64,000 bases of DNA from Qipengyuania citrea (GTDB lineage Bacteria > Pseudomonadota > Alphaproteobacteria > Sphingomonadales > Sphingomonadaceae), in contig NZ_JALJZT010000002.1 in the NCBI RefSeq assembly GCF_024171405.1, forward strand, positions 2,046,001 through 2,110,000, in the 5' to 3' direction. Below are positions 1-64,000 of this stretch, piece after piece. The notes beneath the pieces were generated by a model. That model saw only the letters and a program-made list of their open reading frames with translations. It did no database searches and was not told where the DNA came from. How positions within the stretch are numbered: the stretch's first letter is position 1; each line of letters starts with the position of its first letter. Both the position numbers and the translations under genes were made by a program.

Positions 1-412
1 CCGCGATCTGCGGCGTGACGGCCCCGGCAAAGGAAGCCGCCTTCCCCTGCTGCGCGGACCAGGCGGAAAGGATGCCCGCCATCGGCGCGGAAGCGGGCGG
101 GGTGAAGGGATGATAATAGCTGTCATCGGCCGACCCATCCACCCAGCCATCGAACCGCGATCCCTGCTTGAACGACGCATCGCAAGCGCTGAGGAAACGG
201 GCTTCGTCGATCCCGATCGTCGCGAGCGTCTCGCGCAGTGTCGGCCAGCTGCCTTCACCGATGCCGATGGTCGGGATATCGGGCGCCTCGACGAGTGTCA
301 CGTCGAGCTCGGGCCGCCGTGCCGCCAGCAGGCACGCGGATAGCCAGCCGGCCGTGCCCCCGCCCACGATCACCAATCTGTTGAACTCGGACCTCATCGA
401 TCGGACGTCCAT
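1..412 (-). CDS. Tryptophan-halogenase-like FAD protein, partial (C-terminus outside window)
   Basis: Only the first 137 codons are present; the gene runs off the left edge. The N-terminus has a Rossmann FAD motif (GGGTAGW, about residues 17-23), then GIGEGSWP (about 55-62) and [11 protein letters not shown] (about 84-94). The last resembles the FK-x-G segment of flavin-dependent tryptophan halogenases that carries the catalytic lysine. These enzymes use FADH2 and chloride or bromide. In Sphingomonadales and Caulobacterales such genes typically sit beside TonB-dependent receptors, as here, and their true substrates are mostly unknown. ATG 412 was chosen because GAGAGG lies just upstream; ATG 397 is an in-frame alternative. 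An intrinsic terminator separates it from the receptor upstream. Confidence 0.8.
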
Positions 413-437
413 ACCCTCTCATCACGCAGGATACAAA

Positions 438-467
438 ACGAGCCGCACTGCGCGGGCAGTGCGGCTC
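438..467 (-). terminator. Intrinsic terminator after the TonB receptor
   Basis: A perfect 11-bp inverted repeat (AGCCGCACTGC at 441-451 and GCAGTGCGGCT at 456-466, 4-nt loop) is followed on the minus strand by CGTTTTGT. It lies between the receptor stop (510) and the halogenase start (412). It should end or attenuate receptor transcripts before the halogenase, so the halogenase may be transcribed at a lower level than the receptor. Confidence 0.8.
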
Positions 468-509
468 GCTTGCCCGAATATCGGCCGGACCTGCGGGTCC
501 GGATTGCAG

Positions 510-3500
510 TTACCAGGTAAAGCGGACGCCGCCGGCATAGCGGGCATAGCCCGGGGCGGCGAAGTACACTGCCTGGTCGGCACGCATGTGGCCCTTGCGG
601 TCCGCATTGGTCACATTGATGCCCTCGGCGAAGACCGAGATGCCGTTGGCGAATTCGTAGCTCGCGCTGACATCGAACTGGCCGTACTCCTCGGTGAAGA
701 ACGGATCGGTCCCGAAGCCCGACAGGAACTCGTCGCGCCAGTTGTAGGCGACACGCGCCTGGAACCCGCCCTTGTCGTAGTAGAGCACTGCATTGGCACT
801 GTCGCTTACGCCGGTCACCGCGAACTGCGGCTCGGGGTCGAAGCCCGGACGCAGCAGCTCGTATTCGGTGTTCGAATTCACGATCGTGTAGTTCAGGATA
901 ACGCCGAAGCCGCTGTCCCAGAAGCTGTGGGTGATCGCGAATTCCCAACCGGAAAGAGTCGCGCTCTGGTCACTGTTGCCCGGCTGGCTGATGTTGAAGA
1001 TCAGCAATGGATCGCCGGGCTGGGCAAGGATGCCGACCGGCATGCCGCCCGCATCATAGTCGACGGCGTCCGGATAGTTGGCAACGACGTAGTCGAGGAT
1101 CGAAGCGCCCGGATTGGCCGCGTCCGGAGCGAAGGGCGCATTGCTTCCCTGCCGCGCAACGGCCTCCCGGAAGATCGCGCCAGCGCTGGGATCGCGCAGG
1201 TCGAATGCCGAGGACTGACGGATCGAGTTGCCGATGAAGTTCGACACCTTCTTGTTGAAGTAGCCGACCGAGAGGTAACTGGCCGGGGCGTAGTACCACT
1301 CGGCCGACAGGTCGATGTTCTTCGACTTGTAGGGAAGCAGGCCCGGGTTGCCCGAGAAGCCGGTGCTGCCGCCACTGACGCGCGCCGGCGAATTGACCGT
1401 GAGACCACCGTCGAGGTTGTTGTAGGCCGGACGGGTGATGGTGTGGCTGTACGATGCGCGCAGCACCACGTCCTGGATCGGCGTCATGTCGAAATCGATC
1501 GCCGGGAGCCAGTTGTCGTAGCTGCCCTTGAGCGTCGTGAAGACCGTATCCGACGGGTTTGAATCGACAATCGCAATCTCGTTGAACGATACGAGCGATG
1601 CGCCGTCCGGCGACGGCACGAGGGCCGAACTCGAGACGTCGGTCGCCTCGTAGCGCAGGCCGAGGCGCAAATGAGCCTCGTCGGCCAGAATATCGAAGGC
1701 ATGGATGGTCTGGAGGTAGGGGGCGATCGTACGCTCATTGAGCAGGCGGTCGACAGTATACTCGGCCAGACAGCCCTCTCCGGTCGGGGTCCCGACCCAG
1801 GGAGTCGTACAGACGCCGATCTCGCGGTCCAGCAGGTCGATCAGCGAGACCGTGTCAACCTTGAAGTAGTTCGGAATGACCGCCGGATCTTCCGATCCTT
1901 CCATGCCTGCAAGGTCGTCCGGCAGGTCCTGCAGCGAGTACAGGCCGTCGGGCGTATCTTCTGCGCTCAGCGTGCCGCCCCAGCTATCGGTCTGAAGGAA
2001 GCCGTAGGCCGAACGAACCTTGTTGTCGGTATAGGTTACCCCGAAATCGAGGCTTTCGATAAAGCCGTCGTCGAAGTCCTTGCCGCCCGACAGGCGCACT
2101 TCGTTGATCCGGTCCTTCATGTAGGCCGTACGGAAGGCGTTGCCGGAAGGCCGGATGTTCGACGCGTCGATTTCGGAACCCGGATACATCTGCACGGAGA
2201 TGACCGGCATGTCGCTGGTGAAGTCGATGCGCTGATTCTGGACACCGAAGATTGCGCTGCCAACCGCGATGTTGCTGCCGAAGGGCGAGGTCGGTTCGGA
2301 TTCCGCAGTCGAATGGTGCGCGTCGAGTTCGAAGCGCCATCCGCTCGGGTGGTTCCATTGCAGGTTTCCGCCCAGCGAGTGGTTGGTGTTGCGGTTGGCG
2401 GCAACGGCGCCGGTAATCGCGAGGTCCTTGCCCGGGCCGAAGTCCTCGGCGTAGAAGTTCGGGCCGGCCACCGGGCCATCGGTCCAACTGCTGGCGGTCG
2501 CGCCGTGGTTGAACCAGACCCCGATGCTGTTGGTTTCCGCATCGATGGTGTTCTGCGAAAAGGTGTAGTCGACGGTTGCGGTAAACTGGTCGGACGGGCT
2601 GAACTGCAGCACCGCCTGACCATTGATACGCTCCCGGTCGATATTGGTGAAATCGTAACCGGCGTTCTGCGGCGTCTGGTAGATATCGTCCGGACCCGGG
2701 CGGTTTTCCACCCCGCCGGTCGTCGGCAGCGAACCCCAGCTCGAGGAATCGCTGCCCAGATAACCTTCGCGCCAGCCCGCGTTGAACTGGGCGAGCGACG
2801 CCTTGCGGCGCTGGTACGAACCGCTCAGCAGGATGCCGAAGGTGTCGTCGGCAAAGGTCTTGCTGATGACACCCGATATCTCGGGTGTGATTTCGGTATC
2901 TTCGAACGTGTGGTCGAGAACACCTTTGACGCCGATCGAACCCTGGAAGCCGGGCCGATCGAGCGGACGCGGGGTTTTCACATTGATGACCGAGCCGATG
3001 CCGCCGGAGGGAAGTGTCGCACGCCCCGACTTGTAGACTTCGACGCCCGCAATGCCTTCCGAGGCAAGGTTGGCGAAATCGAATGAGCGCGACGCAGGCG
3101 CTTCGCAGCATGAGCCAAGGCCCGACGCCGGCATCTGGCGGCCGTTGAGGAGTACGAGGTTGAAGTCCGGCCCGAAGCCGCGAACGGTGACCTTCGAGCC
3201 TTCGCCGCTTTCGCGATCGATCGACACGCCGGTAATGCGCTGCAACGATTCGGCGAGATTGGTGTCAGGGAACTTGCCGATGTCCTCGGCACTGATGGCA
3301 TCGACCACACCGACCGCATCGCGCTTGATGTTCATCGCGTCCTGGAGGCTGGCCCGGATGCCCGAAACGATAATGACGTTGCCGCCATCGTCAGCCGCGA
3401 CTTCCTGCGCAGTCTCGGAAGGCTGAGCACCTGTCCCGACGTCCTGTGCAGCGGCAGTCGATGCCGCCGCCCCCAGCGTCAGGACCGACGCGCCTGCCAT

Positions 3501-3536
3501 GAAACGCGCGAGTGATTGTTTGTTGCCGAACTTCAT
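510..3536 (-). CDS. TonB-dependent outer-membrane receptor (Caulobacter type)
   Basis: This 1008-residue protein has a signal peptide (about residues 1-31, ending in AAAQ). A TonB-box/plug start follows (VSGIRASLQDAMNIK), then plug hallmarks such as GKFPDTNLAESLQRITGV and VLLNGRQMP, and a long beta-barrel ending in an aromatic residue (GGVRFTW). These match the TonB-dependent receptor family common in Caulobacter and sphingomonads (TIGR01782-like), which imports oligosaccharides or other large substrates using the proton motive force. A purine-rich site (GAGGGAGGG) precedes the start. The neighbouring halogenase-like gene and the operator-bearing promoter suggest an inducible carbon-source locus; a carbohydrate substrate is inference. 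Confidence 0.93.
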   Translation of the reverse strand: MKFGNKQSLARFMAGASVLTLGAAASTAAAQDVGTGAQPSETAQEVAADDGGNVIIVSGIRASLQDAMNIKRDAVGVVDAISAEDIGKFPDTNLAESLQRITGVSIDRESGEGSKVTVRGFGPDFNLVLLNGRQMPASGLGSCCEAPASRSFDFANLASEGIAGVEVYKSGRATLPSGGIGSVINVKTPRPLDRPGFQGSIGVKGVLDHTFEDTEITPEISGVISKTFADDTFGILLSGSYQRRKASLAQFNAGWREGYLGSDSSSWGSLPTTGGVENRPGPDDIYQTPQNAGYDFTNIDRERINGQAVLQFSPSDQFTATVDYTFSQNTIDAETNSIGVWFNHGATASSWTDGPVAGPNFYAEDFGPGKDLAITGAVAANRNTNHSLGGNLQWNHPSGWRFELDAHHSTAESEPTSPFGSNIAVGSAIFGVQNQRIDFTSDMPVISVQMYPGSEIDASNIRPSGNAFRTAYMKDRINEVRLSGGKDFDDGFIESLDFGVTYTDNKVRSAYGFLQTDSWGGTLSAEDTPDGLYSLQDLPDDLAGMEGSEDPAVIPNYFKVDTVSLIDLLDREIGVCTTPWVGTPTGEGCLAEYTVDRLLNERTIAPYLQTIHAFDILADEAHLRLGLRYEATDVSSSALVPSPDGASLVSFNEIAIVDSNPSDTVFTTLKGSYDNWLPAIDFDMTPIQDVVLRASYSHTITRPAYNNLDGGLTVNSPARVSGGSTGFSGNPGLLPYKSKNIDLSAEWYYAPASYLSVGYFNKKVSNFIGNSIRQSSAFDLRDPSAGAIFREAVARQGSNAPFAPDAANPGASILDYVVANYPDAVDYDAGGMPVGILAQPGDPLLIFNISQPGNSDQSATLSGWEFAITHSFWDSGFGVILNYTIVNSNTEYELLRPGFDPEPQFAVTGVSDSANAVLYYDKGGFQARVAYNWRDEFLSGFGTDPFFTEEYGQFDVSASYEFANGISVFAEGINVTNADRKGHMRADQAVYFAAPGYARYAGGVRFTW

Positions 3537-3596
3537 TTTCCCTCCCTCTCCTGCGAAGCGCCGTCAGCGCGCGCAGGCTTCCTGATTTTGATCGAG

Positions 3597-3625
3597 GATA
3601 TATATGTTAACGTTCACTTGGTCAA
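3597..3625 (-). promoter_or_regulatory. Sigma70-like promoter with palindromic operator for the TonB receptor
   Basis: On the minus strand TTGACC (3625-3620) and TATATC (3602-3597) are separated by exactly 17 bp. The spacer holds the near-palindrome GTGAACGTTAAC (3617-3606), with 5 of 6 positions per arm matching around a central CG. A central CG in a 12-14-bp palindrome is characteristic of LacI-family operators, and a site between the -35 and -10 boxes is the classical repressor position. No regulator gene is visible in the window. Confidence 0.7.
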
Positions 3626-4043
3626 TCGCGGCTGGAATTGGCTGGTCACAAAAATGCATGAGTGCGGCGAAAATGTTGCAGTTGGCGCATGTCATCCGGG
3701 TGGCGCCGCCGACCACGGCTTTACGAGCGTAGGAAGATTGGGCCCCGCTCCCCCGAGATCGTTTGGGCCCTGGCGAAGACTGCATGCGTCGGGGCGGCAA
3801 TCTCCAGGTCCGAGCCGATAAGTGGATGCGGCGGAGTGCGTTACGGCGCAGTCCCCTCTCGGCCCCAACGGCGCCAACAAGGGCTTGCCGTAGCGTTGCG
3901 GCGTGGTTCAGCGCGGCGCCATAATTGCCCGGGCAAGTGTAGCCTTTTGCGCACGTGCGGCCAAGAATCGGGTGCACCACTATTACAATTTGGCGAAAAT
4001 ACCCTAGGTAGGCGCCGCAGGGGGCGATTAAGGCACAAGGTTG
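3626..4043. other. Non-coding gap between receptor promoter and lipid-kinase gene
   Basis: This divergent intergenic stretch of about 420 bases presumably holds the plus-strand promoter of the kinase-like gene. I find no convincing reading frame with its own ribosome binding site, no RNA gene and no repeat. Confidence 0.5.
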
Positions 4044-5081
4044 ATGGACCGGGTAATCTACAACTTCGACAGCCTGCCCCAGCGGCACGGCTTGGCGTCG
4101 GCCCCCAAGCGCCGTTCGATTTACCGTGCCCGCCGTACGCCGGAGCCGCGTGTGGGGATCATCTATAATCCGCGCAGCCATCGCAACCACGGGCAGGATC
4201 TTGCCTGCAGCGGTGCGGACAGCATCATGGTCGCGCAGCCGCGCACGCGGGACGAGATCGCCCATGCCCTTGCCGGGTTTGCGCGCGACGGAATCGATTT
4301 TCTCGTGATCAATGGCGGTGACGGCACCGTGCGCGATGTGCTCACGATGGGCCAGACTGTATTTGCCGATCGCTGGCCCGCGATCGCGGTGCTGCCCAAG
4401 GGCAAGACCAATGCGCTCAACGTCGACCTTGGCGCGCCGGCCGATTGGTCGCTCGAAGGCGCACTTGCGGCTTATGCCTCGGGCCGGCAGATCATCCGCC
4501 GCCCGCTTGCGGTCAGCCGCGAGGATCACGACGATCCAGCCATGCTCGGCTTCATTTTTGGCGCGGGCGCTTTCACGCTCGGGATCGAGGCGGGACAGGA
4601 TGCGCATTCGCTGGGCTTCTTCAACAGCCTCGCCGTGGGCGCGACCAGCGCCTGGGGCGTGATCCAGGGTCTGTTCGGTAGCAATCGCAACAAATGGCGC
4701 CGCGGCACGCCGATGCAGCTCACCTACCTCCCTTCGGGCAAGCCCGTCCCGCGCTCGGCGCATGGCGATCCTGCACGGCGTAGCGTGCTGCTCGCCTCGA
4801 CGCTCGAACGCATGCCGATGGGTATCGAGCTGTTCGGCATGCCGCGAGCGGGCCTCAAGTTCGCTCTGCTCGACCATCCGCTGCGGGGCCTGTTGGCCGC
4901 GCTGCCCGTCATCCTGATGGGCTGGAGACCGCGCTGGCTGGCCAAGGCGGGGCTCCACCAGCTCGAGGCCGATGCGCTGGCAATCGACGTGGCCGAACCG
5001 GTGATTCTCGATGGCGAGGCCTTCCCCCCGGGGCGCTATCGCGTCGCACAGGGGCCGGAACTCACCTTCATCAGCGCGTGA
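4044..5081 (+). CDS. Diacylglycerol-kinase-family lipid kinase
   Basis: This 345-residue protein carries the DAGK catalytic fold: a nucleotide-site strand GIIYNPRS (about 38-45) and the signature NGGDGTVRDVL (about 90-100). The family phosphorylates diacylglycerol, sphingoid bases or ceramide with ATP. ATG 4044 is preferred over the TTG directly before it; AAGG lies just upstream. Its stop overlaps the next gene's start (GTGA), so the two are translationally coupled. The partner looks like a lipid nucleotidyltransferase, so phosphatidate or a ceramide-type phosphate made here may be passed on. Sphingomonads make sphingolipids, so a ceramide kinase is possible, but the sequence alone does not decide the lipid. 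Confidence 0.75.
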   Translation: MDRVIYNFDSLPQRHGLASAPKRRSIYRARRTPEPRVGIIYNPRSHRNHGQDLACSGADSIMVAQPRTRDEIAHALAGFARDGIDFLVINGGDGTVRDVLTMGQTVFADRWPAIAVLPKGKTNALNVDLGAPADWSLEGALAAYASGRQIIRRPLAVSREDHDDPAMLGFIFGAGAFTLGIEAGQDAHSLGFFNSLAVGATSAWGVIQGLFGSNRNKWRRGTPMQLTYLPSGKPVPRSAHGDPARRSVLLASTLERMPMGIELFGMPRAGLKFALLDHPLRGLLAALPVILMGWRPRWLAKAGLHQLEADALAIDVAEPVILDGEAFPPGRYRVAQGPELTFISA

Positions 5082-5968
5082 GCGGCGCGCTCGCGCAGCG
5101 CATCGCAAGCGCACTCGACCGCCCGGTGCGGGACGAGGTGGCTGCCTTCGCGCGCCGGTTAGGCGAGGACGCCGGGGCGCTGGCAGTGCTGTTTTACGGT
5201 TCCAATCTGCGGACCGGCTCGCTCGAGGGCGTGCTAGATTTCTATGTCCTGCTGCCCGGCCCCCAGCGCGAGAAAATCTGGCCGCGCGTCAGCTACCGCG
5301 AATGGGACCATGCGGGCGAACGGCTGCGCGCCAAGATCGCGACGATGTCGCTGGCGCAGTTCGACAGCGCCGCGCGCGGGGAATCGCGCGATACGACGAT
5401 CTGGGCGCGCTTTGTCCAGCCCTCGGCATTGGTCTGGTCAGCAGACGATGATGCGCGGGGGCGAGTGTTGGCGGCACTGGGTGGAGCGGCGACGACTGCA
5501 GGCCGCCTGGCGGCTGCTGTCGGACCCGAAGAAGGGGCGGCGGAGGCCTATTGGCGCGCGCTGTTCCGCGCGACCTACCAGGCCGAGTTCCGCGTCGAGA
5601 AACCCGGGCGGGAAAACTCCATCCTCGAGGTCAATGCGGCGCATTTCGATGGGCTGTTGCCGCTGGCGTGGGATGCGGCGAAGATCGCCTTTTCGCGCGA
5701 CGGTGCGACCTTGCGGCCGAATCTGTCCGAAGACCGCCGCCGCCGCATCCTCGCGTGGTGGCGGCTTCGCGCGCGCCTGGGCAAGCCACTCAATTTGCTG
5801 CGGCTGGCCAAGGCGACCGCCACTTTCGACGGGGCAGCGGACTATGCCGCGTGGAAGCTCCACCGCCACACGGGCATATTGCTGGAGGTCACGCCATTCC
5901 GGGCCAAGCATCCGCTGCTTGCCGCTCCTGGTGCGTTGCTCGAGCTATGGCGCAAGCGCCGCGCCTAG
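5078..5968 (+). CDS. Nucleotidyltransferase-like protein, possibly Tam41-like lipid cytidylyltransferase
   Basis: This 296-residue soluble-looking protein starts at a GTG that overlaps the kinase stop. I do not recognise it with certainty. Near the N-terminus, LFYGSNLRTGSLEGVLDFYVL (GS at 41-42, LDFYV at 53-57) resembles the G-S ... D-x nucleotidyltransferase core and the arrangement in Tam41-type phosphatidate cytidylyltransferases. The rest is charged and helical, with a basic tail (LWRKRRA). Coupling to a lipid kinase supports a CDP-lipid-forming role, but this is inference. Its TAG stop is shared with the convergent gene in the palindrome CTAG at 5965-5968. Confidence 0.5.
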   Translation: MSGALAQRIASALDRPVRDEVAAFARRLGEDAGALAVLFYGSNLRTGSLEGVLDFYVLLPGPQREKIWPRVSYREWDHAGERLRAKIATMSLAQFDSAARGESRDTTIWARFVQPSALVWSADDDARGRVLAALGGAATTAGRLAAAVGPEEGAAEAYWRALFRATYQAEFRVEKPGRENSILEVNAAHFDGLLPLAWDAAKIAFSRDGATLRPNLSEDRRRRILAWWRLRARLGKPLNLLRLAKATATFDGAADYAAWKLHRHTGILLEVTPFRAKHPLLAAPGALLELWRKRRA

Positions 5969-6462
5969 CGGTAGCGCATCCGGATCGAGATGCTTTCGAC
6001 GCCCGAACCGACCTCGAAAGCCGTCTTCTTGTAGCTCGGTTTGCCGAGGTTGAAGAGGTTAATGCTGGGATTGTTCGACATTGCCCCGCCATCGGCGAAA
6101 ATGTCGGTGCTGCCATTGCCATTGATGTCGTGGCGCACCGCGATCGCATAGGTCCCGGGGCGCGGCAGCGGCATGCAGAAGGACATCGACCCCGCCTTCG
6201 CGGGCGCTTCCATGCGGTAGATCCACTTGCCCTTCTCGAGCCAGTCTTCCTTCGTCCCGCGATAGCTCTGCACGCGGATGGTGCCCTTGCTTTCCTTGAT
6301 GTCGGTAATGGTCACGCGCACGGCCGGGCCGGCGCCGGCAGCGCATTTGGCGGCGTCATTGGTGATTTTCTGGCGGTATTGCGCCTCGGCCGGGGCGGGG
6401 GCGGCGAGTGTCGCAAAGGCAAGCGCCGCGATACCGGCGGTGGCGAAAGTCGTCCGTTTCAT
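5965..6462 (-). CDS. DUF2141-family exported protein
   Basis: This 165-residue protein has a clear signal peptide ending near APAEAQ (about residue 28). The mature domain resembles DUF2141: PRPGTYAIAVRHDINGNG followed by GKPSYKKTAFEV. Such small periplasmic proteins usually have a C-terminal beta-sandwich of unknown function. It is transcribed convergently with the nucleotidyltransferase-like gene, sharing the CTAG stop. Nothing in the neighbourhood indicates its job. Confidence 0.75.
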   Translation of the reverse strand: MKRTTFATAGIAALAFATLAAPAPAEAQYRQKITNDAAKCAAGAGPAVRVTITDIKESKGTIRVQSYRGTKEDWLEKGKWIYRMEAPAKAGSMSFCMPLPRPGTYAIAVRHDINGNGSTDIFADGGAMSNNPSINLFNLGKPSYKKTAFEVGSGVESISIRMRYR

Positions 6463-6735
6463 AAAGGTAATCCGTCTTCAACTGGGTCGATGCGGCGCCG
6501 CGGCGCCGGGTGTGAAGGGCCTGTCGCCCCTCGTTATGGCCTGCTGTTTACCAGACCGCGCTGAATTACGGCTGAATTTCGCACCCGCAGGATGCCCGTA
6601 AGCCAATCCCGGGCCGATCCAGGCGCGAGCAAATGCACGGCCCATGTGGAAAAGGCCCTCCCGCTCGCTTGTTAACCCTCGTTTCGCGCGCGTAGGGCTG
6701 GCCAAGCTCACCCGCGACCAAGGCCCCCAGCCCGC

Positions 6736-7398
6736 ATGACCATTCCGCTTATCTCGCCTTCGATCCTGTCCGCCGACTTCGCTGCGCTGGGTGAGGAAGT
6801 ACGTGCCATCGATGCCGCCGGGGCCGACTGGATCCATGTCGATGTGATGGACGGGCACTACGTACCCAACATTACCATCGGCCCGGCGGTGGTGAAGGCG
6901 CTGCGGCTGCATACCGACAAGCCGTTCGACGTCCATCTGATGATCGAGCCGATCGATCCCTATCTCGAAGCCTTCGCCGAAGCCGGAGCGGACATCATCA
7001 CTGTCCACCCCGAGGCCGGGCCGCATATCCACCGCACGCTGCAGGCGATCACCGCGCTGGGCAAGAAAGCCGGTGTGGTGCTCAACCCGGGCACCAGCCT
7101 CGACGCGCTCGACTATATCCTCGAGGACGTCGATCTGGTGCTGGTGATGAGCGTCAATCCCGGTTTCGGCGGGCAGAGCTTTATCCATTCGCAGCTGCGC
7201 AAGGTCGAGGCGATCCGTGAGCGGATCGAGAAGCTGGGCAAGCCGATCCACCTCGAGGTCGATGGCGGGGTCAATGCCGAGACCGCGCGGCTGTGCATCG
7301 ATGCGGGCGCCGATGTGCTGGTCGCGGGTTCGGCCACCTTCAAGGGCGGGCCCGGGAAGTATGCGGCCAATATCGCGGCGCTGAAGGGGCAGGCGTGA
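6736..7398 (+). CDS. rpe: Ribulose-phosphate 3-epimerase
   Basis: This 220-residue TIM-barrel enzyme interconverts ribulose 5-phosphate and xylulose 5-phosphate in the pentose phosphate pathway. Signatures are [16 protein letters not shown] at the N-terminus, [12 protein letters not shown] (metal and catalytic residues, about 34-45), [24 protein letters not shown] and the phosphate-binding loop DGGVNAET. Length is normal. The stop overlaps the GTG start of the following heparinase-like gene, so the two form a coupled unit, with purH next. Confidence 0.97.
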
Positions 7399-9257
7399 AC
7401 CACGGCGCGCGCACTCTTCTGCGCGAGGATCGCGGCGCCCCCGACGACAGTGCAGCACCTGCGCTGCCCCTCACCGGCAAGGCCGAACCGCTGGTCGACC
7501 GCGGCCCGCCCGCCAGGCCCGACGCGGTTCCGCTCGAACCGGCGCGTGCGCTGGTACTCACCGATTTCCAGCCGCCGCGCGCGGGCCCCGTCGATAGCCT
7601 CGTGCGCTGGGCCTATCGGCTCGGCGTGCCCAATTCGGTGCTTGCGGCACCGCTGCGCAAGCCTGCCGCGCCGCGCTTGCTCGCCACCGTGGTCAGCCCG
7701 CTGCAGGGCGAACGCGCCGCGGGCATGGCTTTGCGCGCCGGCCAGTTCCTCGTCCACGGGCTCAAGGTGCCGGTCGACAAGCTCGATTTCGCCAGTAATG
7801 CGCCGCTGACCCCGCCCGTCCAACGCGCGGTGCAGGGCTTTGGCTGGCTGCGCGATCTGGGCGCCTGTGCCCCGCGCGAGGAATGCGCTGCGATCGGCGA
7901 GAAACTGCTCGCACGCTGGCTCAAGGCCAATCCAGTCCCCGCCAAGGGCCCCGCCTGGACGGTCGAACATGCCGGGCTGCGGCTGCTTGCATGGCTGGTT
8001 CATGCGCCCTTGCTGCTCGGCGGCGATGCACGGCTGCGCGCCCGCGCGCTCGGGGCGATGGAAGCGACGGCGCGCTTTCTCGACCGGCACGTGGCCGGGG
8101 CCGAGGACCGCCTGGGCCAAGTCGCCGGCTGGTGCGCGCTGGTTGCGGCCGGACTGCTGCTACCCGATGGCCGCCCGCGCCGCCTGTTCGGCGAAGCGGG
8201 GCTGCTGCGCGCCCTGGGCGAATTGGTCGCCGAAGATGGCGGTGTGCTCTCGCGCAGTCCGCTGGCGCAGGCCGAGGCGATCGCGCTGCTGATCGATCTG
8301 CGCGCCTGCTACGCCGCGGTAAACCGCGAACCGCCGCCCGCGCTGGAAACCATGCTCGGTCTGCTTGTCCCGCCATTGCTGACGCTGAGGATGGGCGACC
8401 GGGGTCTGGGCAGCTGGCAGGGGGCGGGTGCGACCTCCGCCGCCCGGGTCGATGCATTGATAACGGCGAGCGGGATTCGCGCGCGTCCGGGCAAGGAAAG
8501 CCGCCACTGGGGCTACCAGCGCGTCGATGCGGGCAAGGCCACGCTGGTGCTCGACGCCGCGCCGCCGCCACGCGCCCGCCACGCGCGCTATGGCTGCGCC
8601 TCCACGCTGGCCTTCGAACTGTCGCATGGCGACCAGCGCATCATCGTCAATTGCGGCGGTGCGGAACTGGCGGGCGGGCTGGTGCCCGTGCGGATCGAGC
8701 AGGGACTGCGCGGCAGCGCGGCGCATTCGACGCTGGTGCTCGACGACGCCAATTCGACCGCTGTCCTGATCAAGGGGCAGATCGGCAAGGGTGTCGAGGA
8801 AGTCGATATTGCGCGCACCGCGGTCAAGCAGAAGGGGCGCGATGCCGCGCGGCTGGAGGCTTCGCACAATGGTTATGCGGCGCGTTATGGCCTGATCCAC
8901 CGGCGGACGCTGCTGCTGGGCGCCGATGGTAGCGGGCTGTCGGGTGAAGACGTGCTCGAACCCTCCGGGCGGCAGGGCAAGCGCGGCAAGATCAGCTTCG
9001 CGATCCGTTTCCATCTCGGCCACGGCATCGAGGCCGGGCTGGCGGACGACCGCCGCGGTGCGGGGCTTGCGCTGCCCGACGGTAGCTACTGGCAATTCCG
9101 CCTCGGAGGCGATAGCGGCGAGGCGCATATCGCGATCGAGGACAGCCTCTGGGTCGACGGGCAGGGCCGCCCGCGCGCCACCAAGCAGCTTGTCGTCGAA
9201 GGACTGACATCGCGCAGCGGGGGACGCTTCCCCTGGCTGCTCAAACGCATGGGGTGA
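7395..9257 (+). CDS. Heparinase II/III-family protein
   Basis: The protein is about 620 residues from GTG 7395, which overlaps the rpe stop (GTGA). The N-terminal half is an alpha-helical toroid-like region (for example [21 protein letters not shown]). The C-terminal half is the beta-sandwich of heparinase II/III-like proteins ([20 protein letters not shown] and [19 protein letters not shown]). No signal peptide is evident, which is unusual for a polysaccharide lyase. Genes of this type commonly lie between rpe and purH in alphaproteobacteria. Cytoplasmic glycan or cell-wall-precursor turnover is possible; the substrate is unknown. Confidence 0.8.
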
Positions 9258-9263
9258 TTTTAC

Positions 9264-10850
9264 GTGACTGACGTGGCGATCAAGCGGGCACTGCTTTCGG
9301 TGTCCGACAAGAGCGGCTTGGTGGAACTGGGCACGGCGCTGGCCGGACGCGGGGTGGAGCTGGTGTCGACCGGCGGCACCGCCAAGGCGCTGCGCGAAGC
9401 GGGCCTCGACGTGCGCGACGTGTCCGATCTCACCGGCTTTCCCGAAATGATGGACGGGCGGGTCAAGACGCTCCACCCGATGGTCCATGGCGGCCTGCTC
9501 GCCGTGCGCGACAATCCCGAACACGCGGCGGCGATGGAAGCCCATGCGATCGGCGCGATCGACCTCGTGGTTGTCAATCTCTATCCTTTCGAAGCGACCG
9601 TGGCGAAGGGTGCCGAGCGCGACGAGGTCATCGAGAATATCGATATCGGCGGGCCCAGCATGGTCCGCAGCGCAGCCAAGAACCACCAGTTCGTCACCAT
9701 TGTCACCGACCCGGCGGATTACCCTGCGCTGCTGGGCGAACTCGAAGCATCGGGCGCAACCTCGCTCGACTTCCGCCGCAAATGCGCGGCCAAGGCATTC
9801 GCGGCCACCGCCGCCTATGATTCGATGATCAGCCAGTGGTTCGCCTTTGCCGACCAGCGGCAGCTCTTTCCCGACTTCCTCGCAATCAACGGCAAGGCCC
9901 CCGTCGAGCTGCGCTATGGCGAGAACCCGCACCAGCAGGCGGCGCTCTACACGCCGGTCGGTCCGCATGCCCGGGGCATCGCCCAGGCCGAGCAGCTGCA
10001 GGGCAAGGCGCTGAGCTACAACAATTACAACGATGCCGATGCCGCGCTGGAACTGTGCGCCGAATTCGCCGGCGGCGAACCTGCGGTGGTTATCGTCAAG
10101 CATGCCAACCCCTGCGGTGTCGCGCAGGCCGCGACATTGCTAGAGGCGTGGAACGACGCGCTCGCCTGCGACAGCGTGTCGGCCTTTGGCGGCATTGTCG
10201 CGGTGAACACCGAACTCGACGGGGCAACCGCAGCGGCGATCTGCGAAATCTTCACCGAAGTCGTGATTGCCCCTGCGGTCAGCGACGCCGCGCGCGAGGC
10301 GTTTGCCAAGAAGAAGAACCTGCGCCTGCTGGTTACCGGCGACCTGCCCGATCCCCGCCGCGGCGGGCTGGCAGTCAAGCCGATCACCGGCGGCCTGCTG
10401 GTCCAGACGCGCGACAATGGCACAATTACCGAAGCCGATCTCAAGGTGGTCACCCGGCGCGAGCCCACCGAACAGGAATTGCGGGATTGCCTGTTCGCCT
10501 GGACTGTCGCGCGGCACGTCAAGTCGAACGCCATCGTTTATGCCAAGGATGGCGCAACCGCGGGTATCGGGGCGGGCCAGATGAACCGCCGCGATTCCTC
10601 GCGCATTGCCGCGATGAAGGCAGCCGAAGCGGCTGAGAGCTACGGCTGGGAGCAGAGTCGCACTGTCGGTAGCGCGGTCGCCTCCGACGCCTTCTTCCCC
10701 TTTGCCGATGGCCTGCTGGCCGCCGCCGAAGCGGGCGCGAGCGCGATCATCCAGCCGGGCGGATCGATCCGCGATGACGAGGTGATCGCCGCGGCCAACG
10801 AACGGGGCCTTGCAATGGTCTTCACCGGGATGCGCCACTTCCGGCACTGA
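9264..10850 (+). CDS. purH: Bifunctional AICAR transformylase / IMP cyclohydrolase
   Basis: This 528-residue enzyme catalyses the last two steps of IMP synthesis. The N-terminal MGS-like IMP cyclohydrolase domain shows [16 protein letters not shown] and [13 protein letters not shown]. The formyltransferase domain shows [14 protein letters not shown] and [10 protein letters not shown] (the catalytic Lys-His segment), ending in GMRHFRH. It starts at GTG 9264, six bases after the preceding stop, with GGGGTGA upstream, and forms part of the rpe / heparinase-like / purH run. Confidence 0.97.
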
Positions 10851-10973
10851 GGCCGGGCCGCTTCTTGGTCAGCGTTCGACGAGCGAAGCTGAACATCCGA
10901 CGACGGGCGTATTAAGCCGGTTGCAAGAGGTGCGGGTGTAACCATCTGGGCGAGACATACGAAAGAAGCCCCT

Positions 10974-11105
10974 ATGAGCCTGTTCACTCCCGACCTCTAT
11001 CGCAATTTCGGCATCGGTTTCGGTGTCGGCGCCGTTGCTGTTCTACTGACCAATGGCAGCGAATGGCTCGCCGCCGTGCCGCAGTTGGTCGCTTCGATCC
11101 TGTAA
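10974..11105 (+). CDS. Small 43-residue membrane peptide coupled to msrA
   Basis: This short frame reads [19 protein letters not shown] and continues with a hydrophobic stretch (about residues 12-24, then 33-42) consistent with one membrane segment. A purine-rich GAAAGAAG lies about 8 bases upstream. Its TAA overlaps the msrA start in TAATG, which strongly suggests it is translated and drives coupled msrA translation. I do not recognise a family and the function is unknown. Confidence 0.65.
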
Positions 11106-11785
11106 TGAACCTGCGCGCCGCCCTCGCTGCCGCCACGCTGGCGCTGGGGGCTTCTGCCTGTCAGCAACCGGCACTGGCGGCGGAACAGGCGGTCGCGGCG
11201 CCCAAAGCACAGCGCGTTGCCAAGGAAGGACCGGGGCTCAAGACCGCGATCTTCGCAGGCGGCTGCTTCTGGGGTGTCGAGGGCGTTTTCAGCCATTTGA
11301 AGGGAGTGACCAGCGCGGTTTCCGGCTATCATGGCGGGACCGAGCGGCAGGCGAGCTACAAGCTCGTCTCCAGCGGCATCACCGATCACGCCGAGGCCGT
11401 GAAGGTCACCTATGATCCCAAGGTCATCCGCTATGACCAGCTCCTGCGGATCTATTTCTCGGTGGTCGCCGATCCGACGCAGCTGAACCGGCAGGGCCCG
11501 GACCGCGGCGCACACTATCGCGGGGCCATCGTGCCCATGTCCGCCGAACAGAATACCGTCGCCAAGGCCTATATCGCGCAACTGACCGCCGCAAAGCTGT
11601 GGAACCGCCCGATCATCACGCAGATCGAACGCGCGCAGGCCTTCTATCCGGCCGAAAGCTACCACCAGGACTTCATGCTCAAGAACCCGCGCCACAGCTA
11701 TATCGTGCGCTGGGATGCGCCCAAGGTGAAGGCGCTCAAGGCGATGTATCCGGGTGTCTACTCGGCGAGCTTCCGGCGCGACTAA
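11105..11785 (+). CDS. msrA: Exported peptide-methionine (S)-S-oxide reductase
   Basis: MsrA reduces the S-epimer of methionine sulfoxide. The catalytic motif AGGCFWGVEG places the nucleophile at about Cys54, followed by SGYHGGT and YHQDFMLKNP. The 226-residue product begins with a hydrophobic export signal ([20 protein letters not shown]). The Cys at 19 could be a lipid anchor, but the preceding residues (ASA) are not an ideal lipobox. It is therefore probably a periplasmic repair enzyme, like the exported msrB at 23702-24199. ATG 11105 is chosen because it overlaps the preceding peptide's stop. Confidence 0.93.
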   Translation: MNLRAALAAATLALGASACQQPALAAEQAVAAPKAQRVAKEGPGLKTAIFAGGCFWGVEGVFSHLKGVTSAVSGYHGGTERQASYKLVSSGITDHAEAVKVTYDPKVIRYDQLLRIYFSVVADPTQLNRQGPDRGAHYRGAIVPMSAEQNTVAKAYIAQLTAAKLWNRPIITQIERAQAFYPAESYHQDFMLKNPRHSYIVRWDAPKVKALKAMYPGVYSASFRRD

Positions 11786-11822
11786 CTTGCGATAGGCGCT
11801 TGGCGCGCCTACTTCTTCGCGC

Positions 11823-12290
11823 ATGGCCAGACCTGCGCATGCACACACCGAACACGAAGGCGACGACCTCATCGAGGCGGCCCGTCACACGCTGACCGAC
11901 AATGGCGAGCAATGGACCGGCATGCGTCAGTCGGTGTTCGAGGAGCTTGCCCGCCACGACAAGCCGGCCAGCGCCTATGACATTGCCGACAATCTCTCGC
12001 AAAGCCGCGGCAAGCGGGTGGCCCCCAACAGCGTCTACCGGATCCTCGACCTGTTCGTGCGGACCAATCTTGCCAACCGGATCGAGAGCGCCAATGCCTA
12101 TCTGGTCAATACCCATCCGGGGTGCCGCCACGACTGTATCTTCCTGATCTGCGACGATTGCGGCAAGGCCACGCATATCGACGACGACCGCGTCACCGGC
12201 GCGCTGCGCGTAGCGGGGCAGGACGCGGGCTTCACCGATGTCCGCCCGGTGGTCGAACTGCGCGGGCTATGCGACGATTGCGCCCGCTGA
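11823..12290 (+). CDS. zur: Fur-family regulator, probably Zur
   Basis: This 155-residue protein has an N-terminal winged helix (MRQSVFEELARHDKPASAYDI ... VAPNSVYRILDLF) and a C-terminal dimerisation domain. Two cysteine pairs, CDDCGK and CDDC, form the structural zinc site of Fur-family proteins. The sequence CRHDCIFLICDDCGKATHID is closer to Zur (zinc uptake repressor) than to Fur or Irr. No zinc transporter lies beside it. It precedes dxs by 78 bases on the same strand. Confidence 0.78.
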   Translation: MARPAHAHTEHEGDDLIEAARHTLTDNGEQWTGMRQSVFEELARHDKPASAYDIADNLSQSRGKRVAPNSVYRILDLFVRTNLANRIESANAYLVNTHPGCRHDCIFLICDDCGKATHIDDDRVTGALRVAGQDAGFTDVRPVVELRGLCDDCAR

Positions 12291-12368
12291 GGCGCGCCGC
12301 CAAACCGTTCATTTGCGGCGATAAAGCGTTCATCGACAGTTGCGTTTCGCGAGTGTAGAGCTTGTCGC

Positions 12369-14291
12369 ATGACAAGTCGCCCCAAGACCCCCCTCCTCGA
12401 TACGGTCAATACACCCGACGATCTGCGCAAGCTGGGCAAGGACCAGCTCCGCCAGCTGTCCGACGAATTGCGCGCCGAAATGATCGATGCCGTCGGCACC
12501 ACCGGGGGCCATCTGGGCTCGGGACTGGGCGTGGTCGAGCTGACCACCGCGATCCATTATGTGTTCGACACGCCGCAGGACAAGCTGGTGTGGGACGTCG
12601 GCCACCAATGCTATCCGCACAAGATCCTGACCGGGCGCCGCGATCGCATCCGCACGCTGCGCCAGGGCGGTGGGCTGAGCGGGTTCACCAAGCGCAGCGA
12701 AAGCGAATACGATCCCTTCGGCGCGGCGCATAGCTCGACCTCGATCAGCGCGGCGCTGGGCTTCGCCATGGCCAACAAGATGCAGGACCGGGCCGGTCGC
12801 GGGATCGCGGTGATCGGCGATGGCGCGATGAGCGCGGGCATGGCCTATGAAGCGATGAACAATGCCGAACAGGCGGGCAACCGGCTGGTCGTCATCCTCA
12901 ATGACAACGACATGTCGATCGCGCCGCCGGTGGGCGGCCTGTCCGCCTATCTCGCGCGGATGGTGTCGAGCAGCGAATATCTCGGCCTGCGTTCGATGGC
13001 GTCGAAACTCGCCAAGAAACTCGGCCGCCGCGTGTGGGGCGGGCTGGAAAAAGCCGAAGAATACGCCCGCGGCATGGCGACCGGCGGCACGCTGTTCGAG
13101 GAACTCGGCTTCTATTACGTCGGCCCGATCGACGGGCACAATCTCGATCACCTCATCCCGGTGCTCGAAAACGTCCGCGACAGCGAACAGGGCCCGGTGC
13201 TGATCCATGTCGTGACGCAGAAAGGCAAGGGCTATGCCCCGGCCGAAAACAGCGCCGACAAATATCACGGGGTCGCCAAGTTCGACGTCGTCACCGGTGA
13301 ACAGAAGAAATCTAAGGGCGGCCCGCCCGCCTATCAGAACGTCTTTGGCGAAACGCTGGCGAAGCTCGCCGATAACGACCCGCGCATCTGTGCGATCACC
13401 GCTGCCATGCCCAGCGGCACCGGCGTCGACAAATTCGCGCAGGCGCATCCTGGCAGGGCCTTCGACGTCGGCATTGCCGAACAGCACGGCGTGACCTTTG
13501 CCGCAGGCCTCGCTGCCGAGGGCATGCGCCCCTTCGCCGCGATCTACTCGACTTTCCTCCAGCGCGCCTACGACCAGGTGGTGCACGATGTGGCGATCCA
13601 GAACCTGCCCGTGCGCTTTGCGATCGACCGCGCCGGTCTGGTCGGCGCGGATGGCTGCACGCATGCCGGCAGCTTCGACATCACCTATCTCGCGACGCTG
13701 CCCAATTTCGTCGTCATGGCCGCCGCCGACGAGGCCGAACTGGCCGCGATGACCTATACCGCAGCCGAATATGACGCCGGGCCGATCGCCTTCCGCTATC
13801 CGCGCGGTGCGGGGACGGGCGTGGAGATTCCCGAGAAGCTGGAAAAGCTTGCCATTGGCAAGGGCCGCATCGTGCGCGACGGCACCAAGGTGGCGATCCT
13901 GTCGCTCGGCGCGCGGCTGGAGGAGGCCAAGAAAGCCGCCGACCAGCTCGAGGCCAAGGGCCTGTCGACGACCGTCGCCGATATGCGGTTCGCCAAACCG
14001 CTCGACACGGGCTTGATCGAGAAGCTGATGCGCAGTCACGAAGTGGTGGTCACGGTCGAGGAAGGCGCCGTGGGCGGCCTTGGCGCGCATGTGCTGACCT
14101 TCGCCAGCGACACGGGCCTGACCGATGCCGGGCTCAAGGTGCGCACCATGCGTCTGCCCGACACGTTCCAGGACCAGAACGACCCGGCGAAGCAATATGA
14201 CGAAGCGGGCCTCAACGCCCCGCAGATCGTCGACACGGTGCTCGCAGCATTGCGCCACAACAGCACCGGAGTGGAAGAAGCGCGCGCCTGA
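12369..14291 (+). CDS. dxs: 1-deoxy-D-xylulose-5-phosphate synthase
   Basis: This 640-residue thiamine-diphosphate enzyme condenses pyruvate and glyceraldehyde 3-phosphate, the first step of the MEP isoprenoid pathway that feeds carotenoids and quinones. Signatures are [21 protein letters not shown], the ThDP/Mg motif [24 protein letters not shown], and the transketolase pyrimidine domain [18 protein letters not shown]. Full length. The inverted repeat CTTGTC-GCAT-GACAAG (12361-12376) spans the ATG, so initiation may be structure-sensitive. Confidence 0.97.
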
Positions 14292-14440
14292 CCGGCGATT
14301 TGGGGCGGCCTCTTCCCCCAGCCTGATCCTTCCCCTGCCGGGAAGCTAAAAAATCGCGGGCATCATACGATGCCAGCTAGGTGCTAACTCTTTCGCAGCG
14401 CCGCCGGGAGTGGCAGGACGGTCGGTGAAAGAGAGGCTGC

Positions 14441-15238
14441 ATGACCCTGCTGACTACCGACACGTCGAATCACGTCACCACGCTTACGCTCAATCGTCCC
14501 GACACGATGAACCCGCTTGGGGCCACGGGTGACGGGGATGCCTTCGCCGCCGCCTGCGATGCGATCAATGCGGATATGGAGGTGCGCTGCGTGATCCTGA
14601 CGGGCGCGGGGCGCGCGTTCAGCGCGGGCGGCGATATCAAGGCGATGAAGGAGCGGACCGGGACCTTCGGCGGGACCGCGCCCGAGATATCCGACGGCTA
14701 TCGCAACAACATCCACAAGGTGCTGCGCGCGCTCTACGGCCTGCGCGTGCCGCTGATCGCGGCGGTCAACGGGCCGGCGATCGGGCTTGGCTGCGACCTC
14801 GCCTGCCTCGCCGATATGCGTATCGCGAGCGACCGCGCGAAATTCGGCGTCACTTTCCTCAAGCTCGGGATCATTCCCGGCGATGGCGGGACCTGGATCC
14901 TGCCGCGCATTATCGGCGAGGCGCGCGCTTCCGAACTCTTCTACACCGGCGATGTGATCGACGCGGCCACCGCGCGCGACTGGGGCCTCGTCAGCCGCGT
15001 GGTCGAAGGCGAGGCGCTGATGGACGAGGCGCACGCGCTCGCGGCCAGGGTGGCCGCGATGCCCCCGCATGCGCTGCGACATGCCAAGAACCTGATGCGA
15101 CAGGGGCGTTCGGTGACCTATGACACCGCGCTCGAAATGGCGGCCAATACGCAGGCGCTAATGCATCTGACCCAGGACCACATGGAAGGGGTGGATGCGC
15201 TGATCGAGAAGCGCGCCGCCAAATTCACGGGCGACTGA
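14441..15238 (+). CDS. Crotonase-family enoyl-CoA hydratase/isomerase
   Basis: This 265-residue crotonase fold has oxyanion-hole segments RAFSAGGDIKAM and GPAIGLGCDLACLADMRIAS, then LGIIPGDGGTWILPR. The glutamates of classical enoyl-CoA hydratase are not at the usual places: GCDLA holds Asp where E144 is expected, and FGVTFLKLG lacks the second Glu. Asp in PGDGG is retained. It may therefore be an isomerase or a specialised hydratase rather than a FadB-like enzyme. It acts on acyl-CoA thioesters in the cytoplasm. It stands alone between dxs and an unrelated membrane protein. Confidence 0.82.
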   Translation: MTLLTTDTSNHVTTLTLNRPDTMNPLGATGDGDAFAAACDAINADMEVRCVILTGAGRAFSAGGDIKAMKERTGTFGGTAPEISDGYRNNIHKVLRALYGLRVPLIAAVNGPAIGLGCDLACLADMRIASDRAKFGVTFLKLGIIPGDGGTWILPRIIGEARASELFYTGDVIDAATARDWGLVSRVVEGEALMDEAHALAARVAAMPPHALRHAKNLMRQGRSVTYDTALEMAANTQALMHLTQDHMEGVDALIEKRAAKFTGD

Positions 15239-15311
15239 CGCGGCGTAGCGCCCGCCTGCGGCTTGCCAGTTGCGGTAAAATCGGAGAGACTTTGCCCGCG
15301 AGGGGGATAGC

Positions 15312-16085
15312 ATGCCCGTAGGAGTGCTCGAAGTCATCGTCTGGACCTGCGTCGGCCTGTTCGTCGGCGTCGTCCTGCTCGGGTTCGCCGCGCTGGTCGG
15401 CTGGTGGCACCCACGCGACGAGGAAACGGGCAAATGGCTCAAACGCTCGGTCGTCTTCCCGCTGGTCGGCGGCGTGGTCGGTTTTGCGACCCTGGAGTTC
15501 GGCAGCGGACGCGATACGCCGCCTCCACCCGAACCAAGCCCGACCGTGTCACCCAGTTCGACGCCGTCACCGTTCCTGCCAACCGGCACACCCACGCCGA
15601 CGCCCCGCCCCACGCCGACAGAAACACCTACGCCCCCCGATCCCGGTCCGCTGGCTGAGGCGTGTACTGTCTCGGTCCCCCAGTCGCTGACCAGCTGGGC
15701 AGACGAGCAACTGGGTGAGCCCCCTGCCTTCACCTGCGCGGGCCGCCAGCCATATCCAACCTGCCTCGACCCGCTGCGCCAGCGTTCGCGCCCTGAAATA
15801 TCGTCGGCGGCGGCGCGTGAGTGCGGCGATGCGCTGGCCGCGTTCCGCCGTGAATATGTCGCCCCCGTCTATGGCGCAAAGGCCACCTATCAGGTCAATC
15901 TCGACACTGCCGAAGCCGCCTTGAGGCTGCGTACCTCGGATGAGGCGGTGGAGCGATATGACTACGTCACTGCCGAAATCAGCCGGATGAACGGGCGCGA
16001 ATGGGATGGGTTCGTCGCCATCGACCGCCAGTCGCGGGAGGACATGCGCGCCTGCCAGGACGAGCGGCGGTGCCTCTACGAATAG
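15312..16085 (+). CDS. Single-span membrane protein with Thr/Pro-rich linker
   Basis: This 257-residue protein begins with two hydrophobic stretches (about residues 5-30 and 45-60). A low-complexity linker of alternating T, P and S follows (about 70-115, repeats such as TPTPTP), then a C-terminal domain of about 140 residues with several cysteines (AEACTV, FTCAGRQPYPTCLDP, RECGDA, DMRACQDERRCLYE). Even cysteine number and an export-type N-terminus suggest a disulfide-bonded extracytoplasmic domain. No family recognised. The start follows GAGGGGGATAGC. Confidence 0.65.
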   Translation: MPVGVLEVIVWTCVGLFVGVVLLGFAALVGWWHPRDEETGKWLKRSVVFPLVGGVVGFATLEFGSGRDTPPPPEPSPTVSPSSTPSPFLPTGTPTPTPRPTPTETPTPPDPGPLAEACTVSVPQSLTSWADEQLGEPPAFTCAGRQPYPTCLDPLRQRSRPEISSAAARECGDALAAFRREYVAPVYGAKATYQVNLDTAEAALRLRTSDEAVERYDYVTAEISRMNGREWDGFVAIDRQSREDMRACQDERRCLYE

Positions 16086-16092
16086 CCGCCGG

Positions 16093-16776
16093 TCAGAGCC
16101 AGCGCCATATTCCGGCGGGAATACCGTTGGCGTGGATGTGGCCATAGGTCGCGGCGAGCCAGATGATCAGCCCGCCGATCCAGGCGATAGCGCCCGCCCT
16201 CGCCAGCCCGCCGAAGCGCGGCCAGTAGCTGGTCCGTTCTTCCCATCCGGCCCACGCTTCGCCCATTTGGCTTTCCTTTTTGCGGTCCTGCAAATGCGCC
16301 CCGAGCAGCGCCAGCAGACCGATCGCGCCCGCGAGGATGATCTGGCGCGGCGTCGGGCTGAGCAGGATATGCGTCGCGGCCCACAGCGCGATCGACCACA
16401 TCATCGGATGCCGCGTGACATGGAAGACGCCGTGGGGATCTTGCGCGGCATGCGCCGCCGCGCGCGGATCGGGCAGCGCGGGATTGCGCTGGAACGACCC
16501 CGCCAGCAGCACCGTAGCAATCAACATGATCACCGTGGCAATCGCCCATAGGACGTCACCCGATCCATTCCAAAGGGGTACCCCTCCCGGTCCGACCGCA
16601 CGAAACGCCATCGCCGCCCAGACGAATGTCGCCAGCGCGACCAGCGAATAGAGCGCGCGAAAGCCATTCTCGCCCAGCGCGCCGACCAGCGGTGCGCGTA
16701 GCGGGTGCGACAGCGCAAAATGCATTCCGACAAAGGCGAGTGAAGCGGCGAGCAGCGAAACCAAGGCCTGATCCAT
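16093..16776 (-). CDS. NnrU-family integral membrane protein
   Basis: This 227-residue protein has five to six membrane segments and the NnrU-like start FVGMHFALSHPLRAPLVG. Family hallmarks ARAAAHA-x-DPHGVFHVTRHPMMW and HILLSPTPRQIIL lie mid-protein. NnrU was named from denitrification loci, but most alphaproteobacterial copies, like this one, are not linked to nitric oxide genes. The fold is related to isoprenylcysteine methyltransferase-like proteins. The biochemical role is unknown. Confidence 0.85.
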   Translation of the reverse strand: MDQALVSLLAASLAFVGMHFALSHPLRAPLVGALGENGFRALYSLVALATFVWAAMAFRAVGPGGVPLWNGSGDVLWAIATVIMLIATVLLAGSFQRNPALPDPRAAAHAAQDPHGVFHVTRHPMMWSIALWAATHILLSPTPRQIILAGAIGLLALLGAHLQDRKKESQMGEAWAGWEERTSYWPRFGGLARAGAIAWIGGLIIWLAATYGHIHANGIPAGIWRWL

Positions 16777-16854
16777 GACCGACTCCCATGTTTACAGCGT
16801 CAACATAGATAGCAGAGGCAGTGCGCGAAGCAAGCGGCATTCGCGGTGGCTGGA

Positions 16855-17358
16855 TTATGCGGCGGGTTCGATCCCGAGCAGCTTGACGGTGAACAGCAGC
16901 GTCGCCCCGCCGGGGATCGGCCCCTTGCCGCCTGGCCCATAGGCGAGGTCGGCGGGGGCGGCGATCTCGATCGTATCGCCCACGCCCATTTCGGGGATCG
17001 CCATCTGCCACGCCTTGATCAGCCGGCCCAATGGGAAAGTCGCCGGTTCGCCGCGGTCGAAGCTGCTGTCGAAGGTCTCGCCATCGAGGAAGGTGCCCGC
17101 GTAATGCACGGTCACCGTATCCTCTACGCGCGGCTTTTCGCTGCTGCCCGCATAATCGACATAGCGCCACTTGAGCCCGCCGGGCATCGCGCGCCAGCCG
17201 TCCTCATGCGACAGTCCCGCAAGATAGGCCTGTTGCGCATTCATCCAGGCGATGTCCTGCGAGCGGTCGGGCGGCGTATCCTGCGCCGACAGGGCACGGA
17301 ATCCGACTGCGGCCGCGGCCGCGCCCAGCGCCAGCAGGGTGGTGCGCATTTCCTTCAC
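16855..17358 (-). CDS. Exported FKBP-type peptidyl-prolyl isomerase
   Basis: The protein is about 167 residues with a signal peptide (TTLLALGAAAAAVGFRALSAQ) and a C-terminal FKBP domain: VTVHYAGTFLDGETFDSSFDRGEPATFPLG, DLAYGPGGKGPIPGGATLLF. It should catalyse cis-trans proline isomerisation in the periplasm. The start is uncertain between GTG 17358 and ATG 17349. It follows the amidohydrolase gene by only a few bases and is probably in its operon, consistent with a role in folding or in handling imported peptides. Confidence 0.88.
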   Translation of the reverse strand: MKEMRTTLLALGAAAAAVGFRALSAQDTPPDRSQDIAWMNAQQAYLAGLSHEDGWRAMPGGLKWRYVDYAGSSEKPRVEDTVTVHYAGTFLDGETFDSSFDRGEPATFPLGRLIKAWQMAIPEMGVGDTIEIAAPADLAYGPGGKGPIPGGATLLFTVKLLGIEPAA

Positions 17359-17362
17359 CGGC

Positions 17363-18655
17363 CTACCAGTCGTAGCCCTTGGGCAGATCGCTCTCGTCGA
17401 GATCGCGATAACGCTCCTTGAGACGGCTCTGGTGGTTGTCCAGCGGCTGCTCCACGCCGTCGATGAACACCTTCACCGGCATCGATCCCACTTGGAGCGG
17501 ATCGCCGTCCCAGATCACCAGATCGCCCATCGCACCCGGGGCGAGCACCCCGGCCTTGCCGCCCATGCCGCTGATGCTGGCGGGCACCGAAGTGATCGCC
17601 GCAAAAGCCTGACCCCAGCTCAAACCGTCGGCCCCGGGCATGCGGGTGAGCGCCACGAGATTGCCTGCATACTGGTTGAGGTTGCGCGGGTTCTCCATCG
17701 CCGCGGCATTAAGCGCGACCTTGACCCCGGCTTTCACCATCCGCCCGACATTGCTCTGCGTTGCCGCCAGCTCCTCGAAATTGGCAGGCAGATCGTCGAG
17801 TCCGTCGGCGATGACAGGCACGCCGGCTGCAGCGATCTCGCGGGCGACGAGCCAGCCTTCGCTGGCGCCAACGAGCACGAGGTCGAGCCGCGGGAATTCA
17901 CTTTTAAGCGCCAGTGTGCTGCGGATGTCGGAAGCGCGCTCCACATAGACGTAAAGCGGCTGTTCGCCGCGGACGACCGGGGCCAGTGCCGCCGCGTCGA
18001 ACCGGGTGAGCAGGACCTCGTCGCTGCGGATGTCGGCGCTGGTGGCCGTGCGGTTGGCGCTCGCCTCGCGCAGTGCGGCGCGCAGCAGCGTATGCGTGGC
18101 GACGCGGCTGCCGCCCGCGATCCGCCCGCCATATTCGCCGAGCGCGACGACCTGGAATGCACGCGCCTGCGTGACCGCGTCGGGATCGGCCCCCAGATCG
18201 ATCACCGCGCCCTGCCCGCCGAAGATCGAGCTCGAGGGCAGCGTGACCGTGGCGGCGCGGGTGATGCCCGAGGCGCGGTGCACGAGGATGTGCTGCGAGG
18301 AAGGGTTGATCACCGGAGCCACGTCGAGCGCGGCGCTGAACGGCGCCCCGCCGGCGCGCGTATCGTTCGATTCGCTCACCGCACCGACGTCCCACAGGCC
18401 GAGGCTGGTGAGGGTCGCGAAAATGCCCGGGGTAACCCAGGCACCGTTCGCGTCGATCGCGGGCAGGTTGCTGGCGGGCGTACCGCTGCCGAGCGCGGAG
18501 ACCTTGCCGTTCTCGACCACGACATAGCCGCCCTCGATTGGTTCGCTGCCATCGCCCGAGGCGACGGTGGCGTTGGTCACGACGAAGCTCTGCGCGGCGG
18601 CAGGTGCGGCGACGGCGATGGCGGCGGAGGCGAGAAGCGTTGCAAGAGCCTTCAT
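17363..18655 (-). CDS. Exported amidohydrolase (imidazolonepropionase-like)
   Basis: This 430-residue protein has a signal peptide ending APAAAQ. The metal-dependent hydrolase frame (NLPAIDANGAWVTPGIFATLTSLG at the front; APGAMGDLVIWDGDPLQVGSMPVKVFIDG at the end) is typical of secreted amidohydrolases. The usual N-terminal HxH pair is not evident: the expected position reads PGIFATLTSLG, so catalysis may be altered. Its ATG overlaps the stop of the related upstream amidohydrolase (ATGA), giving a tandem pair that is probably co-translated. Together with the upstream POT transporter it suggests dipeptide processing; substrate unproven. Confidence 0.8.
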   Translation of the reverse strand: MKALATLLASAAIAVAAPAAAQSFVVTNATVASGDGSEPIEGGYVVVENGKVSALGSGTPASNLPAIDANGAWVTPGIFATLTSLGLWDVGAVSESNDTRAGGAPFSAALDVAPVINPSSQHILVHRASGITRAATVTLPSSSIFGGQGAVIDLGADPDAVTQARAFQVVALGEYGGRIAGGSRVATHTLLRAALREASANRTATSADIRSDEVLLTRFDAAALAPVVRGEQPLYVYVERASDIRSTLALKSEFPRLDLVLVGASEGWLVAREIAAAGVPVIADGLDDLPANFEELAATQSNVGRMVKAGVKVALNAAAMENPRNLNQYAGNLVALTRMPGADGLSWGQAFAAITSVPASISGMGGKAGVLAPGAMGDLVIWDGDPLQVGSMPVKVFIDGVEQPLDNHQSRLKERYRDLDESDLPKGYDW

Positions 18656-20031
18656 TTCACGTCTCCTTCACCGGGCTGGCCGAGCTCGAAATCGCTCACC
18701 GGACGCCGCTTGCGGTCCATTGCGTCGAACATCAGCGCGCCGTCGACCCAGACCTTTTCGGGGCGCGAATAGACCGACAGCGGATCCCCGTTCCACAGGA
18801 CGACGTCGGCCATCTTGCCGGTTTCGAGGCTGCCGGTCATATCGGCGATGCCCATGGCCTTGGCGGCGTTGTAGGTGAACCAGCCGACCACTTCGGCATC
18901 GGGAATGTCGATCCCCAGCCGCAGCCCGGCGGCCTGCGCCTTGGCCGCTTCCTGGTTGAGCCGCTGGATGCCGTTCTCGTCATCGGAATGGATCACCACG
19001 CAGGCATCCGCCTGGCGCAGCAGCGCCGCGTTTTCGAGGATACCGTCATAGGCTTCCATCTTGAAGCCGTACCAGTCCGCCCAGATCGCGCTGCAGACGT
19101 CGTTTTCGCGCAGCAGGTCGCCGATCTTGTAGGCTTCGACCGCGTGATGGAAGGCGGTGACCTTGTAGCCCATCTCCTTGGCCATATCCATCACCAGCGC
19201 CATTTCGTCCGCGCGGTAGCAGTGGTTGTGGACGAGGATCTCGCCGTCGAGCACGCCCTTGAGCGTTTCCTTGCCCAGATCGCGCTTCTTGCCGTCATAG
19301 GCCTCCGCGTCGAGCCACATCTGCCGGTTGACCGCGAAATTGCCCATGCGGGTCGAGGGCGTACGGCCCTTACCGCCATAGACGCGTTTGGGGTTCTCGC
19401 CGCAGGCCATCTTCATGCCATAGGGCGCGCCGGGGAACTTCATCCCCTGCACGGTCCGCGCGGAAACGTTCTTCAGCGTGACCGAGCGGCCGCCGGTCAG
19501 GTTCGCCGAACCCGGCAGGATCTGCAGGCTGGTGACGCCGCCATTGGCCAGCGCGCGGGTAAAGCCCGGGTCCTGCGGCCAGACCGAATGTTCGGCCCAG
19601 ACTTCGGGCGTCATCGGGCTGGTAGCTTCATTGCCGTCGGAATGCGCCTGCACGCTTGGGGTGGGATAATCGCCCAGGTGCGAATGGATGTCGATCACCC
19701 CCGGAGTGACGAACTTGCCGCTGCCATCGATCCGGTCGTAGCCATCGGTGGCGAGCGCGGCATCGCCAATGGCAACGACCTTGCCGTCGCGGAACAGGAC
19801 GGTGCCGTTGTCGATCCGGCCGCCGCGGCCGTCGTACACGGTCGCGCCGATCAGCGCCGTCGGACGGCCGGGATAGGGGCTGTAGGTCGAGGGGAAGGGG
19901 GCATTGCCATCCTTGCCAACCGGCGCGGTCCAATCCTTGGCAGAAGCCGAGGCCACGCCGTCGCCTCCGGTGGTGGAACATCCGGCAACCGCGAATGCGG
20001 CCGCGCAGGCGAGCAAGGTATATTTCTTCAT
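18652..20031 (-). CDS. Amidohydrolase, lipoprotein
   Basis: This 459-residue metal-dependent hydrolase starts with a lipoprotein signal (MKKYTLLACAAAFAVAGCST). The HxH metal motif is intact (PGVIDIHSHLGDYPTP), then VHNHCYRADEM, KVTAFHHAVEAYK, VIHSDDENG and the C-terminal sheet TGKMADVVLWNGDPLSVYS. Unlike its downstream partner it looks fully catalytic. Likely anchored in the periplasm and acting on small peptides or cyclic amides. ATG 20031 fits the signal peptide. Confidence 0.85.
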   Translation of the reverse strand: MKKYTLLACAAAFAVAGCSTTGGDGVASASAKDWTAPVGKDGNAPFPSTYSPYPGRPTALIGATVYDGRGGRIDNGTVLFRDGKVVAIGDAALATDGYDRIDGSGKFVTPGVIDIHSHLGDYPTPSVQAHSDGNEATSPMTPEVWAEHSVWPQDPGFTRALANGGVTSLQILPGSANLTGGRSVTLKNVSARTVQGMKFPGAPYGMKMACGENPKRVYGGKGRTPSTRMGNFAVNRQMWLDAEAYDGKKRDLGKETLKGVLDGEILVHNHCYRADEMALVMDMAKEMGYKVTAFHHAVEAYKIGDLLRENDVCSAIWADWYGFKMEAYDGILENAALLRQADACVVIHSDDENGIQRLNQEAAKAQAAGLRLGIDIPDAEVVGWFTYNAAKAMGIADMTGSLETGKMADVVLWNGDPLSVYSRPEKVWVDGALMFDAMDRKRRPVSDFELGQPGEGDVK

Positions 20032-20138
20032 GGAACCCCCAATGCAGTCGGGCCGGAGCATTGCTGCCCCGGCCCGCGTGGTCAATTGCGTTTTGTCGGC
20101 GCTATCAAGCAGTTCGCAGATTGGCACCGGATAGCGGA

Positions 20139-21722
20139 TCAGCCCAATGGGCGTGTTTCCGGATGGACACCGGCGCCTTGCGGTTCGCCCGGACCCTCGC
20201 TCTGGCCGAGCAGGTCGTCGCCGACATCGTCGTCCTGAAGCGTATCGAGATGCATGAGCTTCTTGATCAGAGGGCTGATGACCATCACGCCGACACCGAT
20301 CGCGATCGCATACCAGCCCACGGTCGAATAGACGTCGAGCACGACCTGCTTGCCCGCTTCCTCGCCCACGCCTTCGGCACCGGTCGCCGAGGCGATCAGG
20401 CCGGCGGCGAAGTTTCCGGTGGCCGAAGCGAAGAACCAGGTGCCCATGATCAGCGACGCCATATGTGACGGCGCCAGACGGTTCATGGCCGACAGGCCGA
20501 CCGGTGACAGGCACAGCTCGCCGGTGGTGTGCAGCAGGTAGATCAGGAAGATGAACAGCACGGGCACGGCTGCGTCCATGCCGACCGACTGCGCGCCCCA
20601 TACGAGGACGAGGAAGCCGAGGCCGACCTGGACGACACCCAGGCCGAACTTGAGCGGGGCGCTGGGTTCCATCCCCTTGCGGCCAAGCGTTTGCCAGGTA
20701 ACCGCAAACACCGGTGCGAGCAGGATGATGTAGATCGCATTGATCGACTGGAAGGTCGACGCGGGCACGCCGCCGCGATCGACATGGCGATCGGTGAACA
20801 GGTTGAGGCTCGAGCCCGCCTGTTCGAACAGCGCCCAGAAGACGATCGAGGTCAGGATCAGGAACATCGCTGCGAAAATGCGGTCGCGTTCTTCGCTGGG
20901 CAGCTTCACCACCGCAGTGAACAGCACGTAAAGCACCAGCGACCCACCGAAGAGACCGAGCACGTAGCCGACCATGTCCTGATACTGGATCGCAAGCCAG
21001 CAGATGCCGACCAGCGCGATGCCCACGCCGTACATCGACCATTCGGTCTTCTTGGCAAGCTGCTTGGGCGGTTCGCCGCGGCCGAGCAGCAGCGGCTTGC
21101 CCCAGACGAACACGACCAAACCCGCCAGCATGCCGATCCCGGCAAGACCGAAGCCATAGGCCCAGCCATAGGTTTCGCCGATATAGCCGCACAGCAGCGA
21201 ACCGATCGCGGCGCCGAGGTTAATGCCCATGTAGAAGATGGTGTAGGCAGCATCGCGGCGTGTATCGGTGCGCGGATAGAGCTGGCCGACAATCACCGAG
21301 ATATTCGCCTTGAGGAAGCCCGAGCCGACGATGATCAGCGCCAGTGCCAGCCAGAAAACGTAGACGATCGGATTGTTCTCCGTCCCCGCGGCGGGATCGC
21401 CTTCGAAGGCCATGAAGAAATGGCCCAGCGTCAGCAGGACCGCACCGAACAGCACCGCCTTCCTCTGCCCCAGATACTTGTCGGCGAGATAGCCGCCGAC
21501 CACCGGGGTGATGTACACCAAGGCGGTATAGGCGCCGTAGATGATGCCCGCATCGCTGTCCGAAAACAGCCAGTGCTTGGTCAGGTAGAAGATCAGCAGG
21601 GCGCGCATCCCGTAATAGGAAAAACGCTCCCACATCTCGGCGAAGAACAGGACGAACAGTCCCTTGGGGTGGCCCAGGAATGTTCCTGCCGAATCCCCGT
21701 CAACCGGTTGTGTTGTGGCCAT
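20139..21722 (-). CDS. POT-family proton-coupled peptide transporter
   Basis: This is a proton:oligopeptide symporter of the major facilitator superfamily with about 12-14 membrane segments. Hallmarks are FFAEMWERFSYYGMRALL (ExxERFxYY motif), TPVVGGYLADKYLGQRKAV, FYMGINLGAAIGSL and GELCLSPVGLSAMNRLAP. ATG 21722 (MATTQPVDGD, 527 residues) is preferred because AGAGG lies upstream; an ATG 13 codons earlier is possible. The two amidohydrolases downstream on the same strand fit a peptide-uptake and breakdown locus. Confidence 0.93.
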   Translation of the reverse strand: MATTQPVDGDSAGTFLGHPKGLFVLFFAEMWERFSYYGMRALLIFYLTKHWLFSDSDAGIIYGAYTALVYITPVVGGYLADKYLGQRKAVLFGAVLLTLGHFFMAFEGDPAAGTENNPIVYVFWLALALIIVGSGFLKANISVIVGQLYPRTDTRRDAAYTIFYMGINLGAAIGSLLCGYIGETYGWAYGFGLAGIGMLAGLVVFVWGKPLLLGRGEPPKQLAKKTEWSMYGVGIALVGICWLAIQYQDMVGYVLGLFGGSLVLYVLFTAVVKLPSEERDRIFAAMFLILTSIVFWALFEQAGSSLNLFTDRHVDRGGVPASTFQSINAIYIILLAPVFAVTWQTLGRKGMEPSAPLKFGLGVVQVGLGFLVLVWGAQSVGMDAAVPVLFIFLIYLLHTTGELCLSPVGLSAMNRLAPSHMASLIMGTWFFASATGNFAAGLIASATGAEGVGEEAGKQVVLDVYSTVGWYAIAIGVGVMVISPLIKKLMHLDTLQDDDVGDDLLGQSEGPGEPQGAGVHPETRPLG

Positions 21723-21924
21723 GCGTGGCAAACCTCTTGTAGTGTTCAGGAAGCCGCACACAGGGCTTCCTCCCCGAAGAAGCGGGCACCCTAACGGCTT
21801 GCGCGCTCATGTGAAGCATTAGTTACACTCGTGACCGGCTGGTGCGCGAATGGCGGTTTGGCCGGGAACCTTGCGCGCTCCGGTGTATTATGGCACTGAT
21901 GCAGTCAGCTTCGGGGAACACGTG

Positions 21925-22266
21925 ATGCGCAACCAGTCCAAGCCGGTCTATCTCAAGCTGCGTGACATGATCGCAGCGGCGATTATCGACGGACGCTATG
22001 CCGAAGGCGATATGCTGCCCTCGGTCCGCGCGCTGGCTGCCGAGCAGGGCGCCAATCCGTTAACCGTCGCCAAGGCCTACCAGCAGTTCCAGAACGACGG
22101 CCTGGTCGAAGTCCAGCGCGGGGTCGGCATGTATGTCGTCGACGGCGCGGCCGAGCGCCTGCGCCGGTCGGAACGCGACGCTTTCCTGCGCGAGGAATGG
22201 CCCGAGATCAGGGCGCGGATGGACCGCCTCGGCGTCTCGGCCAGCGAACTGCTTGCCGAAGCCTGA
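21925..22266 (+). CDS. GntR-family (YtrA-type) regulator
   Basis: This short 113-residue regulator is essentially one winged helix-turn-helix (KPVYLKLRDMIAAAIIDGRY, EGDMLPSVRALAAEQGANPLTVAKAYQQF, VQRGVGMYVVDGA) plus a short tail, the size of the YtrA subfamily. ATG 21925 is selected because GGGGA lies 8 bases before. It is divergent from the POT transporter across about 200 bases, so it may regulate that transporter or itself. YtrA proteins usually control ABC transporters, and none is adjacent. Confidence 0.85.
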   Translation: MRNQSKPVYLKLRDMIAAAIIDGRYAEGDMLPSVRALAAEQGANPLTVAKAYQQFQNDGLVEVQRGVGMYVVDGAAERLRRSERDAFLREEWPEIRARMDRLGVSASELLAEA

Positions 22267-22413
22267 GGGCCGGGCTGAAATTTACAGCTGTGAACTTGCG
22301 GGGAACCGCGGCTTCTGCCACAACCAGCGGATTGGAATCGGGCGAGAAAGCATGATTTCGGTGGGGCGCGTGGTAATAACCCATTTGTGGCCGAGTGGGC
22401 CAGGAGACGCCAA

Positions 22414-22695
22414 ATGATCCGATCCGAACTTCTTGCTGCCCTTGCCCAGGATAATCCCGAGCTGCGGGCCGAAGAGGTCGAACAGGTCGTGGACGTCTTC
22501 TTCGAAGAAATTGCCCAGCGCCTGAGCGAAGGCGGACGCGTCGAACTGCGCGGGTTCGGCGCCTTTTCCACGCGCGAGCGCGAAGCGCGCAAGGGTCGCA
22601 ACCCGCGCACCGGCGAAACGGTCGATGTGCCCGCCAAGCGCGTGCCCTATTTCAAGCCCGGCAAGGATATGCGTCGCCGTCTCAACGACGACTGA
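22414..22695 (+). CDS. ihfB: Integration host factor beta subunit
   Basis: This 93-residue DNA-bending protein matches [35 protein letters not shown], then [27 protein letters not shown] (the DNA-binding arm with the R-NP-x-TG motif) and [14 protein letters not shown]. The [12 protein letters not shown] sequence and [13 protein letters not shown] arm are characteristic of IHF-beta. ATG 22414 with AGGAGA seven bases upstream sets the start. Confidence 0.92.
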
Positions 22696-22763
22696 CGTTT
22701 CCCTACAGCTCAAGATCGACGATTGCCCGCCCGCCGGGCAGCGATTAGGGCTGCTTGCCGCAG

Positions 22764-22848
22764 GCGGGTGTGGCGGAATGGTAGACGCCGGGGACTTAAA
22801 ATCCCCTGTCCTTTGGACGTGTGGGTTCGAGTCCCACCACCCGCACCA
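22764..22848 (+). tRNA. tRNA-Leu (anticodon TAA)
   Basis: An 85-nt class II tRNA. The acceptor stem GCGGGTG (22764-22770) pairs with CACCCGC (22838-22844), followed by discriminator A and an encoded CCA. The T-arm is GTGGG-TTCGAGT-CCCAC, the anticodon loop CTTAAAA gives TAA, and a long variable arm (around TGTCCTTTGGACGT) is typical of leucine tRNA. It reads UUA codons, which are rare in this GC-rich DNA. No intron. Confidence 0.97.
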
Positions 22849-23019
22849 ACGCTGTCGCATCCCTTCGATGAACCAAGCGCGCCCTACCGCGAATAATTCG
22901 CAAGGGGTTTATCTCCGCGTTAACCCCTAGCGTTATATTAGGGGCCTTCAAAGGATCGCTGGGCCAGGGAACCGTGGCAGACAAGCCGTAGCTGCGGGTA
23001 CCTGGAGAATTTAGGGGCG

Positions 23020-23652
23020 ATGGAATTTACCACCGAACTCTACATGGACGATAACGCTTCCTCGACCGGACCCGAACAGCGCGCTGCGCCGCGCTTCATC
23101 TCGCTTATCCGCGCGGCGAAACTGGTGTGCGGGCAGGGCGAGTTCGTCTGCGTTATCCGCGATGTCTCGGCGACCGGCGTGTCCGTGCGCACCTTCCATC
23201 GCTTGCCCACCGATGCGGCGATCGCGCTCGAATTGCAGAACGGCGAGACCTACGAGCTGGAACTGGTCCGCTCCGAGGGCTTCGAGGCGAGCTATCGTTT
23301 CGTCACCCCGATCGCGGTCGAACAGCTGATCCAGGAAGACTGGGGTTACCCCAAGCGCCAGCTGCGTCTCAACATCATGCTTCCGCTGGTGGTGTCCGCG
23401 CTGACGGGCCGGGGCAAGGCGGTCACGCTCAATGTCTCGCAGCAGGGCGCGCGGATCGAATGCGACCACGTCTTCTCGATCGACCAGCGCGTGACGATTT
23501 CCTGCGACCAATTGCCCGACATCCGCTGCACGGTGCGCTGGCGCAAGGATGCCAATTACGGGCTGGTGTTCGAAGATACCTTTACGCTGGCCGATTTCGC
23601 CAAGCTGGCCGCCAAGGTGCAATGCCCCGCGCTGCTGCAGGACCAGAGGTAA
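23020..23652 (+). CDS. Tandem PilZ-domain protein
   Basis: The 210 residues contain two PilZ-like modules. The first has RAAPR (RxxxR, about 21-25) and DVSATG (DxSxxG); the second has KRQLR and NVSQQG. PilZ domains bind cyclic di-GMP through these motifs and relay it to motility, polysaccharide or cell-cycle targets. The second module's arginine motif is weaker and may not bind. The start is ATG 23020 with AGGGGCG before it. The 170-base 5' region is unusually rich in inverted repeats. Confidence 0.85.
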   Translation: MEFTTELYMDDNASSTGPEQRAAPRFISLIRAAKLVCGQGEFVCVIRDVSATGVSVRTFHRLPTDAAIALELQNGETYELELVRSEGFEASYRFVTPIAVEQLIQEDWGYPKRQLRLNIMLPLVVSALTGRGKAVTLNVSQQGARIECDHVFSIDQRVTISCDQLPDIRCTVRWRKDANYGLVFEDTFTLADFAKLAAKVQCPALLQDQR

Positions 23653-23701
23653 TGCGCAGCGGGATCCGGCGTGCCGGTTTCACGCGTAGCCTTGCACTGA
23701 T

Positions 23702-24199
23702 CTAGCTGGCGACGAAATCCAGCGCGGCGCCGTTGATGCAATGGCGCTTGCCGGTCGGCTTGGGGCCATCGTTGAAGATATGGCCCAGATGCCCGCCGCA
23801 ATCGGCGCAGTGCACTTCGGTCCGCGGATAGCCGATCTTGTAATCGGTAGCGGTGCCGACCGCGCCCTTGTCGATGGCCTGCCAGAAGCTGGGCCAGCCG
23901 GTCTTCGAATCGTATTTGGCCCTGGAGCTGTAAAGCGTATTGCCGCAGCCCGCGCAGGTGAAGGTGCCCGCGCGCTGTTCGTCATTGAGCGGCGAGGAAT
24001 AGGGCCGTTCGGTCCCCGCCTCGCGCAGGATCGCGAATTCCTGTTTGCTCAGCCGCTGGCGCCATTCGGCGGCCGTATATTTTACCCGAAATTCCTTCGC
24101 CTCTGCGGCGCCCGAGCCGCACGCGGCCAACGCCGCAAAGCTGGCAGAAACGCCGATCCAGCCAAGCAGGCGGCGGCGATCGAGGGACAGGTCTGTCAT
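23702..24199 (-). CDS. msrB: Exported peptide-methionine (R)-S-oxide reductase
   Basis: This 165-residue MsrB reduces the R-epimer of methionine sulfoxide. It has zinc-binding pairs CAGC and CADC, GWPSFWQAI, GHLGHIFNDGP, and the catalytic cysteine in RHCINGAAL (about Cys154). The N-terminus carries a twin-arginine-like stretch DRRRLLGWIG, then a hydrophobic segment with AAC. It is therefore probably a periplasmic or lipid-anchored enzyme, the counterpart of the exported MsrA at 11105. ATG 24199 was chosen; 24214 is in frame upstream. It is convergent with the PilZ gene. Confidence 0.93.
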   Translation of the reverse strand: MTDLSLDRRRLLGWIGVSASFAALAACGSGAAEAKEFRVKYTAAEWRQRLSKQEFAILREAGTERPYSSPLNDEQRAGTFTCAGCGNTLYSSRAKYDSKTGWPSFWQAIDKGAVGTATDYKIGYPRTEVHCADCGGHLGHIFNDGPKPTGKRHCINGAALDFVAS

Positions 24200-24281
24200 C
24201 GGGTGCGGTCTCATGGCGTGGAGGAATAGCCCCCCACGCCTGAACCTACGCTTGAACCGCGCGGCGGGTTACCGCCCGCCG

Positions 24282-25622
24282 TCAGAACTGGGTGACCTCG
24301 ACCTCGAGCTTGCGGAAACCGTGCACGAAATTCGCCCGCACGCGCTCGATATCGCCCGCGACATGCACCCGGATGCGGCGCTTGTGCATTTCCTCGAGCA
24401 GGATCCGCAGCTGGAGCTCGGCCAGGCGCGCGCCGACGCAGCGGTGGATGCCATAACCGAATGCGATGTGGCGGCGGGCATTCTCGCGCGTCAGGTCGAG
24501 TTTGTCGGGATTCTCGAACACCTCCTCGTCGCGATTGGCCGAGAGATACCAGAGCACGACCTTGTCGCCCTTCTTGATCGTCTGGCCGAACACTTCGGTA
24601 TCCTCGGTGCAGGTCCGCCGCATATGCGCGAGCGGGGTCTGCATGCGGAGCATTTCCTGCACCGCATTGGGAATCACGTCGGGGTTCTGTTCGAACAGCT
24701 TGCGCTGCTCGGGGTTCTTGTCGAGCTGGTAGACGAAGCCGCTCATCGAATTGCGCGTGGTGTCGTTGCCGCCCACGATCAGCAGGATCAGATTGCCCAT
24801 GAATTCCTGCGGGCTCATCTGGTTCATCGCTTCGGAATGGATCATCATCGAGATGAGATCGTCGCCCGGTTCCTTGTCATGCGTGCGCTCGATCCACAGC
24901 GACTGGAAATAGGCCGCCATCTCGCTGAGGAAGCCCCAGCGCATCTCGTCGAGATCGCGCACGGTGGCGAGCTCGGTATCGCCCGCCCAATCGGACCAAA
25001 AGGTCAGCAGGCGGCGGTCTTCCCAGGGGAAACCGAACAGGATCGCGAGCATGCCCGTGGTCAGCTCGATCGAGACCTTGTCGACCCAGTCGAACACTTC
25101 GCCGCGCGGCAAGCTGTCGAGCAGTTCGCCGGTACGCTGGCGGATCTCGCCTTCCATCTCGGCCATGCCGCTGGGCGTGAACTTGGGCGCAACGGTGCGT
25201 CGCTGGCCGGTGTGCTGCGGGCGGTCCATGGCGATGAACATGGGCAGCTCGCGCCGCTCCTCGATCCCCGCCTCGGCCAGTTCCTCATCGGTCAGCCGGT
25301 TGAGGATGGTGATCCCGCCATGCTCCCAGCTGGAGGAAAAGGTGTCGGGCAGCGCCTCGATATGCTGGATCGCCTTGTGGCCGACCACCGCCCAATAGGG
25401 GCCGAAGGGGCTTTCGGGGATGTAATGGAGCGGTCCGGCTTCGCGCATCTCCTTGAAGATCGGCTGCCAGGTGTTCTCGGCATAGATGTCGCTGCGGCTG
25501 ACATCCCATTTGTGCGGGTGGCTGAGGCGTTCCTCGGGGTGCTCCGCAAAATGCTTTTTCAGCGCTTCATGCGCTCTGGGTTCGGTACGGCATTGGGGGC
25601 GTTCGATTGCAGCAGTGGCCAT
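24282..25622 (-). CDS. Cytochrome P450, CYP153-type alkane/fatty-acid omega-hydroxylase
   Basis: This 446-residue P450 has the I-helix LIVGGNDTTRNSMSG and the heme-ligand loop FGYGIHRCVGARLAELQLRIL (Cys at about 395). These segments, together with MAEMEGEIRQRT and the C-terminal FVHGFRKLEVEV, are close to the CYP153 family, soluble bacterial enzymes that hydroxylate terminal carbons of alkanes and fatty acids with a ferredoxin and ferredoxin reductase. A reductase lies at 30200-31426, but no ferredoxin gene is visible in the window. A palindrome overlaps its likely promoter. Confidence 0.9.
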   Translation of the reverse strand: MATAAIERPQCRTEPRAHEALKKHFAEHPEERLSHPHKWDVSRSDIYAENTWQPIFKEMREAGPLHYIPESPFGPYWAVVGHKAIQHIEALPDTFSSSWEHGGITILNRLTDEELAEAGIEERRELPMFIAMDRPQHTGQRRTVAPKFTPSGMAEMEGEIRQRTGELLDSLPRGEVFDWVDKVSIELTTGMLAILFGFPWEDRRLLTFWSDWAGDTELATVRDLDEMRWGFLSEMAAYFQSLWIERTHDKEPGDDLISMMIHSEAMNQMSPQEFMGNLILLIVGGNDTTRNSMSGFVYQLDKNPEQRKLFEQNPDVIPNAVQEMLRMQTPLAHMRRTCTEDTEVFGQTIKKGDKVVLWYLSANRDEEVFENPDKLDLTRENARRHIAFGYGIHRCVGARLAELQLRILLEEMHKRRIRVHVAGDIERVRANFVHGFRKLEVEVTQF

Positions 25623-25689
25623 GTCTCTCTCCTCGCGGGAGCGACTCCATCCGCCGCTCTCCCTCCTATGCCGCCCATCCTGCCTTAAC

Positions 25690-25704
25690 TGACACGTGTG
25701 TCAA
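25690..25704 (-). promoter_or_regulatory. Palindromic operator overlapping -35 box of the CYP153 gene
   Basis: TGACAC-GT-GTGTCA (25690-25703) is a perfect 6-bp-arm palindrome. On the minus strand its edge forms TTGACA (25704-25699), a consensus -35 box about 75 bases before the P450 start. No strong -10 is seen at ideal spacing. The layout suggests a dimeric repressor such as a TetR-family protein, but no regulator gene is adjacent. Confidence 0.55.
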
Positions 25705-25756
25705 TAGTGCGTTGCAAATCGCCACCCAACGAGGTCGTTGATCCAGATGCGAGTTC

Positions 25757-26962
25757 TTACGCGGGTTCGGTCCCGCCGACATGCCCCTTCACCGCGCGTC
25801 CGCCGCGGCCGGATTTCATCACCCGGCGGCGGAAGATCATCGCCCCGAAGCGGACGAACAGGATCACGCACAGCGCCTGCCAGCCAAGCGCGAGCGCATG
25901 CGGCCACAGCGCGTCCGACTGCGCCGCGCGCGCCAGCATGGCGAAGGGCGAGGACAGCGGGAAAATCGCGGCGAACAGCTCTATCGGCGAACCGGGGCGG
26001 GTGATCGAGGACGCGGCGAGGAAAAACACCAGCAGCTGCGCCATGGTGACGGGCATCGACAGCGTCTGCACCTCGCGCACGGTCGTCGCCATCCCGCCAA
26101 TCGTCAGGAACAGCGAGCCGAGCAGCAGATAGCCCATCGCGAAATAAATAATCCCGAATAGCAGGAACAGCGGCCAGCCCAGCGCGGGTTCGGGCAGTTG
26201 CGGCAATGCGCTACCGGCCAGCAGGCCGATCGCCGCGCCCGCCCACACCGCAATGCCGACCAGGCTGATGCCGAGCATGGCAGCCAGCTTGCCGAGGAAC
26301 ACCGCGTCCATCGGGATGGCAGCGGCGAGCACTTCGATGATCTTGTTGGCCTTTTCCTCGACGAGGTTGGAAAGCACCATGCCCGCCAGCAGCATCATCA
26401 GCAGGAACAGCAGCAGCTGCCCCGCCTGCGCGGTACGGATACGGTCGCTGCGCTGCGCGGCGACACTGGTCGCGACCGGGCGCGCGGTAACTTCCGGATA
26501 GGCGGTTGCGGTCCTCGTACCGGCGTCGGCCGCGATCAGCGCGATAGGGCCGCTCCAGTACGCGATCGCGTCTGCCGGCGCCGTCAGCGCGGGCGCGGCC
26601 ACCGTGCCGCTGATCACCGCGGTATAGTTCTTGCCCGGCTCGCGCAGAATCTGTTCGGGCGAGGCTGCGCTGGCGCTCGGCTGGAGTTCGGGCAGCGCCA
26701 TGCCGATCTGCGGGGCGAGGCGCGCGCGTGCCGCGACCATCGCCTGCGTGTCGGCCTCGGCCATGGCGACCGCGACGACGCGGGTATTGGCGTCGCGCTG
26801 TACCTGCCCGCCGATCCCGCCTGCCAGCGCCCCGATAACGATCGGGAACAGCGGGCCCAGCAGGAAGAAGAAGAATGCGCGGCTGAACAGGATCGCGTGG
26901 AAATCGCGCTTGGCCACGACGCGCGCGGCTTCGAACAGCGACAGGCGGGTGGTGTCGGTCAT
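25757..26962 (-). CDS. ABC-2 type exporter permease (NatB-like)
   Basis: This 401-residue membrane protein has one N-terminal span (FFFLLGPLFPIVIGALAGG), a large extracytoplasmic domain, and about five C-terminal spans (LLLFLLMMLLAGMVLSNLVEEKANKIIEVLAAAIP is the diagnostic core). The LVEEKANKIIEVL motif identifies the NatB/ABC-2 family. It overlaps the upstream ATPase gene by ATGA, so the two form one exporter. NatAB systems export sodium or drugs; the substrate here is not determinable. Confidence 0.88.
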   Translation of the reverse strand: MTDTTRLSLFEAARVVAKRDFHAILFSRAFFFFLLGPLFPIVIGALAGGIGGQVQRDANTRVVAVAMAEADTQAMVAARARLAPQIGMALPELQPSASAASPEQILREPGKNYTAVISGTVAAPALTAPADAIAYWSGPIALIAADAGTRTATAYPEVTARPVATSVAAQRSDRIRTAQAGQLLLFLLMMLLAGMVLSNLVEEKANKIIEVLAAAIPMDAVFLGKLAAMLGISLVGIAVWAGAAIGLLAGSALPQLPEPALGWPLFLLFGIIYFAMGYLLLGSLFLTIGGMATTVREVQTLSMPVTMAQLLVFFLAASSITRPGSPIELFAAIFPLSSPFAMLARAAQSDALWPHALALGWQALCVILFVRFGAMIFRRRVMKSGRGGRAVKGHVGGTEPA

Positions 26963-27939
26963 CGCGTGGCTCCTGCGGCATGGTCTTCCTCGAGCGCGCG
27001 GGCCGCCGCTTCGCCGGCAATCTCCACGAAGGCATCGTGCAGCCCGGCGCGTTCGATCGACAGCGACAGGATACCGGCTTCGCCATCGATCAGCTGTTTG
27101 AGCAAGGCTTCGATCCCCGTCTCGGGAACGGGGAAGAACCAGAAATGGCTACCATCCGCCTTGGCATTATGCCGGGCATCCGCAGGGAGCGCCGCGCGCC
27201 AGGCCCCGTCGCGCTGGCGCGTCTCGAGCCGGACCTGCGCGGGGATGCGGTCGCGTGCGGCATCGACCGACCCGGCATAGGGGACCTTGCCGCCGGCAAT
27301 GATCGCGACCTCGTCGCACAATCGCTCGGCATGGTGGATGACGTGGGTCGAGAAGATCACCGTGGTGCCATTGTCCGCCAGCTCGCGGATCATTACCTCG
27401 AGCTTGCCCTGGTTGATCGCATCGAGCCCGCTGAAGGGCTCGTCGAACACGACCAGACGCGGGCGGTGGACCAGCGTGCCGAGCAATTGCACCGTCTGTG
27501 CCATGCCCTTCGACAGCTGGCGGATCTGCCGGTCGACCGCATGGCCCAGGCCGTGGCGTTCGAGCAATTCGCGCCCGCGCGCCTTGCCTTCGGCGGTGGG
27601 CAGACCGCGCAAGGCGCCCATGAACGCGATCGCCTCGTCGCATTTCATTGCCGGGTAGAGCCCGCGTTCCTCGGGCAGGTAGCCGATCAGCTTGGCGACC
27701 TCGTGCGGGCGATCATTGCCGAACACGCGGCGCACGCCCTCGTCGGGATCGATAATGCCCAGCAGCATACGCAAGGTCGTGGTCTTGCCCGCGCCATTGG
27801 GGCCGAGGATGCCGTAGATCGCGCCTTCGGGCACGGCGATATCGACGCCGTCGACCGCCAACGTGCCGTCGAAGCGCTTGACCAGCCCGTGGGCCTCGAT
27901 AGCGAGCGGGCGCTGGTCGCCAGCCGGGGGTCGCGTCAT
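26959..27939 (-). CDS. ABC transporter ATP-binding protein (NatA-like)
   Basis: This 326-residue ATPase contains Walker A GPNGAGKTTTLRML, Q-loop region GYLPEERGLYP, signature LSKGMAQTVQL, Walker B RLVVFDEPFSGLD and the H-loop STHVIHHAE. The C-terminal extension is typical of NatA-type exporters. ATG 27939 (MTRPPAGDQ) is chosen over an ATG seven codons upstream that lacks a ribosome site. It is coupled to the permease and divergent from queG. Confidence 0.9.
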   Translation of the reverse strand: MTRPPAGDQRPLAIEAHGLVKRFDGTLAVDGVDIAVPEGAIYGILGPNGAGKTTTLRMLLGIIDPDEGVRRVFGNDRPHEVAKLIGYLPEERGLYPAMKCDEAIAFMGALRGLPTAEGKARGRELLERHGLGHAVDRQIRQLSKGMAQTVQLLGTLVHRPRLVVFDEPFSGLDAINQGKLEVMIRELADNGTTVIFSTHVIHHAERLCDEVAIIAGGKVPYAGSVDAARDRIPAQVRLETRQRDGAWRAALPADARHNAKADGSHFWFFPVPETGIEALLKQLIDGEAGILSLSIERAGLHDAFVEIAGEAAARALEEDHAAGATR

Positions 27940-28005
27940 GGAGCCTGTCTCGGTAAGCATGCGCGCATGAGTAGTGGCTGGCAGTGAACGGGAGCACCCG
28001 CAAGC

Positions 28006-29046
28006 GTGGTTAATGCAGGATTGCAGGCGGAATTGCGCGCCGAGGCCCTCAGACTGGGTTTCGTCGCCTGCGGATTTGCGTCTGCTGCGCCCGACCCGCA
28101 GCGCGCCGCGCGGCTCGAACACTATCTGGGCGAAGGGCGGCACGGCGCGATGGACTGGATGGATGCGCGCAAACAGCAGCGCGCCTCACCGCAAGGATTA
28201 TGGCCCGAAGCCAACAGCGTGATCGCGCTGGGGATGAGCTATGCGCCCGATGTGGACCCGCTGGCGCTGGCGGACGCGCCGGAGAAGGCGCGCGTGTCGG
28301 TCTATGCGCAGGGGCGCGACTATCACGACGTGGTCAAGAAGGCGCTGAAAGCGCTGGCCCGTTGGCTGATCGCGCGCGAACCGACAAGCGAACTCAAGGT
28401 CTTCGTCGATACGGCGCCGGTGATGGAAAAGCCGCTGGGGGAGGCGGCCGGGATCGGCTGGCAGGGCAAGCACACCAATCTGGTCAGCCGGTCGCATGGC
28501 AGCTGGCTGTTTCTCGGCGCAATCTATTCAACGCTCGAATTCGCGCCCGACCTCTCGCATCCCGATCGCTGCGGTAATTGCCGCGCGTGCCAGGATGCCT
28601 GCCCGACCGACGCGTTCCCCGCGCCCTACCAGCTCGATGCGCGGCGCTGCATTTCCTACCTCACGATCGAGCACAAGGGGCCGATTCCCGAGGAGTTTCG
28701 CGAGGCGCTGGGCAACCGCATCTATGGCTGCGACGATTGCCTCGCGGTCTGCCCGTGGAACAAGTTCGCCGATACGGCGCACCGGCACCTCAAGCTGGCG
28801 CCGCGCGAGGAGCTGATGGCGCCCGACCTGGCGAGCTTCCTGACCTTCGACGATGCGGGCTTCAGGCAGTTCTTTTCCGGCTCGCCGATCAAGCGGGTTG
28901 GGCGCGACCGCTTTGTGCGCAACTGTCTTTATGCGGCAGGGAATAGCGGTTCGGCAGCTCTCGCTCCGCTTGTCGAGGGGCTGCGCGGCGATCCCGATCC
29001 CGCGGTTTCCGAAGCTGCCGATTGGGCTGCGGCAAGGCTCGCCTAG
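28006..29046 (+). CDS. queG: Epoxyqueuosine reductase
   Basis: This 346-residue iron-sulfur, cobalamin-dependent enzyme performs the last step of queuosine synthesis on tRNA. Two ferredoxin-like clusters are visible: [16 protein letters not shown] and [13 protein letters not shown]. The conserved [24 protein letters not shown] and [16 protein letters not shown] are also present. It starts at GTG 28006 with GGAG 11 bases upstream. Its TAG stop is shared with the convergent CaiB-type gene in CTAG (29043-29046). Confidence 0.95.
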
Positions 29047-30176
29047 CCCTCGCGGTAATCCCGGTCATGCTCGCCCAGCAGCGGGGCGGGCGCTGGATCG
29101 GGGGCTTCCCAGGCGGAAAAGCGCGACGGTTCGCGCATTTCGACCAGCGTGCCTTCGGTGGGATGTTCGCGGCGCATGAAAAAGCCCGACGCTTCAAGAT
29201 GAGGCTCCTGCGCCATGTCGGCCATGTCGCGCACAGGCATTGCGGGGATCGCATTGGCGTGCATCAGCGCGACCAGTTCGTCGGTCGCGAAACCGGCGGT
29301 CAGTTCGGCAATGCGGGCATAGAGTTCGGCCTGCCCCGCAATCAGCCCTTCGAGAGTGGCGAAGCGCTCTTCTCGCGCGAAGGCCTCGTCGCCCATCAGC
29401 GCGATCACTTTGGTGAAATGGTCGAGCCGGTAAGGCACGATGCTGACATATCCGTCGCGGGTCGGGAACGGCTGGCGATCCGGGTCGACCTGGCGGCCAT
29501 AGCAGGGCGGGCCGACGGGCGGATCGAAAGTGTTGCCGCCAAGGTGTTCCTTGAGCATGAAGCTGCTGAAGGCCTCGAACATCGGCACTTCGACATGCTG
29601 GCCTTGCCCGGTCCGCAGGCGGTGTACCACGGCGGCCATCACCGCATAGGCGGCGTGCAGCCCGGCGACCTTGTCGGCGATCAGCGATGGCAGGTAGCGC
29701 GGGCGCTCGTTGCCGTCCGCGCGCGGCAGCAAGGTGGTGGTGCCGCTCGCCGCCTGGATTACGTCGTCATAGGCCTGCAGCCCGGCATAGGGCCCGCCCG
29801 AGCCGAAGCCGACGCAATGCGCATAGATGATGTCGGGAGCAAGCGCGCGCACGCTGTCGTAATCGAACCCGAGCCGCTCGATCGCTTCGGCGCGGACATT
29901 ATGGATGAAGATGTCGGCATCGGCGAGCAGGTCGCGCAGGATCGCGCGGTCGGCCTCCTGCTTGAGATCGAGCACCAGCGACTGCTTGCCGCGATTGAGC
30001 GCGATGTATCCCGGCCCCATCGCCTTGCTGTGCGCGGAGGGCGCGCCATAGCGGAACACGTCGCCGCCGGGGGCCTCGACCTTGATCACCTCGGCCCCGA
30101 AATCGGCGAGGATCTGCGTGCAATAGGGTCCGAAGACCACCGAGGTCATGTCGATCACGCGAAGCCCTTCGAGCAT
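29043..30176 (-). CDS. CaiB/BaiF family CoA-transferase
   Basis: This 377-residue class III CoA-transferase-like protein begins [34 protein letters not shown] and has [33 protein letters not shown], and [19 protein letters not shown] with the catalytic-Asp region. It likely moves CoA between carboxylic acids during catabolism. ATG 30176 has GGGGAC upstream; GTG 30203 overlapping the reductase stop (GTGA) is an in-frame alternative. It is co-oriented with the ferredoxin reductase and may belong to an oxidative catabolic operon. Confidence 0.88.
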
Positions 30177-30199
30177 CGCGCGACCGTCCCCGGCTGCAA

Positions 30200-31426
30200 T
30201 CACAGCATGTCCTTGAGCGGCACCGCGCTGTCGGCAAGCACTTCGGGATCCACTTCCGCGCGCGCCATCACCAGCTTGCGGCCCTGCACGTAATCCTTGG
30301 TGTTGTTGACGCAATCGAGCGCGATCACCACGCCTTCGCGCAGATAGACCACGCTGAACTTCTTGTCCGCCGGATCGCCGCGCAGCACGGTGGCATCATA
30401 GCCGATCGATATGCCGACGGTCTGCAGGCGCAGGTCGTACTGGTTCGACCAGAACCATGGGACCGCATCATAGGCCTGCTTGTCGCCCATGATCGCCTTG
30501 GCCGCGATCGTCGCCATGTCATTGGCATTCTGGACCGATTCGAGGCGGATGACCTTGTTGTCGGCGTAGGGGTTGGCGTGGCTGGCGCAGTCGCCGATGG
30601 CATAGATATTGTCGAGCGTGGTGCGCCCGTACGCGTCGACATCGACCCCGTTCGAACCCGCTGCCCCCGCAGCGATCAGCGGTCCCACAGACGGCACGAT
30701 GCCGATCCCCGCGATGATCACATCGCAGGCGATCGTTTCCCCGCTGTCGGTCATCACGCCGGTGACGCGGCCATTCTCGCCGGTGATCGTCTCGACCGCG
30801 GTAGACAGGCGCAGGTCGACGCCCTGTTCGCGGTGATAGGCGGCGTAGAAGTCGGATAATTCGGGGCCCGCGACCCGCGCCAGCACGCGGTCGAGCACTT
30901 CGACCACGGTGACCTGGCAGTCGAGCTTGCGGAGCACTGCCGCTGCCTCGAGACCGATATAGCCCGCCCCGACGATCACTGCGCGCTTGGCCCCGGCGGC
31001 GAGCTCTTCCTTGAGCGTATCGACATCGCGCCGCGTGCGGACATAGTGGATGCCGGCATTGTCGCTGCCCGGGCACGACATGCGGCGGGCATCGCCGCCG
31101 GCAGCCCAGATCAGCTTGCGATAGGTAATCCGCGTGTCGTCGGACAGGCCCAGCTCGCGCGCGACCGGGTCGACCTCATTGACGTTGCGGCCGAGGCGCA
31201 GCTCGATGTCCTTGTCGGCCCAGAATTGTTCGGGGCGTATCTGGATACGCTCGAACGGCTTCTCGCCCGCAAGATATTCCTTCGAGAGCGGGGGGCGTTC
31301 GTAGGGCGGATTGCGATCGCGGCTGACGATGAGGACCGAACCCTCATGGCCGTTCTGCCGCAATGCGATGGCGGACTGGGCCCCGCCATGCCCCGAGCCC
31401 ACGATGACGATATCGAAATGTTCCAT
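30200..31426 (-). CDS. NAD(P)H-dependent ferredoxin reductase (putidaredoxin-reductase type)
   Basis: This 408-residue flavoprotein has FAD site [23 protein letters not shown] site [20 protein letters not shown], and the second FAD segment [29 protein letters not shown] and the C-terminal [16 protein letters not shown] are diagnostic of reductases that feed P450 and dioxygenase ferredoxins. It could supply the CYP153-type or the second P450 of this window, but no ferredoxin gene is visible nearby. It overlaps or abuts the downstream CoA-transferase gene. Confidence 0.92.
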
Positions 31427-31496
31427 CGCCGCGCTGGCTGGCGCGAAAACGCCAGCCGGTCAAGCCCAGCCGGTCATGCCCGGGTCGGGTGTGGTG

Positions 31497-34400
31497 CTAG
31501 CGGCCGAGCAGGTTGCGCGCCATGCTCGCGACCTGCGCCAGCATGGCCGGCGCGACCGGGGACTGGCCCTGCGCCCGCGCGACCATGCTGCGGAACCCGC
31601 GCACCGCAACGGCCTGCTCCTCGGCCCATTTGGCAACCGCGGCGGGCATGTCCTGCTTGGCATCCTTGCGCCGCGCGAGGCGCCGCAGCAGTTCGAGCCG
31701 CATCTGCTGGAAATCGCGCGCAAGGCCCGACACAAGCAGGCGTTCCCACACATCCGAAGGGCTCATCAGCGCGGCAGTCGACTGCGCCCAGTCGAGACCG
31801 AGCCGGCGGCCGATATCGGTGAAGGCTTCGGTCAGCCCGATCGGGGCGATGCCGGTTTCGCTGGCCAGCTTGGCGAGGCCCACCGCGCCGTCGAGATCGT
31901 AGAGATGCGCGACACGCGCGGCGAGCGCTTCGGGCGCCCCGGCGGCGATGAGCTGGTCGCACAGGCGATCGGATTGCTGGCGCGATTCGGCGCTTAGCAG
32001 TTCGGTGGTGGCGCCCGCGAGCTTGGCGACTGCCTTGCCGATATCGCCCACCAGCGCGCTCGGGTCGACGTGGCCCGAAGAGGTGCGCAGCACGTCCGAA
32101 ATCAGATTTCCGGCTGCCGCGGCGATCCGGTCGAACAGCATCAGCCGGGCGCTTTCTGGCATCGCTGTGGCATCGATAGACGCCCATAGGTCGGGCAGGT
32201 CGAACAGATGTTCGGCAGCGACGAAAGCCGCGGCCACTTCATCCAGCTCGACGCCTTCCTCTTCGGCCAGTTCGAAGGGATGGATCATCCCCATGCGGTT
32301 GACGATGCGGTTGGCGAGCTTGGTCGCGACGATCTCGCGCCGCAATTGGTGGCCCGCGATCTGCGTCTTGTACTTCTTGCGCATCGGTGCGGGGAAGGCT
32401 TCGAACAGCGTTTCCTCGAGCAGCGCATCGTCGGCCAGGCTGCCGCGTTCGATGGCATCCTGGAGCACCAGCTTGGACGAGGATAGCAACACGGCCAGTT
32501 CGGGCCGGGTCAGGCCGGCGCCATCGGCCGCGCGCCGTTGCAGCGTCTGGTCGTCGGCCAGCCCCTCGGTCCGGCGGTCGAGATTGCCGCCCGCCTCGAG
32601 CGTCTGGATGATATGTTGCTGCGAGGCCATTGCGCGAGCTCCGCCGACTTCGGCGATCGACAGTGCCAGCGCCTGCAAACGATTGTCCTCGAGCACGATC
32701 CGCCCGACCTCGTCGGTCATCGATTCGAGCAGCGCGACCCGCTTGGGCTCGCTGAGCTTGCCCGCGCGCTTGGCGGCGGCCAGCGCGATCTTGATATTGA
32801 CCTCATTGTCCGAACAATCGACGCCCGCCGAATTGTCGATAAAGTCGGTGTTCGAGCGTCCGCCGCCATGCGCGAACTCGATCCGGCCTGCCTGCGTGAT
32901 GCCGAGATTGGCGCCCTCGCCGATGACCTTGGCGCGGACGTCCTTTGCATCCACGCGCAGCGCGTCGTTGGCCGGGTCGCCGACCTGGACGTTATTCTCC
33001 TGGGACGCCTTGATATAGGTGCCGATGCCGCCGAACCAGATGAGGTCGACCGGCGCTTTCAGGATCGCCGAGATCAGCGCCTCGGGCTCGATCGTGCCCT
33101 GCTCGATGCCCAGCTTCGCCTGCATCGCCTTGGACAGCTTGATGCTCTTGGCGTCGCGCGCGAAGACCCCGCCGCCCTTGGAAATCAGCGCGCTGTCGTA
33201 ATCCTCCCAGCTCGAGCGGGGGAGCGCGAACAGGCGCTGGCGCTCGTCCCAGCTGGTTGCCGGGTCGGGATTGGGATCGAGGAAGATGTGGCGGTGATCG
33301 AAGGCGGCGACCAGCTTGATCGCCTTGGACAGCAGCATCCCGTTACCGAACACATCGCCCGACATGTCGCCGCAGCCGACGACTTCGACGGGCTCGCTCT
33401 GCACATCGACGCCCATCTCGAGGAAGTGGCGTTGTACGCTGACCCAGGCACCCTTCGCGGTAATGCCCATGGCCTTGTGGTCGTAGCCCTTCGAACCGCC
33501 GCTGGCGAAAGCGTCGTCGAGCCAGAAGTCCCGCGACTTGGCGATCGCATTGGCGACATCGGAGAAGGTCGCGGTGCCCTTGTCCGCGGCAACCACGAAA
33601 TAGGGGTCTTCGCCATCGGTGATGACGACATCGTCGGGGTGCACGACCTGGTCGTCGACGATGTTGTCGGTGACCGACAGCAGCGTGCGGATGAAGGTCT
33701 CGTAGCTGGCGCGCCCCTCGGCCGCCCAGGCCTCGCGGTCGAGCGCCGGATTGGGCAGCTGCTTGGGATAGAACCCGCCCTTCGCGCCGGTGGGCACGAT
33801 CACTGCGTTCTTGACCCGCTGGGCTTTCATCAGCCCGAGGATCTCGGTGCGGAAATCGTCGCGCCGGTCGGACCAGCGCAGGCCGCCGCGCGCGACGGGG
33901 CCGCTGCGCAGATGGATCCCCTCGACCCGGCGCGAATAGACGAAGATTTCGCGATAGGGGATCGGCTTGGGGAGATTGGGGACCTTGGCCGAGTTGATCT
34001 TGAAAGCCAGCGCTTCGGCCGCTGCGGGGGCGAAGGCATTGGTGCGCAGGATCGCGTCGATCAGCGAATTGTAGAGCCTCAGCAGGCGGTCGTCATTGAT
34101 CGCCTTGACCTTGGCCAGGCCGCGCTTGATCGCGGCGCGCGCATCTTCGACCGCCTTGTCGCGTCCGGTACCGAATTCGGGATCGTGACGCGCGGTGAAC
34201 AGCGCGATCAGCGCGCGGGTCACGTCGGGCGCCGCAGCCAGCGCATCGACCACGGTGTAGATGGTGAAGCCCATGCCCGCTTGACGCAAATAGCGGTAGA
34301 AGGCGCGTAGCCAGTTCGCTTCGCGCGCCGACAGGCCCGCTTCGGGCACCAGCCGGTTGAAGGGGTCGTTCTCCGCTTCGCTGTTGAGTACCGCGCTGAC

Positions 34401-36185
34401 GGCTTCCTCGATCGCATCGGACCGGTCGATCAGCGCTTTGGGATCGGCACCCGGCTTCAGGTCGAGCAGGAAATCGTGGATCGTCCCCAACCGGCCCTCG
34501 TCGAGCACGGTGGGCATTTCGGACCGCACGTAGAAACCGAAATCTTCCAGTGCTGGCACGCCTTCGGACAGCGGCAGGCTGCCTTCCGACTGGTAGAGCT
34601 TGAGCCGCAGGCACCCCTGTACCTCGCGGTCGCAGAAATACATCCGCGCGCCGCGCACCACTTCCTCGCTTTCAAGGCTCGCACCGAGTTCGTGCAGGCG
34701 CGCGATGTCGAGCGCCGCCTCGCGCGGGCCATAGCGGCCGCGGAATCCGGTGGGGAAATGGTCGGCGAAGCGCATGGCGAGGCCCGCCGCGCGGCTCGGC
34801 TCCTCGATCGCGCCAAGCTCGGCCTCGACCGCTTCGCTCCAGCCGCGCAGCAGCGTCTGCATCTGCTCCTCGAGCTGCGCCTGGTCGGGCGCCTGGTCGC
34901 CATCGCGAATGTCGAAAACGAAGCGGATGGTGGCGAGATTGCCGCCTTCGACCTCGAGGCTCCAGTCGAGCAGCCGCGCCGAGGCGGCTTCCTCGAGCAG
35001 CGTCTGGATTTCCAGCCGCACCTGTGTCGCGACCATGTCGCGCGGCAGCCAGACGAAAGCGAAGAGGTGGCGGGCCAAAGGCGCCTCGACCAGCGCGAGG
35101 CGCGGGCGTGGGCGATCGACCAGGCTCATCATCGTCGTCGCGACGCGTTCGACGTCTTCTTCCGAGAAGCCGATCAGTAGATCGTGCGGGAGGGTGGTCA
35201 GCGCATGGACCAGCGCCTTGCCGGCATGGCCGGTGTCGTCGAACCCGTGACGGCTGCGCAGCGTATCGAGCTGGCGGCGCAGGCGCGGCACGCTGCGCGG
35301 CGGCGCGGCGAGCGCGGCGCTGGTCCAGACCCCGGCATGGACCGAGAGCGCGACCGGCTTGCCCTGCTCCTCGATCGGCACGATCAGCAGGTCGAGCGGG
35401 ACGCGGCGATGCACGTTGCTGAGGTGGTTGGCCTTGATGATCAGCGGCCGGCGCTGGTCGGTGCCCGCTTCGAACCAGGCGAAAGCGCGTTCGTAGGAGG
35501 CTTCGGCGAGCAGCACTTGCGCGCTGCGGCGGCAGATGCCCAGCTCGTTCTCCTGGCGCCCGTCGCGGTGACGGGTGACGTGACCCAGCTGGGTCAACAT
35601 GCCCGAATTGAGCCAGTCGAGCAGCTCGGCGCCTTCATCGTCGGTTGCCGCGATCCGCTTTGCATCGCTCGCCATGGCCTCCTGCAGCGCGGTCCAGTCG
35701 GTGACTGCCGCGCGCACGTCGGCAAGCGTTTCCTTGAGCGTTTCCTGCAACTGGCGGCGGGTCTTGGCATCGACGCGCGCGGCCTCGATGTAGATCATCG
35801 ATTCCCAATAGGCCTCGTCCGGATCGCCTTCGGGGATGCCGGTCAGCCGTCCGTTCTTGTCGCGCTCGACCGGGATGACCGGGTGGACCAGCCGGTCGAT
35901 CGACAGGCCCAGCGCGGCAATCGTCGCGGCGACCGAATCGACCAGGAAGGGCATGTCGTCATTGACGATCGCGATCCGGGTCAGGCGCCGTTCGTCGCTA
36001 ACGCTTTCGATCGCCATGGCCGAACGCCCAAGCGTACGCTGTACGGCCAGCTGCCCGACAAATTGCGCGGCGTCGCCAAGCTGGGTCTTGTCGAACGGCG
36101 TGTCGCCGCTGAGCAGCGACAGGCGCATTCTCTCGGTGATCGCATTCTGGAGGGTTTTCGGAAGGACGGCAGTTGTCGAACCCAT
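31497..36185 (-). CDS. NAD-specific glutamate dehydrogenase, large (180 kDa) class
   Basis: This 1562-residue protein oxidises L-glutamate to 2-oxoglutarate and ammonium with NAD. The long N-terminal regulatory region (first ~700 residues) is followed by the catalytic domain: HLRSGPVARGGLRWSDRRDDFRTEILGLM, PTGAKGGFYPKQLPN (catalytic lysine region), and the NAD part FVVAADKGTATFSDVAN and EVVGCGDMSGDVFGNGM. Length matches the class found in alpha- and gamma-proteobacteria and actinomycetes. It is monocistronic. A TTGCAG/CTGCAA inverted repeat lies upstream near 36280. Confidence 0.97.
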   Translation of the reverse strand: MGSTTAVLPKTLQNAITERMRLSLLSGDTPFDKTQLGDAAQFVGQLAVQRTLGRSAMAIESVSDERRLTRIAIVNDDMPFLVDSVAATIAALGLSIDRLVHPVIPVERDKNGRLTGIPEGDPDEAYWESMIYIEAARVDAKTRRQLQETLKETLADVRAAVTDWTALQEAMASDAKRIAATDDEGAELLDWLNSGMLTQLGHVTRHRDGRQENELGICRRSAQVLLAEASYERAFAWFEAGTDQRRPLIIKANHLSNVHRRVPLDLLIVPIEEQGKPVALSVHAGVWTSAALAAPPRSVPRLRRQLDTLRSRHGFDDTGHAGKALVHALTTLPHDLLIGFSEEDVERVATTMMSLVDRPRPRLALVEAPLARHLFAFVWLPRDMVATQVRLEIQTLLEEAASARLLDWSLEVEGGNLATIRFVFDIRDGDQAPDQAQLEEQMQTLLRGWSEAVEAELGAIEEPSRAAGLAMRFADHFPTGFRGRYGPREAALDIARLHELGASLESEEVVRGARMYFCDREVQGCLRLKLYQSEGSLPLSEGVPALEDFGFYVRSEMPTVLDEGRLGTIHDFLLDLKPGADPKALIDRSDAIEEAVSAVLNSEAENDPFNRLVPEAGLSAREANWLRAFYRYLRQAGMGFTIYTVVDALAAAPDVTRALIALFTARHDPEFGTGRDKAVEDARAAIKRGLAKVKAINDDRLLRLYNSLIDAILRTNAFAPAAAEALAFKINSAKVPNLPKPIPYREIFVYSRRVEGIHLRSGPVARGGLRWSDRRDDFRTEILGLMKAQRVKNAVIVPTGAKGGFYPKQLPNPALDREAWAAEGRASYETFIRTLLSVTDNIVDDQVVHPDDVVITDGEDPYFVVAADKGTATFSDVANAIAKSRDFWLDDAFASGGSKGYDHKAMGITAKGAWVSVQRHFLEMGVDVQSEPVEVVGCGDMSGDVFGNGMLLSKAIKLVAAFDHRHIFLDPNPDPATSWDERQRLFALPRSSWEDYDSALISKGGGVFARDAKSIKLSKAMQAKLGIEQGTIEPEALISAILKAPVDLIWFGGIGTYIKASQENNVQVGDPANDALRVDAKDVRAKVIGEGANLGITQAGRIEFAHGGGRSNTDFIDNSAGVDCSDNEVNIKIALAAAKRAGKLSEPKRVALLESMTDEVGRIVLEDNRLQALALSIAEVGGARAMASQQHIIQTLEAGGNLDRRTEGLADDQTLQRRAADGAGLTRPELAVLLSSSKLVLQDAIERGSLADDALLEETLFEAFPAPMRKKYKTQIAGHQLRREIVATKLANRIVNRMGMIHPFELAEEEGVELDEVAAAFVAAEHLFDLPDLWASIDATAMPESARLMLFDRIAAAAGNLISDVLRTSSGHVDPSALVGDIGKAVAKLAGATTELLSAESRQQSDRLCDQLIAAGAPEALAARVAHLYDLDGAVGLAKLASETGIAPIGLTEAFTDIGRRLGLDWAQSTAALMSPSDVWERLLVSGLARDFQQMRLELLRRLARRKDAKQDMPAAVAKWAEEQAVAVRGFRSMVARAQGQSPVAPAMLAQVASMARNLLGR

Positions 36186-36362
36186 AAGGGGCCTCTCTCC
36201 TTGCGGCGCATGATCGTTTCCGCGCCGCGAAATATCCGAGTCGTGTGCGCCACGACCTGCGCGCCGCGCCTAGGCCCGTTGCAGGCGGGCTGCAAGGTGC
36301 TGTGCGCGCAAAAGTGCAATCGTATGCGCGCCATCATGCGGCCCGCCGACGCTACGGCACGC

Positions 36363-37340
36363 CTAGTCCGCCAGCGCATCCATCGCGAGTTCCAGCGCCC
36401 GGCACCGCGCGGCGGGATCGAACATGCTCCCGCCAAAGACGATCTCATCGGCCCCGGTCCTCTGGATAAAGGCGCGCACTGCCGCAGCGGCCTGTTCCGG
36501 GGTGCCGATCGCGCTGGCCTGGCCGATATGCGCGAGCATGGCCTGCGCTTGCGGTGGCAGGCTGGCACGGTAGCCGCGGACCGGCGGCGGCAGCTTGCCC
36601 GGCGTGCCCGTGCGCAGCGCGACGAAGGCCTGCAATTGCGAACTCGCGAGATATTCCGCCTCGTCTTCGGTATCGGCGACGAACAGGTTCATCGCCGCCA
36701 TCACATGCGGTGCGGCGCAGGCTTCGGAGGGCTGGAAATCGCGCCGGTAGAGTTCGAGCGCGCCATCGAGGTGGTCGGGGGCGAAGTGGCTGGCAAAGGC
36801 ATAGGGCAGGCCGAGCTTGGCGGCGAGCTGGGCGCCGAACAGGCTCGACCCGAGCATCCAGAATTCAGGCCGCGCGCCGAGGCCCGGGGTCGGATGGGTC
36901 GCGGTTTCGCCCGCCATCAGAGCCATCAGCTCGACCACATCCTGCGGGAACATCTCGGCGGCGCGATGCAGATCCTTGCGCAAGGCACGCTGCAATTCGG
37001 GCCCCGCTCCGGGAGCCCGGCCAAGCCCGAGGTCGATCCGCCCGGGAAACAGCGCATCGAGCGTGCCGAACTGTTCGGCGATCTGGAACGGCGTGTGGTT
37101 GGGCAACATGATTCCGCCCGACCCGATCCGGATGGTCGAGGTGGCATTGCCGATATGCGCCAGCACGACTGCAGTCGCCCCGCCGGCAATCCCGGCCATG
37201 GCATGGTGCTCGGCCACCCAGAAACGCTTGCAGCCGGCCTTTTCGGCGGTTTGCGCGAGCATGGTCACGGCATCGAACGCCTCACCCAGCGTGCCGCCCT
37301 CGCGGACGGGGACGAGATCGAGCACGGAGAAATCGGTCAT
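36363..37340 (-). CDS. LLM-class flavin-dependent oxidoreductase
   Basis: This 325-residue luciferase-like TIM barrel shows FSVLDLVPVREGGTLGEAF, KRFWVAEHHAMAGIAGGAT, RIGSGGIMLPNHTPFQIAEQFGTLD and PGRIDLGLGRAPG, the pattern of the MsnO8/YhbW-type branch. These enzymes use FMN and reduced flavin; substrates are seldom known. Its ATG overlaps the TPR gene's stop (ATGA), making it the last gene of a coupled three-gene operon. Confidence 0.9.
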   Translation of the reverse strand: MTDFSVLDLVPVREGGTLGEAFDAVTMLAQTAEKAGCKRFWVAEHHAMAGIAGGATAVVLAHIGNATSTIRIGSGGIMLPNHTPFQIAEQFGTLDALFPGRIDLGLGRAPGAGPELQRALRKDLHRAAEMFPQDVVELMALMAGETATHPTPGLGARPEFWMLGSSLFGAQLAAKLGLPYAFASHFAPDHLDGALELYRRDFQPSEACAAPHVMAAMNLFVADTEDEAEYLASSQLQAFVALRTGTPGKLPPPVRGYRASLPPQAQAMLAHIGQASAIGTPEQAAAAVRAFIQRTGADEIVFGGSMFDPAARCRALELAMDALAD

Positions 37341-38176
37341 GATGCAAGCTGCTCCAGATAGGTCCGCGCCCGGGTGGCCTCGGTGCTTTGCGGCGCGACC
37401 AGCAGCACCGATTCGAAACTGCGCCGGGCTTCCTCGTCACGCCCCGACAGCGCGGCGATCACACCCGCCTCCAGCCCGACTGCGGGGTCCTGCGGCGAAA
37501 GCAGGGCAGCCTGCGCAATCTGTTCGCGTGCTTCGCCAAGCCGTTCGAGCCGCCGCGAGAGCGTGGCCGAAAGCAGCCATGCGCGGGCATTGGCAGGATC
37601 CGCTCCGCGTGCGCCGGCCAGCGCAGCCACCGCGTCCTCGTTGCGACCCATGGCAACCAGAGCGCGGGCGCGGTCGACCGATACGCTCCCCAGAAGCGGC
37701 GCATCGGCGGCATCGGCGGCGTAATTCACCGCGCGGGTGAAGGCGATTTCGGCGATGGCGGGATTGCCCTGCGCCATGGCCGCATTGCCCGACATGGCCG
37801 AAAGCCGCGCCTGGTAGGCCGGGGCACCGGGAGGAACTTCGCCAGCGGCCAGATCGAAGGCGCGCTGTGCCTCGGCGAAATCGTCCAGCCGGACGAGCGC
37901 GAGGCCGAGGCAATGCGCCGATTGGGCCAGCTCGAGCTGGTTCGCGGCGGTCTCGCGCCAGGCCTGCGCCATATCGCTGGCGGCTTCGGCATCATCGGCG
38001 GCGAGCGTAACGCATTCGGCCAGCTTGCTGCCCGAGGTGCCCGAGGTGCCGGCGGGTGCAGCCGCACGCTCGCGTGGTGGGCGCTCGCGCAATTCCTCGG
38101 GTAGGCCGGGGAAGGCGTTGGCGCCAGGGTTAGGGCCGACCTGCAGGATCAGCAGGGCGATGGCGGAGGCAATCAT
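37337..38176 (-). CDS. Exported TPR-repeat protein
   Basis: The 279 residues include an export-type N-terminus (MIASAIALLILQVGPNPG) and several tetratricopeptide-like helices: LGLALVRLDDFAEAQRAFDLA, SVDRARALVAMGRNEDAVAAL, ARAWLLSATLSRRLERLGEA. TPR modules mediate protein contacts. ATG 38176 overlaps the upstream hydrolase stop, and its own stop overlaps the downstream oxidoreductase start. Partner and function are unknown. Confidence 0.75.
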   Translation of the reverse strand: MIASAIALLILQVGPNPGANAFPGLPEELRERPPRERAAAPAGTSGTSGSKLAECVTLAADDAEAASDMAQAWRETAANQLELAQSAHCLGLALVRLDDFAEAQRAFDLAAGEVPPGAPAYQARLSAMSGNAAMAQGNPAIAEIAFTRAVNYAADAADAPLLGSVSVDRARALVAMGRNEDAVAALAGARGADPANARAWLLSATLSRRLERLGEAREQIAQAALLSPQDPAVGLEAGVIAALSGRDEEARRSFESVLLVAPQSTEATRARTYLEQLAS

Positions 38177-38916
38177 ACAAGGCCTTTCGAAAGCGCGTCG
38201 ACAGTGCGCAGCAGCAGGGCGATGTCCTGCTCGCGCGACAGGCGGTGGTCGCCGTCCTTTACCAGTGTGACCTGTACATCGTCCGAACGCAGCGCGGCGG
38301 CGAGACGCAGGCTGATGTCCCACGGCACATCCGGATCGCGCTGCCCGTGGATCAGCCGCACGGGCGCGGTGAGGGGAATCTCGCCGCCGAGCAGGAGCTG
38401 CGCCTGCCCGTCGCTGAAGAAGCCCGGATGCAGCGGTGTGGGTTCGGGCCCGTAGGGGTTCTCGTCGTAGATGGTCTCGCCCGCGAGCAGCTGCGCCTTG
38501 TCGGCATCCGACCGTCCCCAGTCGGTGAAATCGGGGGCCGGGGCGAGGCCCACCAGCCCGGCCAATTGCCCGCCAAGCGTTTGTCCGACGGACAGCATCA
38601 GCCAGCCGCCCATGGAAGACCCGATGACGATCACCGGGCCCTCGATCAGCGCCTCGACCAGCGCCAGCACCTCCCCGCGCCAGCGCGAGAGCGTGCCGTC
38701 GGCAAAGTCCCCCTCGCTTGCGCCGCAGCCCGAATAGTCGAACAGCAGGCACGCCTGCCCCCGCGCCCGTGCCCATTCGAACACGGCGGTCGCCTTGCCG
38801 CCCGCCATGTCGGACATATAGCCCGGCAGGAAGACCAGCGCGGGTCCGGTGCCGGGCGTAAAGCGATAGGCGATGCGCTTGCTGCCGGGCATCCCATGGA
38901 ACTGGATATCGCTCAT
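38173..38916 (-). CDS. Alpha/beta hydrolase
   Basis: The 247 residues show GPALVFLPGYMSDM (oxyanion region), LLFDYSGCGASEGDF, nucleophile elbow VIGSSMGGWL (Ser at G-S-S-M-G), acid region PVRLIHGQRDPDVPW and the catalytic His in KDGDHRLS. This is a cytoplasmic serine esterase- or palmitoyl-thioesterase-like protein of unknown substrate. ATG 38916 gives MSDIQFHGMPG. It is the first gene of the coupled hydrolase/TPR/LLM operon. Confidence 0.87.
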   Translation of the reverse strand: MSDIQFHGMPGSKRIAYRFTPGTGPALVFLPGYMSDMAGGKATAVFEWARARGQACLLFDYSGCGASEGDFADGTLSRWRGEVLALVEALIEGPVIVIGSSMGGWLMLSVGQTLGGQLAGLVGLAPAPDFTDWGRSDADKAQLLAGETIYDENPYGPEPTPLHPGFFSDGQAQLLLGGEIPLTAPVRLIHGQRDPDVPWDISLRLAAALRSDDVQVTLVKDGDHRLSREQDIALLLRTVDALSKGLV

Positions 38917-38956
38917 TTGCGCATGCTGTTCACGCGACCGCGCGCGATTGCAAGGG

Positions 38957-40033
38957 TCAGAAGAAGCCGAACTCCTCGACATCGGGATCCTGCGCGCACA
39001 TCGATTTGAGCGCGGCGAATTCCGCTTCGGTCAGCACCGGGGGATAGTCCGCGTCCTCTTCTGCCGCCGCGCGATAGGCCTCGGCGCGCTCGCCCGAGGA
39101 CGGGTGGCTGGCCAGCCATCCGATCATGGCGGGGGCATCCTCGCTATCGCCCCGGCTTTTCGCCATGCGTTCGAAAAATCCGGCTGCGCCCATCGGCGAG
39201 ATATTGCTTTCGGCCATGCGCGCGCGCGCATAATCGTCCGCCTCCCGTTCGGCATCGCGCGAATAGCCCATCGCGGCGAGACCGAAGACGCCGTTTGTGA
39301 CGCCCGAATCGGCGCCCGCCAGCAGGATCGACAGGCCGAACTGGCGCAACAGCGCGGTCATCACATGGCGTTCGCGGACATGGCCGACCTCATGGGCGAG
39401 CACACCGGCCAGCTCCTCGGGGCTGTCGGCTTGCTGGACCAGCCCGTCGAACAGCATGACCTGCCCGCCGGGCAGCGCGACTGCATTGACCATGGCCATA
39501 TTGGCGACGCCTGCGCGCACCTTTTCCTCCGCGGGATCGACCTTGGCCAGCAGCTTGGCGAGCGCGGCATCGCCCGCGGGCGTATGACAGATACGGCCGC
39601 CGAAATCGCCCACCATCGCCTCGCCGATCTGGCGTTCCCAGCCGGGCGGGATGCGCGGGCCGAGCCAGTCGGGGGCGGTCAGGAACAGCGCCACCGCCGC
39701 GGCGCTGGCAACGCCGAATATCGCCGCCGCCTTGCCCAGCCCGAGCTTGTCGACCCAGGCGCCGTAATCGCTTTTCGCAGGCAACTGCGCGGCGAGGCCC
39801 GCGGGGATCTCCTTGGGCAGGATCAGGCGGAAATCGGGCACGCTGGCGCGGTGATAGACGCGCTGGCCCGGGCGGATCTCGCCGAAGCGCAGGTCGGCGG
39901 CATCGAATTCGTCTCGCGCCTCTGGCCCCGCCAGCGTGAACACGCCGCGCCCGTCCCAGCTAAGCGTTCCGCTATGGCGCACTGCATTGGTGCCATCGTA
40001 CCATTGGGCGGCAGTCTGGAACGCGTCTTCCAT
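38957..40033 (-). CDS. M48-family membrane metalloprotease
   Basis: This 358-residue protein has one central membrane span (KAAAIFGVASAAAVALFL, about 110-128) and a zinc protease domain: GGQVMLFDGLVQQADSPEELAGVLAHEVGHVRERH (HExxH), and the third ligand region RDAEREADDYAR. An extra N-terminal domain of about 100 residues precedes the membrane span. It follows the DUF898 gene by about five bases; this DUF898/M48 pairing recurs in proteobacteria and suggests joint action in membrane protein quality control. Confidence 0.9.
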   Translation of the reverse strand: MEDAFQTAAQWYDGTNAVRHSGTLSWDGRGVFTLAGPEARDEFDAADLRFGEIRPGQRVYHRASVPDFRLILPKEIPAGLAAQLPAKSDYGAWVDKLGLGKAAAIFGVASAAAVALFLTAPDWLGPRIPPGWERQIGEAMVGDFGGRICHTPAGDAALAKLLAKVDPAEEKVRAGVANMAMVNAVALPGGQVMLFDGLVQQADSPEELAGVLAHEVGHVRERHVMTALLRQFGLSILLAGADSGVTNGVFGLAAMGYSRDAEREADDYARARMAESNISPMGAAGFFERMAKSRGDSEDAPAMIGWLASHPSSGERAEAYRAAAEEDADYPPVLTEAEFAALKSMCAQDPDVEEFGFF

Positions 40034-40037
40034 CGGC

Positions 40038-41129
40038 TCAGATCGCGCCCATGTCGAAGGCGTCGAGCAGGCCCTCGCCATGCTTCGCGGTGCGGGTCTG
40101 CGACTGGGTCAGCTCGTCGAGCAGGATTTCCCCACTCGCTTCGAGATGCGTCATGAAGAACTTCCAGTGGCGATAGGACAGGAAAACCAGCCCGATCCCG
40201 AAGGTAAAGACAACCAGCAGCGCATCGACCACCAGCAATTTCACCCAGTCCAGCGTCGAGGCCGTGAACGTGAAGTTCAGGTCGCGCCAGCGGGTTGCGC
40301 CGACTACTTCGCGGTAGAACTTGGCGAAGAATGCCACTGCGATCAGGCCGAGGCCGAAGTAAAAGAACAGCACCAGGGCTAAGATGCCGATCATCCCGCC
40401 AAGCGCGCGGCCTTCCTCGCCGCCGACACCATAACCCGCGAGCATTCCCATGCCGGCCATGATGATCCCACCGGCAAAGAGGACGAAGGGGGTCAGATAG
40501 AACAGCAGATAGCGCGCGAAGACATTGCCTGCTTCGGCATCGGCCTCGAACGCGTAGGGGCCGAAGCTCATCTTGCTCCACCGTTCGTTCCACAGGCTGG
40601 TCATCGACCAGGGCAGCAGCAGGCCGGCCGGGATCCAGCCGACCGCGGTCTTCCACATATACGACAGGCCGAACAGGAAGCCGGCGGTGTCGCTGCCGCC
40701 GCGAATGCCGCGCCAGCGGGTGCGCGAAAGGCGGTACCGCAGCGCGCGGAAACGGGCGACGCCCAGCAGGTAGAAGATCGCCAACGCCGCGAATGCCGAA
40801 AGCGCAATGCCGAGCGATTCGTACCCGCGCGTGACCAGCGCCTGCGCAACGAAGCTCAACCCGAAATAGGGAATGCCGAACAGGACGAAGACCATTACGA
40901 AACCGATGAACAGCTCCATTCCGGTGCCTGCCCATTCGAGATTTTCGTCGACGAAGCGCGTGCGCGACCACAGATAGCGGCGCTCCCGCGCGGTCGCCCA
41001 GAAACGGTAAATGCCCAGCGTGACGATCGTTAGCAGCAGGTTCGGCAAGGCGATCCTGGCGAAATCGCGCCAGTTTCCTTCGAAGACGAAGGCGCTGTCG
41101 GCCCCGTCCCTCGCGTGCGACCCATGCAT
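40038..41129 (-). CDS. DUF898 (YjgN-like) integral membrane protein
   Basis: This 363-residue protein has about eight hydrophobic segments. FEGNWRDFARIALPNLLLTIVTLGIYRFWATARERRYLWS at the N-terminus is the DUF898 signature, and RRTRWRGIRGG-like and NFTFTAS segments repeat the motif. Function is unknown. It is transcribed just upstream of the M48 protease, probably as one operon. Confidence 0.88.
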   Translation of the reverse strand: MHGSHARDGADSAFVFEGNWRDFARIALPNLLLTIVTLGIYRFWATARERRYLWSRTRFVDENLEWAGTGMELFIGFVMVFVLFGIPYFGLSFVAQALVTRGYESLGIALSAFAALAIFYLLGVARFRALRYRLSRTRWRGIRGGSDTAGFLFGLSYMWKTAVGWIPAGLLLPWSMTSLWNERWSKMSFGPYAFEADAEAGNVFARYLLFYLTPFVLFAGGIIMAGMGMLAGYGVGGEEGRALGGMIGILALVLFFYFGLGLIAVAFFAKFYREVVGATRWRDLNFTFTASTLDWVKLLVVDALLVVFTFGIGLVFLSYRHWKFFMTHLEASGEILLDELTQSQTRTAKHGEGLLDAFDMGAI

Positions 41130-41199
41130 AAGTAACGACCCCTGTGAATGTACCGCGCAAGGGTCGGGGATCGCCGCTGCCGTGTCAATCGGTGAGCCG

Positions 41200-41394
41200 C
41201 TATTCTTCGCGCAGGAAGATTTCTTCTATCGCCAGCCCGAAAACATCGGCGATCCGGAAAGCGAGCGGAAGCGAAGGATCGTAGCGTCCGGTCTCGACGG
41301 CATTGACGCTCTGCCGCGACACTTCGAGCCGGGCGGCGAGGTCCTGCTGGCTCCAGTCGCGTTCGGCGCGCAGCACTTTGAGGCGGTTCTTCAT
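41200..41394 (-). CDS. Small XRE-type helix-turn-helix regulator
   Basis: This 64-residue protein is a single Cro/C1 domain: MKNRLKVLRAERDWSQQDLA then LEVSRQSVNAVETGRYDPSL. These stand-alone domains usually bind inverted repeats near their own operon. The ATG overlaps the upstream membrane gene's stop (ATGA), so it is the last gene of a three-gene unit and probably autoregulates it via the inverted repeat near 42193-42220. Confidence 0.9.
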   Translation of the reverse strand: MKNRLKVLRAERDWSQQDLAARLEVSRQSVNAVETGRYDPSLPLAFRIADVFGLAIEEIFLREE

Positions 41395-41969
41395 GCGCCG
41401 CGCACCTTCTGCCACAATTGCGCCAGGCCCAGGCCGATCGCCCAGACGGGCAGTACCCACCACGCCCAGATATGCGGCACCAATTCGAACATCTCGAGAA
41501 AGCCCCAGAAGATGCCCAGCGCGAGCACCAGGCCGAGCGCGATCAGGGCGGCCATGATCGTGCGATGACGGAGATATTCGTCCTGTTCCTCGGCGAGGTA
41601 ACGCCCCATCGCCCAGATGATGCCGAAGGTCGGAAGCGTCGGCAGGAGCGAGATGGCGAAGACCGCCAGATCGGACAGCTCGTAGCGGTTCCACAGCGTG
41701 ATCGCGATGCCGAGCCCGAGGACATAGCCGAAGCTGCTGAACACGATCCGCCGGTTGTACGCAGCCATCGCCTGGCTGGTGCAGCCATCCGCCCCGCGCC
41801 GCGCCAGCGGGAAGAGCAGGAAGGTCGCCGCAGCCAGCAGGATGAAGCCGACGGGCGATGCGATCGCCCCGCTCAGTTTCAGCGCCGCGATGACGGCGAT
41901 GCTGAGGAAGTAGAGCGCGACCCAGCGTCCCGGCGACTTGAGCAGCCAGGGCCCGCCGGTGCCGCTCAT
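41391..41969 (-). CDS. Membrane protein, six to seven segments, in HTH operon
   Basis: This 192-residue hydrophobic protein (for example ALYFLSIAVIAALKLSGA, GLGIAITLWNRYELSDLAVFAISLLPTLPTFG, IMAALIALGLVLALGIFWG) has a conserved-looking cytoplasmic loop EEQDEYLRHRTIMAA. I do not recognise a named family. Start ATG 41969 (MSGTGGPW) overlaps the stop of the small upstream gene. It sits with a small HTH regulator, an arrangement common for membrane-sensor/regulator modules of unknown function. Confidence 0.78.
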   Translation of the reverse strand: MSGTGGPWLLKSPGRWVALYFLSIAVIAALKLSGAIASPVGFILLAAATFLLFPLARRGADGCTSQAMAAYNRRIVFSSFGYVLGLGIAITLWNRYELSDLAVFAISLLPTLPTFGIIWAMGRYLAEEQDEYLRHRTIMAALIALGLVLALGIFWGFLEMFELVPHIWAWWVLPVWAIGLGLAQLWQKVRGA

Positions 41970-42145
41970 GCGCGCATCTTCGTGCTGCAACCGCACGCGC
42001 CGGTGCGCGCGATATGAATGGCCGCGAGGGCCGGGAAGAGAATCACGCTGAACTGCGCAAATTCTTCAGGGACGATGTCGAAGACGGCGAGCACGGCAAT
42101 CGCGATGATCGCGCCAGCGAACAGGAGGGGGGTCTTGAGTGACAT
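41966..42145 (-). CDS. Small 59-residue membrane protein, first gene of HTH operon
   Basis: MSLKTPLLFAGAIIAIAVLA then FDIVPEEFAQFSVILFPALAAIHIARTG gives two hydrophobic helices, followed by a Cys-rich tail GACGCSTKMRA. ATG 42145 has GAAAGAA upstream. The stop overlaps the start of the next gene (ATGA). The protein has no family I recognise; its operon is headed by a consensus-like TTGACA embedded in an inverted repeat. Confidence 0.72.
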   Translation of the reverse strand: MSLKTPLLFAGAIIAIAVLAVFDIVPEEFAQFSVILFPALAAIHIARTGACGCSTKMRA

Positions 42146-42192
42146 GGCAATGGTTCTTTCCGTGATGTAAAGCGTGTTTGTCATAAGTGAGG

Positions 42193-42220
42193 CCTATTGT
42201 CAAGCATCCTTTCCAATAGG
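42193..42220 (-). promoter_or_regulatory. Inverted repeat covering the -35 box of the HTH/membrane operon
   Basis: CCTATTG (42193-42199) and CAATAGG (42214-42220) are perfect 7-bp arms 14 bases apart. On the minus strand TTGACA lies at 42203-42198, inside the repeat, about 53 bases before ATG 42145. This is a plausible operator for the XRE-type regulator encoded by the same operon, which would make it autoregulated. Confidence 0.55.
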
Positions 42221-42304
42221 TCGTGCGTGCTTGTCGCTTCGCAAAATGGCTTGTCACCACACCGTCATCGGGCGCAGGCAGGGGGCCGGAAGAGGAGAAT
42301 TCGA

Positions 42305-43966
42305 ATGTTCGCGACTGAACCGCCTGCCGCTGCCCCGCTATCCGCACTCGACCGCCGTTCGCTGCTCAAGACCGGCATCCTCGGGCTGGGGGTGGCCGGA
42401 GCCCCCCTCGCCGCGCAGACGGGGGGCAAGGGGTTCAGCCACGGCGTCGCCAGCGGCGAACCGGCGGCCGAGCGCGTCCTGCTGTGGACCCGTTTCGTGG
42501 GCGCGCAGGACACCGCGCTGGAATTCGAGGTCAGCGAAACGCTCGAATTTTCGCGCGTCGCGGCCGGAGGCTCTGTGACTGCGCGCGCGGAGAACGACTG
42601 GTGCTGCAAGGCCTGGGCCGAGGGGCTCGAGCCGGGACGCTGGTACTATTACCGCTTCACTGCACCCGACGGATCGCACTCGGACGTCGGCCGCACGAAG
42701 ACGCTGCCCGTCGGCGCGACCGACAAGTTCCGCATGGCGGTGTTCTCCTGTTCGAACCTCGGTTTCGGCTGGTTCAATGCCTATGCGCATGCCGCCGCCG
42801 ATGGCGATTTCGACTGCGCGCTGCATCTGGGCGACTATTTCTATGAATACGGCCCCGGCACCTATCCCTCGAACGAAGAGACGCAATCGGGCCGCGTGCT
42901 GTTTCCCGCGCACGAGATCGTCAGCCTGGCGGATTACCGGCTGCGCTATGCGACCTATCGCCGCGATCCGGACCTGCGCCGACTGCACCAGCTGTTCCCG
43001 ATGATCGCCGGCTGGGACGACCACGAAAGCACCAATGATTCGTGGGAAGGCGGCGCGCAGAACCACCAGAGCGAGACCGAGGGCGAATGGTCGGTGCGCA
43101 AGGCCGCCGCAGTGAAGGCCTACCGCGAATGGATGCCCGTGTCGGATGAGCCATGGGCCGCCTATGAAGTGGGCGACCTCGCGACGCTCTACCGGCTCGA
43201 GACGCGGCTGACCGCCCGCGCCGAGCAGTTTTCCTACGGCCAGATCCTGTCGGGCAAGACCAGTCCCGAAGCCGCAATGGCTGCGCTCGTCGCCTTCCGC
43301 GAGGGCGACTACCGCGATGGCAGCCGCGAATTGCTCGGAATGAAGCAGCAGGCCTGGCTGGCCGATGGCCTAAAGCGCTCGGCTTCTGCAGGCAAGCCGT
43401 GGCAGGTGCTGGTGCAGCAGGTGCTGATGGGCAATCTGGTCACGGCGCCGCGATTGACCGAAGGGCTCCCGGCAGACCTGCCCGCCTATATCCGCCAGCG
43501 CATCCTCGCCGGGGCCATGGCCGGCCGCGCCGAATTGCCGCTGAACATGGATGCGTGGGACGGGTATCCCGCCGCGCGCGAACGGATCTTCAAGGCCGCC
43601 CTCGACGCCAATGCGAATCTCATCAGCCTGGCGGGCGACACGCATAATGCCTGGGCTTTCGATCTCGATCATGCGGGCGAGAAGGTCGGCGTCGAATTCG
43701 GCGTGCAGGGCGTTACCTCCCCGGGGCTCGAAAGCTACGCCTCCTACCTCCCGGTTGATGTCCTCGAACGCGAGACGGTTGCGCACAATCGCCAGCTCAA
43801 GTGGATGGACGGATCGCGCCGCGGATACATGGCGGTGGAGCTCACCCCGGCCAGCGCATCGAGCGAGTTCCGCTTCGTTTCCAGCGTGCGCGACAAGGGT
43901 GCCGGGGTGAACGATACCCGCCGCGTTTCGACGCAGGCGGGAAGCCGCGCGCTCGATATGGGTTGA
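42305..43966 (+). CDS. phoD: PhoD-like alkaline phosphatase D, Tat-exported
   Basis: The 553 residues begin with a twin-arginine-type signal (DRRSLLKTGILGLGVAGAPLAA). The PhoD N domain (FSHGVASGEPAAERVLLWTRF) precedes the metallophosphatase core: HLGDYFYEYGPGTY, GWDDHESTNDSW, SLAGDTHNAWAFDLDH and GVEFGVQGVTSPGLE. It hydrolyses phosphomono- and diesters in the periplasm, helping phosphate scavenging. ATG 42305 is supported by a GGAAGAGGAG site. No Pho-box was identified. Confidence 0.92.
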   Translation: MFATEPPAAAPLSALDRRSLLKTGILGLGVAGAPLAAQTGGKGFSHGVASGEPAAERVLLWTRFVGAQDTALEFEVSETLEFSRVAAGGSVTARAENDWCCKAWAEGLEPGRWYYYRFTAPDGSHSDVGRTKTLPVGATDKFRMAVFSCSNLGFGWFNAYAHAAADGDFDCALHLGDYFYEYGPGTYPSNEETQSGRVLFPAHEIVSLADYRLRYATYRRDPDLRRLHQLFPMIAGWDDHESTNDSWEGGAQNHQSETEGEWSVRKAAAVKAYREWMPVSDEPWAAYEVGDLATLYRLETRLTARAEQFSYGQILSGKTSPEAAMAALVAFREGDYRDGSRELLGMKQQAWLADGLKRSASAGKPWQVLVQQVLMGNLVTAPRLTEGLPADLPAYIRQRILAGAMAGRAELPLNMDAWDGYPAARERIFKAALDANANLISLAGDTHNAWAFDLDHAGEKVGVEFGVQGVTSPGLESYASYLPVDVLERETVAHNRQLKWMDGSRRGYMAVELTPASASSEFRFVSSVRDKGAGVNDTRRVSTQAGSRALDMG

Positions 43967-43991
43967 GAAACCCGCGGCCCGCACCTAATGT
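43963..43991 (+). promoter_or_regulatory. Candidate promoter of the thrS leader
   Basis: TTGAGA (43963-43968) and TAATGT (43986-43991) are 17 bases apart, starting at the phoD stop codon. The predicted transcript start falls about seven bases after the -10, at or one base before the ATG of the threonine leader (43999). The leader mRNA would then be leaderless. The -10 match is weak, so this is a candidate only. Confidence 0.45.
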
Positions 43992-43998
43992 GCAGGCC

Positions 43999-44070
43999 AT
44001 GCCCGACGCGCGCATCACCACGACCACTACCACCACCCCGGGCGACCGGGGGCGGTCGGTCGCGGCTTGA
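43999..44070 (+). CDS. Threonine-run leader peptide of thrS
   Basis: A 23-codon frame reads MPDARITTTTTTTPGDRGRS and ends VAA. Seven consecutive threonine codons occupy 44017-44037, of mixed type (ACC, ACG, ACC, ACT, ACC, ACC, ACC). A run of control codons just upstream of paired hairpins and of the cognate synthetase gene is the hallmark of ribosome-mediated attenuation, as in thrL or pheM of enterics. A scarcity of charged tRNA-Thr should stall the ribosome here. Canonical ribosome binding site is weak (GCAGG two bases before ATG), consistent with leaderless initiation. Confidence 0.8.
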   Translation: MPDARITTTTTTTPGDRGRSVAA

Positions 44071-44082
44071 TCCGCGCCGCCG

Positions 44083-44129
44083 CCGCCCGGTTTCGGGCGG
44101 CATGGCGTTTCCTCCCGAAACCGGATTTT
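44083..44129 (+). terminator. Attenuator: mutually exclusive hairpins and terminator before thrS
   Basis: CCGGTTTCGGG (44087-44097) and CCCGAAACCGG (44114-44124) form a perfect 11-bp stem followed by ATTTT (44125-44129), an intrinsic terminator. A competing hairpin CCGCCCG/CGGGCGG (44083-44089 with 44094-44100) uses the same 5' arm. GGGCGG at 44050-44055 can also pair with CCGCCC at 44083-44088, a candidate antiterminator that overlaps the terminator arm. The hairpin set lies between the threonine codons and the thrS start at 44200. Confidence 0.78.
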
Positions 44130-44199
44130 GCGCAAACGCCGCTTCAAGCGTGCGCGCCCTTGTGCCATGGGCGCCGCAACCAGACGGACGACGAATGAC

Positions 44200-46209
44200 A
44201 TGACGGAACTGCTCAAGATCAGCCTGCCCGATGGATCGGTGCGCGAAATGGAACAGGGCTCGACGCCTGCCGACGTCGCCGCGGCGATCGGGCCCGGCCT
44301 CGCCAAGGCGGCGATCGCGGCGCGCGTCGATGGCGAATTGCGCGACATCAACCGCCCCTTCGAGGGCGATGCCGAACTGGCGCTGGTAACCGCGCGCGAC
44401 GAAGAGGATGCGCTCGAACTGGCACGGCACGATTTCGCGCATGTGCTCGCCGAAGCGGTGCAGGCGCTCTGGCCGGGCACACAGATCACCTTCGGTCCCG
44501 CGACCGACGACGGCTTCTATTACGATGTAAAGGCGCCCCAGAGCCGCGACCCGTTCAGCATGGATGACCTGCCCGCGATCGAGGAGGAGATGCGGCGGAT
44601 CATCAAGGCCGACAAGCCGCTGCGGCGCGAGGTCTGGAGCCGCCAGCAGCTGATCGAAAAGTGGGAAGCCGAAGGTGAGACCTTCAAGGCCGAATGGGCG
44701 CGCGAACTGCCCGAGGACGAGGAGCTGACGGTCTACTGGTCGGGCGAGGACTGGCTCGACATGTGCCGCGGGCCGCACCTGCCGAGTACCGGTAAGCTCG
44801 ATCCGCAGGCGTTCAAGCTGATGCGGGTGGCGGGTGCCTATTGGCGCGGCGATCAGAAGAATGCGCAGCTCACGCGGATCTACGGCACCGGCTGGCTCAA
44901 CAAGAAGCAGCTCAACGCGCATCTTACGCGGCTGGAAGAAGCGGCCAAGCGCGACCACCGCAAGCTGGGCCGCGAGATGGACCTGTTCCACCTGCAGGAA
45001 GAGGCGCATGGCAGTGTCTTCTGGCACCCCAAGGGCTACCGTATCTGGCGCGAGCTCGAAGCCTATATGCGCCGTAAGATGGATGGCGCCGGCTATCGCG
45101 AGATCAAGACGCCGCAGCTGATGGACGTGCGCCAGTGGGAGCAATCGGGTCACTGGGGCAAATATGCCGAGAACATGTTCGCGGTGCCCGACATGGTGCC
45201 CGAGGTCGACGACAGCGGTGCGGGTGCGCATCCCAGCGTCGCCAAGGACGCCGACTGGATGGCGATCAAGCCGATGAACTGCCCCGCGCATGTGCTGGTC
45301 TTCAAGCAGGGCATCACCTCCTATCGCGACCTGCCGATCCGGCTGGGCGAGATGGGCTGCTGCCACCGCAACGAACCGCATGGGGCGCTTCATGGCCTCA
45401 TGCGCGTGCGTCAGTTCACGCAGGACGATGCGCATATCTTCTGCACCGAGGACCAGGTCGTCGAGGAAGTGCGCGCCTTCTGCAGCCTCGCCGCGCAAGT
45501 TTACAAGGACTTCGGCTTCAGCTTCGCGATCAAGCTGGCGCTGCGGCCCGAGAAGCGTCTGGGTTCGGATGCGGACTGGGACAAGGCCGAGCAGGAACTG
45601 CGCGATGCGGTCGAGGAAGCCGGCATGATGAGCGAGGAGTTCGGCTGGGAAGAACTGGAAGGCGAAGGTGCCTTCTATGCGCCCAAGCTCGAATGGCACC
45701 TCACCGATGCGATCGGGCGGACCTGGCAGGTCGGCACGATCCAGGGTGACCGCGTGCTGCCCGATCGTCTCGAAGCGACCTATATCGGCGAGGATGGCGA
45801 CAAGCACCGCCCGGTCATGCTGCACCGTGCGATCTTCGGCAGTTACGAACGCTTCATCGGGATCCTGATCGAACATTTCGCCGGGCGCCTGCCCGTCTGG
45901 CTTGCCCCGGTGCAGGCGGTGGTCGCGACGATCGTGTCCGACGCCGACGGCTATGCGAAAGAAGCGGTCGCCAAGCTCGAGGCCGCGGGCATCCGCGTCG
46001 AGAGCGACCTGCGCAACGAGAAGATCAACTACAAGGTGCGCGAGCACAGCCTCGCCAAGGTCCCGCACCTGCTGGTGGTGGGCAATCGCGAGGCCGAGGA
46101 AGGCACTGTGGCGGTCCGTACGCTGGGCGAGAAGGACCAGCGCGTGATGAGCCTCGACGAGGCGATCGCGATGCTGCGTAGCGAAGCCACTCCGCCCGAC
46201 CTGCGCTAG
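44200..46209 (+). CDS. thrS: Threonyl-tRNA synthetase
   Basis: This 669-residue class II synthetase attaches threonine to tRNA-Thr. It contains an N-terminal TGS domain ([21 protein letters not shown]), the editing domain with [11 protein letters not shown] and [12 protein letters not shown], the catalytic core [50 protein letters not shown] (motif 2), [18 protein letters not shown], and the C-terminal anticodon-binding domain. ATG 44200 is chosen from the TGS start. Expression is probably controlled by the threonine leader upstream. It is not followed by infC as in enterics. Confidence 0.97.
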
Positions 46210-46223
46210 AAGGGCTGCACGCG

Positions 46224-46967
46224 ATGGACCTGCTGGCGGCCTATGCGCCGTGGCAATTGGCGGCGGCGCTTGCGGCAGCCTTCGGCTCGGCCTTCGTGCG
46301 CGGCCTGACCGGTTTCGGCATGGCGATCCTGCTGGTGCCGATCCTCGCGCTGGCATTACCGCCGGTGGAGGCGGTGCTGCTGGCCAATTTCCTCTCGCTC
46401 TTCATCGGGCTGAGCGAGGTTCGGCGGCTGGTGCGCGGGGCGGAGCGCTCGGCGTGGCGCATATCCATCCTCGTGGTGCTGGTCACCCCGCTCGGCCTGC
46501 TGGCGCTGGCTGCGACGAGCAATGACCTCGCGCGCTTCCTGATCGCGATGATTGCGCTGTCCGCCTTCTTCGCCATTCTCCTGCCGCGCCGGGCGGGTAC
46601 AGAGCCGGGGCATCTGGCAACCGGAGGGGTGGGGGTGCTGAGCGGGCTGATGACGGGCTATGCCGGAATGCCCGGCCCGCCGGTCGTGCCCTATTATGTC
46701 GGGCGGGCCATCCCGCGCGAGACGGCCAAGGCCTCGATGATGCTGATCTTCACCATTGCGGCAGGCGCGGGCCTGGTTTCGGGCGCCGCACTGGGAATCC
46801 TCGCCTGGCGCTTGCCGCTGCTGGCGGCGCTGCTGTTCCCCGCGGTATTGCTGGGCAATTGGCTGGGGGATCGCGCTGCGGGGCAGATCGGGGACGCGCT
46901 GTGGCGCGGGGTCGTCGGCGTGATTTTGGGCGGGGCTGCGCTCGCGGCGCTGCTACGCCTGCTCTAG
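46224..46967 (+). CDS. TauE/SafE-family sulfite exporter-like permease
   Basis: This 247-residue protein has about eight hydrophobic segments. It starts with AFGSAFVRGLTGFGMAILLVP, carries the ...LTGFG...P pattern and MTGYAGMPGPPVVPYYVG of the TauE/SafE permeases, and ends GAALAALLRLL. The family exports sulfite, sulfonates or other small anions. It begins 14 bases after thrS and may be co-transcribed with it, but no functional link is obvious. Confidence 0.85.
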   Translation: MDLLAAYAPWQLAAALAAAFGSAFVRGLTGFGMAILLVPILALALPPVEAVLLANFLSLFIGLSEVRRLVRGAERSAWRISILVVLVTPLGLLALAATSNDLARFLIAMIALSAFFAILLPRRAGTEPGHLATGGVGVLSGLMTGYAGMPGPPVVPYYVGRAIPRETAKASMMLIFTIAAGAGLVSGAALGILAWRLPLLAALLFPAVLLGNWLGDRAAGQIGDALWRGVVGVILGGAALAALLRLL

Positions 46968-46971
46968 GCGC

Positions 46972-47109
46972 TCAGAACGGCAGCACCGGTCCGGCGAGGA
47001 CCAGCGCAAGACCGCAGCCACCGACGATCAGCGTGCGCGCGATATCGACCACCGACTGGGCGGGGGTCTGCGTGCGGGAGAGAGCGGTGGGCTTGACCAT
47101 GACCGCCAT
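46972..47109 (-). CDS. Small hydrophobic peptide (42-45 residues)
   Basis: A minus-strand frame starting at ATG 47109 or 47100 reads MVKPTALSRTQTPAQSVVD, then a hydrophobic membrane-like segment (about residues 18-36) and ends GPVLPF. GAG lies just upstream of ATG 47109. It is convergent with the permease gene, with only four bases between their stops. Tail-to-tail position and a single plausible transmembrane segment make it a candidate small membrane protein, otherwise unknown. Confidence 0.45.
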   Translation of the reverse strand: MAVMVKPTALSRTQTPAQSVVDIARTLIVGGCGLALVLAGPVLPF

Positions 47110-47135
47110 TCTCGGCTGCAATAGCTAATGAAAGG

Positions 47136-48128
47136 TTAAGGCCGCCATCCGGCCGCGGGCATCTGTTGGCTGGCGCAATGGAACCCGCCGCCGCCGGCAA
47201 GCACGGCATCGCCCGGCAGGCCGATCGTTGCGCGGTCGGGGAACAGTTCGGCTACGGCTGCGACGCCTTCGGCATCATGCGGGCTGTCGAAGGTCGGCAC
47301 GACCACGAGATGGCTGGTGATCGCGAAATTGGCGTAGCTCGCGGGTTCGACATGGTCGCCGCTGGTGACCAGCCCGGGCGAGGGGATCTGCTTCACGGTC
47401 ACGCCCACTGCTTCGGCACGCGCCTTGGCGTCGGCGTAGATCGCGGCATTGGGATCGTCCTTGCCGGTGGCGCGTGGCAAACACAGCGTGTTGGGCGCCA
47501 CGAAGCGCGCGAGATTGTCGACATGGCCATCGGTGTGGTCGTTGATCAGCCCTTCGCCAAGCCACAGCACGCGATCAAAGCCGAGGTCGCGCTTCAGGCG
47601 CTCTTCGATGGCTTCGCGCGACAGCTGCGGATTGCGGTTGGGGTTGAGCAGGCACTGTTCGGTCGTGACCACCAGCCCCGTGCCGTCGCCGTCGATCGCC
47701 CCGCCTTCGAGGATCCAGTCCGCCACGTCGAGCGGTAGCCCCGCATCCTCGGCCAGTCCGGCGCCGACCGTCTGGTCGCCGTCCATCAGATATTTGCCGC
47801 CCCAGCCGTTGAAACCGAACCGACGCGCGGCCCGGTTGCCCGCGCCGTCGCACAGCACCAGCGGCCCGGTGTCGCGCAGCCAGACATCGCCGTAGCTGCG
47901 CCGTTCGAGCGTCGCGGCGCCCGAAACCAGCTGGCGCGCACGTGCCTCGTTGGCGGCGTCGCGGACCAGCAGGCGGACCTCCTGTCCGCTTTCGGCCACG
48001 GCATTGGCGAAGGCCGCGATCTGCTCCTGCGCGCGCGGGAGCACTGCGGGCCATTCGTCGGCATCATGCGGGAAGCCGATCCACAGCCAGTCCTGCGGTG
48101 CCCATTCGGGCGGCATGCGCAACGTCAT
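47136..48128 (-). CDS. aguA: Agmatine deiminase
   Basis: This 330-residue peptidylarginine-deiminase-fold enzyme converts agmatine to N-carbamoylputrescine and ammonia. Motifs are MPPEWAPQDWLWIGFPHDADEWP, GDVWLRDTGP, the catalytic DHTDGHVDNLARFV, and the nucleophilic cysteine in GGGGFHCASQQMP (about Cys318). The next step enzyme, N-carbamoylputrescine amidase, is not next to it in this window. It follows the M28 peptidase gene on the same strand. Confidence 0.93.
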   Translation of the reverse strand: MTLRMPPEWAPQDWLWIGFPHDADEWPAVLPRAQEQIAAFANAVAESGQEVRLLVRDAANEARARQLVSGAATLERRSYGDVWLRDTGPLVLCDGAGNRAARRFGFNGWGGKYLMDGDQTVGAGLAEDAGLPLDVADWILEGGAIDGDGTGLVVTTEQCLLNPNRNPQLSREAIEERLKRDLGFDRVLWLGEGLINDHTDGHVDNLARFVAPNTLCLPRATGKDDPNAAIYADAKARAEAVGVTVKQIPSPGLVTSGDHVEPASYANFAITSHLVVVPTFDSPHDAEGVAAVAELFPDRATIGLPGDAVLAGGGGFHCASQQMPAAGWRP

Positions 48129-48153
48129 GGACCGGTTCTCCCGCTCGGCAGGC

Positions 48154-49857
48154 TCAGGCGGCGCAGCCAGCGCCTTCGGCGGCGCAATCCTCGTCGCGCG
48201 TGCCCTTGAACTCGTCGCCCTCGTTCCAATTGGGCCAGCTGGTCGAATCGGCCAGCATGCGCCCGATGCGGTAGAACAGCGCGAGATCGCTCATCACGCC
48301 CGACCAGTTCCAGTTCGGATCGTATTCGTCCTTCGGCCCGTGATAACGGTTTTCGCGATAATCGGCGGCCACGGCGGCGCCCGCCTCGGTGCCGCCCTCG
48401 ATGAGGTCTTCGCCGCCGTCGAGATAGAGCATCGGGACGCCGCGCTTGGCGAAGGCGAAATGGTCCGAACGATAGTAATAGCCCGCCTCGGGGTTCGGAT
48501 TGGGCGTAGTCACCCGGTCATCGTTCATCAGCGCCTTGTCGAGGAACACGTCGAGCTGCGACTTGCCCGGGCCGACCACGGTCACGTCCTTCGCCGCGCC
48601 CGCCATCAGGAAGGCGTCCATGTTGATCCCGCCGACCGTCCGGTTGAGCGGGAACACCGGATTGGCGGCATAATAGTCCGCGCCGAGCAGGCCCGATTCC
48701 TCCGCGGTCACCGCAAGGAAGACGAGGCTGCGCTTGGCCGGACCGGCCTTGGCATGCGCTTCGGCCAGCGCGACCAGCGCGGCGGTGCCGGTGGCGTTGT
48801 CGACCGCGCCATTGCAGATGTCGTCGCCATCGGGTGCCGGCGTACAGCGGCCGAGATGGTCCCAGTGCGCGGTGTGCATGACATATTCGTCTGCGCGCTC
48901 GCTACCCGGCAGCATGCCGATCACGTTCTGCGAGGCGAAGGTGCGGATGTCGTTGCGGAAGCTGGTCGAGGCGGTGAGGCCAAGCGGGACGGCGGTGAAG
49001 CCTTTCTCGCGCGCTGCGGCCGAGAGTTCGCCGAGGTCCTTGCCCGCCGCGCCGAAGATATTCTCCGCGACCGCTTTCTGCACCCAGCCGTTCACCTGCG
49101 TCATCGGCGGCGGATTGTCGCCGCGCGAGGCATAGGCCTGCGGGCCCGACCAGCTGCTTTCGACCACGTTCCAGCCATAGGCCGCCGGCGCGGTGTCGTG
49201 GATGATGATCGCACCCGCCGCGCCCTGGCGACCGGCTTCCTCGTATTTATAGGTCCAGCGGCCATAGAAGGTCATCGCCTTGCCGTTGAACGGGCCATCG
49301 AGCGTTTCCGCGCCGAAATCGGGATCGTTGACGAGGATGACCGCGGTCTTGCCCGTCATGTCGAGCCCGGCATAGTCGTTCCAGCCCTTCTCGGGGGCAT
49401 TGATGCCATAGCCGACGAAGACCAGTTCGCTGTCCTCCAGCGTGGTCTGGACATCCTCGCGATAGGTCACTCCGACCCAATCGCTGGCATAGGCCAGTTC
49501 CATCGCCTCGCCTTCGCCGCCCGCAATCGTCAGCGGGGCGTAGTTCTTGCCGGTGATCTCGACCAGCGGGACATCCTGCACCCAGCTGCCGTTATTGCCC
49601 GGCTCGAGGCCTGCTTTCTCGAATTCCTCGATCAGATAGGCGACGGTCTTTTCCTCGCCCGGCGTACCCGGCGCACGGCCTTCGAATTCGTCCGAGGACA
49701 GCCGCTCGGTGACCCGCTTCATCGTCTCTTCGGACAGCGTGCCGTCGGCGACTTCGGGCAGGTCGAGGCCGGCACCTGCACCTGCATCGGGGTCCAGCCC
49801 CATGTCGCAGGCAGACAGCACCAGCGCCGCGCTCGCGGCAAGGATGAAGCGTTTCAT
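48154..49857 (-). CDS. M28-family zinc peptidase, lipoprotein
   Basis: This 567-residue exported aminopeptidase-like protein begins MKRFILAASAALVLSACDMG (lipobox near Cys17). A PA-domain-like insert (about 150-260) precedes the M28 core: HTAHWDHLG, CNGAVDNATGTAALVALAEA, AVTAEESGLLGADYYA, GGINMDAF and YYRSDHFAFAKRGVPML, containing all five zinc ligands. ATG 49857 has GAGGAAC upstream. It is a periplasmic peptidase likely releasing N-terminal amino acids from peptides. Confidence 0.93.
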   Translation of the reverse strand: MKRFILAASAALVLSACDMGLDPDAGAGAGLDLPEVADGTLSEETMKRVTERLSSDEFEGRAPGTPGEEKTVAYLIEEFEKAGLEPGNNGSWVQDVPLVEITGKNYAPLTIAGGEGEAMELAYASDWVGVTYREDVQTTLEDSELVFVGYGINAPEKGWNDYAGLDMTGKTAVILVNDPDFGAETLDGPFNGKAMTFYGRWTYKYEEAGRQGAAGAIIIHDTAPAAYGWNVVESSWSGPQAYASRGDNPPPMTQVNGWVQKAVAENIFGAAGKDLGELSAAAREKGFTAVPLGLTASTSFRNDIRTFASQNVIGMLPGSERADEYVMHTAHWDHLGRCTPAPDGDDICNGAVDNATGTAALVALAEAHAKAGPAKRSLVFLAVTAEESGLLGADYYAANPVFPLNRTVGGINMDAFLMAGAAKDVTVVGPGKSQLDVFLDKALMNDDRVTTPNPNPEAGYYYRSDHFAFAKRGVPMLYLDGGEDLIEGGTEAGAAVAADYRENRYHGPKDEYDPNWNWSGVMSDLALFYRIGRMLADSTSWPNWNEGDEFKGTRDEDCAAEGAGCAA

Positions 49858-49963
49858 CGCGGAGGTTCCTCTTCTCACATCTCGCATTGCGCGCGCTTGT
49901 GTCAGCATGGCGGGACGAGGGCAAGCTTGCGCGGGCGCGCAGGCGGCGGCAGGGATGCCGGCG

Positions 49964-52645
49964 ATGGCTGCCGACTGGACCTCCGCGCTGAACCGCGCCC
50001 GCGACCATGCGCCCTTTCTTGCGCGTGCGCTGGAGCGCCGACCCGACTTGGCCCGGATGCTGGCCGAGGGCGCGGGCGAAGAGGCGCTGCTGGCGGCCAA
50101 GCAGGTCACGGAAGCCGACGTGGCAACGGCGCTGCGGCGCGAACGGCTGGGCCTGGCGCTGGTGCTGGCGGTGAGCGACCTCGCGGGGGCCTTCGATCTC
50201 GAGAAGGTCATGCGCGAACTGTCGACCTTTGCCGACCGCGCGCTGCATGCGGCACTCGCGGCGGCGATTCGCAAGCGCGTGCCCGATGCCGAGCCAGCGG
50301 GAATGATCGGCCTCGCTCTGGGCAAGCATGGCGCGGGCGAGCTCAACTATTCCTCCGACATCGACCCCATCCTGCTCTACGAGCCCGAGCAGCTACCCCG
50401 GCGCGAGCGGGACGAACCGGGCGAGGCGGCCCAGCGCTATGCGCGCGAAACGGTGCGACTGCTGTCGGATGTCACCAGCGAAGGCTACGTCTTCCGGGTC
50501 GATTTGCGCCTGCGTCCAGCAGCCGAAGTCAGCCCGCTGGCGATCTCGCTCGACTCGGCCATCACGCATTACGAAAGTTCGGCGCTGGCATGGGAGCGCG
50601 CGGCGTTCATACGTGCGCGGGCCTGTGCTGGCGACATCGGTGCAGGCGAGGCGTTCCTCGACCATATCCGCCCCTTCGTCTGGCGCCGCAGCCTCGACTT
50701 CGGTGCGATCGACGAGGTGCGCCGCCTGACCCACCGCATCCGCGACGAACAGCGCGGGCCCCGGGTTCCCGAGCCGGGTTACAACCTCAAGCTGGGGCGC
50801 GGCGGTATTCGCGAGATCGAATTCTTCGCCCAGACGCATCAGCTGATCCATGGCGGGCGCGACCCCTCGCTGCGGGTCCGCGGAACGCGCGCGGCGCTCG
50901 ATGCGCTAGCCGTGACCGGCCGGATATCCTCGGCGGATGCGCAAGCGCTGGGCCAAAGCTACGATGGTTTGCGGACGATCGAGCACCGGCTGCAGATGGT
51001 CGGCGACAAGCAGACGCATACGCTCCCTGCGGGGGAAGCGCTGGACACGGCCGCGCGGCTGCACGGACTGGATGGCGGCGCCGCGCTGATTGCGCTGGTG
51101 GAGGATCTCGCCCGCCCGGTCGCCGAACGGTTCGATGCCCTCCTCGACGAAGACCGGATATCGGTCCCCAAGAGCGCGCCGCACGTCGTGGCCGACACCG
51201 GCAGCGCGCCCGACATCCCCGTCGAACTGGTCGAACGCATGAGCCAGTGGACCGGCGGCCGGTATCCGGCGCTGCGCAGCACTGCTGCGCTCAGCGCCTT
51301 CGAAGCGATCCGCCCCGACCTGCTGTCCTCGATCGCGGATTCGCCCGACCCCGCGGCTGCCGCAGTGCGCTGGGAAAGTCTGATCGCGCGCCTGCCCAGC
51401 GCGATCAATTTGTTCCGCCTGCTCGAAGCGCGCCCCGGCCTGTTTGCGCTGATTGCCGATTGCCTGACGCTCGCGCCGCCGCTGGCCGAGGATTTGTCGC
51501 AGCGGCCCGAACTGCTCGACGCGCTGATCGACCGTACAGCGCTCGACCTGCCGGGCAGCGTTGCCGAGCTCGCAGCGCACATGGGTCGGCGCGAACGCGG
51601 CGACGATTACGAGATGCAGCTCGACCGGCTGCGCGTGGTCACGGGCGAAACCCGTTTCGCGCTCGCAGTACAGCTGGTGGAGGCGGCACATGATCCGCTG
51701 GCCATCGCTGCCGGGCTGGCGCGTACGGCAGAGGCTGCTTTGCAGGTTGCGGTGGCAGCGGCCGAGGAGGAATTTGCCGCAAAGCATGGCCGGATCGCGG
51801 GCAGCGAACTTGTCGTGGTCGGGCTGGGGCGGCTGGGCGGCGGGGTGCTGACGCATGCGTCCGATCTCGACATCGTCTATCTTTTCACCGGCACGCATGA
51901 AGGCGAATCGGATGGCGAGCGACCGCTTGGCGCGACGCTCTATTTCAATCGTCTCGCCCAGCGGGTTACCGCCGCGCTCAGCGTCCCGACAGCGCAGGGC
52001 GCGCTTTACGAAGTCGACACGAGGCTGCGACCGCAGGGCAATCAGGGGCCGCTTGCGGCCAGCGTTGAGAGCTTTGCGCGCTACCAGCGCGAGGATGCCT
52101 GGACGTGGGAGCATATGGCGCTCACCCGCGCACGGGTGCTGGTGGGGAGCGATGCCGCGCGTGCCGAGGTCGGCGAACTGGTCACGTCGATCCTGTGCCG
52201 CGAACGCGATCCCGATAGCCTGCGCAAAGACGTGCTCACGATGCGCGGCGAGATGGCAGCGCACAAATCGGCCAAGGGACCGCTCGATGCCAAGCTGCTG
52301 CGCGGCGGGCTCGTCGATATCGAATTCCTGGTGCACTACCTGCAATTGCGCGATCGCGCTGCGCTTGGCCCCGATCTGGGACCGGTTATCGGCAAGCTGG
52401 TCGCCGCCGGGAAGCTGCCGCCCGCGCTTGCGGGCGCGCACCGCTTGATGACGCGGCTGCTGGTCGGTACGCGGCTGCTTGCGCCCGACCTGGCCCGCCC
52501 CAATCCTGCGGCCGCGGCGCTGCTGGCGCGGCAGAGCGGGTGCGGCGACTATGCGGATCTGACGCATTGCCTGCGCGCTGCGCGTCACGATGTAGCCGCG
52601 GCATGGCAGGATGTGTTCGGCGAAACCCTGGAGATGGACGAATGA
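49964..52645 (+). CDS. glnE: Bifunctional glutamine synthetase adenylyltransferase/adenylyl-removing enzyme
   Basis: This about 893-residue protein controls glutamine synthetase by adding and removing AMP. Two nucleotidyltransferase domains are visible: the N-terminal removing domain, GKHGAGELNYSSDIDPILLYE, and the C-terminal adding domain, GLGRLGGGVLTHASDLDIVYLF, separated by a regulatory linker. Length fits. ATG 49964 (MAADWTS) is chosen with AGGG nine bases before; several in-frame upstream starts exist. Its stop overlaps the next gene by ATGA. Confidence 0.96.
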   Translation: MAADWTSALNRARDHAPFLARALERRPDLARMLAEGAGEEALLAAKQVTEADVATALRRERLGLALVLAVSDLAGAFDLEKVMRELSTFADRALHAALAAAIRKRVPDAEPAGMIGLALGKHGAGELNYSSDIDPILLYEPEQLPRRERDEPGEAAQRYARETVRLLSDVTSEGYVFRVDLRLRPAAEVSPLAISLDSAITHYESSALAWERAAFIRARACAGDIGAGEAFLDHIRPFVWRRSLDFGAIDEVRRLTHRIRDEQRGPRVPEPGYNLKLGRGGIREIEFFAQTHQLIHGGRDPSLRVRGTRAALDALAVTGRISSADAQALGQSYDGLRTIEHRLQMVGDKQTHTLPAGEALDTAARLHGLDGGAALIALVEDLARPVAERFDALLDEDRISVPKSAPHVVADTGSAPDIPVELVERMSQWTGGRYPALRSTAALSAFEAIRPDLLSSIADSPDPAAAAVRWESLIARLPSAINLFRLLEARPGLFALIADCLTLAPPLAEDLSQRPELLDALIDRTALDLPGSVAELAAHMGRRERGDDYEMQLDRLRVVTGETRFALAVQLVEAAHDPLAIAAGLARTAEAALQVAVAAAEEEFAAKHGRIAGSELVVVGLGRLGGGVLTHASDLDIVYLFTGTHEGESDGERPLGATLYFNRLAQRVTAALSVPTAQGALYEVDTRLRPQGNQGPLAASVESFARYQREDAWTWEHMALTRARVLVGSDAARAEVGELVTSILCRERDPDSLRKDVLTMRGEMAAHKSAKGPLDAKLLRGGLVDIEFLVHYLQLRDRAALGPDLGPVIGKLVAAGKLPPALAGAHRLMTRLLVGTRLLAPDLARPNPAAAALLARQSGCGDYADLTHCLRAARHDVAAAWQDVFGETLEMDE

Positions 52646-53115
52646 CCAAGACCTATGGCGAAGGCGATGCCTTTCCCGATTTCACCATGGAAACGCCCGA
52701 TGGCGGCACGCTGACCAAGGCCGACCTGGCGGGAAAGAAGGCGGTGATCTTCTTCTATCCCAAGGACAACACCCCGGGCTGCACCACCGAGGCGAAGGAT
52801 TTCTCCGCGCTCAAGCCCGAGTTCGACAAGGCGGGCGCGGCGCTGCTCGGAGTCAGCAAGGATTCGGCCAAGAAGCACCAGAACTTCATCGCCAAGCACG
52901 ATCTCACCGTCGCGCTGGCAACCGACGCGGCCGAGGGCGGGCTTTCGGATACGCTCGGCGTCTGGGGCGAGAAGCAGATGTATGGAAAAACCTTCATGGG
53001 GATGATCCGCTCGACCTATCTGCTCGACGAGAAGGGCCGGATCCTGCGCGTCTGGCCGAAGGTGAAGGTCAAGGGCCACGCGGAGGAGATGCTCGCGGCG
53101 GTCCGCGGCGGCTGA
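52642..53115 (+). CDS. bcp: Single-cysteine BCP-type peroxiredoxin
   Basis: This 157-residue thioredoxin-fold peroxidase has the peroxidatic cysteine in NTPGCTTEAKDFS (about Cys47). It is the only cysteine in the protein: the resolving cysteine five residues later seen in E. coli BCP is absent, so it must use an external thiol or an alternative reductant. It reduces hydrogen peroxide and organic peroxides in the cytoplasm. It is coupled to glnE by an ATGA overlap. Confidence 0.93.
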   Translation: MTKTYGEGDAFPDFTMETPDGGTLTKADLAGKKAVIFFYPKDNTPGCTTEAKDFSALKPEFDKAGAALLGVSKDSAKKHQNFIAKHDLTVALATDAAEGGLSDTLGVWGEKQMYGKTFMGMIRSTYLLDEKGRILRVWPKVKVKGHAEEMLAAVRGG

Positions 53116-53670
53116 CGTGTCTCCTCGCCAGCACCGGTCTGCCGCGCTGGATTCAGGCGGCTGTCGGTGCGCGGCGCGCTGAACCGAGGGGCGGCAGCCC
53201 TCCGCCACGCTACGGCGCGCGAGGGCAGGCGGTCCGGTGCGGAATGCGATTCGCCGGGCGAAGCGAAAAGCGGCCCGCCAGGGCGCATAATGGGCTAAGT
53301 CCGTGAATTCACGTCAGATATTCTCAAACGAATCATTGACCGTGCAATCGCCATTATTGCGTTCGGCCCGAAGCATTTTCACGGCCCCGGAACGACGTTC
53401 AGGGGTAACCTACAGAAAATAAAGCGAAAAATCGCTGGGGCCGGGTCTCTTGGGAGCGGCAGGGGTAGCGGTAAACGACTCAACGCGTTTCGCAGGCAAC
53501 CTGCCGCGCGGTTACTGCGCAGCTATTGCTTGATTAACTTTTCTGCCGATAACCCAAACTCACAAGAAGCCGGGGGGTTCCGGCGCAGACTGAAAAGGGC
53601 GGAAACGGCCGGGACGCCGGGATCGCCAAAAATCGAACAGGCGCGCAAAGCGCCGGATGGACGGGTTAGC
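53116..53670. other. Long non-coding stretch before the M23 peptidase
   Basis: About 555 bases with no supportable gene. It has lower GC than the flanks in the middle and contains a perfect 12-bp palindrome CGTGAATTCACG at 53302-53313. The M23 peptidase presumably has its promoter in the AT-richer second half (around 53330-53550). No structured RNA family was recognised. Confidence 0.6.
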
Positions 53671-54348
53671 ATGATCACCAAGCGCACTTCGCTTGTTCTC
53701 GCATTGATGGCTGGTTTCGGCATTGCCGCCGCTCCGGCCCATGCGCAGGAAACCAACGCCGCGGCCGCTGTCGGCGCGATCGACATGAGCAAGGTCACCG
53801 CACCCGCCCAGGCTGGCGACGACGCGCAGTTCCAGCAGCTGTTCGCCAAATGGGACGAACTCGATCGTACGACCCCGGCCGCTGCCCGGGTTTCGGTCCC
53901 TTCGCGCATGCCGCTCGACGACACGCGGCTGACCAGCGATTACGGCATGCGGACCCACCCTGTGCTCGGCGGTCGCCGCAGCCACAAGGGTGTCGACCTG
54001 TCCGCGCCGACCGGTACGCCGATCTACGCGACTGCGGATGGTTACATCAGCAAGGCGGAATGGTTCTCGAGCTACGGCAAATATGTCTCGATCGAACACG
54101 GCGCGAACCTGCAGACCCGCTTCGCGCATATGTCGGATATCGCGGTGACTGCGGGAAGCCGCGTCAAGAAGGGCGATATCATCGGCTATGTCGGTTCGAC
54201 CGGCCGTTCGACCGGCCCGCACCTGCATTATGAAGTCCGCATCGACGGCAAGGCGGTCAACCCGGTTCCCTATATGGTCGAATCGGAAGCACAGCGCGCT
54301 TTCGCGCTCGCCACCGGCCAGGGCGGCCAGGGTGACGGCGAAGAATAG
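53671..54348 (+). CDS. M23-family (LytM) murein endopeptidase, exported
   Basis: The 225 residues have a signal peptide (LVLALMAGFGIAAAPAHAQ). The M23 catalytic domain follows: TSDYGMRTHPVLGGRRSHKGVDLSAPTGTPIYA (zinc ligands H and D in HKGVD), then the signature HLHYEVR with GSTGRSTGP before it. It likely cleaves peptidoglycan cross-bridges in the periplasm, contributing to growth or division. ATG 53671 is the start that fits the signal peptide. An intrinsic terminator follows. Confidence 0.94.
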   Translation: MITKRTSLVLALMAGFGIAAAPAHAQETNAAAAVGAIDMSKVTAPAQAGDDAQFQQLFAKWDELDRTTPAAARVSVPSRMPLDDTRLTSDYGMRTHPVLGGRRSHKGVDLSAPTGTPIYATADGYISKAEWFSSYGKYVSIEHGANLQTRFAHMSDIAVTAGSRVKKGDIIGYVGSTGRSTGPHLHYEVRIDGKAVNPVPYMVESEAQRAFALATGQGGQGDGEE

Positions 54349-54376
54349 GATTTTAGCCCTTCAAGGGTCGCAAAAG

Positions 54377-54407
54377 AGGCGGTGGGAGCGATCCTGCCGC
54401 CTTTTTT
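54377..54407 (+). terminator. Intrinsic terminator of the M23 peptidase gene
   Basis: AGGCGG (54377-54382) pairs with CCGCCT (54397-54402); the inner GGA/TCC segment extends the stem to 11 pairs with two G-U wobbles. A run of six T (54402-54407) follows. It isolates the peptidase from the synthetase downstream. Confidence 0.85.
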
Positions 54408-54502
54408 CTTGCCCATGCGAGAGGCTTAGGTAGGTTTCTTCTCGAAACTGGACCAGTCCGCGGCAGAACGCCGGACCGGCAGACAGGAGAGAGAAGCCCA
54501 TC

Positions 54503-56050
54503 ATGCACCCCATTACCCATGCGCAGACGCGCCCCGACCATCCCGCGATGATCATGGCGGGCAGCGGCCAGACCGTGACCTTCGCGGAAATGGACGCCTA
54601 TGCGAACCGCTTTGCGCAGTTGCTGCGGGCACGCGGGCTCAAGCGCGGCGACCATTTCGCAGTGCTGATGGAAAACAACGTCCATTACCTGCAAGTGGTG
54701 TGGGGCTCGCAGCGCGCGGGCACGATGATGGTGCCGATCTCGACCCGGCTGACCGCGCCGGAGATCTGCTACATCCTCAAGGATGCGGGGGCCAAGTTCC
54801 TGCTCACCAGCACGCGCTATGCCGAGGCGATCGAGGGCATCCGCGACGAATGCGCCGACCTGCCGCTGCTGATCGTCGATGGCGAGGGCGAGGAAGATTA
54901 CGAAGCCGCGCTCGCCGCGCAGCCTGCCGAGCCGATCGCCGACCAGGCGCCGGGGCAATACATGCTCTATTCCTCGGGTACCACCGGCCGTCCCAAGGGG
55001 GTCAAGCCCGCGCCGCCCGAGGATGACGACATCCTCGCCACCAATCCGCTGATGGGCCTTGCGGTGATGGGCGCCGGCATGCCCGCCGATGGCAGCATGG
55101 TCTATCTCTCGCCCGCGCCGCTCTATCACGCCGCACCGATCGGCTGGTGCACCACCGCCCAGCGGCTTGGCGGCACGGTCGTGGTGATGGAGAAGTTCGA
55201 TCCCGAGCACGCGCTCGAGACGATCGAGAAATACAAGATCACCGACAGCCAGTGGGTGCCGACGCATTTCGTGCGCATGCTCAAACTCGATCCCGAGGTG
55301 CGCACGCGCTACGATCTCTCCAGCCACCAGCGTGCGCTGCATGCTGCCGCGCCCTGCCCAGTGCCGATCAAGCGCGAGATGATCGAGTGGTGGGGCCCGA
55401 TCATCAACGAGTATTACGCCGGCTCCGAAGGCGTCGGCATGACGCTGATCAAGGCCGAGGACTGGCTGACCCATCCCGGCAGCGTCGGCAAGGCGATCCA
55501 CGGCACGCTGCATGTCTGCGATGCCGAGGGGGAAGAGGTCCCCGTGGGCCAGGACGGATTGCTCTATTTCGAGAACGATCTCATCCCGACCTATCACAAC
55601 GATCCCGAGAAGACGCGCGAAGCGATGCATCCCAAGGGCTGGATGACGCTGGGCGACATCGGCCATGTCGACGAGGACGGCTTTCTCTACCTGACCGACC
55701 GCAAGAGCCACATGATCATCTCGGGCGGGGTCAACATCTACCCGCAGGAGATCGAGAACCTGCTGGTCACGCATGACAAGGTGATGGACGCGGCGGTGAT
55801 CGGTGCGCCCTGCCCCGATTTCGGCGAGAAGGTGGTCGCGGTGGTGCAGCCGATCGACATGGCCGAGGCGGGCGATGCGCTCGAGGCCGAATTGCGCGAT
55901 TTCCTCGCCCCCAGCCTGTCCAAGATCAAGATGCCCAAGCTGTTCGACTTCCGCGCGCAGCTCCCGCGCGAGGCCAATGGCAAGCTGTACAAGCGCGAAC
56001 TGCGCGACGAATTCCAGAAGGCGGCCGAACAGCAGACGGAGCAGGCGTGA
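54503..56050 (+). CDS. Acyl-CoA synthetase (AMP-forming, ANL family)
   Basis: This 515-residue adenylating enzyme activates a carboxylic acid to its CoA thioester. The P-loop YSSGTTGRPKG lies at about 156-166, the substrate/AMP segment at EYYAGSEGVG, and the hinge DRKSHMIISGGVNIYPQEIE and PREANGKLYKREL (catalytic lysine) near the end. AGGAGAG precedes ATG 54503. It is coupled to a P450 gene by TGATG, suggesting activation of an acid derived from or destined for P450 oxidation, as in terpene or sterol side-chain catabolism. Confidence 0.92.
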   Translation: MHPITHAQTRPDHPAMIMAGSGQTVTFAEMDAYANRFAQLLRARGLKRGDHFAVLMENNVHYLQVVWGSQRAGTMMVPISTRLTAPEICYILKDAGAKFLLTSTRYAEAIEGIRDECADLPLLIVDGEGEEDYEAALAAQPAEPIADQAPGQYMLYSSGTTGRPKGVKPAPPEDDDILATNPLMGLAVMGAGMPADGSMVYLSPAPLYHAAPIGWCTTAQRLGGTVVVMEKFDPEHALETIEKYKITDSQWVPTHFVRMLKLDPEVRTRYDLSSHQRALHAAAPCPVPIKREMIEWWGPIINEYYAGSEGVGMTLIKAEDWLTHPGSVGKAIHGTLHVCDAEGEEVPVGQDGLLYFENDLIPTYHNDPEKTREAMHPKGWMTLGDIGHVDEDGFLYLTDRKSHMIISGGVNIYPQEIENLLVTHDKVMDAAVIGAPCPDFGEKVVAVVQPIDMAEAGDALEAELRDFLAPSLSKIKMPKLFDFRAQLPREANGKLYKRELRDEFQKAAEQQTEQA

Positions 56051-57351
56051 TGGCGGCGCAGGCCCGGCCCCGGCTCGATCCGGCCACCGCCCGCGCGGTG
56101 ATCGACCCGCAAAGCTACGCCGAATGGGACGGCCTGCTCGACACGTTCGACCGCCTGCGCGAGGACACCCCCGTCGCCTGGGTCGAGCCGGCCGACGATG
56201 CGGTGCACCCGCCCTTCTGGCTGGTCACGCGCTATGACGACGTGATGCGCATGTCGAAGGACAATGCGACCTTCCTCAACAACCCGCACAGCGTCGTCTT
56301 CAGCCTGACCGAGGGGATCGAGTTCGCCAAGGCGCTCACCGGCGGCAGCGAACACATGGTCGCCAGCCTCGTCACCTTCGATGCGCCGGTCCACATGAAG
56401 TACCGCAAGCTGACGCAGGAATGGTTCATGCCCAAGAACCTGCGCGGCGTGGAGGACGAGATCCGCGGCATCGCGCATGCGGCGGTCGACCGGTTGCTGG
56501 CGGGCGGCGGCGAGGCGGATTTCGTGAAGGCCGTTTCGGCGCCCTATCCGCTGCATGTGGTGATGCAGATCCTCGGTGTGCCCGAGGAAGACGAACCGCG
56601 CATGCTGACCCTCACGCAGCAGATGTTCGGCGGCAGCGACGAAGACCTCAACCAGTCGGGGATGAAGGACCTCCCGCCCGAGGCGATCACCCAGCTGGTG
56701 GCCGGCGCGGTCAAGGACTTCGAGGCCTATTTCGCCAAGCTCACTGCGCAGCGCCGCGCCAACCCCACCGCCGATGTCGCCAGCACCATCGCCAATGCGG
56801 TGGTCGACGGCGAGCCGCTCAACGACCGCGACATGATGGGCTATTACATCATCCTTGCCGCCGCGGGGCACGACACCACCAGCGCCAGCACCGCGGGCGC
56901 GATGCTCGCACTGGCGCAGGATGCCGAGCAATGGGCGCGAGTGCGCGCCGATCGCGGCCTGCTGCCGGGCATCGTCGAGGAAGCGATCCGCTGGACCACG
57001 CCGGTGCAGCATTTCATGCGCACTGCGGCTGAGGACACCGAGGTCGGCGGGCAGGCCATCGCCAAGGGAGACTGGCTGATGATGAACTATGTCGCCGCCA
57101 ATCACGATCCGGCGCATTTCGACGACCCGCGCCGCTTCGATGCCGCGCGCAGTCCCAACCGCCACCTCGCCTTCGGCGCGGGCGCGCACCAGTGCCTCGG
57201 CCTGCATCTCGCCCGGCTGGAAATGCGCATCCTGTTCGAAGTGCTGCTCGACCGGATCGAGACCGTCGAACTCGCGGGCGAGCCCGCGCGGTCCAAATCG
57301 ACCTTCGTCGGCGGGCTCAAGACGCTGCCGCTGCGCTTCACTGCGGCCTGA
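56050..57351 (+). CDS. Cytochrome P450 coupled to an acyl-CoA synthetase
   Basis: This 433-residue soluble P450 has the I-helix AAAGHDTTSAST, K-helix EEAIRWTTPVQHFMRTA (ExxR), and heme loop FGAGAHQCLGLHL (Cys at about 382). It resembles the CYP108/CYP125-type enzymes of terpene, sterol or bile-acid breakdown rather than CYP153. ATG 56050 overlaps the synthetase stop (TGATG). No ferredoxin is adjacent; the reductase at 30200-31426 could serve it. Confidence 0.9.
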   Translation: MAAQARPRLDPATARAVIDPQSYAEWDGLLDTFDRLREDTPVAWVEPADDAVHPPFWLVTRYDDVMRMSKDNATFLNNPHSVVFSLTEGIEFAKALTGGSEHMVASLVTFDAPVHMKYRKLTQEWFMPKNLRGVEDEIRGIAHAAVDRLLAGGGEADFVKAVSAPYPLHVVMQILGVPEEDEPRMLTLTQQMFGGSDEDLNQSGMKDLPPEAITQLVAGAVKDFEAYFAKLTAQRRANPTADVASTIANAVVDGEPLNDRDMMGYYIILAAAGHDTTSASTAGAMLALAQDAEQWARVRADRGLLPGIVEEAIRWTTPVQHFMRTAAEDTEVGGQAIAKGDWLMMNYVAANHDPAHFDDPRRFDAARSPNRHLAFGAGAHQCLGLHLARLEMRILFEVLLDRIETVELAGEPARSKSTFVGGLKTLPLRFTAA

Positions 57352-57706
57352 AAAGGCACCCGGGGGGACCGCAAAACGCGTTTGCGCAAAGCGTGACCTT
57401 CCGCCGCTTCACGGCGCAGCCCGCGGGATTGCGTACGGGCTGCGCTTCCTAAAATGTGACCTTCCATTCGAGCCTGCTCTAGGATGTGTTGGCCTGCCGC
57501 TGCGGGCGATCTCGCGTGCGATTAAGGCCATGTTATCAAGCGCCGGACCAGTAGGAAAATCGAACTCGGTTCATCGCATATTTGTGTCGAAAAAGAGCGA
57601 TTTGCGCTAAGAAACAGGCGGAAAAACAAGTCGGAAGCGAGAAGCCTTCGTCCTTTGAGGCCGAATTTGTCCCTCTGGCTGTATCTATAGTTGAGAGCCG
57701 GGGGTC
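57352..57706. other. Non-coding gap with inverted repeat between direct repeats
   Basis: About 355 bases without a gene. A perfect 10-bp inverted repeat, GCGCAGCCCG (57414-57423) and CGGGCTGCGC (57436-57445), is flanked by two copies of GTGACCTTCC (57393-57402 and 57456-57465). The second half (57540-57690) is AT-rich and likely holds the promoter of the YqiJ/flotillin unit. Confidence 0.6.
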
Positions 57707-58351
57707 ATGTCGATATTCGAGGCACACAACATGCCGTTCGCCGCGGCATTCGTCTTGGTCTTGCTGCTTGCACTAGTTCAGGCGATTGGTCTCGGCGACA
57801 TGTTCGGCGGCGACGCGGAGGTCGATCCGTCGACCGGTGTCGAGGTCGATTCCGGTATGCAGCCAGGAGCGCTGGACGGGATCTTCACCTTGCTGGGCAT
57901 CGGCCGGGTCCCGCTGACCATCTGGCTTGCGGTGTTCCTGTTCGGCTTTGCCGCAATCGGGGTATCGATCCAGTCGCTGTCGGATAACCTGCTCGGTGCG
58001 CCGCTGTACCGCTGGGTCGCCGCGATCGTCGCTGCCGCGGCCGCCCTGCCGCTGACCGGGATGCTGGCACGGCCGCTGGGCGCGATCCTGCCAAAGGATG
58101 AAACCAGCGCGGTCAGTACCGACACGCTGCTCGGGCGCCGCGGGACCATCACCGACGGGATCGCCCGTCGAGGTTCGCCCGCTCGCGCCCGGGTGCAGGA
58201 TGCGCACGGACAGGCCCACCATGTCATGGTCGAGCCACACGAGCCGTCCAGCGAGATGTACGCTGGCGACGAAATCCTGCTCGTGCGCCGTGAAGGTCGC
58301 CAGTTCTACGCCACTGCGCTCGCCGAGCGCCGCCTCTCGCCGCAGGCGTGA
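57707..58351 (+). CDS. yqiJ: YqiJ-like membrane OB-fold protein, flotillin partner
   Basis: This 214-residue protein has three membrane spans (AAAFVLVLLLALVQAIGLG, VPLTIWLAVFLFGFAAIG, WVAAIVAAAAALPL) and a C-terminal OB-fold domain (LGRRGTITDGIA ... GDEILLVRREGRQFYA), matching the NfeD/YqiJ architecture. Such proteins partner with SPFH/flotillin proteins in membrane microdomains. The flotillin gene follows 41 bases downstream. Confidence 0.85.
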   Translation: MSIFEAHNMPFAAAFVLVLLLALVQAIGLGDMFGGDAEVDPSTGVEVDSGMQPGALDGIFTLLGIGRVPLTIWLAVFLFGFAAIGVSIQSLSDNLLGAPLYRWVAAIVAAAAALPLTGMLARPLGAILPKDETSAVSTDTLLGRRGTITDGIARRGSPARARVQDAHGQAHHVMVEPHEPSSEMYAGDEILLVRREGRQFYATALAERRLSPQA

Positions 58352-58392
58352 CGCGCTTACCATGATTCGCAATTCATCACCGAGGAGAACCA

Positions 58393-60135
58393 ATGGAAAA
58401 CCTGCCTGAAGTCGTAATCTGGGGCGGAGGCGGTCTTGCCGTTTTCCTCGTCATCGCACTCACGATCACGCGCCTGTACCGCCGTGCGTCGAAGGAAATC
58501 GCCTTCGTGCGGACCGGCGTCGGGGGCGAAAAGGTCGTCATGAACGGCGGCGCACTGGTGCTGCCCGTCTTCCACGAGACCATGCCCGTCAATATGAACA
58601 CGCTGGTGCTGCCGGTGGTCCGGCGCGATGGCGAGGCGCTGATCACGCTCGACCGCCTCCGGATCGATGTGAAGGCCGAGTTTTATGTCCGTGTGCGTCC
58701 CGATGCCGGAGCGATCGCGATGGCGGCGCAGACGCTTGGCCAGCGCACGATGCAACCCGAAATGCTCAAGGACCTGGTCGAAGGCAAATTCGTCGATGCG
58801 CTGCGCTCGGTCGCAGCCGGCATGAGCATGAACGAGTTGCACGAACAGCGCGCCGACTTCGTCCAGAAGGTTCAGCAGGTGTCGTCGAACGACCTGGCCA
58901 TGAACGGGCTGGAACTCGAATCCGTCTCGCTCACCGGGCTCGACCAGACCAGCATCGAGCATTTCAACGCCAACAACGCGTTCGATGCTGAAGGCCTGAC
59001 CAAGCTGACCGAGCAGATCGAGGCACGCAAGAAGCTGCGCAACGACATCGAGCAGGATACGCGCGTCCAGATGGAGACCAAGAATCTCGAGGCCGATTCA
59101 CGGAGCTTCGAGATCGGTCGCGACAAGGAATATGCGCGCCTCCAGCAGGAGCGCGAGGTGGAAATCCGCCGCGCCGCGCAGGCTTCGGAAATCGCCCGCG
59201 AACAGGCCGAGCGTAGCCGCGAAGCCGATGCCGCGCGGATCGAGGCCAAGAAGCAGGTCGATGCGCAGCAGATCGAGGCAGACCGACTTGTCGAGGAAGC
59301 GCGGATCGACCAGCATCGCGCCCTCGAAATCGCCCGCCAGGAACAGCAGATCGCGGTGCAGAACAAGAGCCGCGAGGAAAGCCAGGCCAAGGCCGAGGCC
59401 GACGAGGCCCGCTCGAAGGCAGTGGCCGCCGAGGAGCAGGTCGCCACCAGCCGTGAAACCGAAATTGCCGAGCGTATGAAGCGCATCGAACTGATCGAGG
59501 CTTCGAAACAGGCCGAGCGTGACGCAATCAAGATCCGCGTCGATGCCGAAGCGGAAAAGGACGCGGCGTCGAACCGGGCCGAGGCCGCGCGCCGCGAAGC
59601 CGAGGGCGAAGCCGAAGCCGAGAAGCTGCGCGCCGAGGCCGCACGCGTCCGGTTCGAGGTCGAGGCTGCCGGCCAGAAGGCGATCAACGAAGCTGCCAAC
59701 ATTCTGTCGTCAGGCCAGATCAGCCTGCAGACCAAGATGGCACTGCTCAAGGTGTTGCCCGAAGTCATTCGCGAAAGTGCGAAGCCGATGGAGGCGATCG
59801 ACAGCATCAAGATCGTGCAGGTCGATGGTCTGACCAATGGCGGAGCCAAGGCGGGGACGCCAGCGGGCAGCAATGGCTCGGGCAATCTCGCCACCGATGC
59901 GGTCAGCGCCGCGCTGGCCTATCGGGCGCAGGCGCCGGTGCTCGACGGACTGATGAAGGAGTTGGGTCTCGATGGTTCGTCGCTCGACAGTCTCGTCAAA
60001 GGACCGGCGGCGGCAGAAACCGCGCCGCGCCTGGCAGAGGTGCTCGACGACATCGCGGAACAGGTCGAGGAGGCCGAAGCCAAGGCACCGGCGAAGTCGG
60101 AAGCCACAAAGGGCGAAGACGCTCCGGCGGTATAG
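58393..60135 (+). CDS. yqiK: Flotillin (YqiK-type SPFH protein)
   Basis: The 580 residues comprise an N-terminal membrane segment (VIWGGGGLAVFLVIALTITRL), an SPFH domain (about 30-200: GGEKVVMNGGALVLPVF, LRIDVKAEFYVRV, LEGKFVDALR), a long Ala/Glu/Arg coiled coil (about 205-440) and a flexible C-terminus. Flotillins scaffold ordered membrane domains and affect signalling and secretion. It pairs with YqiJ upstream and ends at a strong terminator. Confidence 0.93.
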   Translation: MENLPEVVIWGGGGLAVFLVIALTITRLYRRASKEIAFVRTGVGGEKVVMNGGALVLPVFHETMPVNMNTLVLPVVRRDGEALITLDRLRIDVKAEFYVRVRPDAGAIAMAAQTLGQRTMQPEMLKDLVEGKFVDALRSVAAGMSMNELHEQRADFVQKVQQVSSNDLAMNGLELESVSLTGLDQTSIEHFNANNAFDAEGLTKLTEQIEARKKLRNDIEQDTRVQMETKNLEADSRSFEIGRDKEYARLQQEREVEIRRAAQASEIAREQAERSREADAARIEAKKQVDAQQIEADRLVEEARIDQHRALEIARQEQQIAVQNKSREESQAKAEADEARSKAVAAEEQVATSRETEIAERMKRIELIEASKQAERDAIKIRVDAEAEKDAASNRAEAARREAEGEAEAEKLRAEAARVRFEVEAAGQKAINEAANILSSGQISLQTKMALLKVLPEVIRESAKPMEAIDSIKIVQVDGLTNGGAKAGTPAGSNGSGNLATDAVSAALAYRAQAPVLDGLMKELGLDGSSLDSLVKGPAAAETAPRLAEVLDDIAEQVEEAEAKAPAKSEATKGEDAPAV

Positions 60136-60159
60136 CTCGCGAACTTAGGCAATTGCGAA

Positions 60160-60187
60160 AGGGGGGTGCTGCGGCGCCCCCCTTTTT
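60160..60187 (+). terminator. Intrinsic terminator after flotillin
   Basis: A-GGGGGG-TGC (60160-60169) pairs with GCG-CCCCCC-T (60174-60183) through a TGCG loop, giving ten pairs with one wobble. Five T (60183-60187) follow. It sits in the narrow gap between the flotillin stop and the convergent galU stop and mainly serves the plus strand. Confidence 0.85.
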
Positions 60188-60193
60188 ACGTCG

Positions 60194-61084
60194 CTATTCG
60201 CTGAGCAACCGCTCCGCCATCGCGCGCACCTCGGCGCCCATGTCTTCGCGTTCGAGCGCCAGGGCCAGCGTCGCCTCGACGAAGCCGGTCTTGCTGCCGC
60301 AGTCGAAGCGGCGGCCGGCGAAGGTGGCGGCGTGGAAGGGCTGGTTGCCGATCATTTTCGCCATTGCGTCGGTCAGCTGGATTTCCCCGCCCGCGCCCTT
60401 GCCCTGGTCCTTGAGCACGCCCATCACCTCGGGCTGGAGGATGTAGCGGCCCGAGATGATCTTGTTCGACGGCGCCTCGTCCACCGGGGGTTTTTCGACC
60501 AGCCCGGTCACCTCGGTCAGCGTCTCGGACAGCTGGGCGCCCGGCGCGATCACGCCATAGCTCGACACTTCGTCATGCGGCACTTCGAGCACCGAGATCA
60601 GATTGCCGCCGACCTCTTCATAGGCTTCGACCATCTGCTTCATGCAGCCGGTGCCGCCGCCCTTGGCCGCCACCATCAGCTCGTCGGGCAGGAGGATGGC
60701 GAATGGATCGTCGCCGACGATCGCGCGCGCGCACCAGATCGCATGGCCCAGCCCCAGCGGCACCTGCTGGCGTACGGTGATGATATCGCCCGGCGTGGCG
60801 CGGGTGGGTTCGAGCACCGAGAGGTCCTTGCCGCGCTCCGCCATGGTGGTTTCGAGTTCGAAGGCGACGTCGAAATGCTCGACGATCGCGGTCTTGCCGC
60901 GGCCGGTGACGAAGATGATCTGCTCGATCCCCGCCTCGCGCGCCTCGTCCACCGCATACTGGATCAGCGGACGGTCGACGATCGGCAGCAATTCCTTCGG
61001 GATCGCCTTGGTCGCGGGGAGAAAGCGGGTTCCGAGACCGGCGACGGGAAACACCGCCTTCTTGATCGGTTTACGGGCTGACAT
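60194..61084 (-). CDS. galU: UTP-glucose-1-phosphate uridylyltransferase
   Basis: This 296-residue nucleotidyltransferase makes UDP-glucose for exopolysaccharide, lipopolysaccharide and glycosphingolipid synthesis. It shows AVFPVAGLGTRFLPATKAIPKELLPIVDRPLIQYAVDEA, GRGKTAIVEHFD, GLGHAIWCARAIVGDDPFAILLPDE and GLVEKP. ATG 61084 is the start supported by the N-terminal motif. Divergent from murA across 139 bases. The downstream flotillin terminator separates it from that operon. Confidence 0.97.
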   Translation of the reverse strand: MSARKPIKKAVFPVAGLGTRFLPATKAIPKELLPIVDRPLIQYAVDEAREAGIEQIIFVTGRGKTAIVEHFDVAFELETTMAERGKDLSVLEPTRATPGDIITVRQQVPLGLGHAIWCARAIVGDDPFAILLPDELMVAAKGGGTGCMKQMVEAYEEVGGNLISVLEVPHDEVSSYGVIAPGAQLSETLTEVTGLVEKPPVDEAPSNKIISGRYILQPEVMGVLKDQGKGAGGEIQLTDAMAKMIGNQPFHAATFAGRRFDCGSKTGFVEATLALALEREDMGAEVRAMAERLLSE

Positions 61085-61223
61085 CTGTGTTGCTCCTGCC
61101 TGTTTGCGCGGCCAATTTCGCGCGGGGGCGCACGCGATCGGTCGACGATACATCCGCTGGCGCGGCGCTGCGACGCTATCGTGACGCTTGCCAGCATGAC
61201 GCGCGAGGGTAAAGCACGGTTCC

Positions 61224-62507
61224 ATGGACAAACTGATCATTCGCGGCGGTAACCGCCTGTCGGGGACCATCCCCATTTCGGGCGCCAAGAATGCCGCGCT
61301 CACGCTGATACCCTGCGCGTTGCTGACCGAGGAGGCGCTGACGCTGCGCAATTTGCCGCGGCTGGCCGATATCGACGGCTTCCAGCACCTGATGACGCAG
61401 TTCGGCGTCAGCCATACGATTCCCGGCAAGCGGCCCGAGGACTTCGGCCGCAACGTCACGCTCGAGGCGATGCGGATCACCAGTTCGGTCGCGCCCTACG
61501 ATCTGGTGCGCAAGATGCGCGCCTCGATCCTCGTGCTCGGCCCGCTGCTCGCGCGCACCGGCGAGGCGACCGTGTCGCTGCCCGGCGGCTGCGCAATCGG
61601 CAACCGCCCGATCGACCTCCACCTCAAGGCGCTCGAAGCCTTCGGCGCGCATATCGAACTGGCGCAGGGCTATGTGAAGGCGATGGCGCCCGATGGCGGA
61701 CTGCCCGGCGGCGAGTTCGACTTCCCCGTGGTCTCGGTCGGCGCGACCGAGAATGCGCTGATGGCGGCGGTGCTGTGCAAGGGCACCAGCCGGCTGGTCA
61801 ACGCCGCGCGTGAGCCCGAGATCGTCGATCTGTGCAATTTGCTCACCGCGATGGGCGCGGAGATCGAGGGGATCGGGACCTCCGAACTGACAATCCACGG
61901 GGTGAACAAGCTGCACGGCGCGACCTACCGGGTGATGCCCGACCGGATCGAGGCGGGCTCCTATGCCTGCGCGGCGGCGATCACCGGCGGCGAGGTGCGG
62001 CTCGAGGGCGCCGATGCGGGCGACATGGGCTCGACGCTGCACGCTTTGCGCAACATCGGGGTCGAGATCGAGAGCGACAAGCACGGCATCGACGTGGCCG
62101 CGAACGGGCCGCTCAAGGCGCATAATCTCACCACCGCACCCTTCCCGGGGCTGGCCACCGACATGCAGGCGCAATTGATGAGCCTGCTGACCCGCGCCGA
62201 GGGCACCAGCGTGCTCAAGGAAACGATCTTCGAGAACCGCTTCATGCATGTGCCCGAACTGGCGCGGATGGGCGCGGATATCGAGACCGAGGGCCGCACG
62301 GCGATCGTGCGCGGTCCGGTGGAACTCACCGGCGCGGAAGTGATGGCGACCGATCTGCGCGCCTCGATGAGCCTGGTGATCGCGGGGCTCGCCGCTACAG
62401 GCGAGACCACCGTGCGCCGTCTCTACCACCTCGACCGCGGTTATGAGCGGCTGGAAGAGAAGCTCCAGCTGGTCGGCGCAGATGTCGAACGGGTGGGCGA
62501 CGAATGA
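61224..62507 (+). CDS. murA: UDP-N-acetylglucosamine 1-carboxyvinyltransferase
   Basis: This 427-residue enzyme transfers enolpyruvate to UDP-GlcNAc, the first committed step of peptidoglycan synthesis. Motifs are [13 protein letters not shown] (Lys22), the catalytic Cys123 in [32 protein letters not shown], and [20 protein letters not shown]. The retained Cys predicts fosfomycin sensitivity of the enzyme itself. Full length, monocistronic, divergent from galU. Confidence 0.97.
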
Positions 62508-62569
62508 GCGCTGGCTGACGGACCTTTCCGGCGATCCGCGCGTTGGGTCGCCAAGGAAGGAGTTCTCAT

Positions 62570-62791
62570 ATGTTACTCAAGCTCATGGCGCTCGGCGGTA
62601 TCGGATATGCCGGTTATCGCTATCTCGAAAAGAACAAGTCCAAGGCGGCGTTTGCCGACAACCAGGGCGATGCATCGATCCGCGACGCAGGTCCCGAATC
62701 GATGCGCGACAAGCCCGACGGGACCTGGACCAAGGCCGACGAGGAAAGCGACGAAAGCTTTCCCGCGAGCGATCCGCCCGCCAATTACTGA
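62570..62791 (+). CDS. Small protein with C-terminal SFPASDPP motif
   Basis: This 73-residue protein starts with a short hydrophobic N-terminus (MLLKLMALGGIGYAGYRYLEKNK), a polar acidic middle and ends DESFPASDPPANY. The SFPASDPP tail recurs, in my recollection, in small sphingomonad proteins of unknown role. GGAAGGAG precedes ATG 62570. Its TGA directly abuts the convergent gene's TGA in the palindrome TGATCA (62789-62794). It follows murA by about 60 bases. Confidence 0.8.
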   Translation: MLLKLMALGGIGYAGYRYLEKNKSKAAFADNQGDASIRDAGPESMRDKPDGTWTKADEESDESFPASDPPANY

Positions 62792-63064
62792 TCAGGCGGT
62801 TTGAACTGCCGAAGGGGCGGTTGGCGCAAGCCAGCCGCCCTTTTCATATGTGACCAGCCAGATGCGAATCGCCCCCGCCAGACCCGGCGGGGTTTCGGCG
62901 CGGATTCGTTCGGCGTCGATCTGCGCGACCAGCGCGTTGATCGACTGGTTGCGCATCCGTGCCGCGGTGGTGAGCTTGTCCCAGAACAGCGGTTCGAGAC
63001 TGATCGAGGTGCGATGTCCGTCGATGCGGACCGAGTATTTCTTGGGGGGGTGGTAAGGGGGCAT
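62792..63064 (-). CDS. Ribbon-helix-helix-domain protein
   Basis: The 90-92 residue protein has KKYSVRIDGHRTSISLEPLFWDKL then AARMRNQSINALVAQID, the strand-helix-helix pattern of RHH proteins with the RTSISL beta strand. The C-terminus is short. Such proteins act as DNA-binding regulators or antitoxin-like factors; no toxin gene is present. Starts at 63064 or 63070 are both possible. Confidence 0.75.
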   Translation of the reverse strand: MPPYHPPKKYSVRIDGHRTSISLEPLFWDKLTTAARMRNQSINALVAQIDAERIRAETPPGLAGAIRIWLVTYEKGGWLAPTAPSAVQTA

Positions 63065-63157
63065 TTCCATAGGCCGCGCGCCCTACAACGCTCGGGCCGG
63101 GGCCGATACGATTTTTTTGGGGTGTGCGGTGAACCGTGCCGCGCCTAGGTTTCGGGC

Positions 63158-63883
63158 ATGGCTGACGGCTATGACGCGCTTACCGAAAAGGAGAAGGAAA
63201 CGCTGCGCCTGATGGCGCGGGGGCACGATGCCAAGTCGGCCGCGAACGCGCTATCCCGGTCGGTACACACGATCAACGAGCGGCTGCGCGGGGCGCGGCG
63301 GAAGCTGGCGGTCACCAGCAGCCGCGAGGCGGCACGGCTGGTGCTCGACCGCGAAGGCGGACCCCACGAAAATCTTGCGGACAAGGATTTGGGGGGAGAC
63401 CCGCGTGCCGGTTCGGATGATCAACCGGGCCGCAGGCGCAAGGGTGCCTGGCTAATCGGAGGAATCTGTATGTCAGTACTGACCGCAGCGCTGCTGCTCT
63501 TCACACCCCTCGCCACCGATGGCGGGGGCTCTCGCGATGCCGAAACCGCGGCGCGCGACGCAGCGGTCGAGTCTGCCGCGCGAAGCTGGCTCGCGCTTGG
63601 CGATGCCGGAAACTGGCAGGCGAGCTACGATGCGGCGGGCGAGAGTTTCCGCTCGGCCAACAGCGTTGCGGGATGGGCCGCGGCGTCGGAGCAGGTCCGG
63701 GTTCCGCTGGGCGCCGTGGTGGCGCGCAATCTGGCGACGATCCGCTACCTCAACGCGCCGCCGCACGGCTATCAGGAAGTCACCTTCCAGACGCGCTTCG
63801 CCAACAAGCCCGACGCGGTGGAGACGGTCACGCTGGTGAAGGAAGATGGCCAATGGAAGGTCGTCGGGATCCTGATCGACTGA
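63158..63883 (+). CDS. Membrane-anchored HTH (LuxR-like) protein with DUF4019 domain
   Basis: The 241 residues have an N-terminal LuxR-type helix-turn-helix (LTEKEKETLRLMARGHDAKSAANALSRSVHTINERL, about 8-43). A charged linker, one transmembrane segment (WLIGGICMSVLTAALLLFTPLA, about 97-118) and a C-terminal extracytoplasmic DUF4019 domain (SWLALGDAGNWQASYDAAGESFR ... TLVKEDGQWKVVGI) follow. This topology suggests a one-component signal receptor with the sensor outside and DNA-binding inside. Ligand and target are unknown. Confidence 0.82.
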   Translation: MADGYDALTEKEKETLRLMARGHDAKSAANALSRSVHTINERLRGARRKLAVTSSREAARLVLDREGGPHENLADKDLGGDPRAGSDDQPGRRRKGAWLIGGICMSVLTAALLLFTPLATDGGGSRDAETAARDAAVESAARSWLALGDAGNWQASYDAAGESFRSANSVAGWAAASEQVRVPLGAVVARNLATIRYLNAPPHGYQEVTFQTRFANKPDAVETVTLVKEDGQWKVVGILID

Positions 63884-63923
63884 ACCGACCGGGCACGGGG
63901 GGCGCCGGCAGCCCCCGTGGCCA

Positions 63924-64000
63924 TCAATACATGTGCTGGCCGCCGTTGATGCTCATCGTCGAGCCGGTCACGAATGCGGCATGTTCGGAGCACAGGAAGC
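63924..64000 (-). CDS. Short-chain dehydrogenase C-terminus, acetoacetyl-CoA reductase-like
   Basis: Only the last 25 codons are in the window: FLCSEHAAFVTGSTMSINGGQHMY. The FL-x-SE-x-A-x-F-x-TG ... S-x-NGGQHM ending is typical of PhaB-type acetoacetyl-CoA reductases of polyhydroxybutyrate synthesis, within the SDR family. The remainder lies beyond the right edge, so the assignment is tentative. Confidence 0.6.
   Translation of the reverse strand, partial: FLCSEHAAFVTGSTMSINGGQHMY

Follow-up and report, generated by a model that had tools for sequence, protein, structure and literature searches.

Cognate-codon leader peptides with U-tract terminators precede enteric pheST (the pheM leader), which encodes a tRNA synthetase, and thrABC (thrL). 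The E. coli his leader comprises six segments in a chain of neighbouring alternative pairings, and E. coli thrS is the textbook synthetase gene controlled by binding of threonyl-tRNA synthetase (ThrRS) to its own mRNA. E. coli ThrRS is likewise named as self-regulating in PMC2965389. A printed precedent for a thrS leader exists in Streptomyces lividans TK24, where a Thr-dependent leader peptide of 18 codons, two of them for Thr, is described on a leaderless thrL-thrS transcript with one reported hairpin (PMC8079986); according to that paper, the uridine-rich stretch that would mark a clear Rho-independent terminator is absent, and Streptomyces leaders can lack one. Among alphaproteobacteria, uORFC-8-2 before cysS of Rhodobacterales, in which two tandem Cys codons are accompanied by two prominent stems and, at the 3' end, a U run, has been proposed as a ribosome-mediated attenuator (PMC8632094). 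In S. meliloti, the trpL leader ORF lies at the 5' end of its transcript and is described with ribosome-dependent attenuation and a transcription terminator (PMC7298713, PMC10117765), and SEP5, a short 5' UTR ORF with six Thr codons, is a proposed leader peptide (PMC10117765).

The stretch of DNA analysed here (the window) comprises 64,000 nt of Qipengyuania citrea and carries a Thr-codon leader ahead of thrS which, judged by comparison among relatives, is likely to be a ribosome-mediated attenuator, such that stalling from scarce charged tRNA-Thr would lead to more thrS. The comparative evidence consists of the Thr run, the geometry of the promoter, helices that appear to have co-evolved and, in the genomes searched, restriction to one family. 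In the literature searched, no thrS leader was found described for Sphingomonadales or for any other alphaproteobacteria; Lopatovskaya et al. (2010), whose title reportedly names aminoacyl-tRNA operons, may list thrS.

The leader frame, its promoter and its distribution

The features at the 5' end of the locus and the gene itself are as follows.

43963..43968, forward strand: P1 -35 element TTGAGA, sharing bases with the stop codon of the preceding ORF (which ends at 43966)
43986..43991, forward strand: P1 -10 element TAATGT, 13 nt ahead of the leader ATG
43999..44070, forward strand: leader peptide ORF, 23 codons and a stop, MPDARITTTTTTTPGDRGRSVAA, recognised from the sequence and from relatives
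44017..44037, forward strand: seven consecutive Thr codons in the sequence, the predicted stalling site
44200..46209, forward strand: thrS, threonyl-tRNA synthetase (TIGR00418, 642 bits, above the curated cut-off)

The 23-codon frame with its seven Thr codons, to which the first-pass annotation had drawn attention, is present, and its stop codon is separated from the thrS ATG at 44200 by 129 nt. When the 450-nt segment ahead of thrS was searched for an ORF with an ATG start, 15-40 codons and at least five Thr in nine, the sense strand provided one at 72 of 188 loci, a total that includes the present locus, compared with none of 188 on the antisense strand of the same segments and 3 of 1146 among other 450-nt windows from longer loci, and the same criterion with any other amino acid was satisfied by at most 7 of 188 loci (Ala highest). 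Across 76 leaders, a set used for codon counts, promoter and stop-to-A spacing from which L021 and L060 (near copies) and L170 had been removed, Thr codons average 6.9 per leader and their third bases vary (ACC 276, ACT 121, ACG 113, ACA 18). On the basis of sequence comparison, a Thr-run leader with rival folds ahead of thrS is real, and far beyond chance. That GC-rich palindromes and an ACC-rich stretch, or a DNA repeat, merely imitate an attenuator has next to no probability: the sequence is high in G+C and the single-sequence fold of the leader region departs only slightly from expectation (z -1.86, equalled by 6 of 200 shuffles), but such a coincidence is opposed by the Thr-run enrichment, the promoter geometry, the co-variation of the OFF structure and the partner-swap test, and by the retention of Thr although third bases vary. 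The strength of the case for a leader thus comes from comparison across relatives, to which the single-sequence fold adds little. A search of Rfam over 43800-44400 returned chance-level matches only, none near the gathering score.

The promoter P1 was recognised by comparison of leaders only, a scan of 43500-44700 for promoter-like sites having found none. Its -35/-10 pair is present in 72 of 76 leaders, with 17-nt spacing in 70 of the 72, against 89 of 3760 random positions, by a pattern that was drawn up after the leader sequences had been seen; the -10 begins 12 or 13 nt ahead of the ATG in 66 of 74 leaders. This geometry suggests a transcription start within ~0-2 nt of the leader ATG, i.e., a leaderless transcript, and with a start at or next to the ATG the leader would be translated while it is being made.

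Removal of five non-ATG rows from 84 candidates left 79 ATG leaders over 32 genera, one of which (L170) is weak. A search with R1 gave one strong match in the own genome (158.3 bits; the next 18.5), and in G054 and G081 the whole-genome R1 matches are found immediately 5' of thrS, on the same strand. R1 scored 186 of the 188 loci (L021 and L060 were left out), and its best scores among 90 other thrS loci were 21.8 bits (L160) and 17.4 bits (L185). The last of these loci contains a decayed leader-like frame, and L269, with a GTG start, was counted among the loci without a leader. Within the same genus (n = 27), leaders are degenerate in L027 and L041 and absent from L019 and L040; that close relatives do without the leader tells against the attenuator reading. 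Strong leader matches are confined to one alphaproteobacterial family within the genomes searched. Weak R1 matches outside it (13 of 385 alphaproteobacterial genomes, at most 23.6 bits) were taken as chance; in the sole one inspected, L294, thrS of that genome is on a different contig. For ilvB and pheS, the best-scoring locus of each in this genome showed by eye no leader like that of thrS in ~500 nt, so that the genome itself supplies no reference attenuator.

Alternative helices and ribosome position

Six helices and a short tail can be drawn over and after the leader ORF, each listed with its z in the partner-swap test.

44036..44051, forward strand: hairpin 1:2, 44036-44041 with 44046-44051; z -6.7
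44046..44090, forward strand: helix 2:3, 44046-44055 with 44080-44090, 10 bp with G44085 bulged; z -4.6; predicted on ribosome stall
44061..44076, forward strand: hairpin E, 44061-44065 with 44072-44076, the loop holding the stop codon; z -5.6
44082..44101, forward strand: hairpin A (3:4), 44082-44089 with 44094-44101; z -6.8; predicted OFF state
44087..44124, forward strand: helix B (4:5), 44087-44097 with 44114-44124, 11 bp; z -12.6; predicted part of the ON state
44104..44140, forward strand: helix C, 44104-44110 with 44134-44140, crossing B; z -9.4; predicted OFF state
44125..44129, forward strand: ATTTT tail after B, read from the sequence, with no conserved U-tract

Rechecking of the letters confirmed the 11-bp stem and the ATTTT that follows it, both of which had been noted at first pass; the pairing placed there within 44083-44100 also exists and extends to that of hairpin A, and the pairing of 44050-44055 with 44083-44088 exists as well but is better drawn as the longer 2:3. 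That annotation had included neither helix C nor the promoter, nor the helix that encloses the stop codon.

The six helices give z of -4.6 to -12.6 when partners are swapped, compared with -1.1 and +1.8 for two non-partner controls, and with one row per genus the values are -3.0 to -9.0, compared with +0.2 and +1.2; shuffles and swaps ignore the tree, and the non-partner controls have the same tree. Within the OFF structure, to which the alignment was fitted, both sides have changed in 23 of 26 pairs and 89.2% of cells are paired, versus 81.0% when shuffled and at most 51.8% when slid; hairpin E, in which 70.7% of cells are paired, is the most irregular of the helices. For 2:3 and B, which are absent from the model, the cells paired, the double-changed cells and the covariation score each exceed shuffles (0 of 500), the excess of paired cells in 2:3 being modest (93.7% versus 92.3%) and the number of B pairs with both sides changed, five, unexceptional (29 of 500 shuffles reach 5, and sliding by -1 gives 6). 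The shuffle tests of the OFF structure, 2:3 and B kept L170 and the second matches in L081 and L061, whereas masked folding, tail T counts and the swap test dropped them from the 79 A2 rows; rows missing needed marks fell out of the helix tests (n = 67-76). The leader stop codon is 13 or 14 nt ahead of A in 48 of 75 leaders. Mutually exclusive helices over and after the leader ORF are kept by compensatory change, the arrangement expected of a ribosome-mediated attenuator. The earlier proposal that a Thr-codon leader before thrS could sense charged tRNA-Thr gains support from this comparison of related upstream regions, the check put forward with it, in which the Thr runs are conserved and compensatory changes were found, and so does its suggestion that thrS would be induced when charged tRNA-Thr falls.

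The assignment of helices to ON and OFF states is computed, by a masked folding that hides the ribosome footprint in silico and is thermodynamic, not co-transcriptional. With ample charged tRNA-Thr, the ribosome would reach the stop codon and cover region 2, whereupon 3 would pair with 4 (A) and C would then form, giving the OFF state; with a ribosome at this position (n = 70), A is predicted in 66 leaders, C in 62 and B in none. With scarce charged tRNA-Thr, the ribosome would presumably stall in the Thr run and mask region 1, allowing 2:3 and 4:5 (B) to pair, giving the ON state and more thrS mRNA; when this stall is imposed on the folding (n = 68), 2:3 is predicted in 42, B in 26, A in 16 and C in 7. 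Once 2:3 and B have formed, A would be mostly lost, and C would be lost too since it crosses B. In the absence of a ribosome (n = 70), A is found in 44, C in 37, 1:2 in 35 and 2:3 in 17. The switch pattern is similar with the first free base at stop+10 to +14 or, for stalls, at 44040-44046. Stalling earlier, so that the first free base is 44030-44036, leads to mixed folds, with C in 35-46 of 76.

An intrinsic terminator composed of B and its ATTTT tail, acting at ample charged tRNA-Thr with 2:3 as an antiterminator competing for the basal part of B, is unlikely, although it was the stem on which termination had been placed at first pass. B does have the strongest swap z and the T-richest tail, it shares 44087-44090 with 2:3, and the prediction reverses once the ribosome edge is at stop+18 (B 41, A 16 and C 18 of 73) and beyond; in RNA ending before C is made, B is already the winning fold at stop+12 in 14 of 73 leaders and at stop+14 in 19 of 73. 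However, at the usual ribosome edge A and C form in place of B, which is predicted in only 1-2 of 73 with the first free base at stop+8 to +14, and B persists in the stall, where it reaches 53 of 76 with the first free base at 44046 and the RNA ending ahead of the 3' arm of C. Further, the basal pair of B, 44087-44124, is present in just 15 of 72 rows, and the U-tract is not conserved.

U-tracts and the output of the OFF state

Among the leaders compared, no conserved U-tract follows A, B or C. At least five T in the 8-nt tail are found in 0 of 75 leaders for A, 3 of 72 for B and 2 of 75 for C, and the mean T in the tail is 2.0, 2.69 and 2.47, respectively, over a background of 1.31; the B tail, the richest of the three, has at least four T in 25 of 72. 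No terminator-like site was found in a scan of 43500-44700, and U-tract terminator-like sites are unenriched in positions 1-40000 of the window (16 versus 13.0 and 10 versus 11.6 expected). The lack of a conserved U-tract counts against the attenuator reading, whose usual, intrinsic form has a terminator hairpin followed by one. On balance, the OFF state would seem to lower thrS through premature termination near or after C, by a U-poor hairpin or with Rho. More tentatively, the leader may be a stall-gated relay in which the position of the ribosome on the Thr codons is passed along the helices to C, whose crossing of B has pseudoknot topology, with thrS shut off without a U-tract, whether as a U-independent or Rho-assisted attenuator or by an output undescribed for amino-acid leaders.

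The lack of a U-tract would also permit an output other than termination. In erm-type leaders, stalling changes access to the ribosome-binding site, and a stall here could similarly alter access to that of thrS on full-length mRNA. Such translational control is very unlikely, as the predicted openness of the thrS start (the ATG together with the 14 nt ahead of it) is nearly equal, 0.45 at stop and 0.46 stalled, and C ends 59 nt ahead of thrS; differences in openness above 0.05 favour the stalled state in 9 of 69 leaders and the stop state in 7 of 69. The segment between C and thrS holds one further feature.

44143..44171, forward strand: possible proximal thrS promoter P2 (TTCAAG, 17 nt, CATGGG) and/or hairpin, suggested by CTTGAC/CTTGCC-type sites of leader-negative relatives and by arm co-variation

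The possible P2 sits downstream of the switch, a point against the attenuator reading. A conserved TTGTGCCATGG-like block here, with a hairpin at ~44146-44180 whose arms co-vary moderately (z -4.6 over 67 rows; -2.6 over 28 genus rows), might be thought to be an operator of the E. coli type, at which ThrRS would bind its own mRNA with the leader as a minor addition. However, the block aligns with the proximal promoter-like site of leader-less relatives, and an operator would leave the Thr run and the leader helices unexplained, which makes this explanation highly improbable.

Comparison with known systems

If the attenuator reading is true, thrS would in two distant phyla (in Sphingomonadaceae, and in Streptomyces as proposed) be under a sensor quite different from that of E. 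coli, one using the ribosome to read tRNA charging. The conserved chain of helices without a U-tract makes it a testable matter by what means transcription ends in the attenuators of GC-rich bacteria, and leader-positive and leader-negative relatives, some in one genus, offer natural comparisons. The E. coli thrS operator concerns the same gene, but regulation there depends upon ThrRS binding to tRNA-Thr-like domains of the mRNA ahead of the start codon and here, putatively, upon a Thr-codon leader. The pheM and thrL leaders have the same leader-peptide layout, with another amino acid or another target. The E. coli his leader has a similar chain; in the present leader, however, C, with which the OFF helices end, crosses B and shares no strand with it. 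The ORF-first transcript of S. meliloti trpL is similar to that predicted here, but trpL concerns Trp biosynthesis, has a terminator and has been experimentally studied. SEP5 is also a Thr-codon ORF, but it lies before an aspartate dehydrogenase gene, contains Thr and Lys codons and is described from Sinorhizobium only (PMC10117765). As described, uORFC-8-2 shares with the present leader an alphaproteobacterial synthetase gene, a leader ORF with cognate codons and proposed ribosome-mediated attenuation; the present leader falls outside the criteria of that motif, having Thr codons, thrS, six helices and no conserved U-run. The thrL of S. lividans, in its published description, has in common with the present leader a Thr leader before thrS and no U-rich stretch, and its transcript is leaderless, as promoter geometry would predict here; the likeness is one of features. 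It differs in belonging to an actinobacterium and having two Thr codons and one hairpin, whereas the present leaders, from alphaproteobacteria, have six helices that co-vary and a mean Thr-codon number of 6.9. The kind of system is thus already known, and the present thrS leader is a much more elaborate one than the printed S. lividans precedent.

The threonine leader and its predicted promoter

The run of threonine codons that the first-pass annotation had placed ahead of thrS is borne out, as seven consecutive Thr codons lie within an open reading frame at 43999-44070, and the Q. citrea thrS element looks like a predicted leader-peptide attenuator built of the following parts (plus strand).

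43963-43968 and 43986-43991: -35 and -10 elements of the predicted leader promoter, P1
43999-44070: leader reading frame
44036-44051: helix 1:2
44046-44055 with 44080-44090: helix 2:3
44061-44065 with 44072-44076: helix E, stop codon in its loop
44082-44101: helix A (3:4)
44087-44097 with 44114-44124: helix B (4:5)
44104-44110 with 44134-44140: helix C, which crosses B
44143-44171: P2, possible proximal thrS promoter

The window covers positions 2046001-2110000 of its contig. The gene itself scores 642 bits against TIGR00418, above the curated cut-off, and its start at 44200 agrees with both the ORF list and homologues. A Thr-run frame precedes thrS in the sense orientation at 72 of 188 loci, on the opposite strand at none of the 188, and in 3 of 1146 control windows. 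A looser scan, with the own locus and a near copy counted, finds the leader at 22 of 27 same-genus loci and at 0 of the 15 loci taken from the order's other families. Within the genus, L023 carries a shorter Thr run, L027 and L041 have degenerate leaders with few or no consecutive Thr, L019 has nothing but an unrelated GTG frame, and L040 lacks even that. The 79 ATG leaders span 32 genera (31 if the weak L170 is excluded) and share, by our own reading, a peptide pattern of roughly M-x-x-x-R-x-T(n)-P-x-x-RGR-x-V-A; a Novosphingobium leader (L269) starts with GTG. Because the Thr codons differ in their third base (ACC 276, ACT 121, ACG 113 and ACA 18 in 76 leaders), it is the amino acid that is conserved.

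A -35/-10 pair lies upstream of the leader ATG in 72 of 76 leaders, 70 of them with 17-nt spacing, and in 66 of 74 the distance from the start of the -10 element to the ATG is 12 or 13 nt. Of 3760 positions drawn at random from the 188 upstream regions, 89 fit the same pattern, which was defined after inspection of the leader sequences. From this geometry the first transcribed base is expected on or beside the leader ATG, and the transcript should therefore be leaderless. The start of Sinorhizobium meliloti trpL is likewise described at the leader ATG (PMC7298713, PMC10117765), and thrL of Streptomyces lividans as leaderless too (PMC8079986). The -35 element overlaps the stop codon of a 589-aa ORF upstream. 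Antisense to thrS and the leader runs an 870-aa open frame (minus strand, 43744-46356), probably a by-product of high G+C.

Co-varying helices and predicted ribosome-dependent states

A covariance model built with helices 1:2, E, A and C, leaving out 2:3 and B, matched 77 of 96 loci, L170 weakly, and the resulting alignment holds 79 matches. In this alignment, which is biased towards its own structure, both partners have changed in 23 of 26 pairs, and the model helices are paired in 89.2% of cells, versus 81.0% in shuffles, helix E being paired in just 70.7%. Outside the model, helix 2:3 is paired in 93.7% of cells versus 92.3% shuffled, with 9 double-changed cells versus 1.3, and helix B in 83.8% versus 79.5%, with 27 versus 9.0, the number of B pairs with double changes (5) being attained by 29 of 500 shuffles. 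When arms were swapped among loci, every one of the six helices bound better with its cognate arms (z -4.6 to -12.6, strongest for B), and two non-partner controls showed no better binding (z -1.1 and +1.8); restricted to a single row per genus, the test gave -3.0 to -9.0, and +0.2 and +1.2 for the controls. Helices A and B, although mutually exclusive, are on this comparative evidence both taken as real. In two same-genus loci, L026 and L028, the loop of C holds ~90 nt of inserted sequence that contains inverted repeats and lies after region 5 and ahead of the 3' arm of C; the leader and C arms are retained.

With a ribosome assumed on the stop codon, folding predicts A at 66 of 70 loci, C at 62 and B at none. 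With a ribosome stalled on the Thr run it predicts 2:3 at 42 of 68, B at 26, A at 16 and C at 7, and without a ribosome A at 44 of 70, C at 37, 1:2 at 35 and 2:3 at 17. The stop-codon outcome is stable for a first free base 10 to 14 nt beyond the stop, mixed at 16 nt (A 50/73, B 15/73) and reversed at 18 nt (A 16/73, B 41/73); the distance from the stop codon to A is 13 or 14 nt in 48 of 75. Early stalls (first free base 44030-44036) are predicted to give a mixture of structures. In this folding model, A with C is read as the state of low thrS expression and 2:3 with B as that of high expression. A ribosome over 44046-44047 would shorten 2:3 and free 44088-44090, such that a nearly full-length B could stack on 2:3. 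Because A as the sole off switch would give the co-evolution of B and C no obvious use, helix C would be the likeliest output of the switch.

Possible routes to thrS expression

No conserved U-tract follows any helix of the aligned leaders. U-tract terminator-like sites show no excess in window 1-40000 (16 versus 13.0 +/- 3.5 and 10 versus 11.6 +/- 3.3 in shuffled sequence), a hint that termination at U-tracts may be infrequent in this genome, and the missing tract therefore argues little against termination here. Access to the thrS ribosome-binding site is not predicted to change between ribosome positions. At P2, between switch and gene, leader-negative relatives tend towards CTTGCC or CTTGAC and leader-positive ones towards CTTCAAG or CTTCCGG, the pattern being loose (present in 54/76 and 42/104). 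If P2 works, attenuation would affect just part of thrS expression. Just before thrS, 44143-44180 holds a conserved CTTC block and one resembling TTGTGCCATGG, whose arms co-vary moderately; these could be a proximal promoter, an RNA hairpin or both. In L027 and L041, with their decayed leaders, the proximal site is CTTGAC, nearer the -35 consensus, as if thrS had returned to the proximal promoter.

Distribution and known systems

The genome holds one strong copy of the element (158.3 bits; next 18.5). Among 385 genomes of the class, under stricter filters, strong matches (at least 96.8 bits) occur in 4 of 5 same-family genomes among the matches listed, the own included, and 13 other genomes reach at most 23.6 bits. 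Of 80 named thrS loci, 21 have an ATG leader, with the label Erythrobacteraceae on 13 of these, and the covariance model search (R1), run on 30 of the 80, recovers all 21 and L269. On a thrS protein tree of 79 rows, leader presence needs at least 6 changes versus 18.8 in shuffles; it fills one 15-row clade (SH-aLRT 83) and recurs elsewhere on the tree, in two Novosphingobium rows, Blastomonas, Sphingopyxis and two Sphingomonas-labelled rows, which either an old origin with losses or transfer could explain. In a distant alphaproteobacterial family (f58), L314 and L356 have a Thr-run leader, e.g. MRTHPVLRSTATTTTTATGGRWRMRA, ~320-360 nt before thrS; it occurs at 2 of 30 loci of the family, followed by a GC-rich hairpin, and among 30 class-wide thrS loci L314 alone has such a run. 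It is perhaps an independent invention.

Both anatomical features of an attenuator that were tested are present in the Q. citrea element, and a conserved U-tract is absent. In the literature searched, the closest published parallel is thrL-thrS of S. lividans (PMC8079986), where the leader, transcribed leaderless, has 18 codons, two of them Thr, and one hairpin but no uridine-rich stretch is reported. It shares a Thr leader before thrS and the lack of a U-tract; on that account neither is new per se. It differs from the long Thr run and six co-varying helices described here. The nearest alphaproteobacterial relative in that literature is the cysS attenuator uORFC-8-2 of Rhodobacterales, which has a U-run (PMC8632094), whereas none is conserved here. 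Measured against the literature searched, the novelty lies in the occurrence in alphaproteobacteria, in the length of the Thr run, and in a six-helix co-varying chain with conflicts between A and B and between B and C.
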